A DNA stretch of 64,000 nucleotides, from contig CM046857.1 of NCBI GenBank assembly GCA_025617745.1, forward strand, positions 30,562,514 to 30,626,513, given 5' to 3'. Positions 1-64,000 of the stretch are shown in pieces; the stretch's first letter is position 1; each line of letters opens with the position of its first letter. The notes beneath the pieces were generated by a model. That model was not told where the DNA came from. It made no database searches and saw only the letters and a list, made by a program, of their open reading frames with translations. Position numbers and translations under genes: made by a program. This DNA is from Heliocidaris erythrogramma. Its lineage: Eukaryota; Echinodermata; Echinoidea; Camarodonta; Echinometridae.

Positions 1-19
1 TTCGACAATTCATGAGAAA

Positions 20-1664
20 TTATTGAAAGGGACAGCGAACAGTTGCTGAGATACCATTTTCTGATGTAGGAGTTTGAAATGCTGAGATACCATTTTCTGA
101 TGTAGGAGTTTGAAATGCTGAGATACCATTTTCTGATGTAGGAGTTTGAAATGCTGAGATACCATTTTCTGATGTAGGAGTTTGAAATGCTGAGATACCA
201 TTTTCTGATGTAGGAGTTTGAAATGCTGAGACACCATTTTCTGATGTAGGAGTTTGAAATGCTGAGATACCATTTTCTGATGTAGGAGTTTGAAATGCTG
301 AGATACCATTTTCTGATGTAGGAGTTTGAAATGCCGAGATACCATTTTCTGATGTAGGAGTTTGAAATGCTGAGATACCATTTTCTGATGTAGGAGTTTG
401 AAATGCTGAGATACCATTTTCTGATGTAGGAGTTTGAAATGCTGAGATACCATTTTCTGATGTAGGAGTTTGAAATGCTGAGACACCATTTTCTGATGTA
501 GGAGTTTGAAATGCTGAGATACCATTTTCTGATGTAGGAGTTTGAAATGCTGAGATACCATTTTCTGATGTAGGAGTTTGAAATGCTGAGATACCATTTT
601 CTGATGTAGCAGTTTGAAATGCTGAGATACCATTTTCTGATGTAGGAGTTTGAAATGCTGAAATACCATTTTCTGATGTAGGAGTTTGAAATGCTGAGAT
701 ACTATTTTCTGATGTAGGAGTTTGAAATGCTGAGATACCATTTTCTGATGTAGGAGTTTGAAATGCTGAGATACCATTTTCTGATGTAGGAGTTTGAAAT
801 GCTGAGATACCATTTTCTGATGTAGGAGTTTGAAATACTGAGATACCATTTTCTGATGTAGGAGTTTGAAATGCTGAGATACCATTTTCTGATGTAGGAG
901 TTTGAAATGCTGAGACACCCATTTTCTGATGTAGGAGTTTGAAATGCTGAGATACCATTTTCTGATGTAGGAGTTTGAAATGCTGAGATACCATTTTCTG
1001 ATGTAGCAGTTTGAAATGCTGAGATACCATTTTCTGATGTAGGAGTTTGAAATGCTGAGACACCATTTTCTGATGTAGGAGTTTGAAATGCTGAGATACC
1101 ATTTTCTGATGTAGGAGTTTGAAATGCTGAGATACCATTTTCTGATGTAGGAGTTTGAAATGCTGAGATACCATTTTCTGATGTAGGAGTTTGAAATGCT
1201 GAGATACCATTTTCTGATGTAGGAGTTTGAAATGCTGAGATACCATTTTCTGATGTAGGAGTTTGAAATGCTGAGATACCATTTTCTGATGTAGGAGTTT
1301 GAAATGCTGAGATACCATTTTCTGATGTAGGAGTTTGAAATGCTGAGATACCATTTTCTGATGTAGGAGTTTGAAATGCTGAGATACCATTTTCTGATAT
1401 AGGAGTTTGAAATGCTGAGATACCATTATCTGATGTAGGAGTTTGAAATGCTGAGATACCATTTTCTGATGTAGGAGTTTGAAATGCTGAGATACCATTT
1501 TCTGATGTAGGAGTTTGAAATCCTGATAATTCATGTGCTCTTTTATCTAACCACCTGGTTAACAGTTGTGGAGTAGCGCATAACTTTTCACTGGCACCGC
1601 ACATGGAATCAAAGGAGAGCAGCTTGATTCCACTCCTTCTATTTACAGCTCCCTGATATAACAT
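20..1664 (-). CDS. hypothetical 12-residue-repeat protein, frame broken once
   Basis: No family is recognised. From an ATG at 1664 the minus strand encodes about 48 non-repetitive residues (starts MLYQGAVNRRSG, ends RAHELSG). These run into the 36-bp repeats in the frame ISAFQTPTSENG. At 918-920 one extra C moves this frame to another, which stops at 702. If the extra base is ignored the frame continues to the last unit and ends GISATVRCPFQ then a stop at 20-22, giving roughly 550 residues. The reading stays open upstream of the ATG to a possible splice acceptor (AATTTAG near 1698), so this may be an internal or last exon. The repeat is rich in Ser, Thr, Asn and Gln with no membrane segment. 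It lies on the same strand as the ABCC exons but resembles nothing in that family. It may instead be part of a mobile element. Confidence 0.4.
45..1521 (-). repeat. 36-bp minisatellite, 41 units
   Basis: The 36-bp unit (plus strand starts GCTGAGATACCATTTTCTG) repeats about 41 times. The span of 1477 bases equals 41 x 36 plus one, and the extra base is a C in a CCC run at 918-920. Units differ only by single substitutions, for example GATACC/GACACC and GTAGGAG/GTAGCAG. On the minus strand none of the three frames contains a stop; on the plus strand every frame does. The main minus-strand frame reads ISAFQTPTSENG per unit. There are no unique spacers, so this is not a CRISPR array. Confidence 0.97.
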
Positions 1665-2724
1665 ACCATAATATCTAAGTGCAGTCGAAGTCCTAAATTA
1701 CTTGTAGTTCTTATTTTCCTTCGTTTTCTATTGCCTACGTTACCTCTGATAATATAACAACTTTTCACAATAACTTTGACTCATGCAAATTGAGAATTTA
1801 AAAAAAATGTTTTGAGAATTTCTCCATTAATCTGAGTTTTGCATCAAAACATTTCATTTACTACAATGTAATATCAGACATCATTAACTTGGATACCAAG
1901 CTCACTGCCTGCTACTCATATCAAACCTTTCCTCTACATGTAGTTGTGAGTGTAAAGGCAAGCTTTCAAATATTTATTCTGATGAAATTGCTGTACAGTT
2001 GAAATGAACTATTACTACAAGACTAATGTGATTTGTAAGTATTAGATCAGGTGCAAATTTCTCATGTTTGTTTTTATCACTGAATGATCCATGGTGTTTA
2101 AATCAAATATACCGGTACGCTTTATGATCAATATATACTAGACTCAAAGTATATATAGCAGGCACAGGCAATGCTATTTATGCTATTAAAATCAGATAGT
2201 GCACAATAACAATCTCAATTTTATTGAGTTTTGCATCGATCAATCCCCTCCCCATTTGCCTATATTTAATACACAGGTGTGCCCCCCCCCCACCTTTCAC
2301 CATTTCAAATTTTTGTGTGTTTGTGTGTTTTTGTAGACAAAGCTCAGAAGAAAAATGTAATAAGCTCTCCTTTTGCTTGTCTGAGATTTTAAACACATAT
2401 TTGTGCCCCGAGGCCTGAGGCCCAGTTGAGGAATCCTGCATCTGAAACTGCCTCTGATTCATAAGAACTAGGGGAGTTTCGGGTATTTTTTCAATTCGGG
2501 AACCCGACTATTTTTTTCGGGCGGGTTCCCGGTTACCCGAAAATCATATAACACAAATTACAAGCTAATATTTACCCCTAAGAAGCTATTAACACTGTGG
2601 GAAAACTTCTTTGTGTTTAGCACCTGAAATAAACCATTTGAAAAAAAAAAACTGGCGGAAGAAATCGTGGGCGCAAAATCTAATCTAAATCTAATCGATA
2701 GAAATCGTCTATATTCATGCCAGC

Positions 2725-2773
2725 GCCTTAGGTAATCACGTCAATATATAGTATTGATGTGATTACCTAAGGC
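2725..2773. repeat. 49-bp near-perfect hairpin
   Basis: GCCTTAGGTAATCACGTCAATA and its inverse with one mismatch flank a 5-base loop. This could be a tiny palindromic transposon relic or a structured RNA; no flanking duplication was recognised. Confidence 0.75.
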
Positions 2774-3075
2774 AGTCCCTCGCGCTTGTTCATTCATATG
2801 ACATACACGTACTTGAAAGGAAGGGAAATACTAAGAAATCTTACGAAGAAAAACTCGTTCGAGACTATGATCATAATGATTCTTGATAATTTTGCACAAG
2901 CAGCCCTTGGGAATTTTGACAGCTTGGTCGCACAGAGGCACTTTGTAGACAAACTCCATGATGTTCCTGGCGAAAATGGCGACTTTCTTTAGTCTTTACA
3001 CTCCTCTCACACACATACACATTGCGAGTCCCCACGCACGACAGTTTCTTGTGATCAACGCGCCAATTATTGAAA

Positions 3076-3100
3076 GACACACACACACACACACACACAC
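3076..3100. repeat. (AC)n microsatellite
   Basis: About 12 AC dinucleotides directly after TTGAAAG. Confidence 0.95.
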
Positions 3101-3689
3101 CGTGGACTTATTCATAATTAACTATTCACAGTTATTTTTCAATTGTTTCATTTCATTATTATGAAAGTCCTGGAAGACTAAAAATAAATCCTGTTCAATT
3201 GTAACATGCTTTCCGGGCGTGCCCGTCTGTTGGATAGAGTGCAGAAGAAAAAAAAAAAAAAATTATACCCAAGAAAAATTTCACGACCCAAACGTGGACT
3301 CTGCTCAGAAATGCTCGAAAGGTCAACAGCGTAGTTAGAAGCTAAAAATAAAACCAACAAACTGTAAATCAAAACGAGGACAGTCCTCGGTCTCGTGTGT
3401 GTCCTCGGTTCGAAGGTGTGTTCTCCACACGTACACACACAGACACGCTCATTAGATCATTTAGAATTTAGAAATGCAAGTTTTATAACAGAAACTGAAA
3501 ACAAGGTCTTTTTTGGGGAGGGGGCAATTATTCATTCTCTCCGACTCTCTCTCTCTCATAAATGTCACTAGTTTTATTTTAAAGAATTAAAGCCTGAATT
3601 GTGTTTCAAAATGTGTAGCGTACTAGCATTTAGACGATAGTCGACATTAGAATTGCTATTTTTAAAATTCATCTTTCAATAACTATTAA

Positions 3690-4350
3690 TGTATCATGAT
3701 GAGATGAAAATGAACTATCACATAATCATACCATCATCATATCATATCGTCATTAACTTGTATAATCATATCATCACATCATCATGGCATTATTATATCA
3801 TCATGATCATTATTATGATCATATCATCATTATTATGATCATATCATCATGATCATGATCATTATTATGATCATCATATTATCTTGATAACCATATCCTC
3901 AAAACAGTTATCACTATCAATATCAACTTTCATCAAACTCATCATTCATCAAAAAATATCATCAAGCCAAAATTTTCTTCCGTCTGACCGTAACTTCATC
4001 CTTTAACACACATGATCATCATCATTACGGTCATTAACTCACTATCATCAATTCATCACGATCATCATAATTATATCATAATGACATCATCATAGCATCA
4101 TTATCTTATCATTATTATCTTGATAATCATCCATATCATCTTCATCAAACTCATCATTCATCAAAAAATCTCATCCAGCCAAATTTTCTTCCCTGCCCAA
4201 CAGTAACTTTATCCTTTAACACACATGATCATCATCATGTTGTCAAAACAATTATCATCAATATCATCTTTATCAAAAAATATCATCAAAAAATATCATC
4301 AAGCCAACATTTTCTCTCTGCCCGACCATAACTTCATCATTACACACATG
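3690..4350. repeat. ATC-rich block with ~210-bp imperfect tandem units
   Basis: The region is dominated by ATC/ATG trinucleotides (many TCATCAT and ATGATCAT). Within it a longer motif, CATCAAAAAATATCATC followed by AAGCCAA, a T-rich stretch and TTTAACACACATGATC, appears near 3940, 4150 and 4275. This shows two levels of repetition. Confidence 0.85.
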
Positions 4351-5075
4351 TGGTTCCCTTTTGAAATTCGATCTGTTTATACTAAGTGCCTTTCGCCCAT
4401 GCCACCGCGGTGTGAAAGGAACAACAAAAAAAAAAAAAAAAAAGGGCACAAACCTTCATGGGCTAGCTGGCATATTTTTGTGCGTTTCATGACTTGTGAT
4501 TAACAAATAAGGTCACAAGCCAAATTTTATGAATGGAAATGTTGATCGCACGCACTCTAGACACATCCTTTGTTTCCCACTGCCTTGCTTTTCACTTTCG
4601 CACGAATAACGAAGGATATCATTGTGGATATATCGTTCATGTACTCTTAATCTGATTTCAATAATATGTTACTTCTTTGCTAAAGTTTTTCAGGAAAGCG
4701 TTACAGTGTTACATTGTGCTCGTTGATGTTAACAACAACTGTTTATGTACGAGTTATGAGATGCCACGTGCGAGTATGGAGCGCCTGTTGAATATGCAGG
4801 AGTTTGTAAACTTTATGTCCATTAATCACTCTTGATTATGACGTAATGTTCACTGCCTAGAAGGGGGAAGGGCACTCAAATGCAAATTATGTCATGGGTT
4901 TGATAACCAATGAGCAATCTCCGAATCACGGCTGTGAGCTTTGCTCTCTGTGTGTACGAATATGTAAGGTTATGTTTTACAAACAGTAAGTTGAACGGAT
5001 CGAAAGCGCATCACTGCAGTGGCGCACTACATGAATTTTTACATGCAAATATTGAATGGCTGGTCGAAGTTCATC

Positions 5076-5213
5076 TACCGCCTTGTCATCTACATACATA
5101 TTAAAGTAATCATTAAATACTTATTTTTAGGGAAACGGGTATCTAATATTTTGACCCGGGACTCGAAGCTGTCGCGCGGGACTCGGGTACCCAGTTTTTA
5201 GTCCCAGCACTAA
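5076..5213 (+). repeat. dispersed repeat copy 1
   Basis: It begins CCTTGTCATCTACATACATA and ends TTTTTAGTCCCAGCACTAA, with GACCCGGGACTC in the middle. A second copy, about 90 percent alike, lies at 13213-13345 in the same orientation. Copy 1 stops about 8 bases short of the splice donor of ABCC exon 5, on the intron side. Confidence 0.85.
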
Positions 5214-5226
5214 TAAGAACACTTAC

Positions 5227-5349
5227 AATTTCAGCAACATCTGGCGAGTAGTATGGCATCTGATCAGCAAAGGAGACACATACTAATTGACCAATCAGAA
5301 GGAAGAAGTAAAGGTAAAAGGTCACGTAGCGGAATGTATCCTCTGGGCC
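5227..5349 (-). CDS. ABCC1: ABCC exon 5 (TMD0 helix 5)
   Basis: 41 codons, residues 164-204, GPEDTFRYVTFYLYFF to PDVAEI. It holds TMD0 helix 5 and the start of the L0 linker. The acceptor is TTTCTACAG and the donor GTAAGT (5221-5226). A dispersed repeat starts just beyond the donor. Confidence 0.92.
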
Positions 5350-8300
5350 CTGTAGAAATGAAGTCACTAATTACTGTAAACAAATAATTTATATTGTGTT
5401 ATTCATAGTGTGCTTTCTGACTGTAAGATTCCATCAATATACTCTAAATTCTTTATGGAAGGATTCAGAAAAAAATTGAAACAATGTAGAGAGGTTAGAC
5501 TCATTTACATATGAGCCCCTAAATTTAACTCTGGACCCCCTAAATTTTGAAATTTAATCAGGGAGCCCATTTATACACAGCCTAAAACATTTAAACCCGG
5601 GCCCCCTGTGAAAAATGTTAGTTTGGAGCCTTATCTTAAGGATGCCTTACGACCTAAATGTATAATCCGTCTTTGTCTAGAATTTGAAAATTTCAAAGGA
5701 AACTTTTAAAATGCAGGAATTCCTTTTGGAGGTTCCAAACAGTCAAATAAATAGTGAAATTGGCATACGTCAAATGGTGCATGAATAGAATATCTGGTGT
5801 TGGGTTGGGGCAATTGTAGAATGATATTTAATTAATATTTCCCCTCATCCAACAACATAAATCATGACAAACATTAAAGTCAAGCGTTTAATTACCTACA
5901 AATCTTCAACTTTATTAGCTGTATTCTGATCTCTGACATCATCAACCAAAACATCCATATTCAAAACAATTAATTTGAATAGTCATAACAATGCATTTCA
6001 GTGATTTATTTAAACTAGATCTGAAATTACTACATTTAAGAGTCTGTTCAGCATTTCATGTAATTGCAGTAAAAAGTGATATTTTTCTTTAAGAAATAAC
6101 TCTGATTGTGGCTAAATGTATGTAATTTCCCTCTCATTAAAAAAAAAAATCAATGCTATACTGTATGATTTTAAACAAACAAAACAAACAAACCAACCAA
6201 CAAAACTTACTAGTTCCTTGGCATTGATGGCTTTTGAATGAAACTCTGCTACTGCACATAGAATAGTGATAAGGTAGAATATAAATAGCACACCAGATGA
6301 TTGATGTCCTTTCCTTCTCTCTACATGGATGAGTATGAAGGCTACAACCTGTAAAATGAGACAAGGCAATGACAGACGCTGAACATGCTCGTAAATCATT
6401 ACACATAATCAAGCACCAAGCTTTATTTGAATGTGAACACACCATATTAATTGTTAATATTGCAGGGGTGACTAGATACAAGGTCATCAATACTTATCTG
6501 AATGTGAACACACCATACATGATTGTATTGCTCATGTTGCGGTGACTACATGTACATAGTTGATACATTGTCATAAAAAATCTGAATGTGAACTCACCAT
6601 AGTTACTGCCAAGACTGCTGGGATGACGAGATATGCCCCATTTAAACTTGCACGAATTTTGGTCCCGCCGCACTGCCCCGCAGTACTGCTTAGCATTGCG
6701 TGCCGACTTTTTTTGTCAAGTCTGATTTACGAATAATTTACGCCAAAGTTAATCATTGTTGACGCATCAATTTGTCATCCATATTCCCAATTGCTCGGGA
6801 TTGACTGGATTAGCGTCTCCTTTTAGTGAGTTTATGACATAATCTTTTGATCCAAACTGCTAGGAATTACATATTATACAAATGAGCAGACTAATAAAAA
6901 AAAATTAAAGAAAAGTTTGAGCCTATTGCCAATGCAGTACATTGTGCCATTCATGAATAAGAGGAATTTAATTGTTACCTATCATCAGAGTCTCTAAACT
7001 GGCAACGCAGTGTGAAATATACAGGCCCAATCATTATTTTCATGTGTAAAGTGGCATTTCTTTCTGTTAAATTTTGCATTCTTCATTCACATTGGTTCAT
7101 TTATAATTTTTTTTTGTATGTATGAGTGAAATAAGAATAATTGTTGCCAATTTTATGAGAAAAAGCCGATTATTTAAGACCTTAAGAAAACTCTGAACTG
7201 CTATGGGTTAAACGTGAAAAGACCATGGGCATGTTATTCAAAAAACTGTGAGGGGAGTATGCATAACGAGTGAGCAGATTTGAGCAACTTATTTGTGAAC
7301 TAGACATGAGCTGGTCCAGAACATGCATGCCACTTTGCAGATGGTTTGCAGATGGTATGCACAGGCACGCACTGACACGCGTCTAGGTTGCGTAAAGTTC
7401 ATGGGGTGTTTACGAATGTTGTCGAAATATTTTGTCGTGTCACAAAATTAAACATCTCGCACATTTCAAGCATTGGCCCACATCCTCCAGTATCCTCCCG
7501 CACGCTGCCACGAATACTTTCCACATTGACACGCAAGATGCGCAAACCACGCGCAAACCAAAATTCCTGCAAATGGGGCAATACACTGTCATCAAATCTT
7601 ATCTGAATGTGAACACACCATAATTACTGCTACTTGTAATACTGCTGGACTGACTGGACTGTCATCAAACCTTATCTGAATGTGAACACACCATAGTTAT
7701 TACCAATACTGCTGGGCTAACTAGATACATGTACACTGCTATCCAACCTTATCTGAATGTGAACTCACCATAGCTATTACCAATACTGCTGGGCTGATGA
7801 GATACACTGCTATAAAACCTTATCTGAATGTGAACTCACCATAGTTATTGCTAATACTGCTGGGGTTACGAGATATACTGCTGGCAAAGCTCCATCGGTT
7901 TGCACCATATCTGATATTCCTTTACATACATCTAATAAAGGTAGTAGAATGAGCAGCAACCCAAGACTCTGTGTAGATAAATGAATATAAGAAAAGAATG
8001 AGACATGAGATAGCTTTCAGTTCCACAGACAAACTGAATACATAGCGACCAATCAAAGTGAAAACGCAATTTAATCAAAGCATCGACTATCAAATTGGCA
8101 TGAATTAAAATCTCTACAATAAAAGTTAATTGCTGGGACATGCCAAGGACTACAATTTTGTCTCTCCATAACAATATTTGTGAAAGAAATTGATACCAAT
8201 GCATAGTTCCACCAAAATTGTACAGTACATGTATATTACATGTATGCACAACATTCAAAATAGATATATGATCTTCATTTGAACTTGAGGTGGCCCTTAT

Positions 8301-11300
8301 TTCAGGCATATGATCAGTTACAGTCAAGCTTAAATTTGAGGGATCAACAATAAATTAGAAATGCCCATTGCCGCACAATACGAATGTATCCCCCGGCACT
8401 GGCAGCGATTTGAAGGAGGGACAAAGAACCTCCCCCTCCCCTCCCTCAAACAAAAGGATGGCGTAGAGATTGCCGCAGTGGCCCGGACTATTGTCAACAC
8501 TAGGAGCAGCATCACCAAAACAATATGTGTAGATTAGAGTATAATGCATCTCTATAGAAATTCGAAAGAAATCTGTCAAGAAATGTGACCTCAGAGCGCA
8601 CATAAGATATGACTGCAATATATGACCTTTGACCGTATGAAAGATGGTACACTGGTGGCAGCATCACCAAATACTATAGGTGCGTAGACTTTTACCAAGA
8701 TACACTTCCATACAAAATTTGAACGAAATCTGTCAAGAAATGCAGAAGAGTGCACGAAATGGACAAATGACCTTTGACCCTATAAAGAACGGAACAATAA
8801 GGGCAGCATCATCAAAACGTAAAGATGTCTAGATTATACCATGTTACATCTCCATACAAAATTTGAAAGAAATCCATTACAAAATGTGGCCTGGAGAGTG
8901 CACTCACGCCATCCTCCAAAGTATGACCTTTGACCCTATAAAAGACGGAACACTGGGGGCAGCATCACCAGAAATTATAGCTGTCTAGATTTTACCAAGA
9001 TACACCTCCATACAGAGTTTGAAAGAAATCCATTCAGAAATGTGGGTGCTAGAGTGCACACAAGAATGTGACGCGGCGGCAGTGGAGGAACGTTGCTGAA
9101 TCCAAAGTATCCTCCGGCATTCTGCCGGGGGATACAATAAAACTAATTAGCCACTAGAGGGGGTCAACAGATATTCATCAAATGCTTGCTTTTGATTGGT
9201 TGACGCAAGCTGTGGATCCAACTTTTGGTTGTGTTGTCCACTTCCGGTCTTTTTGCTTACAGTACATTTCTATCTATGCATGATCATCAATTTACTTCAG
9301 CTATACAAACTATTTATCAAGATTTCCCTATATTTTTTATCATTTCATCCGTCATAATGGACGGTCCTGAGAACATAGATTTTTAGAACAGGACTGTTCC
9401 ACAACTTTGTAAGTTCTTAATAGAGAGAGAGGAGTAACATGTAACAGTAAATGAAGAGTGGAGCTTGTCCGTCCTGCTTTGACAGCTGCAGCTAAGTACA
9501 ACATGATCCAGTCCTACTCTTATTTTCCTCCGACCAGCATATCGTTGCTTTGCAACGGAACCCCATACCCACAAAAAACAATTTTGTATGGTTTGTATCA
9601 ATGTTCAAGTCACTTTTCAATAGCGTCTTAGACCCGTTCTTCATTAAGACACATCAGCTGATTAATAGGGAAGCAGGCATCATAACAAAAGTAATATAGC
9701 GCCGCCATCGCGGAATATCTTTACAGCTATTGTCGATCCCTCAAATTCCACTTACTATTTATATAATTACATGGAACACAGTGGTACGGTACAGGTAGCA
9801 TTCTCCATGTAGAAGACTCTTTCTTGTGGATTATTTGGTACAGTTATTTTATTGTCGATGATAAAGCATGAATGCATGCTTTATACTTAATAATCTTGTA
9901 CAATAAACAGACTTTACTCCTTTTTCAATGTTTCATTTTGAAAATATTAGAATTCAAATATTTTTGAAGATGTTATTATTTCTGATAAACAGAAACATTA
10001 TTACATCTTACAAGACGAAATGTCAGATGTAAATGAAAGTAGAACTTTGAAATCCTACCAATTTGGCCTTGTGCAGTGCAGTGACACGTATGAATCCTCT
10101 ATCATTGTGCCTCAAGTAGAGGATATAGAAGGGAGTGAGGATGAGGAGGAAAGCTGATGGTATCCATGACAACACTGTTTCCTGGAAGCATGGTGTCACG
10201 TCAGGTACTGATGCATTCAGTAGAGATGGGTCCTGAGACAGATGACAAAGTGAAAACAAACGTGTTTAGGAGTAATGCCTTTCAGAAGACAACAGGTAAT
10301 ATGAGCGATATATGAGTCCCACAATTATGTTCAATATTCAGAACTTAAAGGGAAGGTTGAGTTCTGGGAAAGGGTGAAAAATAATTTATGAGCTTTCTCA
10401 TTCTTTTATGTATTTTTGGAAGAACATGACAGTAGAATTGTCCCCTGAAAATGAATTCTCTTCAAATGCCCTTATAATCGAACGAACATTCATGCCACAT
10501 ATGTGTGAAGTCCCATATACCCATTTCTGTGTGGTGCATGTGGTTTTGAGCAAGTTTGAGTGAGTTTGAGTGAGTTTGAGTTGCTTTTGTATAATTTTGA
10601 TTCCAAAACGTCACAGTATACAACAATCCTTATTTATACATGATCAACCTTTCCCAATTGCTTCCAGACAGTTTCTTTCACAATGTAATCGCATGATCAG
10701 AACTCAACTTTATCTTTAAGCAAAGTTTTGTAAATGTACTTGAACTGGACATAGTGAAAATTAAAATATGAGTAACCTTCTTTCTTCCATGTCATAATAA
10801 GAAAAACATATATTTCTGAAAATTCAAATACTTCATCACATTCTTTACTCCTAATTGTGATCAGAAAAATTATTCCTGTTTGCAAATAGTCAGTTCTATG
10901 TAAAATATACATTGTACATACATGTATACAGTCAAACCTGCTTTAGCGACCAAATGTATAGAAAGACCACAATTTTTGTTTCCCTTGAACAGTGTTTCTC
11001 ATGGAAATGTGTATTAAACGAACCTGTCCATAAAGACCACCAGCTCATAAAGACCACTTTTCTTGTCTTGGGATACCTTATTTAGGTATCCCAAAGGGAG
11101 CCCCCTGTCTGCACTTGAGAGACATAGGAAACTTTTCAAAGAAACCTTTGTACAAAACACAAGCAGGTTTGTCAGGACGGTGCCAATTTAGAACCGACAG
11201 GACCCGGTAACCTGGCATACCATTTTATCTTTAAAAATAAAAAAGAAATAATAATTTTAAAAAAAGATAACTACAAAAAAACAAGAGCCCCAGGGGGCAC

Positions 11301-14300
11301 GACGCTCACTTGAGGGGGATCAATTCACATCTGGTGCATGTTCTCTCTAGCACCACCAGGAGATATGTTAGAAATTGAAACAACTAAGAGGATGTACATG
11401 ACGTGATGTTAGAAATTAACATGGTAAGACATCAATTGCATTAGTGGGGTCTAAAATATGGAATGCCTTACCCCTAGAAATGAAAAGTATCAATACTGTA
11501 AAGCATTTTAAGTACATGCATAACAAATACTTGTTATGTAATTATGTGTAGATTTTATTTTTATATTGATTTGCCACTTGTTTGTTTACTTTTGTTTCTT
11601 TTATGCCGTTTTAAGTTCTCAGTCTGCTATGAATATCCTAATTCATCAATTATTTAGTATAGGTGTGAAGTAGCCTCATTTTAATACACGTACAGTAGGT
11701 AATAGTTTCGATTAGAACTTTTTTGTGTTTGATTGCACTTGAGTCTTGACATGTAATTATAAGATTTTTTGTTTGATTACAATTAAGTCTTGACATACTA
11801 TATATATATCATATTTAGCTTGATGTATACGCAAACAATCTATAGTACTTATTTTGTATAAAGGGTCCTACGCCCTAATAGCTTTCTTGCTATTTCTGTA
11901 GGGTCCTTTACCAACCTAGTTATGTCATATTATTGTATGTTGTAACTTGTTACTCTATTGTAACCTTGTTTGTTGTTGGTAATAAAGTCATTCATTCATT
12001 CAAATACATACTGATGTATTGAAGAAAGTGAATGATCGGATTCCGGAACATAATTCCCCCCCACCCCATGGTCTACAATGTCATGTATTATTTGAATCTC
12101 CTACATCTAAGGATGATTCCCACAAAGTGTGTTTGAATCATACAACAAATCATGCAAAGAATGTACATTTCCCCTCCTGCATACATGTATTAACCTCGCC
12201 CTCGCAGGACCCCTATGGGGCCACCCGGAGAACAACTTTTTTTATTCATCTTCAAGATGTATATAACACACAAAATATCTAGATAAACTTCTGGATCTGG
12301 AGAAGATGTTTGAAATTTACATAGCTTTTACAATTGGGGGCCTTCCCCCTGGGCCCCCTGGGGGCCACATGTACCATTTTAGCAACTTTGGGTCCCTTAC
12401 CCCTAAGGATGATTCCTACCAAGTTTGGTTGAATTCCGATCATGTGTCTTGGAGAAGAAGATCAGAATGTACATTTTGCCTGGCAGCGCCCCCCCCCCCC
12501 CAGTATGTTACCCCCACAGGGCCCCTATAGGGCCACTCAGAGAAATTTCATGAACAACATTCATTCTTCATCTATAGAGGTATCGCCATACACAATACCA
12601 AGTCTGAGCTATGCCTGGTTCTGGAGAAGAAGATGTTTGAAATTTACATACATTAGCTTTTACAATTGGGGGCCCTCCCCCTGGGCCCCCTGGGGGTCAC
12701 ATGTACCATTTTAGCAACTTTGGGTCCCCTACCCCTACAGATGATTCCTACCAAGTTGAATTCCGATCATGGGTTTTGGAGAAGATGAAAATGTAAAAAG
12801 TTAACGCACGATGCACAACGCACGAAGGACAAATTTCCATCGCAATAGCTCACTCGAGCCTTAGGTGAGCTAAAAAAGAGGAGTCAATTGTATTATTTTA
12901 GATGATTAAAGTCTTATAAAAATAAAAAAATAACGAAATATTGTTTGTGATAATAGTCAGAATTGACATTGCCATTAACAATGATCAACAACAACAACCA
13001 CCTCTCCCTTGAGTGGTCTTTATAGACAGGTTTCACTGTATACCGGTACATGTATGGTAATATCCATGTATCAACAACTGGATGGTAGCAAATGTCTTAA
13101 TCTAGATTAAGACAATAATACATGACATGCTGAAAAAACACTTCCTTATACATGTTTTGTCCAACACATAATTTTTGTCCACAAGGATAAGTAGGGGTGG
13201 GAGTTTCGGGTTTACCACCTTGTCATCTACATACATAAGTAATCATTAAATACTTATTTTCGGGAAATGGGTATCTAATATTTTGACCCGGGACTCAAAG
13301 CTGTCGGGTGCGACTCGGGTACCTGGTTTTTAGTCCCAGCACTAAGGATGAGACGTGCATGTGTGCATCATACACTCCACACAAAAGAGGTAATTTGGGT
13401 AACTGAGTATGTGTTCAATTTTAATAGAACCACCACAATATTGCCCTTGATATTATATGTGAAGTGGGTTTTTTTACCAGCCCACAGCCTTTTTTTTAGG
13501 CAGTTCACTCATGTTTGGACAGTTTGAGACAGGGTTTTAATGTACATGTAGGGTGACACTCACTAAGGTATGAAAACAGGATTTGGACTAAAACTTTTCC
13601 TGCACCTTTTACAAAAATAAATTCCATGACTTTTCTATGACTTTTCCATGATAAATTTGAGAAATCCAGGACCCCTTTTTGCAGAGCAACTTCATGAAAA
13701 CTTAAGAGGTTTAGTGTTAATTGAATGGAAATTACTAGTGTCAGTGTATATATCATATTTTCTTGCGTAAAGGCCGCACCCAAAATATGATCGCAAAGTC
13801 TCGGTGCGGCCTATCTGCAATAGCAGACAAAAATGAACCGCCTCCAAAACCCTGGTCTAAACCACACTTTATCGGAATGGACGGGATTACAGTTAGCCTG
13901 TGCTCTATCTCTATTGATGTAATTCTAAGATAATTAAGTATTGACATATTTTCATTCATAAATATATCATCCAGAACTAATAACTAAATATCTCATAAAT
14001 ATAATCACGAACAAGGCCCCGTATGGTCTTCCGAGTTTGACAAAGCACTAGTACGAAGCTCCATTGAGCTTGAGTAACGTGCTGAAATCAGCCTAAAAAA
14101 ATTACCCAAATTTTCTTCCTGGGTCTATTTAATGGTAGTATCAAAGAGGCAAATGTATTTACTGTACTATGAGCTTTTGTACTGGACGTTACAGCACTAC
14201 ATCAGCGCTCTGTAATATATAGCGCAGCCCTCGTACAGATCAATAGCACCCCTCCACCTCCGCGCTATTTCGGCGCGGTCGTATCCTCGCAGGATCCTTC

Positions 14301-17300
14301 GTGGTGATGTGTGTATTTTGTATGGAGAACGGAGAGTCGTCGCAGTGGATTTTCATAGCGCACGTGGCATGCGCGCTAGATTGACCTTAGGTTTAGGTCA
14401 TGGCAAGGACATGTTTCAGAATGCAAATCAGTCTGATAACATTTTCCTATTCGAAACTATCATGCTGTATGTATTTTTATGTTTTTGCAAATCACTTAGG
14501 GAACTTTTAATGGAATATGCTGCCATATAAGATATGTCTTAACAATTTCTTTAGAGAGTGGTGGTAACACTTCCTTTCCAATTTCATTTGTAATTGTGCC
14601 TCAATTTGCAAGTTGCATGCACAGCGTACGACCCTGGTACAGCTAGTGTCTTACTCGATCAAAGCGGCTCGGAAGATTGATGATAGAAATAAAGACACAC
14701 CAAACACACCGTCTGTGGGGGATGAGTTAGTCCGCTGTTATACGATGAAAAGTATTTCCATTAAAATAAAAAATAAAATTGTAAAAAGAAGATCATTAGC
14801 AGGCAAAAAATATACAAATTTATAAAATTCCATGACTTTTCCATGATATATTTATACATATTTCATGACTTTTCCAGGTTTTCCATGACAAAAGGAGTCT
14901 AAAATCATCTAGGGAAGGAACAAGAACATCACAGAAGCAAACCTTGAGAAGAATATTTCTTACATATTAGTAGATTTGGAGAAAAGTTGGGTATGTCATC
15001 TTGACTCTCCAAAATGATGCATTTAAGATCAATCACAGTGTTAACTGTTAACCATCCTATCATTTCAACTGCCAGTAATTACACTGTGTATATATTAGGT
15101 ACACAGAACTGTACATGTACATGCTCAAGGCTCTATGCAATAGACATTAAGACATGGGTACGGCCTATACTCGGTCACTGCAATTTATTTGTTGTTTAAC
15201 CCGATATTTTTTTAAATTACAGCAAAATGGCTTTTGATCCTAAAGTTAGATAAATTATATAAACAATACATGTACATGTGCTTCATGAATGCAGATTTCT
15301 GATTGATAATTGCAAATGGCTGACAGTGCCTTTAAAATTAATGACAATATGCTTTAAAAATATTGAAACTAAAAGATACACATTGTACTACATAGTTTTA
15401 CAATTTTGCTGTCCCCCCCCCCCCCCCCCACCAAAAAAACACAACAAACAAACAAAAGCAAAAACAAAAACAACACACAGATATGGCACCTGGGATAGAT
15501 GTAATTCAAATGCAATTCAGAAAAGTTCCTTCACTTTCTTTCCCCAAGTACTAGATTCTTGTGCATAGGAGAAGTTAGTGAAATGTAAACAAGGTTAATT
15601 GTCTACCAGCATACTGTGTAAACAATGTAAATCTTCTCTACAGTATGCTGAGCATATAGGGTCAATGTACTGGATTAACGTACTGTATACAAGAGTTTTG
15701 TTTGACTACATTATCAGTGTATACAGTCTGATCAAACATCACCGATGAATGATATGATTACACAATGGAAATCTCAAAATACCTCAAACTATATCCTTGA
15801 CTTCTGAAAGATTTTAATCTTTACAATGGTAATTCAAAACCCGATTGTTTACCCCCCCCCCCCCCCCCCCCCCCCACCCTGACATATAGTGCACATGAAG
15901 ACTATTTGACAATCCTTAAAACAAAAAATTCATTACGGTACATGTAAAGTACAGAGTACAACTGACAATGCACTTCATGGAATTTGGCCCTGAGCAGCTT
16001 CCTGTAATGAAATACAATTGTGCCTTTTCACTGGAAAATTAATATATCAAACTATACAATAAAACTGAGGCATTGTTCAATCTTGAATGACATCAGGACA
16101 ATCAACTTTCATCAACATTCAGAATTTGTGCATGGCTTGGAAACAGTAGGTCCTTGTACATGTAAGTGCATTAAAACACTAAAGAAGGAAGTCATTGGGG
16201 AAACAATTCACAGACATTAGCACTGACAATTAACAGGTCAGCATGCATGGCAAACACGCTCAAATTAAAACACATGTCCTACATGTACACTACAGTACCT
16301 GAACTAAATAAGGTCATGATGTGGCAATTTTGGTAAGATGGTGCCATATTTCAGGGATTTTAATTATAGGAAAATTCTAAGCCACTGTTAAGTTCCAAGT
16401 TTCCCTCCTCCTTAAGTGGAGTAAGAAATGAGGTTTGAGATATGATTTACATGTGTATTTTTTTGTATTCAATGTTAAAACTTCACATATTTCACGGAAA
16501 AAGCTTTTTAAAACTTGTCTAAGTAAATGATATCCAATAGATGAACAAGGTCACATTCTACAGTCTTCATCCCTTTCCTTTTTTCCATCCCTTTTAAAAA
16601 CCATGTTTAATTCTGGTAGCGAAAGGGAAATTGGAATGAAAGTTGTTTAATTTTTTTTTAAAAAAAAAATCTTTTAGAATTATCATTCCATTTGTTTGGG
16701 CAGATACATGCACCAGATGTTTGGATGTTCCATCCATGATTTCCAGCTGAATTTCAGATTAAACAAGGCTTGACTCTAGTAGTGGCCTGGTGGCCATCGC
16801 TCTGTCAGGCAACCAAATATTCAAAAAGTACAAGAAATGGTTGCCCATAAAAATATATCACACAATCTATAAATTTTATTTGTCAAGCTAGTTGAAAATC
16901 ACATGATTTGTTAGCTATAAGGAAGACAGTGAATACAAAGAGAACAGCAGAGAAGGTACGTGGGAAGAGAAGAAAAAAGTTCATTGTTTAGAAAATGTCT
17001 CAACATCTCATAATGAGTGAATTTACTATGGACACTCCATGTCATAGCGTTCAGTGGGTTAAAGAGAAGGTCGAGTTCTAGGAAAGGTGAACAATAATTT
17101 GTGAGCTTTTTCATGTTTATGTCACTTTGGAAAAACATCATACATGTACATGTAGTAGAAATGTGCCCTGAAAGGGATTGCTCTTCTAATGCTTTCATAT
17201 TCAAAACATGACGAGAAATACCTGAATTGTTTGAGCCAAATATTCAGCCACATGTGTGTGCAGTTCCATTTCTGTGTGCAGTGCATGTGCTTTTCAGCGA

Positions 17301-20300
17301 GATTGGGTCTATTTCACATCATTTTGATGATTCCAAAAACCCTGTTAGTATTCATGTACACCAATTCTTCTGGAGGCATGATCAACCTTTTCTTTCTCGA
17401 TGTAATCACATGACCAGAACTCAACTTTATCTTTAAGCCCTACCACCGTCAAATTGGCCCAAATTTGATAAGGGATAATTGAGGTTTTCAAAGCTAAAAT
17501 TCAAAATTAACTTCATCGGCTGAGTGTTATGGTATACATACATGTACCTCAAACATTTTGGCCAAAAATCAACACTTTTCAAATAACCAAATCTGTTGGG
17601 TCAAATCAGGTCTGCTCGCTATTCATAAGGACCGCTATTCAAAGAAAACCGCAATTCATTTAACATGCATTATGAATAGCGGTCCTTATGAAGAGTTTTG
17701 AATAATGGTCCTTACGAATAGCGAGGTAATACATGTAGGCCATTTTCGTAATGTATTCAAATTTAATGCTTACCTCTTTGTCAAACTCCTAGTAACGAAC
17801 TATTACATCCACCTGTTACAAGTCATTGTATTTCAATAGTCAGAATGCAGATTGCATACATTAAGTGTTGCTAGGTTGGGCAGACCGAAATGTTTGTCCA
17901 ACCTAACAACGCCCAATCCATGCAATTCACATTCTGACTATTGAAAAAGAATAGGTTTTTACAGGTGAATAGGCAAATGTGTATAAATTTGAATACATTA
18001 CGAAAATGGCCTATTTGTCTATAGTTTGCTCGCTATTCATACAAAACTGCTATTCATTTAGTTATGTGTTATGGATAGTGGTCATTATGAATAAGTGGTC
18101 CTTATGAATAGCGGTCCTTATGACTAGTGCAGTTACCCCGGTCAAATATATTCATATTGACATACATGTCATGTCAATCATTTGCCATGTACAAACAACA
18201 TACATGTAAAGTGCAATGACCTCTTGACCTTTGCTTAAACCTTGAATTCACCTTGTGGATCAAAGAATCGGGAGATGAAATTTGGTATAACTCCACATAT
18301 TTTCTATACCATTATTCATACAAAAAAATTGGAGGACGGAGGTACATGTATAATATTTTTTGTTTGCTTACCACTTTTTCTTAAAAGGAAAGTCCAACCT
18401 GGAATTCAGTTGATTTTAGTAAATGTAGAAAAATGAGAGAAACAGATTAGTGAAAGTTTGAGCAAAGTCTGATAAGAAATAAGAAAGTTATGAATTTTTG
18501 AATTTGTAATCAATCAAAAACAAAGTGGCGACTCTGAAATATCTTGCGAGCTTCTCCCATTTGCTCAGTACAGAAAATTGTGTAAATTTTCACTTTCTTA
18601 TTTTGGATGAAGGAATAGATTTGTTTCATGCAGGTTTTGGGTAAAACATATAAAACATGATTTATCTAAAGCCTCAGTCACAAATACCATTAAGAACTGC
18701 TACGAATGCCGTACGAACGATTTTAAGACCATTTTGTAAGGTCTTCTCAAGAAGGCTGTACGAAACCAGCCTAAGTAGACCGTTCATAGAATGTTTGTGA
18801 GTTCACAGCCTGGTCGATGGTCTTGTCCAAGATTTTTTTCAACGTTGTATGAAACCCCCTCTTCGTAAGGCGTCTGTATGAACGTTGTAAGAACATCGTA
18901 AGAACCACGCAAGATTTTGTAGGGTCGAGAGACAATTCTAGAAGCCTTAAATTCTTACGATGATCGTAAGAACGTCTTAAGATGTTCACAGAGGGCTCTT
19001 ACTTACGAACGGAGATTCGGATGGCGCTCTTACGAACAACTCCTGGCGTTTGTAAGGCGTTCGGAAGGTGCAGGTACACAGCTGCAGCTGTAGTCTCCTT
19101 GGCACTACTGCCATCTTGAAAGTATCAAACTTTCAACAGTCACAGAATTTTCGACAGTACAACGTCAAAAATTCAAACTTTCTTATTTTTTAACGTATTT
19201 TGCTCTAACCTTCACTGATCTGTTTCTATAATTTTTCTGCTTCATTTAAAACCAACTTGTAATTAGGTTGAAGTTCCCCTTTAAAGATAGAAAAAGCTGT
19301 TTTTCACTTTTTGACTAATCAAGTCCAGAAAATTGTAAGAAAAATTTTCAGTAACTTATTATTTCATTTGAATATTTATGTCATTTAAGTCGAATCCTGC
19401 GGAAATGTAAAATGTACAACTTTCTACTGCATATTGCAATAAAACATAAATTTGTACCTGAAGTTAGTTTCAAGGTTATAATCATAACCTATAGTACATT
19501 GGATAAGTGGAGTACAGTGGGTATGGTGGGGCCCACTCAATGTAGCTACTTTACTATACTTCGTGTGTAGAATCTAGGCAGTCATCCACCTCAACTTTTT
19601 CAAACACCACTGCACAAAAGTCAAAGTTAATGGTATAGAATTAATCCGTTGGGTAACATGAAATAATGTTGTTAATTATTCAATTGTCTCCAACGGCCAC
19701 CAGAAGGTGGCAACACACGCAACTGCTGTGTGATGTAGGTTGCTCGACTGCTGTGAAAAAAATCACAGGCAGACCGAGCGGGATTTGAACCCGCGACCTC
19801 TGGGTTACTAGACCAGTGTCATAACCACTAGACCACCAGAGTGCCCTAAGGTGGTCTAGTGGTTATGACACTGGTCTCGTAACCCAGTAACCCAGAGGTC
19901 GCAGGTTCGAATCCCGCTCGGTCTGCCTGTGATTTTTTTCACAGCAGTCGAGCTGGGTTACTGGGTTACGAGACCAGTGTCATAACCACTAGACCACCTT
20001 AGGGCACTCTGGTGGTCTAGTGGTTATGACACTGGTCTAGTAACCCAGAGGTCGCGGGTTCAAATCCCGCTCGGTCTGCCTGTGATTTTTTTCACAGCAG
20101 TCGAGCAACCTATCACACAGCAGTTGCGTGTGTTGCCACCTTCTGGTGGCCGTTGGAGACAATTGAATAATTAACATTATTTTATAATATATGACTCATT
20201 ACAATTGAAACTTTCTAACCCTTTTAATTCAGCGAATGAAAGGAGCTTGTAAGAGATGTTTGCTGAACAATATGGAGGAAATGAGCTCTAAAGTTGGGGT

Positions 20301-23300
20301 CTATTCAAGAGTGCGGAATAAAAAAAGGAGAGAGAAAGTCGATAGAGAGTGAATCAAAAGGCCATAGCACCCACTATGAATGAATTGTCGGATTAGGTTG
20401 ATATTTGGTAGGAGTGTTAAACATAGTTTATTCATTCTATTGCCGTGACTGCCAAGACTTCAAATTGGGAACTTGAGTCCTTTGCAAATGAGAGTGTTTT
20501 AATGCAAGATTAAGAGCACCTCTGTAGCCTGACAAGTGCACAAGACAATGCATATTCACTCCATTGGGGTGTCTTTCTTTGTTCCCTGTTACATACATGT
20601 ACATGTACATGTAATACTGGTTTGTTACCTGTGTAGACCTTCTGTTATCATACACTGAACTTGTAATTTAGCCTATAATTAACTTAAATAGAATTTAGAA
20701 CCTACTCTTTTTCTTGTTCACATTGATTATAAACCTTTAAAGGAGAATGAAACTCGACATACATTAGCTGATAATCATGTGGAAAATTGTCAGCCTGTTC
20801 AAAATATCTTGAAAATACTCTGATTTGATTACTCAGTAAGGAGGACAGTCTCTCTAAAGTTTGCAGATTTCTTGCTAGATATTATCCCATGGGGGCTGCC
20901 ATTTTGAAGAAACTGTGATGTCATTGCGGTACATGTCCATTTACCTGTACACAATGGATAAGAAGTTGCATAATGAATAGTTATTGTATAACTAAAGCCA
21001 CCCATGCAAATTGGCAGCCATCTTGGTACCCCCATTGTCTCACACAGGTGATATCTAAGAGCAGTTGTAGATCTTTGTCACTTCTTTGAAGAATTGACAA
21101 ACCTTTGTCAGACCAAGCAACTTTCAAGTGCATGCCAAATCCTGCTTAACAAAAGAAACAGCTGAACCAAATATCTTGACACAAATATGTTATATGACAG
21201 GATAAAAGTATCTTCATTTGAATGTACATGACTACCAAAAATGGTTTATTATGAGAAAATCCAGTGTCATGCATTCCACAGCTGATCATGAGTGTCACGG
21301 TAGCTAGTGTATAGGTCAGTGGGTATCTCACAAATAGAACTGTTCTGACATTACTTTGTAAAGAAAATGGCAGCCCCCATGGAATAATGTCAAGCAAGGA
21401 AACTGCAACTTTTGGAGACACTGTTCTCCTTCTTAAATTATCAAATAGGAGTAATTTCAAGATATTTGTAATAGGCTGATAATTATCTACATGATTATAG
21501 GCTAATGTTTGTTGCCTTTTATTCCCCTTTAAGGCTATGATCTACATCTACTCTGGTACTCAGCAACGTCCACTTCTGGATATAACGCTAAGGAAAACAA
21601 CTTGTGTGTGTGTGAAGCTGACGAGTGGCTGTGCAGACTACATGTATATACATGATAGTGCAAGTAAAAGCTGTCTCCTGTATGGAGCTAGCAGGGGGAG
21701 GTGCGTGTAGCCAGGATTAGCTTCGTGAATGTAGAAAAAAAAAAAAATGGCTATACGCCTTCTACACACGAAGCTAGGCGTTATTACCCAGCAATCACAT
21801 TCCGCACGGGGTAGTACGACATGAAAAATGCCCTGAAATCACACTTTTCTGATAGTTTCCGCGACCCACAGACCCTTCCCCACAGCGTTTCCTCCTAGGG
21901 AAACGTTTGTAATGACAATTATATTTTGATTGACTCTAATTTTGGAAATATATCCATAAAAAGATGATAAAAATTACAGAAAACTCACCAGCGTTTGCGT
22001 ATCCATGCCTCCGAGGTCATGCAGATCAAAATGGCGGCACGATCGCCGTAATCGAAATCATGAAAACTATTAGGCGCCGTTTGTAAATTTATTATTTAGC
22101 TCAATTATTTACATATAATTCACTATTTAGCTCTTTTCTACGATTATTATACGATAAAATGACATAAAGGATACAATGTTTTATAAATATGAATTTTGCA
22201 ATTTCCATTTTTTTTAAATAATGATTTTACAATATTCATCATATATAAATAATGAATTTTGAAGTTTTCATTATTTATAAATAATGATTTCACAAATTCA
22301 TTATATATCAAATATTATGGAAATTGCAAAATTCATTATTTATAAAACATTGTATCCTTTATGTCATTTTATCGTATAATAATCGTAGAAAAGAGCTAAA
22401 TAGTGAATTATATGTAAATAATTGAGCTAAATAATAAATTTACAAACGGCGCCTAATAGTTTTCATGATTTCGATTACGGCGATCGTGCCGCCATTTTGA
22501 TCTGCATGACCTCGGAGGCATGGATACGCAAACGCTGGTGAGTTTTCTGTAATTTTTATCTTTTTATGGATATATTTCCAAAATTAGAGTCAATCAAAAT
22601 ACAATGTATAATTGTCATTACAAACGTTTCCCTAGGAGGAAACGCTGTGGGGAAGGGCCTGTGGGTAGCCAGGATTGGCTTCGTGAATGTAAAAAAAAAA
22701 AATGGCTATACGCCTTCTACATCACGAAGCCAGGCGTTCTTACCCAGCAATCTAACTGCGCACGGGTTAGCAGGACTGGAAAATGCCCTGAAATATCACT
22801 TTTCTGATAACTCCCGCGACCGATAGCTCCTTCACCACAGCGTATCCTCCTAGGAAAACGTTTAGAATTAGAATGTCTTTTTGATCGTACGTATTTTTAC
22901 AAAAAAATCAAAAAAAGATCGTAAGAAATTTCCGAAAACTCGCCAGTGTTTGTGTGTATCCATGCCTCCTCTTGTCATGCAGATAAGGCATGACAATGGA
23001 TACACACAAACACTGGCGAGTTTTCGGAAATTTCTTACGATCTTTTTTTGATTTTTTTGTAAAAATACGTACGATCAAAAAGACATTCTAATTCTAAACG
23101 TTTTCCTAGGAGGATACGCTGTGGTGAAGGAGCTATCGGTCGCGGGAGTTATCAGAAAAGTGATATTTCAGGGCATTTTCCAGTCCTGCTAACCCGTGCG
23201 CAGTTAGATTGCTGGGTAAGAACGCCTGGCTTCGTGATGTAGAAGGCGTATAGCCAATTTTTTTTTTTTACATTCACGAAGCCAATCCTGGCTATCTGTG

Positions 23301-24263
23301 GGTCGCGGAAACTATCAGAAAAGTGTGATTTCAGGGCATTTTTCATGTCGTACTACCCCGTGCGGAATGTGATTGCTGGGTAATAACGCCTAGCTTCGTG
23401 TGTAGAAGGCGTATAGCCATTTTTTTTTTTTCTACATTCACGAAGCTAATCCTGGCTAGGTGCGTGCCCTGAAGACGCCCAGTGAAGGAGCGGTGATGAC
23501 GTGTGCAGGGAGTGCATTCCAGAGCCTAACTGCTGTTGGCATGAAGGAATATTTGTACACATCCTTGGTTGAGTAAGATGTGAGAGACTGGTATTTTGCA
23601 GGATGTAATTTCTCAGTCTGGTATTTGTCATTGGTTTGGAGTATCTGTCTTTGTCAATGGCGATGAGATTGTGAGTGATCTTGTACATCATTATCTTGAT
23701 TGCGTCTTCCCGTCTGGATTGGAGTGATGCCCAGTGCATTCTCTGAAGCATAGCTGTTACACTCTCAGTACGATGGTAGGCATTCTGCACAAACCTTGCA
23801 GCTCTCCTTTGTATTGCTTCAACCTGGTTAATTGTTGTCACATGGTGGGGATTCCAGATAGTGGAGCAGTACTCCAGATGTGGTCTGACATCCGGTTGGC
23901 TTTGAGGGTCGCCTTGTTTTACATAGAACTTCAATTAGATACTCTTTCCTTGCTCACATGAATAAACTTGATCGTTCGTTAGCAGCGAAATACTTTTTTC
24001 AGACTCTGTTTCGTCATCGAAATGGAACTTACGTCTTAAGTTAAAACTGCTCTGTAATTTTCTTTCGCCATGTTCGCGGCTATTGATATTGATGAACTGT
24101 TAATGTAATGACTTTGTCTTAGTGGAGTGCTGTATCCAGTCCAGCAATGACGAAATAAACGGCAGTGAATGGATTGGACACTTATTCCACAATAATGCCA
24201 CAGTATCATACTTACCCATATTTCTGAACCACAAAATTCGATCCATGAAGTATCATCTGCCAT
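5227..24263 (-). CDS. ABCC1: ABCC/MRP1-type ABC transporter, first five exons
   Basis: This gene encodes the start of an ATP-driven efflux pump of the multidrug-resistance-associated-protein type. Five exons join in phase 0: 24216-24263, 10059-10232, 7840-7968, 6211-6348 and 5227-5349, coding for 204 residues. Each boundary has AG and GT(A/G)AG signals. Hallmarks of MRP1-like TMD0 appear in order: FCGSEIW (residues 10-16), PCFQETVLSWIP, YLRHNDRGFI, YLVTPAVLAITM, ERRKGHQSSG (127-136) and TFYLYFFLLIGQL. TMD0 has five membrane helices and lies before the two transporter cores. The cores and nucleotide-binding domains are not in the window, so the gene must continue left of position 1 or is a partial copy. 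Intact frames argue against a pseudogene. ABCC1 and ABCC3 cannot be told apart from this part; the symbol marks the group. Confidence 0.93.
5350..6210 (-). other. ABCC intron 4
   Basis: 861 bases with no further gene. Near 5510-5640 a few loosely repeated lines of the type GCCCCTAAATTT occur. Otherwise it is AT-rich single-copy-looking DNA. Confidence 0.7.
6211..6348 (-). CDS. ABCC1: ABCC exon 4 (TMD0 helix 4)
   Basis: 46 codons, residues 118-163, containing HVERRKGHQSSG, the most recognisable TMD0 loop of MRP1/MRP3. A helix follows (VLFIFYLITILCAV). The acceptor is CATTTTACAG and the donor GTAAGT. Confidence 0.94.
6424..6650 (-). repeat. tandem copies of the exon 3 end, cluster 2
   Basis: Three more diverged copies of the same unit lie about 1 kb further on, just before exon 4. 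The first reads AYLVIPAVLAVTM followed by GTGAGT (6592-6597). The last reads YLVTPAILTINM followed by GTGTGT. They keep the exon-like reading frame although they are unlikely to be normal exons. Confidence 0.85.
6651..7594 (-). other. central intron 3, no feature
   Basis: Nothing recognised. There are poly(A)/poly(T) runs near 6897 and 7108. The GC-richer part (7300-7580) has only short open frames. Confidence 0.6.
7595..7839 (-). repeat. tandem copies of the exon 3 end, cluster 1
   Basis: Three direct copies, 71-77 bases apart, follow exon 3 inside intron 3. Each reads on the minus strand as the last ~40 bases of exon 3, the ACTATG-GT junction, and about 25 bases of intron (TCACATTCAGATAAG). 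Donor-like sites lie at 7763-7768 (GTGAGT), 7686-7691 (GTGTGT) and 7613-7618 (GTGTGT). Confidence 0.9.
7840..7968 (-). CDS. ABCC1: ABCC exon 3 (TMD0 helices 2-3)
   Basis: 43 codons, residues 75-117, from SLGLLLILLPLLDVC to YLVTPAVLAITM. The acceptor is CTACACAG and the donor GTGAGT (7834-7839). Reading through the donor reaches a TAG ten codons later. The last ~40 bases and the donor are copied several times downstream in intron 3. Confidence 0.9.
8386..9136. mobile_element. TIR element with ~150-bp internal tandem units
   Basis: The ends are inverted copies of GTATCCCCCGGCA (8386-8398) and TGCCGGGGGATAC (near 9124-9136). Inside, a unit marked by GCAGCATCACCA, a CCAAGATACA-like line, TTTGAAAGAAATC and ATGACCTTTGACC starts near 8506, 8658, 8803 and 8959. 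No transposase is present, so it looks like a non-autonomous element in ABCC intron 2. Confidence 0.75.
9137..10058 (-). other. rest of ABCC intron 2, no feature
   Basis: No gene, repeat family or RNA was recognised here. The open frames are short and unlike known proteins. Confidence 0.6.
10059..10232 (-). CDS. ABCC1: ABCC exon 2 (TMD0 helix 1)
   Basis: 58 codons, residues 17-74, with acceptor TCTGTCTCAG and donor GTAGGA. It contains the family motif TPCFQETVLSWIP, a hydrophobic helix (SAFLLILTPFYILYL) and LRHNDRGFIRV, as in MRP1-type N-termini. NAS at residues 22-24 could be an N-glycosylation site facing outside. Confidence 0.93.
10344..10720. mobile_element. CTTAAAG-type MITE, copy 1
   Basis: It starts CTTAAAGGGAAGGTTGAG and ends CTCAACTTTATCTTTAAG, giving terminal inverted repeats of about 24 bases. 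It lies in ABCC intron 1. A second copy at 17058-17437 aligns over its whole length in the same orientation. A small internal tandem of TTTGAGTGAG is private to this copy. Confidence 0.85.
11281..12876. repeat. GAGCCCCAGGGGG repeat with ~330-bp tandem units
   Basis: The left end has CAAGAGCCCCAGGGGGCAC and CGCTCACTTGAG. The right end has GCTCACTCGAGCCTTAGG and TGAGCTAAAA. The inner part repeats a ~330-bp unit (marks: CCTGGGCCCCCTGGGGG, GATGATTCCTACCAAG) near 12058, 12340 and 12668. Similar repeats are widespread in marine invertebrates; that parallel is from memory. Confidence 0.65.
11409..12003 (+). pseudogene. 3' end of a non-LTR retrotransposon (CR1/L2-like)
   Basis: A short open stretch (11420-11551) reads SKIWNALPLEMKSINTVKHF and ends CNYV then stop. 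This is typical of the reverse-transcriptase C-terminus, where a WN.LP motif precedes the stop. A 3' UTR follows, ending AATAAAGTCATTCATTCATT, with the (ATTC)n tail of such elements. Everything upstream is missing, as expected from 5' truncation on insertion. Confidence 0.8.
13213..13345 (+). repeat. dispersed repeat copy 2
   Basis: Partner of 5076-5213; see there. It lies in ABCC intron 1. Confidence 0.85.
13346..17057. other. ABCC intron 1 portion, no gene
   Basis: No exon was recognised. Two short related blocks built on CCATGACTTTTCCATGA lie at about 13617-13680 and 14826-14890. Poly(C) runs lie at about 15412 and 15852-15875 (about 24 C). Several TACATGTA octamers are scattered through. 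Confidence 0.6.
17058..17437. mobile_element. CTTAAAG-type MITE, copy 2
   Basis: Full-length relative of 10344-10720. It starts GTTAAAGAGAAGGTCGAG and ends CAACTTTATCTTTAAG, and lacks the internal TTTGAGTGAG tandem. Confidence 0.85.
17600..18140. mobile_element. GCTATTCAT-type MITE, split by another element
   Basis: It is built from many copies of GCTATTCAT and ATGAATAGC around the core AGCGGTCCTTATGAATAG. The ends are GCTCGCTATTCATAAGG and a diverged inverse before GGTTACCCCG-like sequence. The parts 17600-17734 and 18014-18140 are the two halves. The middle is the palindromic element 17735-18013. Unbroken relatives lie at 27045-27275 and 28000-28266. Confidence 0.8.
17735..18013. mobile_element. 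279-bp full palindrome inside the MITE
   Basis: Its ends are TAGGCCATTTTCGTAATG and the exact inverse. Inner pairs include TTTCAATAGTCAGAATG with CATTCTGACTATTGAAA and GGTTGGGCAGAC with GTCCAACC. It can fold end to end. Comparison with 27115-27140 and 28125-28145 shows the uninterrupted target (GAGGTAATTTGTC). Confidence 0.85.
18381..19284. mobile_element. TTTAAAGG-type TIR element 1
   Basis: The first and last ~130 bases are diverged inverted copies; both read AAACAGAT(T/C)AGTGAA inward. The ends are TTAAAAGGAAAGTCCAACCT and the inverse of TTTAAAGGGGAAC. The middle (18700-19080) is crowded with short inverted pieces of the type CGTAAGAACG. No coding capacity is seen. Confidence 0.75.
19665..20180. 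repeat. inverted cluster of four tRNA-like sequences
   Basis: Outer arms (19672-19853 and 20004-20173) are inverted copies starting TAATTATTCAATTGTCTCC. Each arm has a tRNA-like body with box A (TGGTCTAGTGGTTATGAC), box B (GGTTCAAATCCC) and a Thr-type anticodon loop. Two further copies lie in the centre, also head to head. One central copy has the loop CTCGTAA instead of CTAGTAA. The acceptor stems pair poorly, so these look SINE-derived, not working tRNA genes. Confidence 0.85.
20007..20080 (+). tRNA. tRNA-like sequence (Thr AGU-type loop), probably SINE-derived
   Basis: The D-arm, the anticodon loop CTAGTAA (U33 present, anticodon AGU) and a perfect T-arm GCGGG-TTCAAAT-CCCGC are visible. 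The acceptor stem has only about five of seven pairs and the 3' side is about three bases too long. It lies in the right arm of the palindrome above. Confidence 0.4.
20736..21533. mobile_element. TTTAAAGG-type TIR element 2
   Basis: It starts TTTAAAGGAGAATGAAAC and ends TTATTCCCCTTTAA. The arms are long, about 270 bases, sharing CCATGGGGGCTGCCATTTT and ATAATCATGT. There is no coding capacity. Its ends resemble those of 18381-19284, so the two are probably related families. Confidence 0.8.
21708..23458. mobile_element. fully palindromic foldback element A, 8-bp target duplication
   Basis: It starts TAGCCAGGATTAGCTTCG and ends with the inverse. GGTGCGTG flanks it exactly on both sides (21700-21707 and 23459-23466). 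Almost the whole length is two inverted arms around an AT-rich centre near 22262, including GATCTGCATGACC and GGATACGCAAACGCTGG. Without the inserted copy B it is about 1114 bases. It has no coding capacity. An 8-bp duplication fits hAT-like or P-like transposition. Confidence 0.92.
22666..23294. mobile_element. foldback element B, nested in A
   Basis: A 629-bp shorter relative of A: it starts TAGCCAGGATTGGCTTCG, ends with the inverse, and its palindrome centre is near 22990. It sits inside the right arm of A. The flanks CCTGTGGG (22658-22665) and TCTGTGGG (23295-23302) are an 8-bp duplication with one change. The undisturbed left arm of A has the single copy CCCACAGA, the inverse of TCTGTGGG. 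Confidence 0.92.
24216..24263 (-). CDS. ABCC1: ABCC exon 1 with start codon
   Basis: This exon encodes MADDTSWIEFCGSEIW and ends ATATGG before the donor GTAAGT (24210-24215). The start context is gcaATGG with G at -3 and +4. A longer frame opens at a GTG at 24332, but eukaryotic initiation and family length favour the ATG. MRP1-type proteins have the same short first exon ending in Trp before the first long TMD0 exon. Confidence 0.9.
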
Positions 24264-24420
24264 TGCTCTCTTTTCGAATCTGCCGCGTAGTCCAGAGAGT
24301 AGCGGAGGCTTGAGCTCAGCGGTGCCTGCCACACGGGCAGCCAGAGACGGGAAGGCCTAGGAACCCGCGAGCTGGCCTGATCATCAGCCAATATCGGCAA
24401 CTGGGATTTATGGATTACAA
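24264..24420 (-). promoter_or_regulatory. likely 5' UTR and promoter of the ABCC gene
   Basis: GC-rich sequence directly upstream of the ATG, with several CpGs (CCGCGAGC, GCCGCGTAG), in an otherwise AT-rich area. No TATA box is obvious. The placement rests on position alone. Confidence 0.4.
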
Positions 24421-24796
24421 AATGCTGAAACCAAGCATACTTATCAAGGCCAAAAATAAAGTGGTTCAGGCAATAATGCCTTGGGGTAACATCATCATAA
24501 ATTCGAAGATTTTCTTAATGTAATATTAATGACGCAACAAAGATACAGCCGTTTTGTAGTACGTAGGTGCAGCGCAGGCATGCAAAATCGCGATTAACGA
24601 TATAACGTTCACTTTATTATGTATATAGCTGGCGCGCGACAGTACATACAGAACCCACAGAGCATGCATGCATGCCATGCATGCGCCACGGAGCTATATC
24701 CATAGGCTATATCCGTAAAGGAGATCGCTTCTGATTGGTCAGTCAATTCACAGAGCTTCAAAAAATGGAACTATTGGGAGCTCCATGATCCGCTTA

Positions 24797-26890
24797 GAAG
24801 AAGAAGTTTAGAAGTTTATTTGACTCAACTTGGGGACTCAACGACCCACATGGGGTATGGGAGTAAAATACAAAGTACGTGCAAAAAATTAAAATATAAT
24901 GAAAACAAATAAACAATTATATATACATGTATATATATAATATATCAGAATACAAATAAAACAATATGAAGAATAATGCAGGCACTGCCTGAAATTGTAA
25001 AACATAAAATTGTAAAAATATTAATAAAGAAATAATCACGATATAATGACAGAGTATAGTAATGTTGGATATCTAACGAAGAAAAGGACATTATTTCTCT
25101 ATAAAACCTCGAAACATTAGACAGAGTATGTGTTAGGGTGTTTCCAATAATCTCTTGAGGAATGGTTTACGTTTGATCTCAAAGAAAGGACATATAAACA
25201 AATGGCTTAATTCATCACCGATATCAATATAGAACAATGAGTACATAAACGTTCAGCTCTCAAAATCTGGCTGTAACGCCCAAGCATTATTGGGAGTTTG
25301 TGATTGAGACATTGAAATGTGCAGAAAGTTCTTCTATTATTTTCCTTAAGGTAAATCAATTACTTTTCAAAACAATCTCTGTTCGAAAATTCTATAAATA
25401 GTACATTGCTGGTTTAACTCAACATCACTGTGCCACCCCTGCTCACTTACATCTTGAAGCTTTTGGTTTACAATGCTTTTATACTTTGATAAAGTCAGAT
25501 TGATGGCTTGATTTTTCCACAAGTCAGAAAGACCTAAGACTAACTTAAAAAGAATATTCTTTACTTTGAGAATCCAAGACATTTGATTATTTCCTTTCGA
25601 AAACATGGAAATTCAAAATTATACATGATGTTTGATAACTTAGATGATTTTCTACTTAGGAGACGATATATTAGCATTCGACTTGCAGTATTTTTTTCTA
25701 GTTTGTAGCAACCAAGTTCACCGTAAACCATGCAATTGGGAGTCCTTTTGTTTAAACCAAACATTTCTTGACAGAACTTAGAATAGAACGTTTCAAGTTG
25801 GGTTAGATTTTCAAAACCCCAAATATCACTTCCATAATTATAACAATCACTGATCAAATAACTCAAGCTGGATGTCTATTGGTATAGACAAAGAGATTCA
25901 GTTTTTCTCTGCATAGAATACATAGCTCTTCGTGATTGGGTTACTTGTTTGTTAATAGCATTTTTGAAGGTATTACTATAGTTAAAAGTTGTTCCTAGAT
26001 AGACATACTCATCACAAACATTTATTGGTTCATTAAAAACAAGAAAAAATAACAACTTTCGTCTTGGAAGTATTTACAGTAAGATGCCACATTTGGCAAT
26101 AACCAGAAAGAACATTAAGTCCAATTTGGAGCTCATTCGCACTTTCAGCATGCAAGTAAAATATTGCCATAAGCATATACAGAAGAGTAAATAAGTTCAA
26201 ATATAATTCAATTTCATTCTCATATACAAACAATCATGGATTGACAAAGAAAGAGAGCTCAAGCCATTATCTCCCTCGTAAACAAATATTCAAAGTCATT
26301 TAGGTACAGTGCAAATAAAATGGGAGACAAATTTTCACCTTGACTCACTCCTACATTACTACGAAAAAAAATCAAATTTCTGACCATCATATATGATATA
26401 CAAGATTTAGCATTCTCATACATTTGAATTATTACACGCAACAATATACCATTAATTAACTTAATCCAAGCAACTTCGATCGACTATAAGTCAAACGCCT
26501 TTTTGTAATCCACAAAAGCACAATATATTTTGTCTTCTTTTTTAAATGCCAATCAATGATTGCATACAATGAGAAAACATGATCTATCGTAGAACAACCT
26601 AATCGGAAACCAGCCTGTATACTTCACCTAATAGATCATAATTCGATAAAAAAAGTAATGCTTTCATTCAGAATAGCAGTAAATAGCTTTCCAATACAAC
26701 TTAAGAGGGTGATACCTCTGTAATTATCCGCAGAATCGGGGGAGCCTTTACCTTTGAATAAGGGTTTAATCAAGCCTATCACCCACTATATGATACCCGT
26801 ATCTAACACAATATTAAATAATTTAGTATCTATTTTCAAGACAGATTTAGAACATTACTATTCTTTAACAATTCATTTTAATATCAGTAA
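24797..26890 (-). pseudogene. decayed LINE with reverse-transcriptase domain
   Basis: Pieces of one non-LTR retrotransposon read in order on the minus strand: DNYRGITLLSCIGKLF (near 26700), QAGFRLGCSTIDHVFSL, CAFVDYKKAFDL (RT motif A, near 26500), GVSQGENLSPILFALYLNDF (26300s), AESANELQIGL and LTVNTSKTKVVIFS (26100s), and PNCMVYGELGCYKLE (25740s). The YADD box has decayed to about YAYGN, and there are several stops and frame breaks. The 3' end near 24797 keeps a plausible UTR and a TTCTTCTTCT-type tail. It cannot move by itself. Confidence 0.9.
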
Positions 26891-26929
26891 TATATAGTAA
26901 TCCAGCTAACAGTGGAAGTTATAAACTGA

Positions 26930-27035
26930 TTCAGCGGACCCAGGTTCGAGACTGAGTCACGTCTTTCGGATGGTGACGTTAAAGGTCGGCCCCCAGACGT
27001 AAATAGTCATATCTGATTGATACCTTTTTTTTCGA
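26930..27035. repeat. SINE fragment
   Basis: It has a box-B-like GGTTCGAGACT followed by GTCTTTCGGATGGTGACG and TTAAAGGTCGG. This resembles a SINE tail known from several marine animals (from memory). It is short and degenerate. Confidence 0.5.
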
Positions 27036-27044
27036 TGATCCAAC

Positions 27045-27275
27045 CGGGTCCGCTCGCTATTCATAAAATAGTATTCATATAGAAGACCGCTATTCATTTA
27101 ACATGCGTTATGAATAGCGAGGTAATTTTGTCGATGTTTGCTCGCTATTTAGAAGGACCGCTATTCATACAAAACCGCTATTCATTTGGTCACGCGTTAT
27201 GCATGGATAGCGATCCTTATGAATAAGTGGTCCTCATGAATAGCGGTCCTTCTGACTAGCGAGGTTACCCCGTTC
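27045..27275. mobile_element. GCTATTCAT-type MITE, unbroken copy
   Basis: It starts GGGTCCGCTCGCTATTCATA and ends GACTAGCGAGGTTACCCCG. The inverted ends both contain AGGACCGCTATTCAT or its diverged inverse. The centre reads GCGAGGTAATTTTGTCG, the site where locus 17600-18140 has an insertion. Confidence 0.85.
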
Positions 27276-27999
27276 GAACGAATCCCCCATTGGCGAGCAG
27301 AGGTCCGCTTGGAAAAAAAGATAAATATAAAAAAAAAAAAAGAAGCGAGGGGAGAGATGATGGAAAGGGAAAATAACGTAATAAAATATCGGTTTTCCGT
27401 ATATTTTAATACATTTTATTTCGATTTCGTCCCGTAACTTCCTAATCTGTCAAATGTATAATTATTAATCAATGTCGTCTTTCACCATTCATTTTCGAAT
27501 GTTGTACATTATTCAAATTCGTTGTAGTAGGTCCATGGCAGACCTGTAACGGGGGGGGGGGGGGTTCAGAGGGTTCGAACACCCCCCCCCCCTCCCACCA
27601 AGCTTGCGAGCAGAAATCTGCTTGATCAACAACAAAAAAGAATCATAAGGCGAACACAATTCTCCAAAGTGATATCAGAAGAGCGATGTTTAGATTAACA
27701 TTTTAAAAACATTTCCATACCAACTGGCTTTGATATGGGAGGGGCGCACAAGGGGGTCACTTGAAAGGGGAGAGAGGAAGGAAAGTGGAAAATAATGTGA
27801 GAAATAGTCAATTTTTTACACTTTTTTTATTTGCTTTTTGTCCTACAACTTCATAATATTGCACAATCATTTATACTAGTCAATTTACGTTTTTGGCCAT
27901 TCATTTTAGGAATTTATTTTTCATTTTGCAATTATATCGATTTTGTCAAAGACTGAACGAGTTCAAAGAGTTATTCAAATTCGTCACCCGCTCGTTGTG
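27276..27999. repeat. diverged direct duplication of ~270-400 bp
   Basis: 27276-27545 and 27580-27999 are related in order: a GGCGAGCAGA or GCGAGCAGAA start, a GGGGAGAGA line, GAAAATAA, GTCC(T/C)..AACTTC and TTATTCAAATTCGT. The join is a poly(G) run and a poly(C) run. The pair is bracketed by two MITEs of one family. Confidence 0.65.
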
Positions 28000-28266
28000 G
28001 GGTACGCTCGCTCTTCATAGAAAACCGCTATTAATTTAACACGCGTTATGAATAGCGGTCCTTATGAATAGTTATGAATAGTGGTCCTTATGAATAGCGG
28101 TCCTTATGAATAGGGAGGTAATTTGTCTATGGTTTGGTTGCTATTTAGAAGGACCGCTATTCATACAAAACTGCTATTCATTTAGTCACGCGTTATGGAT
28201 AGCGGTCCTTATGAAGAAGTGGTCCTTATATGAATAGCGGTCCTTATGAATATAGCTAGGTTACCC
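28000..28266. mobile_element. GCTATTCAT-type MITE, third locus
   Basis: Same family as 27045-27275 with one extra GAATAG/TCCTTAT module. It ends GCTAGGTTACCC. Related sequence (CGTTGT) lies on both flanks but does not abut the ends cleanly. Confidence 0.82.
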
Positions 28267-31211
28267 ATTCGTTGTAAGGTCTTGTCTATGTGACGAATTT
28301 GAATGACAATTTCTTGAAATCGGCTTCCCAAAGACATGAAAGATGGATTCAATGATAAGATTTGGCAGCGGATTACCAGGTCGGACGAATTCGAATGAAA
28401 TCTGACGAAAATGAATGGAGATTACCTTGAAGTTGATTGACCATTGAGCCTGTTGAATGACATTTCAATTGTCATCTTTGATATCTGTCATTTGGATGAT
28501 TATTGATTCCTAACAGGGCGAAATTGAAGTGCTCAATGATGCATTTTGATCTTTAAAAAGTGTTAGATCGGACAGAAAATCCAGACAATACCGGGGGGGG
28601 GGGGGGTTGACTCATTGAGTCATCCGCGTCCTCGAAAGCACCCTAAACGAGGATTCTAGTGGAAGATATTTGATACCGTATTCAGGGAAACCCCCGACAA
28701 TTTTCAGATTTTTAGATCCTTAACAGGGATTTTTTTTATAGATTAAGTATGTTACACCCTAATCGAGGATTGGTTCTTCTTGGCCCTTATTTTCTTAAAA
28801 AGGAATTGTTAAAGGCAAATATTTACTGTGGAACACATTACAGAATGATGTTTTTATTGAAAGAATAGAAAAGAACCTCTTTGGATTAATAAAAAATATC
28901 CACGGGAAGATTTTCAGATGTCGCTTATTTTGCTAGTTTATAAAGCTAGTATTAGGACCTTTCACAACAGGAACAAATGAAAAGATAGGGAGGGGGTACA
29001 AAAAACACATTCATTCAAATTCAATGATAAACATGGGCCACGAGGATATTCATGTAAACACTTGCAGAACTTGATCATTTGAAAAAACCGTATGCACACA
29101 AACTTCAACACTACATCCATGGATCAGTCAACAAAAACCAAATTGACAAGATGGCATAATATATATTTTATGAACAATATTACCCTAAGCCTTTTGAGAT
29201 GTTTACATTTCTTGGAGTTGTGATATAACAAGTGCTACACTCTATTACATTACAATAACACTATGTCTTTTTATTTCACCAAAATTTGAATCAGATCATA
29301 ATTTTGTACACTTCAAACTAGCTTTAATGTACAAGAATCATATATTATAATACTATCAAAAAATTACCCGTGGCACCAGGGGGGGGGGGGGGTGGTGGTG
29401 GTCTTCTCCTATATGTACAGTCCAAGTCCCCATTCACAATGAAAGGCAATTAGTTTATTGATGAAACATATTTGAACAATTGATTCATAGCAGACTTCTC
29501 TTTAAATATAGATAGAAGGTTTAATTTAATTAGCATTAGGGGTTAAACTGGGGGAAGAACTTGAATATCATTCCGGAGTGAAAAATCTAACTATAGAATG
29601 GAAAAAACTGTATTGTAACACGGTGTATTTAGTAAGCAGTAAAGAGGCAACGTCGAAAATAACAGATTGCATTTGTTTGAAGTTCTCCAATTAAAGGTTG
29701 CTCAATCATATATAGTGGAATGTTGAAAGAAGCGAGACTGAGTATAGTGGAATGTTGAAAGAAGCGAGAGAGAGAGAGAGAGAGGTTTTAGCTGCTGTGA
29801 TGAAAAGTGATAAGATTTCTAGGGCTTCCACTGGCATGTTTAGGTTTCTGGTATTTGTTTTCCCTGGTAAGTTTAATAAGTAGTTATGCATTGAAGGAAT
29901 TGATGAAAATCTCAGAACATACACTGAAAATGTATATATTATGGAACTTGTGCATCTTTTAAACATTATACGGGCATCGTCACTTATTAGAATACAATAT
30001 TCAGTTTCCATTCAAATAAATAACAATATTGACAGGTGTATGTTAGATCAGTGGCGGATTTAGAAGGGGGTACATCCGGCCCATGCCCCCCCCCCCCCCC
30101 CCCTTGGAAGAAAAGTATGTTAGTTTCTTTTCCTTTTTCTTTGCTTGTCAGAGAATTATGGAGGGAAAATGGTCCCCCATAAACCCCCTACCCCACTCGA
30201 CATCGAAGCCGAAATAGAGCCGTTCCCGATGTCTGATGTGACTGAAATTCAGGTGCTAGTTTTCAGATTACACGTTTCATGTACAATTATGCCACGTACA
30301 TGTATTCACTGGACGTGGACGGAAACACACAGACTGAAGGCCGAGTGTGTACGTGTAGATCTATGCTTTATGAAACATTTTATAAATTACAGTACCTACT
30401 ATGTACATGTACAAGAATGAGCCTTGACAATTAAAGAAAAAAAATAAAAACAGAACTTTATATGAGCTGTTGACAACGTGACAAGAATATCTGACCACTG
30501 ACAAGAAAACAAAACCCGCATTTGACCACCCCCCAAAAAACAACAACAACAAACCCCCCCCCAAAACCCCCCCCCCCAAAAAAAAAACAACAATAACAAC
30601 AAAGCAGTACAAACACACGAAGTGCTTGTACAACTCTACCTCTTTCCCCTCACTAAAATTCTCTTTTTTACATGAGCATATAAATAATGCAGGTACAATA
30701 CAATAAGTATACAGCTATATACACATATTTATCACAATGAAATGTATCATACACTTTGAAGAACTCTCCCTGAGTTTCTTTATCACATTTTATTGTAAAA
30801 CCCAGAGTTCCAAAAACTTTACAGCACAAGTAAGTGGTAGACTAAGGAACACCCCTTCACTGTTAAGGCAGTACATGTATTATGTAAAATAAGTAGAACA
30901 GGTGAATATGGATGTGATACCTGTTATTTTTACAGAATAACAGTGAACATGGTGAAGGGACTGAATCCCGGGGACTCAAGGGATGTTACCAGAACACTAT
31001 TGTGAAGGGTAGAAACTAGAATGAGGGGTTGTTCCCGTGGTTGTTCCACAGAACTCCTAAAGACGTCTTTCGGAGTTCTGTGGGTTGTTCCGTCACGCAA
31101 CCAGCGAGGAGCTTAGTCCGAAAGGGTCAGTGTTGCCACAGCAAAAAATCGAAATTATGCCAAGTCTCGTCCCAAATTATGCTAAATTGAGAAAAATTAT
31201 GCTAGATCCAT
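28267..31211. other. intergenic, no gene recognised
   Basis: Low-complexity tracts are present: poly(G) at about 28590 and 29380, poly(C) at about 30090, 30555 and 30570. A 33-base direct duplication (ATAGTGGAATGTTGAAAG) at 29712-29768 is followed by (GA)n. None of the open frames resembles a known protein. Confidence 0.6.
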
Positions 31212-31282
31212 TTGAAGCGTAACTCAGGCGCCTGGGAACGATTTTCAGTCAAAAATTCTCTGACAAGCCAAAAAAAAAAAAA

Positions 31283-31800
31283 AGGGGCGGATCAAGGATT
31301 TTGTAAAAGGGGGGGGGGGCACAGATATGCAGGGCTGTCAACTTTGGAGGGAGATTGGTATTTTAAATCGTTCAGTGGGGTGAGGGTGGGGAAAGTGGGG
31401 GAGCCCTCCAAAAGCCGCTCAGTAATAATAATAATTCTTTGACAAGCAACAAAAAGGGTTATCAGTTCTAAAAGGGAGGGGGGCACAAAGTATACGTTTC
31501 TTTCAAAATGAGGGGCACGGGCCGGGATCCGTAAATCTGCTACTGTCATTAATATCATGATAGAAAAATTCCAAAAGCAAGCTTTCTGCAAAACCAGGAG
31601 GGGATCCTGTATCCGCCCCTGATGACAGCCCTGCATTTCTATGCCCCCCTTTTTACAAAATCCTGGATCCGCCCCTGATGGCATCTCTGTGCTCCCCCCC
31701 CCCCCCCTTTACAAAATCCTCGATCCGCCCCTGATAACAGCCCTGCATTTCTGTGCCTGTCCCCCTTTTTTTTTTACAAAATCCTGGATCCGCCCCTGAC
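31283..31800. repeat. GGATCCGCCCCTG repeat array with an inverted copy
   Basis: Units of about 60 bases (TTTACAAAATCCTGGATCCG followed by CCCCTGATGACAGCCCTG) lie in tandem at 31604-31800. An inverted copy (GGCGGATCAAGGATTTTG) lies at 31285-31335. Single pieces recur at about 45335 and 60330, always next to a C run. Confidence 0.8.
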
Positions 31801-34455
31801 AAGGATAATAATAATAACAATATTTAGAAAAAGTCAACGCACCCTTTCGGCAAAACCGGGGGTGCTTTCTGAGGGAGCGAAGCAACCGAGTATAGTGGCG
31901 GGTGTTACGATCTAGTGCTGTCTTTTTTTCCCCGGGGGGGGGGGGGGGGGGACTCAGTATATAGTGTGTTGTGAGTATGTGCCACCCAGAAGACTCCCAT
32001 TTTTACACTCAAATTTCCGTTCCAAAGCATATACCATTTTTCTTGTTGCGAAAAGAAGAGAGAAAACCGTTCCAAAGCACCGCTTTTTTTCTGCATTCCG
32101 TCGTTCCGGCCGTTCTGGCCCGCCCCGCCCCGGGAAGTTTCAAAGGCCTACATTGCATGCAGAGAGTTCTCTATCGCTGATCCAAGGGCGTCGCACCTAG
32201 GGTATAAGTAGGGCACACTGTGCCCCACTTTTCAAGTACTCCGAAAGTATCCCGTTTCATTTCTATAAGAAGTGCCCCTTTTCAACGCGGATAGGTATAA
32301 CCTCTCCTAAGACCACGTTTGTTCAAAATACGTATCACATATTGTTCAGTGTTTTATGAAGCTCATTTCCGCAGTGAGAACTTTTAAGGAGAGTAAATGT
32401 AAGATGAGTTTGATTTTATTTAATCATCTGGCAAATTTGCACTATTGTGCCTAATTATGTATGAATCTGAAATATCGATCTGCACACTAGCCACTATACG
32501 GTATAGTTTTATGAATAGAAACGTGTGAGATTTCATCAGCTGCGGTTTGATGTAAAGTACTGCTGCATATATTGCAGACTGATCTAGGAAACGGCAGAGG
32601 TAATAAAGCATTACATTTATTTTATAATGTTGCTCATAATGTTGTACGGTATTTCAGTTTTCTTCCTTTAATTAAGGTTTACATTATTTTCATGATTCGT
32701 ATATTTCACGCCAAAAAGGTTTGCATACAGACATGATAAACAAAGTTCAACAACATGCATGTGACACGAACATTATTATAAGTGCGAATTACGGTACAAC
32801 GTTGAGGTTAACTTTATATATTTTCATACTGACTGATAATGTGTTAAAGTAAGTATTTTTCAACGCGGTATCCATGCATCCGAGCCAGTGGTGTAGGCCT
32901 AGGAACGAAAAATACATGGAAATTTTTATTTTTCTATGATTTTGATTCTGATATCATTTGTTCGATATTGTAGTTTCAATAGTGACAGCGGGATCAAATT
33001 GTTCATAGTTATTTGTGAGCGAGCGAGCGAGCAAACATTTTGTCAACATTTCCTTTTCAATTACAGTTCTTGTACAGGTGAATTATCTATAACGCATGCA
33101 TGATATTTTGATTTATAATTATTGAATTCGATTTGTAGTCATAAGAACGGCATTTTTGTCTATTTGGGTCACGGTGGCGTTGGCGGTACTTGAAGGGGCA
33201 CAACAAACGCAAAAGAGAGAAAGAAAAAGAGGAGAAAATGAATAAAAAATATGATCATTATTAGATCATTCGCCCCCAAACCGCATGCATTGGAAATACA
33301 GATTTCTGATGGGTTTAACATGAAAAACAATTAAGGCTCGGTCGCTTTGCCTTCTCGCATATGTTGCTCCAAGATATCGTAATTTCGCGCCCCAGTATAA
33401 GATATAGTTTATAAATAACGTTTCTCGTTGAAATTCTCGTTGCTTTGCTCGCTATTATACCATGTGAAGTTTCATCAGCCTCTTGTTGAATATTGTGCCC
33501 CCAATAAAGGATATTAGTGTATAAAATAGCATTTGCAAATGAACATTTGAAATGAACTTAAACTTTCGGTTGTCTTGCTAAATTCCTCGACAATTTCTCC
33601 AGGATGACCGTTAATTTTGGGCCCCATTCGAGCAAAAAGTGATTAGCAAACCGATTATCAATGCTTAAACTTCAAATCTCTATATACCCCTTTTTCATTG
33701 TAGTTATTATTTTTTTCTTACAACTCAAACGTTAATGCTTTTTATTTTGCTGCAGCTTATAATGATCGAATATGTTTCTGCACTTTGTTTCGTTGTAAAA
33801 TATTTTTACATTGTTAATTGCACAATTGTTACTTTGAAAATGGAAATGAAATGAAATAAAAGCTAAATCTATAAATCTAAAAAAACAACAACAAACAAAC
33901 TCGTAGAGCGACGGATGTTCCTTTGCATAACAGCTCTTTCATTTCTATGATTTTCATTTCAATATTAATTAGTAACATCGGTATTCAACGAGTATAAAGT
34001 TATTGCAAGCTAAGTGAAGCGAGCGTGCTAGACTTTGGGCCAGGTTTCCTTGCTTTTGGACAGTGCAATTATATTGATTCTTATGTTTGAAGATACATGT
34101 ACAATGTATTTCATACGTATTTCAAATTATAAGATACGCCGTTCAATTTTTCTCTCGTGGGCTTTACCTGTTTCGAGATGTCCCCTTCTCATCATTCTTC
34201 TCCGTTTTGGGAGGTCGGATTGCAGAACATTCCGTCGAGCAGATTGCAAATTTCTCTCTTTAATTTTTAAAGTTTGCATTTATTAATATGTTTTATTGGT
34301 TGGAAATTGGTCGGGGGGGGGGGGGGCACACTGTCCCTTACCCTCCAAATACGCTAGTGTCCAATTGGTATGATAGGGTCAAAACAATTTCTCTTGACTT
34401 GTAATTGTAATTTAATTCTACCACCAGAGTCAGCTCAACTCATTATCAGGTCAAC
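31801..34455. other. intergenic upstream of the dehydrogenase, no gene
   Basis: Poly(G) runs lie at about 31935 and 34313, and GAGC tetramers at about 33015. The stretch 32200-32290 resembles the decayed CCCCTTT minisatellite at 62640-63510. No clear promoter element was identified ahead of 34456. Confidence 0.55.
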
Positions 34456-34580
34456 ATGGATCTTGTGGATATTTATCAGCTTGTTTTGTACCCTATGGTG
34501 ATAGCAGCAGGCCTACTCATCTGGAAAATTATTGAGAACCATGTAAGGAAACCGTACATAGATGACATTACAAAAGACAA
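34456..34580 (+). CDS. SDR exon 1 (membrane anchor)
   Basis: MDLVDIYQLVLYPMVIAAG and onward; one hydrophobic helix, then HVRKPYIDDITKDK. It ends in phase 2 at GTGAGT. Confidence 0.9.
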
Positions 34581-37500
34581 GTGAGTGTGACTCTCTATTA
34601 TTGATTAACATTTATTATAAAATGGTGAAGTATAGATCCTAATCAAATGATTGGTTGAGAACGTACACGTGATCAGGCATTTATATTGCCTAACACGAAA
34701 TTTTGCTGCTGACCGGTCATTAGGAGAGTTTATAAAACGGGTTCAAGAATGTAGCCATCCTGATTGGTCAAATAACACCACGTGACCGTGCAAAAAAGTA
34801 CTAATGCACGGCAAAAAGGTACTAACGCACAGCTGAGCTGCGCGTACGCGTACCTCTGGTGCGTGCAAAGCACGGGGATTACATGCGCGCACTGAAACGC
34901 GCATGACTTTTGTTGGCTGCGCTTATGTGATGTCATCCAGGAAAGCAAATAGCAGCCTCCATGACTGTGCGACTCTTGGCGTTTCTATGGGGTTCGTAAC
35001 CATTCTTATAGACTTCATAATCATATTGGCGACCCGTTTTATAAAACTATTAATACATGGTTGTGGGTTCGTGCGTTAGTGCGATCCGGCAACACAAAGG
35101 TTTTTATCGTGGTGTACTATACGCACGAGGCGCAAGCCGAGTGTGTTGGACACCACGATAAAAATCTGCGTGTTGCCAGATCGCACCAACGCACTCCCAA
35201 CCATGTATTAATAGTATAATAGTGATAATGACCGGTTATCCTAGTAAGTCACTTCGATCGTGTGCACATTTAATAGATGGCTCATTAACAAGCGGGTGCA
35301 TCACGGCGCATTTTTGTTTTTAAGGACTTTCAGTGCGCGCACTCAGACTTGCGTTACGGCTTAAGTACATTTCATGTTTTGTGCAATTCTCAAATGGTTA
35401 TGATTCTGTTAGAGATGAGGGTGATTTATCAAAAGACAAGGATCCACCTCAACATTTTATCAAACAAATAATACACATCATAATGTTCGGGCGTAAGTAT
35501 AAATATCAACTCTCGATAACTTCGAAACAGTCCAACACCCCCTGCTATCGCCTCGTGTGCATCAGACTGTTCAAAGTTACCTCGTGATAATCCATACTAA
35601 CGCCCCACTGATGTGTATTATACTACTAGCACTACAAGAGCTAGTCTTTTATTTCTTGTTAATTCCTATATCAGACATAAGCCTAACTTCATGCCAATAT
35701 AGTCCATGTAATTGTGCGAATTGTGAGGAAATGCAGTGTTCACAGTATTATTTTGTTTTATTTTTATTTATAACCCTTGAACTATATCTTCATGGTGTGA
35801 TTTCCTTTAGGGCATAGACATTATGGAAGATTGCTTCGTCTCAACATCTCTAAACATAAACAATCAACTACACTTTTAAAGAAAGACAGAAGCACAAACA
35901 GTAAAATGACGTAATGAAAGAGTGTAAAACGAACTTGGGCCTACGAGGAGACATGTATGTCAGTTATATCGACATTTTCCACCGGGCGTTGTAGGTGCCC
36001 TTTTGGGCGATGACCCCCCCCCCCCCCCCCCCTTCCCCTCCACTTTGTAAAACGTGGCCGCCACTGCATGAAAGTGGAATTGCAAGTCATCCTTTAGAGT
36101 CCGGCTCATTTATTTTGAAATGGAAATCAATTCTATCTCGTTTCCATTATTTTCTTCTCGTCCACAAGATATGTATTTATTACTGGATGTGATACGGGAC
36201 TCGGCAACAGGCTCGTCAAGCAACTCGATGCAAAGGGTGTTCATGTGATAGCCGCGTGTTTGACAGACTCAGGTCGCATCGAACTTGACCAAACTACTTC
36301 CGATGGGGTCACGACATTGCTGCTTGATGTGACTGAACATGAAAGTATCATCGAAGTATATGAACGAGTCAAGAGGATCATTCCACATGAGTCGGGTATC
36401 ACTTACTTTGGTGATACGACACATATTCCGGCGACGATTGCTCCGCGGTCAATATCCTTCACTGACCGAATTCTTGCCTTCAACCCGAGACTAAATACTA
36501 TACCCTAACCTGAAACCCAAATGCCTCCCCTAACTCTAACTCTCTGTCTTTGACGAAAGCCCGGAGAAATCGTCGCAGGAGCATTTGTCGGAGCCATCCT
36601 TGTGTTTGGCTATAATGCAAGTCACAGAACAATAGACCTGTTTACTAATGTATTTCAATTTATGCATGTTTCTCTCCAGAATCCTTAGTTACCAACTATT
36701 TGGTGCACCTGCTATGCATAATGGCGTCTCTATAGATGGAATCCATTTTGCATACATTATTTGTTGCTATGTCGGGAAAGCCTCTGGCAAGCTTTCGAGT
36801 CGTCAAGAGAAACTTTTGTTCAAAAAGTATGCATAAAATTAGTAAACAGGTCTATTTTCGGAAAACCTTTTTTTTAAGTTAAGTAAAAGTATAGCTATTA
36901 AAACCAAAAACCCAAAACCTCAAACAAACAAAGGACAATTTCCACTTCTGATTTTGAATACTCTCTCCTTAGATGTTAGGTCTCATGTTTTTATTTGAAA
37001 ATACAATAAACGTACATTCGTAACATCAAACAGTACGATAATGTGTTTTTTTTATAAATCATCTTTTCAGCACTATGGGGTGTAGTAAACAACGCTGGAA
37101 TATGCGTTCCTACTGGTTACGTAGAGTGGAGTAGACGTGATGACTATGAGAAAGTAATGGCAGTCAACCTATTCGGTGCTATCGACGTCACGCTGACATT
37201 TCTACCGCTTCTTAAGAAAAGCAGCGGTCGGTTGGTGAACGTTACGAGCTGTGCTGGCCGCGTAGCCACAATATCAGGGGGATATTGTGAGTCCAAGTTT
37301 GCTTTGGAAGCATTTTCAGATGTGATTCGGTAATGACGGCTACCATTAATAGCGTGATTTTCCCCCTCTCTCCCTTCCTCTCATGTACATTCAAGCAAAT
37401 TTATGATGGTCCAATACATTTTTTTAAATACATATACATAATTATGCAATATAACTTTAGTCTAGTTGATGTGTTCGATATAGATATGAATGTTATATGG

Positions 37501-38352
37501 CCAGGGTCTCGTCAACCGTACCCCATAGAATGATTTAATTAGTCATTCAAGGCAGTGTATATGGTCATTAGCTTTAGGATTTTTATGGCAAATGAAAGAT
37601 TATCAAGATGTAAACATTCGGTCTACTATTTCTTTAATATTTTCATTTCACTTATTTCTAGGAGGGAACGCAGGCTCTTTGGATACCGATATCATGTCGG
37701 TATAATCGAGCCCGGGTTCATTGCTACCAAATTGACATCAAAGGAGTTCATTACTCAAACGGTAGAGGGCGCTTGGAAACGGTTGACAAAAGAGGAGAGA
37801 GAAGATTTTCCCGAAATATTGATGCATAGATGTAAGTTTGAATGTAGTTTGAATAGGACCAGATCATTACATGATTTATTAGATGATGATAAGTTTCATT
37901 ACCATTCTGGTTTTTATCATGATCAATAACATTATGATTATATCTATTAAATCTATTCAATCATCCAAAGAATCATCATCATCATTAAACATAAGAAAGT
38001 AGTAACTTGAGCAAGACCAGTGGCGTTGTGCTAACCTTTACAAATAACAGGATTTCAAGGGCTGCGTGAAGATGATGAAAATGAACATGGTCGAATATCA
38101 TGTTAATTTATATAAAATGCTTTATTATCTCTCTACTCCTATTCCCTTGATCTCCTGGTAGACATTGAAAAGTCGAACAAGCTCATGGGTTTCTTCGCAT
38201 CAAAAGACGTCACACAAGTCACGAATGCCATGGAGCACGCCCTCTTTGCCATATGGCCGAAAACCAGATACAGCGTAGGATGGGATGCCAAGTTACTATG
38301 GATACCGTCATCTTACATGCCTTCCTGGATTATTGATGCAATATATTGTTAA
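34456..38352 (+). CDS. short-chain dehydrogenase/reductase, RDH/17-beta-HSD6-like
   Basis: This gene encodes an NAD(P)-dependent oxidoreductase of the SDR9C-type group (RDH5/7/16, DHRS9, HSD17B6), whose members act on retinol or steroids at the ER membrane. Five exons join in frame: 34456-34580, 36169-36395, 37071-37329, 37662-37831 and 38162-38352, giving 972 bases and 323 residues against about 317 usual. Residues 4-26 form an N-terminal anchor. TGCDTGLG (47-54) is the cofactor loop, NNAG is at 124-127, and catalytic Asn150, Ser177, Tyr189 and Lys193 are in place (YCESK). The C-terminus, YSVGWDAKLLWIP, is typical. All splice sites are GT-AG. The start AACATGG has A at -3 and G at +4. The substrate cannot be told from sequence. 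The gene looks intact. Confidence 0.95.
34724..35046. mobile_element. foldback bounded by TTTATAAAACGGGT, SDR intron 1
   Basis: GAGTTTATAAAACGGGTTC (34724-34742) and GACCCGTTTTATAAAACT (35030-35047) are inverted. The middle has no coding capacity. It directly abuts the next palindrome. Confidence 0.6.
35046..35215. mobile_element. 170-bp palindrome, SDR intron 1
   Basis: ACTATTAATACATGGTTG and its near-exact inverse end a hairpin with ~75-base arms. The inner pairs include TTTTTATCGTGGTGT with ACACCACGATAAAAA and CCGGCAACAC with GTGTTGCCAG. Confidence 0.85.
36169..36395 (+). CDS. SDR exon 2 (cofactor-binding part)
   Basis: KYVFITGCDTGLGNRLVKQL opens the Rossmann fold. LLDVTEHESI holds the conserved Asp after beta-4. 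The acceptor is CCACAAG and the donor GTATCA. Read-through beyond 36395 gives only an unrelated tail. Confidence 0.93.
36631..36856. mobile_element. AATAGACCTGTTTAC MITE copy 1, SDR intron 2
   Basis: It starts AATAGACCTGTTTACTAA and ends TTAGTAAACAGGTCTATT, so the inverted ends are perfect over 18 bases. A second family member lies at 61910-62145. Confidence 0.9.
37071..37329 (+). CDS. SDR exon 3 (active site)
   Basis: ALWGVVNNAG to EAFSDVI, with Asn150, Ser177, Tyr189 and Lys193. The acceptor is ATCTTTTCAG and the donor GTAATG. Confidence 0.94.
37662..37831 (+). CDS. SDR exon 4
   Basis: Reads RRERRLFGYRYHVGIIEPGF and onward to PEILMHR. EPG is the usual turn after beta-6. The acceptor is TTATTTCTAG and the donor GTAAGT. 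Confidence 0.93.
38162..38352 (+). CDS. SDR exon 5 and stop
   Basis: YIEKSNKLMGFFASKD to WIIDAIYC and TAA. It contains PKTRYSVGWDAKLLWIP, the substrate-side tail of the RDH group. The acceptor is CTCCTGGTAG. Confidence 0.93.
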
Positions 38353-41300
38353 CTCATCACTTTGGAAGCTATTATTACAAAAAATGAATTATTTGCTTCA
38401 TTGTAAAAAAGGCGCAACAGGTGCCATTCTATCTGTCATGCAGTGAAGTATTGAGGCTTGGAGATGAACTAGATTGTTGTCTCTTTGGAAACTTTTATTT
38501 TGTGTAGAAAGGGAGGTTGGAGATAATGTTGTCTTCTTTAGTTACAATTTGTGTTTGGTATTTGGAAATCGTGTGTAGCCCCAGTTTAAGTAAGGGGTGT
38601 GTCCGAGTTAGGTTTTTAATGCCATGATCAGAAAGTAGTTCTGAGGCATTTGACGCAGAGAGAGGTATTTGGAACACATAATTATGGGGAAAGAATGTTT
38701 CTGGGTTCACCCTTTTGTTGGTGGTATATTTTTGGAAATTGATATTGATTTCGAATACTATAGGGTGGAGGGATATCAGTTTTGGTGATTGGGTCCTAAA
38801 TGAGATTGGTGAAATTTGGGGGGTAATTCGGCACGAAGAGCTATAGGGTGTTGGTTAAAGTTTAGCCGAAGCAGTCCTGGCAAGACAGGGACATGTAAGT
38901 TGATTTTTCTAATTCGTTATTTAGCAGTTTATTGAGTTGAGGTGTGTTTGAGAAATACTTTAATTACCCTGAAGATGTAGTGAGCAATATAAGTGAGGTT
39001 TCATGCAGTGATTTAGTAGTTGATGAAAATTTAAAGGGGTAATTATCTGGTTGAAAATTGAATAATTGTATATAGTTATATTGTATACAGATTCTATTTG
39101 TAGAAAAGTTAGTGAATAAAAGAGAGATTAATTTTTCTTGTTGAATTAATGATACAAGTATTGAGTTGTGGGATTATCTTTAGATTCTAGTGTTGTTAAA
39201 TTTGCGGTCAGATACAGAAATTTGTGTAAAGAAACATAGTTGTGAGATATTTTTTATGGGATTTATAAGTTGCATCAGTGATATTTAAGGTTTCAATTTA
39301 TATAATATAGTTGAAAACGTGATTATTAATCTCGTTTTCATGCAAGGTCCTGTTGGTAGGGACGAGTTACCGTCCGCTGCCAGTATAGCTGGGGGAAGGC
39401 GATCATAGTTTGTAGCCAAGGAGTGACCGACCAAGGGTGCAAATCTGTTATTCTATCACTGTTTATATAAAAAGACTTTGAATAAGTAATGCTGTATATG
39501 AGAATTTATTTATAGTTGAATGGGAAATAAGATTCAGTAGTTTTCTGTAGAAGACTTGAGATACAAGTTACTTTTTCAATTGATGAGACGATCTTCATAG
39601 ATAGGTATATATTTTTGACTTAGTACCTTCACTCGATAGAACAAAGGTTAGGTTTGGAGATTGATTTCTTTAGCTGACCATTTACAGGATGGTTTGGCTA
39701 GAGAATGATGTATTGTACAGATAACTATTTATGAATGCCTTTGATTGGCCTTTTGCACGATGGTTTAATGGTTGAATGGTATAAGCAGGGGCGTATCCAG
39801 GGGGGGCGCAACAGGCGCGCCCCCCTAATGGCCGTCGTAAAAAAAAAAAACTAGCAAAAAAAAAAAATCCTCATACCAATTGAAAATATTGTTCATTAAA
39901 TAGGCTTCAAAATTAGTCACATATAGCACTATTTTGCATCTCAGCCCTTCTTCAGAAGCAAAAATTTTCCAAAGACCCCTCCCCCATGACGACGATCAAT
40001 AATTGATGGCGCCCCCCCCCCCCTATTGGGAAATCCTGGATACCCCACTGTATAAGGATGTGTTGGGAGGTAGAGTTCAAAATTGAAGATGGCATACTCA
40101 AATAGTTAATACCTGGGTGACACACAGTTGTTTTCATTGTTCTTATGATGCTTTCTATTTGGCTGTTCTTCGCAATTTTTTTCCTGTTTGTTTATCGAAT
40201 AATTCTTCTAATACTCACCAGTATAGCCAAGACTAAGACAGATAGCAAATATTTTTTTTCTAAAACGCAAAGGCATTAGTCTGTAAAGATGATAATTACC
40301 ACACTTACTTGCATACGCTTGGAAATGAAGAAAGAGGCTGTTAAGCCTGTCTCACCTGAGGCGTCAATTCGATTGCGTCATTACCTGCGCTAATTGAGCC
40401 TGTGAAGGCAATGAACCCATACGCCAGTTATGACAAGTATTGTTTGCACTGTTCATTTTGCAATCACTTTTTTAACGATATCACTCTTTCATGATGTGCA
40501 AAAGACCGTACTGACGCGTTCCTTACGTCACCAAATGACACCTCGTGTGAGCAGGGTACTATAGGCCTTCCAGTATGGGTAATTTTGAATACTACATTTG
40601 CTACAAAACAGTCCAATATCTTTTGATACATTCTGGTGAATAATAATATTGTACAGTTTGTGGCAAGAAGCATGAAAAAGAAAATTATATAGGAGAGCCA
40701 TAAACTCTACAGTAACTGTAAAGAAAACTGTGTATCGATGTAAAGTAAAGTTTCTCATAAACTGAAATTGTTTCCTTAGTATATCCAGTTCAAGTTCAAG
40801 TTAAAGATCAGTTTATTCAATATCAATAAAAATATACGTATATATAAAACAAAAACAATACAAGGCCATTCCTTAACAATCACATATTTGTACAGAAATA
40901 CAGAATACAGATGTAGATTACAATACACTGAATTAAGGGTATATGCCATAAAAGACCAAGACCGTCTCAATGGGGGTTGGAATGAGTGACCAAAAGGAGA
41001 TCTAAATATTTGAGTACATGTATATGCACACACTTAGAAATAAAGGTACAATTTTGCACCCTACAAATGCAACAATGGCAGCACCTTTTTTGGTGCAACT
41101 TTGCACCCTAAGAAGCTTTTTGCACCTTTAAGGGTGCAGTTAGCTACAATTTGCACCCTTAACGGTGTGTACGGATTGCGTACGGATTCTGTGCGCAAGC
41201 GAAGATGGAAAGTGTGGGGTATGTGGTATCAATCAGGCAGAACCCTTGAACCACATGCACGCTTGATAAACTTGAGACTGGTTATCGAATCTCATTTTCA

Positions 41301-42028
41301 TCTTATAAGCAACTACATGTATAATTATGTTCCTATTCAGTTGAATTCCACTGTATACTTTTATACCAATCTAAGTGGACGACAATCTCGGATTCAGTTT
41401 GGGTGCGTCCATGCCACTTCTTTCCTGCATCAATTTGCCATATTTGATCAGATTCCATAATTATACGGTGTGAGATCTCATACCGAATATCTTACATCGT
41501 ATAGACAGCTTGTCACTGCGCTTCCATACGGTGTGGGATATCATGTTGTAATGGGAATGCGGGATGTGAGATCTCTCATCACTTGGATGACATAAATCAA
41601 GTCACACGAAGAGAACTTTATGTTTCTCTCGTAGTTTCAAAACTTTCAGTTATCTTGTAGTTTCAGACTGTATGAACGGACTTGTACTTTCGAAACTTTA
41701 AGATTACTTGTAGTTCCAGAATAACAAGCGAGCTTGTGGTTAACGCCGAAACCACGAGCAGCGGGGGTCCTCCTCGTAGTTACGGACCGTGTGGACAGAA
41801 TAAACTTTAAGTTTAGCTATCTCATTGTTAACGATGACCTTTCTGCTCATGTTAAATGACTAACGCTCGACTTGTAGTTGCAGAACAACGAGCTTCGTTG
41901 TTTTGGGCCCGTGTGAACCCTCGTCGTTGTTAGTGAGCCTTTGTTTCGCTAACTTAAAGTTTCGAAACTACAAGTCCCGTTGAACGTAGCTTTTGAAACC
42001 TCACAAATTAAAAGCTTCTCGAATCATG
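38353..42028. other. intergenic, no gene recognised
   Basis: Polyadenylation-like AATAAA occurs near 39114. C/G runs occur around 39810-39830 and 40012. At 41055-41165 short palindromic modules of TTGCACCCT and AAGGGTGCA alternate. At 41600-42000 CTTGTAGTT and GAAACT pieces recur in both directions, a decayed inverted-repeat block. Confidence 0.6.
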
Positions 42029-42190
42029 AAAAGTGGCTCAGTGATAGAGCAGTTCTCTCGTAATTCAGAGGTCCTGACTTGTGTTCGATGTGCTTTAGTA
42101 AGACACCGGTCCTAAATTCACGCAAGAAGTCCCTTGGATAGGACTTCAAGTTGTAGCTTCCATGGCTTCTTGTCTACAGGCATCGATTTT
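42029..42190 (+). repeat. tRNA-derived SINE
   Basis: A tRNA-like head has box A (GGCTCAGTGATAGAGCAG), a loop CTCGTAA (Thr CGU type) and a box-B-like GTGTTCGATG. A SINE body follows (CACCGGTCCTAAATTC, GGCTTCTTGTCTACAGG). The T-arm pairs poorly, so it is not a working tRNA. Confidence 0.65.
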
Positions 42191-42222
42191 TCAGTAGCTG
42201 GGTAAATTCAATATAATACTAT

Positions 42223-42325
42223 CATCATCATCGTATACCACCACCCAACATCATCATCATCGGCATCACCACCACATCATTATCACCACCATCATCATCA
42301 TCGTCGTCGACATAATCATCATCAA
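42223..42325. repeat. (ATC)n-type trinucleotide block
   Basis: Mixed ATC, ACC and GTC triplets, imperfect. Confidence 0.9.
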
Positions 42326-42523
42326 TAACTGGTATGGACGCGTAGTGATTCGTGTAAAAGGAACCCAGTCAACCCTGAGTTTGGGTTTGTGAAGGAATGC
42401 GATCCTTTGTCACAATTGCCGCGCCTTTCATTGGTTTGTGAAACCTTTGTGCAATGGTGGGTTCTATTCAGTCGCTTACAAAAGGCGACAGAGAGCTAGA
42501 ATGAGAAAGAATGAAAAATGAAC

Positions 42524-42528
42524 GAGAC

Positions 42529-42559
<31 letters not shown>

Positions 42560-42574
42560 AGGGGGGGGGGGGGG
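42524..42574. repeat. (AG)n followed by poly(G)
   Basis: AG dinucleotides run directly into about 14 G. The Arg-Glu-rich frame across it is an artefact of the repeat. Confidence 0.95.
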
Positions 42575-43279
42575 TGATGACGAATACAGCTTGGTGTTTC
42601 TATTATGTCGTATTTTCTTTTTCTATACGCATGGAGCTGAACGACATCATCTGCTCTATTCGCTTGGTGTGTTTGCGGTCTATTCTCTGCCTAAGTGTAT
42701 TGCGGTGTTGGATAATCTTAGTCTAGTATTTACTCCGTCTAATCCATCCTATAATCCAAACTTGTGCCAGCAAACTTCTTTTAGTGATGCATTCGGGATA
42801 TCCCTTAGTGTACACGTAGTTCCTTTTGCCACACGCGTTATACGATGTCTGCACAGGTAGCAATAACGATGGATGATCCCTAAAGGATTATCGTGGCAAA
42901 TTATCAATATCACCGTGATTTAACGTAAGTATCATCCGTGTTTCGATGATTCTCTCATGATCAATTCTTAGAGTTTTAATTAGTAAAACGAAGATTGAGA
43001 CGACATGCACAGAGTATTAAAAACATCAACGTGCATTATAGGCCACTGATGAATAAATTAATGTCTTAGTTCTTACATGTCATCTTCACTGTTCAGATCT
43101 GTCAATGTTACATTATATCTAACGTTTTTGTCATTACTCATTATTATGTGACATGTGTGTGATTGATTATGCTAACGAATATCTCGAGAGAGTAGACGAG
43201 TAAGTTGGCATAATATGCGCCCTATAGGCCTAACGTACATGTGTGTATATTTGGTTATACAAAGAGAATTCTTGCACGA
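42575..43279. other. no gene recognised
   Basis: Unique-looking sequence with short open frames only. Confidence 0.5.
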
Positions 43280-43326
<47 letters not shown>

Positions 43327-43335
43327 CATATATAT
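43280..43335. repeat. (TA)n microsatellite
   Basis: About 25 TA dinucleotides with a few G or C interruptions at the right end. Confidence 0.95.
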
Positions 43336-43707
43336 CGTCTGCATATGGACAGTGCGAATAAACATAATGCTGTATTTACAGCAATAATATTGATCTATGG
43401 GTTGATAATGTTACGTGAAGTTAGCCTACAATACGATATAGGAGTTATCAGAGAAAGCAGCAGCAAACGTACATTACGTCCTAGATGGACTGCTAACGTT
43501 AGACAAAGACCAAATCGTAGATTGTAATTACAAGCTGTATTATATTTATAGTCAGGATAGTGGCGTAGCTCTTTCGGAATTGGTTATGGGGATGGGGGCA
43601 CTGGTCTAGTGTTATCAAAGTTAATGAACATGCGAGGGAACGAAGCGACCTATAGCTGAGAACCGGTGTGAGAGAGGTCGGACAATTCGTATGCTGGTAT
43701 GGTTTGC

Positions 43708-43709
<2 letters not shown>

Positions 43710-43750
<41 letters not shown>

Positions 43751-43752
43751 TT
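43710..43752. repeat. (CT)n(AT)n compound microsatellite
   Basis: About 14 CT then about 6 AT. Confidence 0.95.
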
Positions 43753-43822
43753 ATTTATATTGCTATTATTCCCTCTCCATCTTTCTCTTTCTCTGACTCT
43801 CTTCCCCAATTGTATTTTGGTA

Positions 43823-44115
43823 GGTGTCGTGGTATAGTGGAGTCACTTGACTCTCAATCCAAGGGTTGAGTGTTCGAAACTCAGCCCGGCACTAGTGTCT
43901 TTTGGCAAGACATTAATCCACATTTTGCCACTCTCCACCCAGGTGTAGTAAATGGGTACCTGGCAGGATTTATTCCTTGAAATGCACTAGCGCTGATTAC
44001 GGCTGCCGGAGCTAAAGCCAGGATAATAATATCCAAACCCTTTGGAAGCGCATAGAGACGTATGTATCATAACGTGTTATGCGCTATACAAGAACGGAAT
44101 ATTATTTTTGCCATT
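43823..44115 (+). mobile_element. full-length tRNA-derived SINE
   Basis: The head (43823-43893) is tRNA-Glu-like: box A GTGGTATAGTGG, anticodon loop CTCTCAA, box B TGTTCGAAAC and matching GTGTCG/CGGCAC ends. The body is CAAGACATTAATCCACATTT, CACCCAGGTG, ATGGGTACCTGGCAGG, then GCCAGGATAATAATAT. The tail is GCGCTATACAAGAACGGAAT with ATTATTTTT. RNA polymerase III would start it from the head. No clear target duplication was found. Confidence 0.85.
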
Positions 44116-45916
44116 CGATGGACACCCTTGATAGCCACTCCCTGCCTATAATATTCAGAGCATGCATGATTAACTATAAACCAGCAGCGGAAAATGCGCG
44201 CTATGATAAGTTTGGGCTATAAATGCCCCCCTCCCGTAACTTTCAAGAAAGGTGCTTGCCCTGCGATGAAAAAAAATGTCCCTTCCCTGCTGGGGAGAAC
44301 ACAGTGTGAAATCATCTTCACCCTGTTAAATTCGAGCGTGTTAACATTATGAAGCACATCTTCACATTGTTAGCGAGTAAATTCACAATGTGAAATCGAA
44401 CATCACTATGTGAACACTCTGTATGTGATAAACCACACTGTGGAGGAGTGTACACTGTGAACAAACTGTGCCCTCCCTCAATAGAATCGATGCCCCTCCT
44501 GCGGTAAAATTGCCTCCTTTTAATTGATTTTCCCTTAGTTTGTACCCGTTCAGGACAAAAGACAGATACACTTTCCCTTTCCCTTTCCCCTGCAGACAAA
44601 CGCTTATATATAACAAAGCCCGAAAAATGGATTTTATCGATCATGTTGGATGCCATTTGTCTGAGTACATCCCGTTAGATCTACAATGTCTTTCTAGGGA
44701 ACCCTGCGAAAATTTGTTAGAAGGCCCCATGTCGGTTTCGTGGGACGTCGGTCCCTTTGATAAACTTCAGGAGACCCGTGATACTGTCATTGTCAGTCTC
44801 ATGGGCCGTCGGTCTCGTTGGCTGTACCCCGTCATTTTTCATTTAATCGATCATCCACATTTGCCAGAAAAGTTTTGTAAGAAGAGGGCAGAATTGTTTC
44901 CCGAAAGTGTCGGGGTCAATCATGAAGGGAATGTGGTATCAAAAGTACATTAGGAAGAAGTAGTGACAATATCTTACATCAAGAGATCATTGTTATCAGC
45001 AGTCTTGGCTTTAAAACGGGCCAAATACTAAACATGCTAAATCTAAGTGAGCAGGGGCAGAATTTCATTGGGAATTTGTAGAGTTTTTCGTACGGGCCGA
45101 TCAATAATTTTACTTGAGAGCCGATAGATTTGAAGTCGAGTGTTGCTTAATCAAATAAGAAAATCATATTAAGAGTAAGGTGAGGAAAAAAAATAACCTC
45201 AAATAACCTGAGTCCGCAGTCAACACTTTTGGCGGATTTAAATGGGAGGACAACCAGCCAGTGCCTCCCTCCTTTGAAGGCATACCTTAATACACACAAA
45301 AATGTAGCCCCTATTTGTGTCATTGTGCCCCCCTTACAGAATCCTGGGATCCGCTCCTGCTAATAACGATACCAGCTTGAACTACAACCCGTCATTCACT
45401 CAGATCAGTATACCACTCCTCCCCCCTTCCACCAGAAGAAAGTACACCAAAGTTAACTAAACTGTAAATTTTGTGCAATATTCTTGTAACACAATGAGAT
45501 AAATAAATAAAGTTAGATAAATCAATCAATAGCCAAATAACCATTAAAATATTCAGTTTACTACTTGGCCTTAGTAAGGTTTTATTCGATGTACCGCACT
45601 TTACCCATTGTAAAATTATCAAGCATACATGTAACGAAGGGACTAAAATGCAACTACTTTCAAACGATCAGTCTCTTAGCAGATTTGTCAGAATTGCTTT
45701 CTTCAGATAAAGGCAAATCAGTGAAAAATATTCAAAAACAACATTACTGTAGACCCGCAGGAAGGCCCTAATTAGTCAAATACTGCATGGATTTGAGGAT
45801 TAAATTGTTGAAGCCAAGATAGATGAGTAGTAAACAAGTAAATTAAAATTCCGTTAAACTCAGAATTTTTCAAATTTCGGCCATAGGCCTTCATCAGGAA
45901 ATGATTATAAATCCCC
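44116..45916. other. no supported gene
   Basis: At 44298-44470 short inverted pieces of TTCACACTGTGAA alternate. A 137-codon open frame at 44540-44953 has no recognisable domain. A piece of the GGATCCGCCCCTG repeat lies near 45335. Confidence 0.5.
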
Positions 45917-45970
45917 CTCTCTCTCCCTCTCTCTCTATATATATATACATACACACACACACACCCACCC
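45917..45970. repeat. (CT)n(AT)n(AC)n compound microsatellite
   Basis: CT, AT and AC tracts run in succession. Confidence 0.95.
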
Positions 45971-46002
45971 CCTTCATACTCTTACACACATATCCTTAAA
46001 CA

Positions 46003-46460
46003 AGCAATGTCGACTTGCCTGATTGCCCACAATGAATAAAAGTGTCTTTCTAAACCAAAGTTTGACAAATTTTCACCGCAGCGGAATGCTTTTGTTTCTT
46101 GGTCATGGTGGTAGTCTTTACACTTCCAGCAGGCATTCATGATATTCTTTCTGATAACCATAGGCTCATTGATTGGAATCTGCAATTGGACAGGTGGGTG
46201 ATAAAAATGACTCTCCTATCAAATCACCAAAAAAAAAATGATATTTACACACATGCGCTTTCAAAGCAATGTCGACTTGCTTGATTACCTACAATGACAA
46301 ACCATGAGACAAATTTTCACTGCGGTGGAATGACTTTGTTCTTTCTTGGTCGTGTTTACACATGTAGCAAGCATTAATGTGTATTCTGCCTGATGAAGGT
46401 CAGAGTGTAAATGAGGGGATAGGCTAATTGATTGAGATCTGCTATTGATATTTACACTCC
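46003..46460. repeat. ~260-bp direct duplication
   Basis: AGCAATGTCGACTTGC starts both 46003 and 46266. Shared further marks are ACAAATTTTCAC, GGAATG, TTCTTGGTC and CATT(C/A)ATG. The units are diverged by small indels. No gene is seen. Confidence 0.8.
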
Positions 46461-47298
46461 TTTCACAGGCCTATACGAAGCAAGGTAGTGGTGTGAGTGG
46501 ACGGGTGGGAGATGGTGCGTGTGTGTGTGTGTGTGTGTGTGTGTACATGTATACGCATTCAAACCGATGACATCGAACAAAGAGAACAATGGGTCATCGG
46601 TAGTAATTCAATAGGTCATCGGTGACGTTTATTCCGTCAATGATTTTTTTTGACGCAATTCAATAGCGGAGTCATCACTTGAAATTCGAACAATAGCTTA
46701 CAAACATTAGGGGCCTGCTGCATTCTCCTTAGTGGGATTCCAGGGAGCAAACAAATGCACTATATTTTCATTATAAATAGCAACTAGTTCTCAAAATTTG
46801 AGGTATAAGAATTGCAAAACTCATAACACAATATGAACTTGGTAAGATATCTGTATATTCAGTATAAAATGGTCCTATGCATGGTGTCTATATCAACATC
46901 ATCCCACATTATTATGTTCATATATCGGAGAAATAACTTGTCTCGCAATCTTCAAAAGATCCTTTAAAACGAACTTCTCCCAGTAGTTTAAATACGATAC
47001 GGTACTTTTATTTTAGTTTTTATTTTGTTTTTGTTTTTGTTTCTCTTGAAACTTGTTGCTTTCTAAGTGTTGTTATACTTTTTTTGTTTTTAGTGCCCCG
47101 AAGTATTCGATATAGGTATTATCATTAATATACAGTAACCCATTAAACGTAATTCTTCACACGGAAAGGGATTTCGAGCAATCGGAATTAAATAGTTCCT
47201 CTAACAACGGTTTGGTATAAGGAATAACATGCGTGGTAACAGAGACAGAAGACAAAAGAAAAGACTTCTCGCGCCCTGTCAAACATGCTAAAGTAATA
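46461..47298. other. no gene; (GT)n at 46518-46544
   Basis: One GT microsatellite is present and otherwise nothing was recognised. Confidence 0.6.
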
Positions 47299-47711
47299 CC
47301 CCCTTTCAGACTGGAGATTTTTCGTATGGATATAGGACGTTTTTATGTCTGAATGTTCTTATATTGATACGTCGTATATCGAAACAAATGCTAAAAGCAT
47401 CGTTTCGTACAATGATCCGATATTCATAAAACGTATATTTGTGTCTGAATGCTCTCTTATCCATACGTCGTATAAGTTGGCGGGGCTTATATCAACACAA
47501 TACAAAGCCCGCGCAAAGTTCGTACCGCGCATGGGAGAGCCTCGTACATATTCACGAGCTTCCCATGAAACCTGACAGTGCGCGAGGCCTGAAAGCTGCC
47601 ATACAATTATCGTATACAATGGTAACTTGTGTCTGAATGGTCTCATATCAATACGTCGTATATCCATACGTCGTATGAATATAGGATAACATGGTGTGTC
47701 TGAAAGGGGGG
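47299..47711. mobile_element. CCCCCTTTCAGAC MITE
   Basis: It starts CCCCCTTTCAGAC and ends GTCTGAAAGGGGGG, flanked by TA on both sides (47297-47298 and 47712-47713), which fits a Tc1/mariner-like target. Inside, GTGTCTGAATG(C/G)TCT and CATACGTCGTAT recur. No transposase is present. Confidence 0.85.
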
Positions 47712-47713
47712 TA

Positions 47714-49015
47714 AGTCAGCCAATGTTTTCCCTTCGGCTGAGACTTCACTTGTCGGCTGCAAACAATGGACATGTTTTTCTTGCCACCATTGGATGGCAG
47801 TATTTGCGAGAAGTAATGCAATATGAATGGTTGTAGTGAGGAACCCTGCACTAATTTTGACTCGACTCTTGATACAAGCATGTAAACTAAGATTAAATCG
47901 TCTATATTAGACATTTTCATTTTTCTAATAGTTCTCATTCCCCAGATATTATATGTCAGGAAATGATCACTTATACCGAGATCAATAACGCCACTTTGAC
48001 TTAACTTCTTTTCTGTGCTACTTATCGCCTGGTCTGTAAACGATGCAATAACTTAAATGTAACTTGATACAATATATACTTGATCAATCATACAGTAAAG
48101 AGTAGGCCTATTAAATGATACCATGGCTTGCAACTTCATTAAAAATATAATTATAAGGCCTATCAGTTTCAAGTTATACGGTGCTCTTAGACAATTATGC
48201 GGAGAATTATGAACCCAAAAAATTGTATATTGTCTTTGCAAATCAAATACAGCAACAATGAATCACAAGTAGACCTTTTCGCTTTCACTGTCTTTCATAC
48301 AGACTCAACACGACATCGTGTGAAAGTGTTATCGGACCACTTCCAAGAGATAATACGCTTCCATGCTGCAGCCAAGAGAAAAGATGTAACAAAAGGGGAA
48401 AAGCAAGAAAGCATAAATTTGTAAGTATGTTTGTAAAACAAATAATTCAATCTTGTCTATATAGTATAGTGCTTGATGATAAATTCATTACCAGGCAATG
48501 TAACGTGTAACCTGGCAGTATAGGGTTAACATTAACCCTAACACTGACCCTAAAATCTCCTACAAGCAAACAAAAACGTTAAGAAATTTTTAGATGCCTT
48601 TTGGGTCGATATTTTTTTTTAAATTTACTACCGTAATTTATTTTTCCCCATTTTTTTTAATGATTATTTTGTTAAATTATATTTATTTATTATTATTGTT
48701 TTTTTATTTTATTTTTTATTTTTTATTTATTTTATTTATTTATTTTATTTTTTTTTATTTTATTTTATTTTTTATTTATTTATTTATTTTTTTTTTTTTT
48801 TGGGGGGGGGGGGGGTTCGGAGTTGAGTATAGGTATGAAACGGGTTTTTAAAGGGGTCACGAGCAGGTTGTGCCCCCCCCCCCCCCTCCTTAACCCGCCA
48901 GTATGTATTACTGTGGTAATGTTCTGTCTTCTCCATCTCTCTTTCTATCTCCCCTCGTTCTCTTTCTATCTCTTTCTCCCCCTTTTTTTTTCTCTCTCTC
49001 CCTTTCCGTCTGTAG
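47714..49015. other. no certain gene; T-rich tract
   Basis: 48605-48820 is almost pure T with A, ending in 14 G. A possible 5' non-coding exon of the next gene ends at AATTT-GTAAGT (donor near 48421), but it does not join in frame and is only a guess. The tract just before 49016 is a strong polypyrimidine stretch ending CTGTAG. Confidence 0.5.
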
Positions 49016-49920
49016 ATTAAGATGGATGATAACACAAGGACAGATCAGTGGCGATATAAGGGCAGTAGCGATCAGGATCGTTCACGACGCGACGAAATCA
49101 ATCGTCACGATGGAAACCAGGACAATCCGGTCATCTATCGCAAGAAGAATCGTGAGCAACGACGACGTCGAGAAAAGATGAAGAAACGATGGAGCGTTCG
49201 ACCTGACGTCAACCTCGTCATGGTACCGCGAGGAAAGCAGTGTAAGATCATTACTGCTGTAGTCTTCATTTTCTTGGGCTTGTTCCTGGCAGTGGCAGGA
49301 TTGGTCGTCTTAGTCATCCTGAAGAATATTTCTGACGTGGTCTGGGGTGTGGGCATAGGAATGCTTGTCTTGGGGATTGTAGTTCTCATTGCAGGACTGT
49401 TTTACATGTTGTGTAAGTGTTGCTTTAGGACTTCAACAAGATACAAGCAATACAAGGCGCAGTTCAAAGCCGGTGGGAAGTTTGAAGTAAGTGAAGCGTC
49501 AGAACAATCGCCTGGGATGAAAAGAGCACCACCAAAGTCGAACTCTAAGATGCAAGATATAAGGGAAGAGTTAGGTGGTAGCTATGGAGGTCATATGAGA
49601 GAACAGCCATCAGATGCGACATCTATGACATACGTCACTGCTAATGAACACACACTATCCATGCCTAATGCATCGATACGACCTGGACCAACCCCACAAT
49701 GGAATACCCCAAGGGGTTATCGTCCTATGAAGGTGAATGACCTCTCCGACTACGCTACAGATATGCAAACAGCAGACGAACACAATTTTGATCACAGCGT
49801 GGTGAACGGTCAGAACGGAACATACACTTTGGGCGCATCGTCGTCAGATCCAACGGAGCAGGATGCCCTCAAGGATGACTTTGCCAAACTAGAAGAAGTG
49901 CTGCGTGAAATGGTCATGAA
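49016..49920 (+). CDS. exon with start codon and both membrane spans
   Basis: The acceptor is a CTCTCTCCCTTTCCGTCTG tract followed by TAG. The ATG at 49022 follows, context AAGATGG. The donor at 49921 is GTAAGA. The frame is open upstream for two codons, so the true start could lie in an earlier exon. Confidence 0.8.
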
Positions 49921-50903
49921 GTAAGAGGCAGTGATTAATTTGATTTATTGATGGGTTTTGTCGATAATAAGTCTTGCATCTTTGTCAAAATATGCGAAAC
50001 CTGCCAAAATCATATTCTCGATTTTCAAGAAATACAGGGATAGTAACTGTGCTGCGGGTAAAAGGGGGAATACATGTACATGTTGAAAATATACATAGAG
50101 TTTATGTCTTTGGGATGAAATTCTATGGAGAGCTTTACATGCTCTTTCTTCTTTTTATTCGTCTCCTTCTCCTTCGTTTCTGGTTCATTCTAAATGTCTC
50201 TGTTGAACGAAGAATGTGAACGAAGGCAATGGTTTTTCAATTGATGGTGAATTTGAAACATTTACATAAATATCATATATTCATATATTCATGAATATCT
50301 GCATCCACGCTGTTTCCTAATTTAAAATTCCATCATTTCCTGTTTACAATTTAAGATTCTAAGCTCTGTTCATATTTTGTGAGAGAATAGTATCAATCAA
50401 AAATTATGATGCCCACATCTCATTTCTGTTTGTTTTGTTTTGTTTTGATTTTTCTTCCTTTTCAAAGCAAATCTGGGGAAGGAGAAATGGCGCATCTGGT
50501 GAGAGGGCCCCTTGATACGTCTACACCTGTCAACCATAGGGGACACACCCACCAGAGAGTACATACCGTACCTATCATGACAGAAGGGGACCATCATGGG
50601 GTACACACAGTACCTATCATGGTGGAAGGGGACCATCATGGGGTACATACAGTACTTACAGGAGGAAACCATGGGGTACACACAGTACCTATCATGGTGG
50701 AAGGGGACCATCATGTGGTACATACAGTACCTATTATGATAGAAGGGGACCAAGGGGCGCACACAGTACCCATTAATGTAGAAGGGGATCATAGAGCTAC
50801 CCCACCCAATCCCATCCCACCATCCTATGATCAAGTTATAAGAAACTACCGTACCTACTCACGATCTGCATCTCCAACAAGGTTAATGGAATCGGACCTT
50901 TAA
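49022..50903 (+). CDS. two-span membrane protein with PPxY motif, function unknown
   Basis: Not recognised. Two coding exons, 49022-49920 and 50468-50903, join in phase 2 to give 444 residues. The N-terminus (1-75) is very charged with a basic stretch (EQRRRREKMKKR). Membrane spans lie at about 76-100 and 106-131, separated by a short loop, then CKCCF, a possible palmitoylation site. The long tail is Ser- and Pro-rich and ends with a 14-residue repeat block and PPSYDQV, a WW-domain-binding type motif. Both ends probably face the cytosol. If exon 1 is read without splicing it stops at once: ATGAAGTAA contains the donor GTAAGA. An acceptor (CTGTAG) six bases before the ATG shows at least one more upstream exon. 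The RGK and span arrangement loosely recalls TMEM200 proteins; I would not name it so. Confidence 0.8.
50468..50903 (+). CDS. last exon, repeat block and PPSY
   Basis: The acceptor is TTCCTTTTCAAAG. The frame KSGEGEMAHLVRG continues that of the first exon with an Asn at the join. It ends SPTRLMESDL and TAA. Confidence 0.75.
50560..50795 (+). repeat. 42-bp coding minisatellite
   Basis: About six units of a 14-codon repeat read HTVPIMVEGDHHGV with changes at M, V and G. One unit is shortened (LTGGN). Length stays a multiple of three throughout. It lies in the cytosolic tail of the protein above. Confidence 0.9.
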
Positions 50904-50904
50904 A

Positions 50905-51235
50905 CGTGTAGGAGGAAAAAATACCTGTCCTACGAGATGTTCTGGGTTCGATCCTTGCTTAGTGCTTACATCCTTGGACAAGGTTTTCCCTACATTGTCC
51001 CTCTCCACCCACGTGTATTTTACCTAGCAATGCTGGGAATATTTGGAGGCCCTCAGAAATGAGCAGTTTCAGTATTGATGCTTTCATATAATAATAATAA
51101 TAATACATATGATGTATAATGCGCCAAATCCACTCTGTAGAGTGCTCTAGGCGCAGTGCATAATAAAGAAGGGCATAAGAGAGTAGAAAGACAAGAGAAG
51201 AATGTAATAAGCAATGGGAAGCATTGAACAAGTAC
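50905..51235. repeat. SINE remnants
   Basis: 50905-51080 has a box-B-like GGGTTCGATCC, then CCTCTCCACCC and GGCCCTCAGAAATGAGC, like the body of the SINE at 43823. 51085-51235 is (ATA)n then GTATAATGCGCCAAATCCAC and GCTCTAGGCGC, a second SINE type. Both are partial. Confidence 0.65.
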
Positions 51236-53242
51236 GTTTTTAGACCGTAACAAAAATATTTGAATAATATATGTTTTTCATCATGTGATGCCCTATTTAT
51301 AGATGGGGAATAGTCTAATCCTATTACACGTACTTACGTAGCACAGACCCTTCCGAAATAATGAGTTATTGCTTTATAACTTTAGAAATATCGCTATAGG
51401 CCTACGAATAAAAATAAACGTCAACTCTAGGCGGAAACCCTGTGTCATACATGTTTGCATGGAATAGGAGACTAAGAGCGGAATGTCCTGTTCAGCATTT
51501 TCACTCCAAATGTTTTAATTTATCTGGGGCGTTTCATCAAGTGTCTTGTCAGTGATTTTTACCGACAAATTTGCTCTCAGCCATTCAAGATGCAAGGATT
51601 TCAGTAGCTTACTACAGTTACTGCAACTGGTCATTGATGACAAGTTGAAGGGCCCTGATGAAAGTTTTATGCTAGGTGACATAGGCACCTGGAAAAAAGT
51701 GAATTGAAAAGTTTATCTCTTCGTCATGTCTTGGGTGTAAGAACATCTTAAAAATTATAACATTAAATGCAAACGATAACGAATGTGATTTTACTAGACT
51801 GTAATTATCTATCGCAAAAAAGTATATTTTTTTACAGTAATGTTAACTGATCAAAAATAACCCTGTCGTTTGAAGTTTTGATATTCACGCAACTGTCATA
51901 AAAAATTTGCATTTACTTTATAAATGAAATATGCAGAAAATTTAGTATGGCTTTAAAAGATTTCCTGTGCTTTAAGTTTGTGTATGTAATTTATATACTG
52001 ATGTATTTGACTTGCCAATTGTAATATACACGTTTTTTTCGTTTTAGATAGCTACTTGGGGGCCTGTTTTTTTAACTTTGTAAATTTGTAGATTATGTAT
52101 TGCTTTATTATAAAACTATGAAATTTGTTATTTTGCCATCTGTATACCTATGCAAATATGAAATATGAAATGTAAATGTTGTGTATGTCGGGTGGGATGT
52201 CGGGTGGGTTGTCGCTAAAGAAGTGAATTAAAACTGAGAACCCCCGGCTTGAAATCGTAAATCATTAAAAGGATGTGGAGAATCTGTGCAGTCTGTATAT
52301 TAGCAGTAAAATAACATGATCAATATGTTTATCGTATGTCTATTGGTTGTTGTTGATGTCGTTTTTGTCGCGTATAACTTTTTATTTATATGTGAAGAAT
52401 ATGATCGTTTCGATAAATTTTGAAATAGAGATTTCTCTGGTGGAATCGTTATTCTAGTGATCTAGATATCAAGACAAGTTTAATATCGTTTCATTTGTAA
52501 TCTCATGTAAGCTCAAAGATGATTTGTATCTGATATACGTGAACACAAGTGAGATGATGGCAGACGAGTCACGAGAGAAACAGATAATAATGTATACATA
52601 TTATTTAGTGAAACGTATAGTGTCAGCCATTTGCAAAAATAATGATAGGAGTAAATTTTCATCAAACAAGTTCGAACACTTGCAATATCATACTACTAAA
52701 TGTTCAATCCATATTTTCTCACTAACTGTAGTAAATGGGTGTGGTTTTTATAGCTTACACATCTGAGAGAGGGGAAAAGGGAATCTTGGGTGTTTTTCTC
52801 CATATATTAAAATCGTTTGAAGGTTTCATGCAAATTAAAATAGATTATTTAGATGAAATACAGTATTTTACTATTTTGAAAGTACCTTGATAACATAACA
52901 AATGATTTGATTCAATTGGATCGCCAACTTTTGTCAAACCGAATTGAAATAACACCACTCAACTTAGAAAATCAGGTGAAGCGCATTCAATTTCGTCGGA
53001 AAATGTATTTAAACATTCAATTCCGTCTACAGGCGAGCAACTATGGAATGTGCACAATCCTTTTCATCCAAATTGTATTTTTATTTGTATTTATGTTCAT
53101 TTGAATAATTTGTGTAAGAAAGGAGCGTGTAGCTTTAAAAGAAAAGGCCTATTATTGTCACTTTCACTTTATAATCTCGTAAGAGTAACACACAGTACTC
53201 TTAGCACGTATATATGAACGTTTCACTATCGTTGAGTCGATC
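51236..53242. other. no gene recognised
   Basis: AT-rich sequence. It may include the 3' UTR of the upstream gene. Short open frames only. Confidence 0.55.
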
Positions 53243-54318
53243 ATGGCAGCTCGAAACCGTTATCACAGAATAACTAATGTCGATCGACGTCGGTTGATAG
53301 AGGCCTTCCAAGGCAACGCCCAGGACTACTTGGAACTGGCTGACAATCTTGGCGTGAAACGTCAGACAGCGAGATCGATAGTGGAAGAACGGAACCACTT
53401 CCTAGGGGTGGGATAAACAACACGACGATGGATGAAGATATGAGACAACACTTGGAAGAAATATTGGATGCGAACCCCCTCCTTACCTTAGTCCAGAGGA
53501 GGCAAAGCCTGAGGGACAATCTCCCGGACAAGCCAGAGGTGTCTAGTACATCCACCATTGCCAGGACGCTGGATGAGATGTTGGTGACCCTCAAGTTAGC
53601 GGAAGATGTTTCTGTGGCCAGTAACTCACCGTGTGTCCTCCAGCAGTGCGTTGAGTACGGTGAGTGGTTTCTGGAGCATGGCGTGCTCGGAAATTGCATC
53701 TTCATAGACGAGACGGGTTACAACGTTTGGACGAGGCGTACCAAGGGAAGGGCTCATCTCGGCATTCCTGAGAGAAGAGTGGTTGATTGGCAGAGGGGGC
53801 GCAACGACAATGTTATATTTGCTGTGTCTGCTGGTGTCGGCCTCGTGCATCGCCAAATCGATTTCGAGACCGTGAAGATGGAAAGCTTTGAGCAGTTCCT
53901 CGCAGCCACAGTAGCCGAGTGCGAGCAGATGTTTCCGTAGGATGAGCCGATCTACTTAGTCTACGATAATGCCAGACCTCATGTCCGTGCTCAACTGCCT
54001 GATGGAGACAACCATAACATCGAGACGAAGCGGCTGCCGCCTTACTCTCCATTTCTGAATATGACAGGAATGGCACATTCAACGTTTAAGGCCACTGTGA
54101 AGAGGGCACTGGGACAGCCTGATCAACAACGGCTGCTTGGAGACAGAGAGGCAGCGCAGAACGCAGGAGTCACGCTACATCAGTGGAGGTGTGACATCCT
54201 ACGAGAGACCGCTGCACAGAGCATCGATGCCATCACACCCGCCAAGTGCACTCAATGGTATAACCACAGCCAGACCTACATGCTAAGATGCCTTGCTCGT
54301 CAAGAGATCGATGGATGA
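53243..54318 (+). pseudogene. IS630/Tc1-like DDE transposase, inactivated
   Basis: A helix-turn-helix start (NVDRRRLIEAF, ELADNLGVKRQTARSI) in one frame stops at 53414. After a 1-base shift near 53405 the main part follows (MDEDMRQHLEE). The first catalytic Asp is in IFIDETGYNVWTRRTKG, typical of the DDE_3 family. A TAG at 53938 interrupts it. The same frame goes on with LVYDNARPHV (second Asp) and LPPYSPFLN. The next residues are MTG where active relatives have an acidic residue, so the third catalytic residue is lost. It reads to TGA at 54316. Inverted ends were looked for and not found, so the element limits are unknown. Confidence 0.9.
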
Positions 54319-55600
54319 AACAAGACATTCAAACCTGATGAAAACTGAAAACTATATGATGAAAATAAAGTAAATGTATATGATGAAGATAAAGTAAATG
54401 TATATGATGGAAATAAGCACTATGTGAATATAACATGCACATTAAATTAGTGAAATGAAGAAAACAAATGAAGAAAAACAGGTGTATAAAAGAACATTAT
54501 ATCAGTTAAAACTTTAAAAGTTATAAAAAGAAAGAAAATATGATCAATCATGAGCAATGTTCATCTGAAAAGAAAGATTAAAACAAGTCTAAAAAAGACA
54601 AATAAAAAAAATCTGAACCAATAAAAGACATGGATTGAGACATAACCTGAAAACCCTGTCTTGGGTGGGTGGGTGGGGGGGGGGGGGGGGGGGGGGGGTT
54701 GATGGTTTAGTAGAGATGATAACCCCCCATGTGTTCACAAATGAATATAACTCTCATTGTGAGAATAGAGGAAGTTCATTGCCACCCCCCCCCCCCGCCT
54801 TCATAATGCGTATACTGTATGTTGCCCTGGTCGTTCCTATTTGAATGCTCTATGTGCTAAGAAACACGCCTGAAAACGAAATAGAAAACCTAATTGCGGC
54901 CAAAATCTAAGATAAATAAAACTGGCACGAGTTTGAATGACGGCTGAGTATTGCCAAACTGATTAACATTTTGACCAATTTGAAAACGTTGTCGTTTAAA
55001 ATTGAATGCAATTTGAATGTTCTGGAGTTTAAAATTGAACCGTGAGAACAGCAGGCTTACAAAAATCACTCGAACTTGAATGACATATGCCCGCTATTTT
55101 CCCGGGAAAACGTATAATAAAATGCGCGAACATTACAATGATGTATTAAGTAATTTGAACTTGATTTCTAAAGAATATACAATATGGTATTGAAATTGGT
55201 TTCACATGACCAAGCAGTGGACCCTACTGGACTTTGTTATGGAGAGGCCCGAATAAAATCTTATGATAGAAGACGATGGAAGTGCAGAGCCGCCATCCCC
55301 GGTCTTGGGACGGCACCTGATCGATGAATGAACTGAAATTGCCCTTGAGTTTATTTCTCGAAAGTGTTTGCAATAACACGAGCACCAGCTGGGCATCACT
55401 ACATAGTTCACACGAGTTTTTAGGGATTTTTTAATACTCTGTGATGAGATCATCTAGTTTAATATTGAAAATTGCTGCCCTACCCGACAGTCTGAAATCA
55501 TCATTAATAAAGCATTTTTTCACGATAAGCACATGTTCTCTGCAACTAAAGCAATTTCAAAAGAAATTGTTTCAAATGATGGTCTTGAACAACGCTACCT
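54319..55600. other. no gene; short tandem and C/G runs
   Basis: 54352-54420 has three copies of a ~24-base unit (AAAGTAAATGTATATGATG). Poly(G) of about 24 lies at 54675-54698 and poly(C) near 54786. Confidence 0.65.
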
Positions 55601-56100
55601 NNNNNNNNNNNNNNNNNNNNNNNNNNNNNNNNNNNNNNNNNNNNNNNNNNNNNNNNNNNNNNNNNNNNNNNNNNNNNNNNNNNNNNNNNNNNNNNNNNNN
55701 NNNNNNNNNNNNNNNNNNNNNNNNNNNNNNNNNNNNNNNNNNNNNNNNNNNNNNNNNNNNNNNNNNNNNNNNNNNNNNNNNNNNNNNNNNNNNNNNNNNN
55801 NNNNNNNNNNNNNNNNNNNNNNNNNNNNNNNNNNNNNNNNNNNNNNNNNNNNNNNNNNNNNNNNNNNNNNNNNNNNNNNNNNNNNNNNNNNNNNNNNNNN
55901 NNNNNNNNNNNNNNNNNNNNNNNNNNNNNNNNNNNNNNNNNNNNNNNNNNNNNNNNNNNNNNNNNNNNNNNNNNNNNNNNNNNNNNNNNNNNNNNNNNNN
56001 NNNNNNNNNNNNNNNNNNNNNNNNNNNNNNNNNNNNNNNNNNNNNNNNNNNNNNNNNNNNNNNNNNNNNNNNNNNNNNNNNNNNNNNNNNNNNNNNNNNN
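55601..56100. other. assembly gap, 500 N
   Basis: Exactly 500 N, probably a placeholder of nominal size. Reading frames across it mean nothing. Confidence 1.
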
Positions 56101-56174
56101 ACTCATTTCCCTTCCTATAACGATTCGCATTGTAATGAAATCAAACGTTTTCCATCACGAGATGGGGCTGCCAA

Positions 56175-57067
56175 TCCCCCGGGGGGGGGGGGCACTCAAC
56201 TAATATTGCTGTACACAAGCGCAACCCCCCCCCCCCCCCCCAAACGCACTTGACGCGTTTTGGATATCAAAAATACGGAAGCTTATAAGTGCCAACCAGA
56301 TGACGAGATAAGAAGACGAGAAGACAAGTTAAAATGACGAGAAGACGAGTTATTCGAATTTGGCAAGTCGACAGATTATGGACAAGAAGACAAGAAGACG
56401 AGTTGTGGGAACTCGGCAAGTCGACTGGTATAAGATGAGAAGACAAGGTGACGAGTTGTTGGAACTTGGCAAGTCAACTTGTTTACGACAAGAAAACGAG
56501 ATGACAACTTGCCAAGTTGGATTAGCTTGTCATTTCGTCTTTTTGTCCTAAGCAAGTCAATTTGCCCAGTTCAAACAGCTCTTCGTCTTATCTTCTTGTC
56601 CTAAACATGTCGATTTGCCGAGTTCCAATAACTCATCATCTCGTCTTCTTGTCCAAATAAGACGACTTGCCGAGTTCCAACAACTTGTATTCTCGACTTC
56701 TTGTCCAGAATAAGTCGACATGCCGAGTTCCAACAACTCGTCTTGTCGTCATTTATCTCGTCTTCTCTTCATTTACCCTGTTTTCTCTCGTCTTCTTATC
56801 TCGTCATCTGGTTGGCACTTATAAGCTTCCGTAAAAAAAGGCCAAAATCCGAAGAAAGGGTATGTTTGAGTTTGTCATGCGCGTTTAGGGTATCTTTTCC
56901 CGAATACTTGTCTGGATTTTGTGCGACGAGTCTCTGGTTTAGGGGTAAAATTTCAAGAAAGCACGCGAAAATACTAGAATAGACAAAACGCGTTTAGGGG
57001 GTGTTTGGAAAACCTGTGGTCGCGCATGTGTACAGCAATATAGTTGAGTGGTCCCTCCGGGGGCCAA
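56175..57067. mobile_element. outer inverted-repeat element, CACTCAACTA type
   Basis: Left GGCACTCAACTAATATTGC and GTACACA; right TGTGTACAGCAATATAG and TTGAGTG, inverted. AAACGCG/CGCGTTT and C-run/G-run pairs follow inside. The inner foldback 56274-56833 sits between the two ends. Confidence 0.75.
56274..56833. mobile_element. foldback element with tandem arms
   Basis: It starts TACGGAAGCTTATAAGTGCC and ends with the exact inverse. Each arm (~270 bases) is itself a tandem array of a ~60-70-base unit built on GACAAGAAGACGAG, GTTGGAACT and GGCAAGTCGACTTG. The turning point is near 56535. No protein is encoded. Confidence 0.9.
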
Positions 57068-57127
57068 TAGGTGTACCTTCCTATCAATCAGTCTAACCTT
57101 CATTCAGTGGACGATAAAGTCCTAGCA

Positions 57128-57151
57128 TATATATATATATATATATATATA
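57128..57151. repeat. (TA)n microsatellite
   Basis: About 12 TA dinucleotides. Confidence 0.95.
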
Positions 57152-58500
57152 CCTCAAATGTCAAGGACCATCTAATTGTTACCTTCTGCTATATATTGTC
57201 ACGTTTGGGGTTTATACACTTTATGTTTCGATCGAACTGAGGTGGGAAATAGATCACAAATACATACTGCATGCAAGCAAATACTAGGGAATCATTCCTT
57301 AAAATGGTACTAATTATTATGAAAGACACATTATTATAGTTAGGTGGCATGATGCCACGTCCTCTGTGAATCGCGCTATAATCTTTGTTGATCAATATCT
57401 AATATTTCATAATCATTCTCATACTACCAAAATACAGCTGGAATTGTAACAACTGAACTGAAAACAATGAAGCGAAGGGATTATTGAATACCCTTTGAAT
57501 ACATTTGCTTGACGGTTATGTACTGCGTCATTTGCATGCGTGTAACATTAACTCACAATATGTATGTTGCCCATAAAGTTGCGTTCACGTTAATTGTTCT
57601 TACTATGTGTAGCATGAGCATTATTTAGGCATTGAACATATGACAGGGAAATCTGCGTGCGCACGTCGAACTTCGCCGATGGGTGTTAAACCAAACTCAC
57701 TCATTACAATGACTTAGACTGTCAGTTTGTGATTAAACACTGCTGTTCAATATCGGCTATGCACGGTCAGTTGGACTTTCTTATTTTGAATTTTTAAAGT
57801 TTAACGTGAATCTTTAATTATATATTATTCATTTTGACGTGGATTTCAAAATTCGGTTATCTTTAGATTATTCTCTTGCGTCCATTCGATTTGGAAGGAT
57901 ATATAACTTTCGAGAAGGATTTTTATGCCATGGATTTATTAGTAAGGTTGGGCCTACTTCAACGATATGCTGCTGCAATATTCAGGATTGATGTAAATAC
58001 GTGAAGATGTGAACTGGACTTTATCATATTTCGACCAATCCTCGCTCGCATCTCAAAGTTAATCACACAGTTTCGTGTGTCTAGCCAGTGGCTCTACAAC
58101 ATTATGGTCTAGCAAAGGAATGAATTTGGATGCCTCATTGTGACAAAATGTTTACATTGTATTGATTAGAATAAATAGATAATTGTTTGATAATAACTCG
58201 TAATGAATTGACCACGAACTTAAAAGTATAGGCCTATTATTTTTATTTAGATGTGCTCGTTGATTCGAAAGTGTAGTTATAATGACCGAAAGTTCAACAT
58301 AATTATGAAACCAGCAGACGAATGTATGGTAAATTACAATATCAGTCTCCTGTATCGAACAATTACAAACCTCCGACAAAAATTCTCAACAGAATGCGGG
58401 GATTAAGCAAGGCAGCTGATTCATCATTCATTGTTAATTAGTTGAATTCAAACTATTAGGAAATAACTACGTTTTTAGTCTCTAACTTGGGACTTTCAGC
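57152..58500. other. no gene recognised
   Basis: Upstream of the next gene. The tract ending GGGACTTTCAG at 58500 looks like a splice acceptor, so an upstream exon and the promoter probably lie here or further left. Confidence 0.5.
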
Positions 58501-58535
58501 TCCACCCCTGCCAAGATTAGCTCACTACGAGCAGG

Positions 58536-59092
58536 ATGGAATCGGATACGGAAGCGCTTGCCCGGAGCATCCAATTAACCGAGGAATATAACCCTCACTC
58601 CGAGACAGATGACACAAGTACAGTCCACGGCTCTCTATCCGACTTTAGTCGAACAGCAACCTGCTATCCGCTTTTCTTCGCTAGTGGGCGAACCGAAGCT
58701 ACCACAGATCGTACGAGTTGCGATCAGCGGATTGTTCGCGCATCCTGTTTCAAACGCCAACGACAAGGATACTTCTTAATATCGTTCATCAGTTTGATTG
58801 TACTAGCCGGACTGGCCATGATATTTGTCGGATATTACTTGCATAATCGCGGATATTTGTTAGTAGTTGGAATAATTTATCCGTGGGTAGTAGGTGTACC
58901 CACCTGCTATGTGTACTGTCAGTACCGAGGGTCCCGTCCCAGAGGTAGAAGGAGAGGATCAACTATAGCTTTGTCATCTGCTATGAGCATAGAAGTGCCA
59001 CCCCCGGAGTACGAATGTCGACACCAGTTTACTTCTGTGGATTATACCTACATTCCGCAGACCAGTTTGTGGTCTAACCAGGGTTCTCAAAA
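58536..59092 (+). CDS. two-span membrane protein with PPPEY motif, first coding exon
   Basis: Not recognised. The exon starts after the acceptor ACTTTCAG (58501). The ATG at 58536 has context AGGATGG. It encodes 185 residues and two bases: an acidic Ser/Thr-rich start, spans at about 79-101 and 107-128 around the loop HNRGY, a basic patch RGSRPRGRRRG (131-141), and PPPEY (155-159), which would bind WW domains. The unspliced frame ends AAGTAA at 59096, but AA-GTAAGT is a strong donor, so the coding sequence very likely continues. The next exon was not found before 64000. The layout repeats that of 49022-50903: acceptor just before ATG, two close spans, a PPxY motif, a phase-2 donor. Confidence 0.7.
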
Positions 59093-59881
59093 GTAAGTCC
59101 TCGACTGTAACCCCATCAATCTTCCCTAAAAATAGCATAGCAATTCTGACTATTATCAGCTTGTATAGTATTCATAAGTGGCAACAACCATACGTGATCC
59201 TTTAATTACTTGAAAATATTTCATGAATAATGCGAGTGAAGATTATTAGATAAAGGTCAAACATTTTGATTCACGATGAAAGATAATTTACTATTGTGTC
59301 TAGAATACTGTATCTAATCTTGCATTATAACGATGTCCTTCTTTCACTGGGGGGGGGGGGTGGAAAGGAAAACAAAACCAGAAAAAAAAACAAAGAAAGG
59401 AAAGAGGAAGGAATGAAAAAGAAGGAAATGGACAGTAAATATTCGGGTACAAGGCGTCCCCTTCGGCTGTAGGTTGCAGCCCCCCCCCCCCCCCCCCCTT
59501 AGGATTTTCAAAGTTCCGATATACGGGTAGAAAGAATATTCACCGTTTTGTCTGACAAAGTATGCCCCCGGACCACTGACCTCTACCACCTGGACGTTTC
59601 ATTGGCTCAGAGAAGTGAAGTCGTGGTCCGCCATGTTGCACTTCTGACAAATCAACGCGCGAGAAAGCTGGAATACAGATTTGTGTACAATCATGCGGAC
59701 GCCCATGCGGACGCCCATGGTCAAAACGCACAGATGTTCAGTGCGTAAGGTTTTAAACCACATCGCTCTCGGAAGAGTAACGTGGCCGTGCCCACTTCAA
59801 GTGGTTGCACGCGCGGGAATGGGCGATGATCCGTCCAGGTGGTAGAGGTCAGTGCCCCGGACGCGATTTTTTTTTTTCCTG
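59093..59881. other. no gene; repeats and C/G runs
   Basis: Poly(G) lies at about 59348 and poly(C) at about 59479, next to AGGATTTTCAAAGTTCCGAT, a line that recurs at about 60783. 59560-59850 has inverted pieces: GACCTCTACCACCTGGACG at 59578 against GTCCAGGTGGTAGAGGTC near 59835. Confidence 0.6.
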
Positions 59882-60236
59882 TACCTTTGGGTCTTTCCAA
59901 TATGAATATTCATGACTTGGGTATTAGAGATGAGAGTACGCATGCGCATGACAAGTAATACGGTTTATTCCGTCAAGACTAGTCGGCATGAATATTCATG
60001 AACGAACTGTAGGGATATAAAACGAGCAAGGCCATTGAGCAGCTGTTCTCTCTGGCGCAATCGGATAATCTGGTGCGCTATCGATGAAAGGACCGCGAGA
60101 TCGAATCTCGGCAGAGGAATATATTATGAAATTTTCTTTTGCTGATTTAAAAATAAGGTGAAACTGAGTAAGAAAATACAAGTCCGATACTTGTAGTCTC
60201 TTTCATGAATATTCATATTGGATCGCCCCAAAGGTA
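59882..60236. mobile_element. TIR element carrying a tRNA-like module
   Basis: It starts TACCTTTGGGTCTTTCCAAT and ends ATTGGATCGCCCCAAAGGTA, with TATGAATATTCATGA inside both ends (about 35-base TIRs). Between them lies a tRNA-like sequence at 60038-60118. No transposase is present. Confidence 0.8.
60043..60117 (+). tRNA. tRNA-like module, degenerate
   Basis: TTCTCT near the start can pair with AGAGGA at the end. Box-A-like GGCGCAATCGGATAATC and box-B-like GAGATCGAATCTC are present. The anticodon arm does not fold well, so no amino acid is assigned and function as a tRNA is unlikely. Confidence 0.35.
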
Positions 60237-60359
60237 TAGGAACCCCCCCCCCCCCCCCGGACCCCTAGATGGCCGTTTGGCTTCGTCAAACGGAGGGTTC
60301 CTCAGTCTGCGCGCCCCCCCCCCCCCCCCCTTCTGAAAATCCTGTATCCGCCCCTGGCG

Positions 60360-60950
60360 AGGTTCCGAGATAATTATGTAACTTCTGCATTTAACTTCTG
60401 TACATTTTCTCTACAAAAAGTTCCCCCTAAAAAATTACCCAATATTCGGGCAGCGAGGAGAAAGTATATCCACATACTTTGGCAGCGATGTTCCAAGATA
60501 TTTATGTAACTTCTGTACATTTCGCTCGCTTCCCTCACTCGCAAACATTTAGAAATTGAAAAGTTGATATTCGGGCCAAAGGCGGGGGACCACCACTTCA
60601 TATTCGGACAGCAAAGTGAGGTGCTAGAATATCCACATATTGGAGCTTTCCAGATAATTATGTAAATTCTGTATATAACTACTGTACATTTTCACTACGA
60701 AAAGTTTAAAAAATCTAGAGATTGAAAATTTGATATTCAGGCAAAAGGCGTCCCCCTTCCTCAATGGGCTGCAGCCTCCTCCCACGAGGATTTTCAAAGT
60801 TTCGATATACGGGCAACCACCACACCATATTCAGGCAGCGAGGAGAAAATATATTCACATATTTGGGCAGTGAGGTTCCGAGATAATTATATAGCTTCTG
60901 TATGTAACTTCTGTACATTTTCTCTACAAAAAGTTTCTTGCGAAAATGGG
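60360..60950. repeat. decayed tandem repeat, TAACTTCTGTACATTTTC unit
   Basis: Lines CGAGATAATTATGTAACTTC, CTGTACATTTTCTCTAC and GGCAGCGAGGAGAAAGTAT recur near 60365, 60490, 60650 and 60885 with variable spacing. Confidence 0.75.
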
Positions 60951-61473
60951 CCTGTATGACCAAGATTTGGGAGGGGAGATTAGGGTGCAACATTTTTGTT
61001 GGCAAATTCGGGTGTCGCACCCTAAAAATTTGTCGGCATATTTGGGTATCACCCCCCCCCCCCCCCCTTCAAAATGTTCTAGCGACGCCCTTGCCTTCTG
61101 TAGGGGCTTAAGCGATTATAAGAGACTCGAAAAATATACTCTTTTGACACATATTAAGACAGACGATTTATAATATAAAAAAATAATGAAACATTATTAT
61201 TTTGTCGTGACATTCAAGTAATATGTCCATAGCACAAAACATATCTTCAAAACTGTCTTTAAACACGTTTGTAGATCTTAGAAGGAAATTTACAGCACAG
61301 TCAGCAAAGGGCTACACCGCGGTGCAAATATTCATGGCACAGCGGGCAACGTCATCTATAATATTTTCTGCTAAATGAAACAAAATTAATGAAAATAGAA
61401 AAACAAAACAAATGATATAACAGACGTCAATCAATACAATTAAAATAGTAATAAACACTTAAAGGGGTATGTA

Positions 61474-61893
61474 TAATTGATAGGATTGAAGCAAATTGAA
61501 TATATCATAAAGAAATGTGAGAAAATTACAATGCCCCGACCGGGATTCGAAACCGGGACCCTGGATTACATGACCAGTGCTCTACCAACTGAGCTATCCG
61601 GGCTCGAAGCAAAGTAACAATCTCACATATAGCCCCTCTCTTTCCATCGAGCGTAGGGGGTACATCCATACCAATTCCATGCGTACGCTATATAATGGCC
61701 TACCAATGAGACAGGTCTTCCCTCTAAAGTCGGGCAAATCCATGCCAACGAATTTCTATAGAGGACAATTTGAATTTGTAATTAAATATCATAATTGATA
61801 GGAGTGAAGTAAATTGAATATATCATAAAGAAATGTGAGAAAATTCGTTGGCATGGAGGGAAGACCTGTCTCATTGGTTGGCCATTATATATA
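61474..61893. repeat. direct and inverted repeats around a tRNA-like sequence
   Basis: 61474-61528 and 61794-61846 are direct copies (AATTGAATATATCATAAAG). 61688-61754 and 61842-61893 are inverted (TGGCCTACCAATGAGACAGG; CATGCCAACGAATTT). The tRNA-like sequence lies between the first pair. It looks like a rearranged SINE. Confidence 0.75.
61533..61603 (-). tRNA. tRNA-like sequence (Thr UGU), uncertain function
   Basis: A 71-base cloverleaf can be drawn: acceptor GCCCGGA/TCGGGGC with one mismatch, D-arm GCTC/GAGC perfect, anticodon arm CTGGT-CATGTAA-TCCAG, T-arm CCGGT-TTCGAAT-CCCGG. The anticodon would be UGU (Thr), but position 33 is A instead of the near-universal U. With the repeats around it this looks SINE-derived; a working gene is possible but less likely. 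Confidence 0.5.
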
Positions 61894-61909
61894 ACAGGTC
61901 TATTGAAAA

Positions 61910-62145
61910 AATAGACCTGTTTACTAAGTTATTCAAATTTTATGCATACTTTTGAAACAAAGGTTGTTCTTGACAACCTGAAAGCTTGCCAGAGGCTTGT
62001 CAGACATAGCAACAAGTAATGTATGCAAACTGGATTCCAAGTATTGTTGTTCATTCATTAATAACAGGTTAATGGAATACCTCGTTACTAGGTCCCCAGG
62101 AAAGAAACATCCAGCAATTTGAATCACTTGGTAAACAGGTCTATT
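61910..62145. mobile_element. AATAGACCTGTTTAC MITE copy 2
   Basis: It starts AATAGACCTGTTTACTAA and ends TGGTAAACAGGTCTATT. Its interior aligns with 36631-36856 in inverted orientation (GCTTGCCAGAGGCTTG against AAGCCTCTGGCAAGC). Confidence 0.85.
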
Positions 62146-62639
62146 GAGAAAATTATTATAAAAGACTGTTGTGGAAGACAGAATTCCTCCTTAAAATGCA
62201 ATTAAAATGCTAAAGATATGATTTTAATGATATTTCCGATTTTCTGTATGAAAACTCATCTACGTCCATTACTAACATGTTTCCATTGGTACAAATGGGC
62301 ATTACACCCCCGCCTCTTTAATGTCACAGTTAATGTAAAATGTAGACCTAATAAACATGGTATTATAAACAAAGTGTAGAAAACAAGCTCAAATATTTTC
62401 ACGGCATGCTGAGGACACGAGGAGACTTCTCGGGACTATGCAACATTCTCCAAAATGACAGTCTATCTCATACATCTTCTAGAAGTTCATGAGTCTTCTT
62501 TAAGGATTCACAATGACGCATCAACTTTTAGGATTATTTAAAATCAGGCGCTGTGGGGGAGGGGGATAAAGTGTCCCCAGTATTTCAGGAATTTGGGTAT
62601 CCTGGAAGTTCCCCTTTTACATAGGAAAGTGTTTAGTTG

Positions 62640-63510
62640 TTTTTTTTTAACTTCATATAAGTGCCCCCTTTCCTTTATATTCATGCCCGGTCCACATTCT
62701 TACAATTTGTTTTTATTACCATTGATAATTGCCAGAAGCCTATTAAAATCTGAGCGGTGCCCCTTCTTCCTTGACAACTGTCTCTTTTCCTTTGTAAGAA
62801 ATGCCCCTCCCCTTCTATAAGTATCGTCTATAACTCTATATTATAACACGTGCCCCTTTTCCAATCTTATAAATGCCCCTAGTCTTTCTGATAAGTGTTC
62901 CCTTTATTCTATTTCTAAAAACGTACCTCTTTCCTTTTCACCTCTCATAAAATCCCTAATAAAATCTTTCCTTTGACAATTCCCTTTTAAATCATTTGCA
63001 TCAAATGTACCAATTAATCCCTCTCAATAACTGCTTTTTTTCCATTTTCACTTTTCAGATACAAAAATTGCCCCCTTTCCATCTGATAAGTGCATCTTCA
63101 CCTGAGGCAATAGCCTCCATTCAAATTTGAGAGGTGCCCGTTCTAATTTGATAAGTGCCCCTTCCGCTTTCTGCTAAATAGCACTTGTCATTTCCGATGA
63201 GTGCCCCTTTACACCTCTGATAAGTTCCCTTCATTTCATTTTGACATGGGTTTCTTTTCTTTCTAAGAAGTACAATTATTCCTTCTGATAAGAGCCCATC
63301 TTCCTTTATTTAAAAAAAATGCCCTTTTACATTCTCATAAGTGGCTTTTTCACATCTGGTAAAGTGCCATAAATAACACATGTTTGATCCTCTGATAAAT
63401 GCTCTTTTTAATATGACACATTCCTGCTTCTTTTGTTTTCTGATAAGTACCATTTTCATTCTTGATAAGAACCTCATTTTTATTCCTGTATAATTTGTGC
63501 CCCTAATTTA
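62640..63510 (+). repeat. decayed minisatellite, TCTGATAAGTGCCCCTTT unit
   Basis: About 20 recognisable returns of (C/G)ATAAGTGCCCCTTT at 30-45-base spacing, all on the plus strand, separated by T/C-rich sequence. No unit is exact, so it is old. Confidence 0.8.
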
Positions 63511-64000
63511 TAGCGATTTAGAGCAACTTTACTTTAATTTCGTCAAATTTCGTCAAAGGCTCGCTCGCTATGCTCGCCTCACATTTATATTTGATATTAT
63601 TATTATCTTATAAGAGGTCTTTTCAGTCTCTCATGCCGATACTATTTTTAAAAACCTCTCAGAACTGGGGTTTTCCTCTTTATAAGATGTTATTGATCAC
63701 CTTGCAGCCTTACAGATCTTTAAAAAATTGCTCGCTCACTCGCTCGCACGTTGATATGTAGGTCATCAAACCCGACTTCAAACTTTGATGCTTAAGTAAT
63801 TATATTAGAGCATGTAATACAGAAAAATAATTGAAATACCTATGAATGTAATTACGATATATATTTTTCTCGTTGTAGTTGCCCTTTCCCCCAGAAAGAG
63901 CCCTTGCTTATCGGTGCCCCCAAACTTTGGAAATGTCCGCTCAATATTGCGATCGTACCACTCCTTGAACCGGATTTACGTCGGTGACGCCTATACTTCT
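63511..64000. other. no gene recognised
   Basis: Only short open frames; CTCGCTCGC pieces near 63560 and 63735. Confidence 0.5.

What the first reader, a model, noticed from the sequence alone, without database searches (positions are those of the whole stretch)
21700..23466. Nested pair of end-to-end palindromic transposons with exact 8-bp target duplications
Element A is a palindrome over almost its whole length, flanked by GGTGCGTG twice. Element B, a shorter sister, sits inside A with CCTGTGGG/TCTGTGGG on its sides. Each end of A and B also contains a smaller hairpin (GCTTCGTGAATGTAGAA against TTCTACACACGAAGC). Neither has coding capacity. Full palindromes are hard to replicate and to clone, so a family that moves in this form is unusual and may be undescribed.
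Basis: partly seen in the sequence, partly recalled or inferred. Interest (0 to 1): 0.85.

Follow-up and report, generated by a model that had tools for sequence, protein, structure and literature searches.

The report
Nested palindromic transposons with self-matching arms
The spot holds two gene-less jumping DNA pieces, one inside the other, each reading the same on both strands almost from end to end; many relatives sit in the same genome, and the two halves of each copy appear to correct each other so that they stay nearly identical.

Summary
Observation confirmed. Element A (21708-23458) is a 1,114-bp palindrome interrupted by its sister B (22666-23294, 629 bp); target duplications are 8 bp (A exact, B one mismatch). 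Both belong to large families in the host genome (1.06 Gb, species not identified): 1,284 exact family ends, 0 in the control. Of 27 fetched B copies 21 have exact 8-bp duplications; among 40 fetched A regions are 33 intact-length copies with duplications (31 exact). The target is palindromic, nnCRYGnn. These are non-autonomous cut-and-paste transposons (palindromic MITE/foldback type), a known kind.

New here: the arms evolve in concert. Arms of one copy differ by 0.27% (A) or 0.91% (B), far below re-paired arms (0 of 300 shuffles as low in each). All 34 A and 28 B copies analysed keep one asymmetric centre; arm haplotypes match in 33 of 34 A and 23 of 28 B copies. This fits arm-to-arm gene conversion. 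Elements also land repeatedly at one site in each other's arms.

The transposase is unidentified. P-type loci examined lack these ends; hAT and MULE remain open; an apparent KDZ link failed because both loci share the DNA outside the end too. Repbase/Dfam were not available, so 'undescribed' is unproven.

The parts
21700..21707 (+). 8-bp target duplication of A, left copy (GGTGCGTG)
   Evidence: identical to 23459-23466
23459..23466 (+). 8-bp target duplication of A, right copy (GGTGCGTG)
21708..23458 (.). Element A, 1,751 bp as found; 1,114 bp without B and one B target duplication
   Evidence: 33 other fetched copies of 1,096-1,116 bp with target duplications
21708..22189 (+). Left arm of A
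   Evidence: inverted repeat with the right arm
22190..22336 (+). Asymmetric AT-rich centre of A, about five 31-bp repeats; its 113-nt core is shared by all 34 A copies analysed
22337..23458 (-). Right arm of A, interrupted by B (22337-22665 and 23303-23458)
22658..22665 (+). 8-bp target duplication of B, left copy (CCTGTGGG, one change from TCTGTGGG)
23295..23302 (+). 8-bp target duplication of B, right copy (TCTGTGGG)
22666..23294 (.). Element B, 629 bp, nearly perfect palindrome
   Evidence: 27 other fetched copies of 628-641 bp
22964..22995 (+). Short asymmetric loop region of B; a 40-nt core around it is shared by all 28 B copies analysed
21719..21775 (+). Subterminal hairpin, left end of A
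23392..23447 (-). Subterminal hairpin, right end of A
   Evidence: mirror of the left one
22677..22731 (+). Subterminal hairpin, left end of B; a stem pair that is A-T in A is G-C in B
23228..23283 (-). Subterminal hairpin, right end of B
   Evidence: mirror of the left one
21865..21872 (+). Recurrent insertion site CCCACAGA in the arm (arm position 158-165); B sits at the mirror position of the other arm
23446..23934 (-). Disrupted target: retroelement-like frame (by look; no Pfam match) into which A inserted

Best explanation
A and B are non-autonomous DNA transposons (palindromic MITE / foldback type) of one extended family. A transposase supplied in trans cuts them out at the shared end TAGCCAGGATT plus a subterminal hairpin and pastes them into a staggered cut, giving 8-bp duplications at a palindromic target nnCRYGnn. 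A landed first, in a retroelement-like sequence; B then landed in A's right arm at a site that family members use repeatedly. Each family arose from one palindrome and was amplified. During and after amplification the two arms of a copy pair with each other (probably as an extruded cruciform or folded strand) and mismatches are repaired, so a mutation on one arm is either erased or copied to the other. Shown: family, ends, duplications, target motif, order of insertion, arm concordance, common centre. Inferred: the transposase, the cruciform/mismatch-repair step, and the origin of the palindrome as an inverted copy of one end of a longer parent.
For: Ends: 643 + 641 exact matches to TAGCCAGGATTNGCTTCGTGAATG, 1,061 + 991 with up to 2 mismatches, 0 for the reversed pattern. 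A: 40 regions fetched (one overlapping another), 33 copies of 1,096-1,116 bp with duplications, 31 exact and 2 with one mismatch. B: 27 fetched, all 27 with both ends; duplications exact in 21, one mismatch in 3, two in 1, not present in 2. Target: C at position 3 and G at 6 in 50 of 70 symmetrised sites for A and 36 of 50 for B. Empty site: joining the flanks gives a continuous reading ...LGVFRARTSPC*. Arms: in A 42 of 15,543 positions differ within copies against a shuffled-partner mean of 140 (lowest 113, 0 of 300 as low); in B 71 of 7,778 against 126 (lowest 105, 0 of 300). Between copies the arms differ by 0.95% (A) and 1.53% (B). Distinct variant sites seen in both arms of at least one copy: A 26 of 59, B 12 of 41. 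Arm haplotypes equal in 33 of 34 A copies (five sites, six classes) and in 23 of 28 B copies (two sites). One asymmetric centre core in all 34 A and all 28 B copies.
Against: No transposase with these ends was found. Homogenisation is incomplete, more so in B: 2 of 28 B copies have no arm mismatch, against 12 of 34 in A; most private variants are on one arm (A 31 of 46, B 28 of 32), and one B site differs between arms in 19 of 28 copies (F = -0.45, near the aligned edge). With a third site added, 20 of 28 B copies match. Many concordant copies may descend from a few symmetrical founders, so conversion events are far fewer than concordant copies. Arm differences were counted as substitutions only. 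The fetched copies are the best matches to the window's copy, not a random sample. Five A copies (L018, L026, L032, L036, L039) share one flank and are not independent insertions. Two of 27 B copies lack duplications, and six of the 40 A regions gave no intact-length pair with duplications.
Confidence: 0.82

Rival explanations
1. Arms are alike only because the copies are young; no correction between arms is needed.
For: The 40 best-scored copies of each family are 96-99% like the window's; 31 of 33 A duplications are still exact.
Against: Arms of one copy are much closer than re-paired arms (0 of 300 shuffles as low), and sites that vary in two or more copies mostly include a copy with the change in both arms at the mirror position (A 11 of 13, B 8 of 9). 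Youth alone does not copy a mutation to the other arm.
Confidence: 0.07
2. Each jump remakes the palindrome from half an element (a hairpin copied to full length), so every new copy starts perfectly symmetrical.
For: 33 of 34 A copies carry the same haplotype in both arms.
Against: All analysed copies of a family keep the same asymmetric centre, which remaking from a half would change; some one-arm variants occur in several copies on the same arm (B sites 160 and 170, left arm only in 5 and 4 copies).
Confidence: 0.08
3. The moving enzyme is a P-superfamily transposase.
For: 8-bp duplications; target preference spread over about 16 bp centred on the duplication (positions -3 to 12), a geometry like the 14-bp palindrome reported for the P element (PMC4168063 passages); eight of 29 P-type matches have an open frame of 869 aa.
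Against: None of the 29 loci with 1.5 kb flanks and none of 8 loci extended to about 6.4 kb has paired family ends; only single scattered hits with 2 mismatches. The outer ends of those elements were not all reached.
Confidence: 0.25
4. The moving enzyme is a hAT transposase.
For: 8-bp duplications and ends beginning TAG (hAT custom, recalled); 76 hAT-domain matches.
Against: The hAT target preference nTnnnnAn (recalled) is absent: T at position 2 in 11 of 35, A at position 7 in 9 of 35. Compared by eye, none of the six hAT matches on the listed part of C1 (up to 67.9 Mb) is within 5 kb of a listed end.
Confidence: 0.25
5. The moving enzyme is a KDZ (Zisupton-type) transposase.
For: Zisupton makes 8-bp duplications (PMC12730594 passages); a KDZ gene on C1 lies 11.7 kb from a B-like end in the right orientation, and a homologous block on C15 has the same layout.
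Against: The C1 and C15 loci also share the sequence outside the end, so the end lies inside one duplicated block and need not be the terminus of the KDZ element.
Confidence: 0.15

Closest known systems
Made1 (human mariner MITE)
   Same: Whole element is a nearly perfect palindrome without genes (PMC1784062 passages).
   Different: Made1 is 80 bp with 37-bp repeats; A and B are 1,114 and 629 bp, with 8-bp duplications and hairpins inside each arm.
Galileo (foldback-like, P superfamily, Drosophila)
   Same: Very long, internally repetitive inverted repeats; 7- or 8-bp duplications at a palindromic target (PMC4168063, PMC3573991 passages).
   Different: Target GTATTAC against nnCRYGnn; no P transposase with A/B ends found. 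The term 'gene conversion' does not occur in either main text.
Tm1 Mutator/foldback family (root-knot nematodes)
   Same: Foldback ends, mostly MITE-like copies (PMC3169594 passages).
   Different: 9-bp duplications; repeats of one element average 93.15% identity and 5 of 61 are identical, against 99.1% (B) and 99.7% (A) here (substitutions only).
Foldback4 (Drosophila)
   Same: Non-coding; terminal palindromes over 400 bp make most of the element (PMC2955051 passages).
   Different: Variable modular centre; A and B have one fixed centre per family.
Inverted repeats of Caenorhabditis genomes
   Same: Arms more alike within a locus than between species; arm-to-arm gene conversion proposed (PMC1803023 passages).
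   Different: Those are gene pairs at fixed loci, not transposons.

Membership tests
MITE / non-autonomous DNA transposon | Multi-copy, non-coding, terminal inverted repeats, target duplications of fixed length | tested here: met
Foldback-type element | Long inverted repeats that make up most of the element, with internal repeats | tested here: met
   the internal repeats are in A's centre only
hAT superfamily | 8-bp target duplication | tested here: met
hAT superfamily | Target preference nTnnnnAn (recalled) | tested here: not met
   T2 11 of 35, A7 9 of 35
hAT superfamily | hAT transposase between the same ends | tested here: inconclusive
   76 domain matches; six on the listed part of C1, none within 5 kb of a listed end by eye; other contigs not comparable
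P superfamily | 8-bp duplication inside a longer palindromic target | tested here: met
   model from PMC4168063 passages; no significance test made
P superfamily | P transposase between the same ends | tested here: inconclusive
   29 loci with 1.5 kb flanks and 8 of them extended, none with paired ends; outer ends not all reached
KDZ / Zisupton | 8-bp duplication | tested here: met
   PMC12730594 passages
KDZ / Zisupton | KDZ transposase between the same ends | tested here: inconclusive
   the nearby end lies in a block shared beyond the end by both loci
Mutator-like (MULE) | 9-11-bp duplications (criterion used in PMC3310237, passages) | tested here: not met
   8 bp; 31 MULE matches in the genome, positions not comparable with the listed ends

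The most novel reading that the evidence does not exclude
A transposon family whose two arms behave like the two alleles of a diploid: arms repeatedly correct each other, variants spread to both arms or vanish, and symmetrical arm haplotypes seed new subfamilies. In addition the family uses a fixed site in its own arms as a landing pad, so that elements nest in one another.
Probability: 0.35. Interest if true: 0.6.

Novelty: new variant of a known kind. Interest (0 to 1): 0.45.

Why it matters
Long perfect palindromes are expected to be unstable, yet this form has more than a thousand ends in one genome. Each copy carries a built-in pair of alleles, so arm-to-arm repair, its direction and its tract length could be measured across many copies of a mobile element. 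Recurrent insertion at one arm site also offers a test of how a transposase chooses targets, and the nesting creates larger foldback structures that may drive rearrangements.

Tried and rejected
P-type transposase as partner: 29 matches, none with family ends within 1.5 kb, 8 loci extended, no paired ends. Long convergent end pairs were expected to be autonomous; of the four pairs of about 4.4 kb on C1 I fetched three, plus one of 3.6 kb (L122-L125). They have about 530-bp inverted repeats and no frame over 130 aa, so they are another non-autonomous family, 'C'. The fourth pair carries the inner repeat of C. Two places with only the start of that inner repeat (L126, L127): L126 is a 717-bp element beside a retroelement-like protease frame, L127 holds a reverse-transcriptase-like insertion (both Pfam matches below the cut-off). 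A 46-aa peptide read in L127 proved to be part of an unrelated, very abundant repeat (150 matches listed, frames up to 1,314 aa). KDZ link: looked good by co-location in two loci, then failed because the sequence outside the end is shared too. Scans of viral and prokaryote contigs with end patterns found 0 (the tool says that near records may be left out). Divergence of target duplications against arm divergence: A not significant (p = 0.17), B p = 0.018; not relied on because the targets are CG-rich. A genome-wide count of insertions at the hot spot was asked nine times and never answered (and again 120). No significance test was made for the target motif; its flanking positions serve as background.

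Full report
Observation. The sequence at 21700-23466 is as described. A is 1,751 bp as found; taking out B and one 8-bp duplication leaves 1,114 bp. A is flanked by GGTGCGTG twice. B is 629 bp and is flanked by CCTGTGGG and TCTGTGGG. A's other arm reads ...GACCCACAGACCC..., the reverse complement of GGGTCTGTGGGTC, so the empty site had TCTGTGGG and the left copy of the duplication has changed once. This fixes the order: A first, B second. B folds on itself with z = -70.9 against 20 shuffles. The left end hairpins of A and B have z = -5.3 and -3.8, 0 of 200 shuffles as stable; one stem pair is A-T in A and G-C in B. No stop-to-stop frame of 110 aa or more lies inside either element.

Where A landed. 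On the minus strand the right flank belongs to a retroelement-like frame (23446-23934). Joining the two flanks with one duplication copy gives a continuous reading ...WNALPAHVITAPSLGVFRARTSPC*, which supports a clean insertion. Pfam gave no match to this frame, so 'retroelement' rests on the look of the sequence, and the reading just quoted is in another frame than the listed one.

The family. The window lies in a 1.064-Gb assembly of 26 contigs with no relatives held; I did not identify the species. The 24-base end pattern occurs 643 + 641 times exactly and 1,061 + 991 times with up to two mismatches; the reversed control gives 0. Of the first 100 exact ends listed, all on C1, 26 neighbouring convergent pairs lie under 12 kb: eleven G-type pairs of 472-641 bp are B-like in size, three A-type pairs of 1,107-1,112 bp are A-like, four of 4,409-4,433 bp belong to a third family, and eight have other sizes.

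Copies of A. I fetched 40 regions around the best matches; one (L048) overlaps another (L044). Thirty-three elements of 1,096-1,116 bp have both ends and duplications: 31 exact, 2 with one mismatch. L044 and L046 also contain longer elements (2,950 and 1,924 bp), enlarged by insertions, with exact duplications. L013, L035, L037, L042, L047 and L048 gave no pair with duplications by this test. Copies of B: 27 fetched besides the window's, all with both ends, 628-641 bp; duplications exact in 21, one mismatch in 3, two in 1, and not present in 2 (L105, L109). Family C (L122-L125): 4.4 kb (one 3.6 kb), about 530-bp inverted repeats, no frame over 130 aa, exact 8-bp duplications in all four.

Target. 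Over 35 A-family sites (33 copies, L046 and the window) the symmetrised base counts show C at position 3 and G at position 6 in 50 of 70, with R at 4 and Y at 5; preference above the flanking positions runs from about -3 to 12. Over 25 B sites the same positions give 36 of 50. So A and B use the same target rule, consistent with one enzyme. The hAT preference (T at 2, A at 7, recalled) is not seen (11 and 9 of 35). The palindromic breadth resembles what is reported for the P element (PMC4168063 passages).

Concerted arms. I aligned left arms and reversed right arms of 34 A copies (window included) and 28 B copies. Within-copy substitutions are 42 of 15,543 (A) and 71 of 7,778 (B). Giving each left arm a random right arm raises the count to means of 140 and 126; 0 of 300 shuffles were as low in either family. 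Between copies the arms differ by 0.95% and 1.53%. Of sites varying in two or more copies, 11 of 13 in A and 8 of 9 in B have at least one copy with the change in both arms at the mirror position. Private variants are in both arms 15 of 46 times in A and 4 of 32 in B. Five A sites define six haplotypes found alike in both arms, in 33 of 34 copies; in B, 23 of 28 copies match at sites 160 and 170, and 20 of 28 when site 247 is added. All copies of each family share one asymmetric centre: 34 of 34 A copies score at least 107 of 113, 28 of 28 B copies at least 38 of 40. One founder palindrome per family, then arm-to-arm correction, explains both facts. Remaking the palindrome at each jump would change the centre. 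Against the reading: most private changes are still on one arm, more so in B; one B site near the aligned edge differs between arms in 19 of 28 copies; 2 of 28 B copies and 12 of 34 A copies are free of arm mismatches; and founder effects reduce the number of independent events.

Self-insertion. Among fetched loci, insertions of family members into family arms were recognised at five places. Three (the window, L044, L124) are at the same arm position 158-165, with CCCACAGG or the complement of CCCACAGA beside the inserted end; one (L047) is at CCCACAGC about 14 bp further in; in L042 two element ends lie beside B-like arm sequence (TCCATGCC and GGCATGGA), counted as one place. In the C1 list, same-strand neighbours 164, 165 and 175 bp apart point to the same region of the arm; the 165 case is L124, the 175 case belongs to the element whose other end is in L047, and the 164 case was not fetched. 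Family arms make up on the order of one thousandth of the genome (my estimate from about 2,050 ends), so this many nested cases suggests preference. I could not get a genome-wide count.

Transposase. P type: 29 domain matches, eight with an open frame of 869 aa; no family ends within 1.5 kb of any, and none paired in eight loci extended to about 6.4 kb. hAT: 76 matches; MULE: 31; KDZ: 5. One KDZ locus lies 11.7 kb from a single B-like end, beyond which about 430 bases show no second arm, and a second KDZ locus has the same layout. But the sequence outside the end is also the same in both, so the block is duplicated and the end is not shown to be the terminus of the KDZ element. The partner therefore stays open.

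Literature. Palindromic or foldback elements without genes are known: Made1 (PMC1784062), Foldback4 (PMC2955051), Galileo (PMC3573991, PMC4168063), Tm1 (PMC3169594). I saw passages of these, not whole texts. Tm1 repeats of one element average 93.15% identity, lower than here. Arm-to-arm conversion is proposed for other inverted repeats (PMC1803023 passages). In the listings (titles and starts of abstracts, several capped at 20) I recognised none that reports allele-like arm homogenisation in a palindromic transposon; most subscription papers, Repbase and Dfam were not searchable.

Verdict. A real, well-formed transposon family of a known kind. Its value lies in the measurable concerted evolution of the arms and the repeated landing site, not in the palindromic form by itself.

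Noticed in passing
window 53344-54318 (+): Two adjoining frames with weak DDE_3 transposase matches (below Pfam's cut-off), separated by a stop: probably a broken Tc1/mariner- or IS630-type element.
   Followed up: no
window 44-1526: A 36-bp tandem array of 41 copies at 98% matches, open in several frames on the minus strand.
   Followed up: no
window 19768-20106: Two tRNA-Thr(AGT) genes in opposite orientation overlapping a 161-bp tandem duplication, with a third, weaker tRNA match between them.
   Followed up: no
window 55601-56100: A run of exactly 500 N: assembly gap or masked stretch.
   Followed up: no
window 18069-18129, 27202-27261, 28045-28256: A 16-bp repeat (near TTATGAATAGCGGTCC) recurs in several short arrays of the window.
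   Followed up: no
L018, L026, L032, L036, L039 (flanks of the element): Five A copies share the same flanking sequence: either a composite repeat that carries A or one target repeat hit several times.
   Followed up: partly
L057-L065: P-superfamily transposase family; eight of these nine loci have an open frame of 869 aa and they share stretches at about 99% identity: probably recently active.
   Followed up: partly
G000 C21:47285726-47285863 and other places: An abundant repeat, often with frames of 1,253 aa, contains LGVHLRKWEQIDAFL near a frame end; not identified.
   Followed up: no
L046:1168-1984: An A copy interrupted by an insert with its own inverted repeats that looks mariner-like (by eye).
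   Followed up: partly
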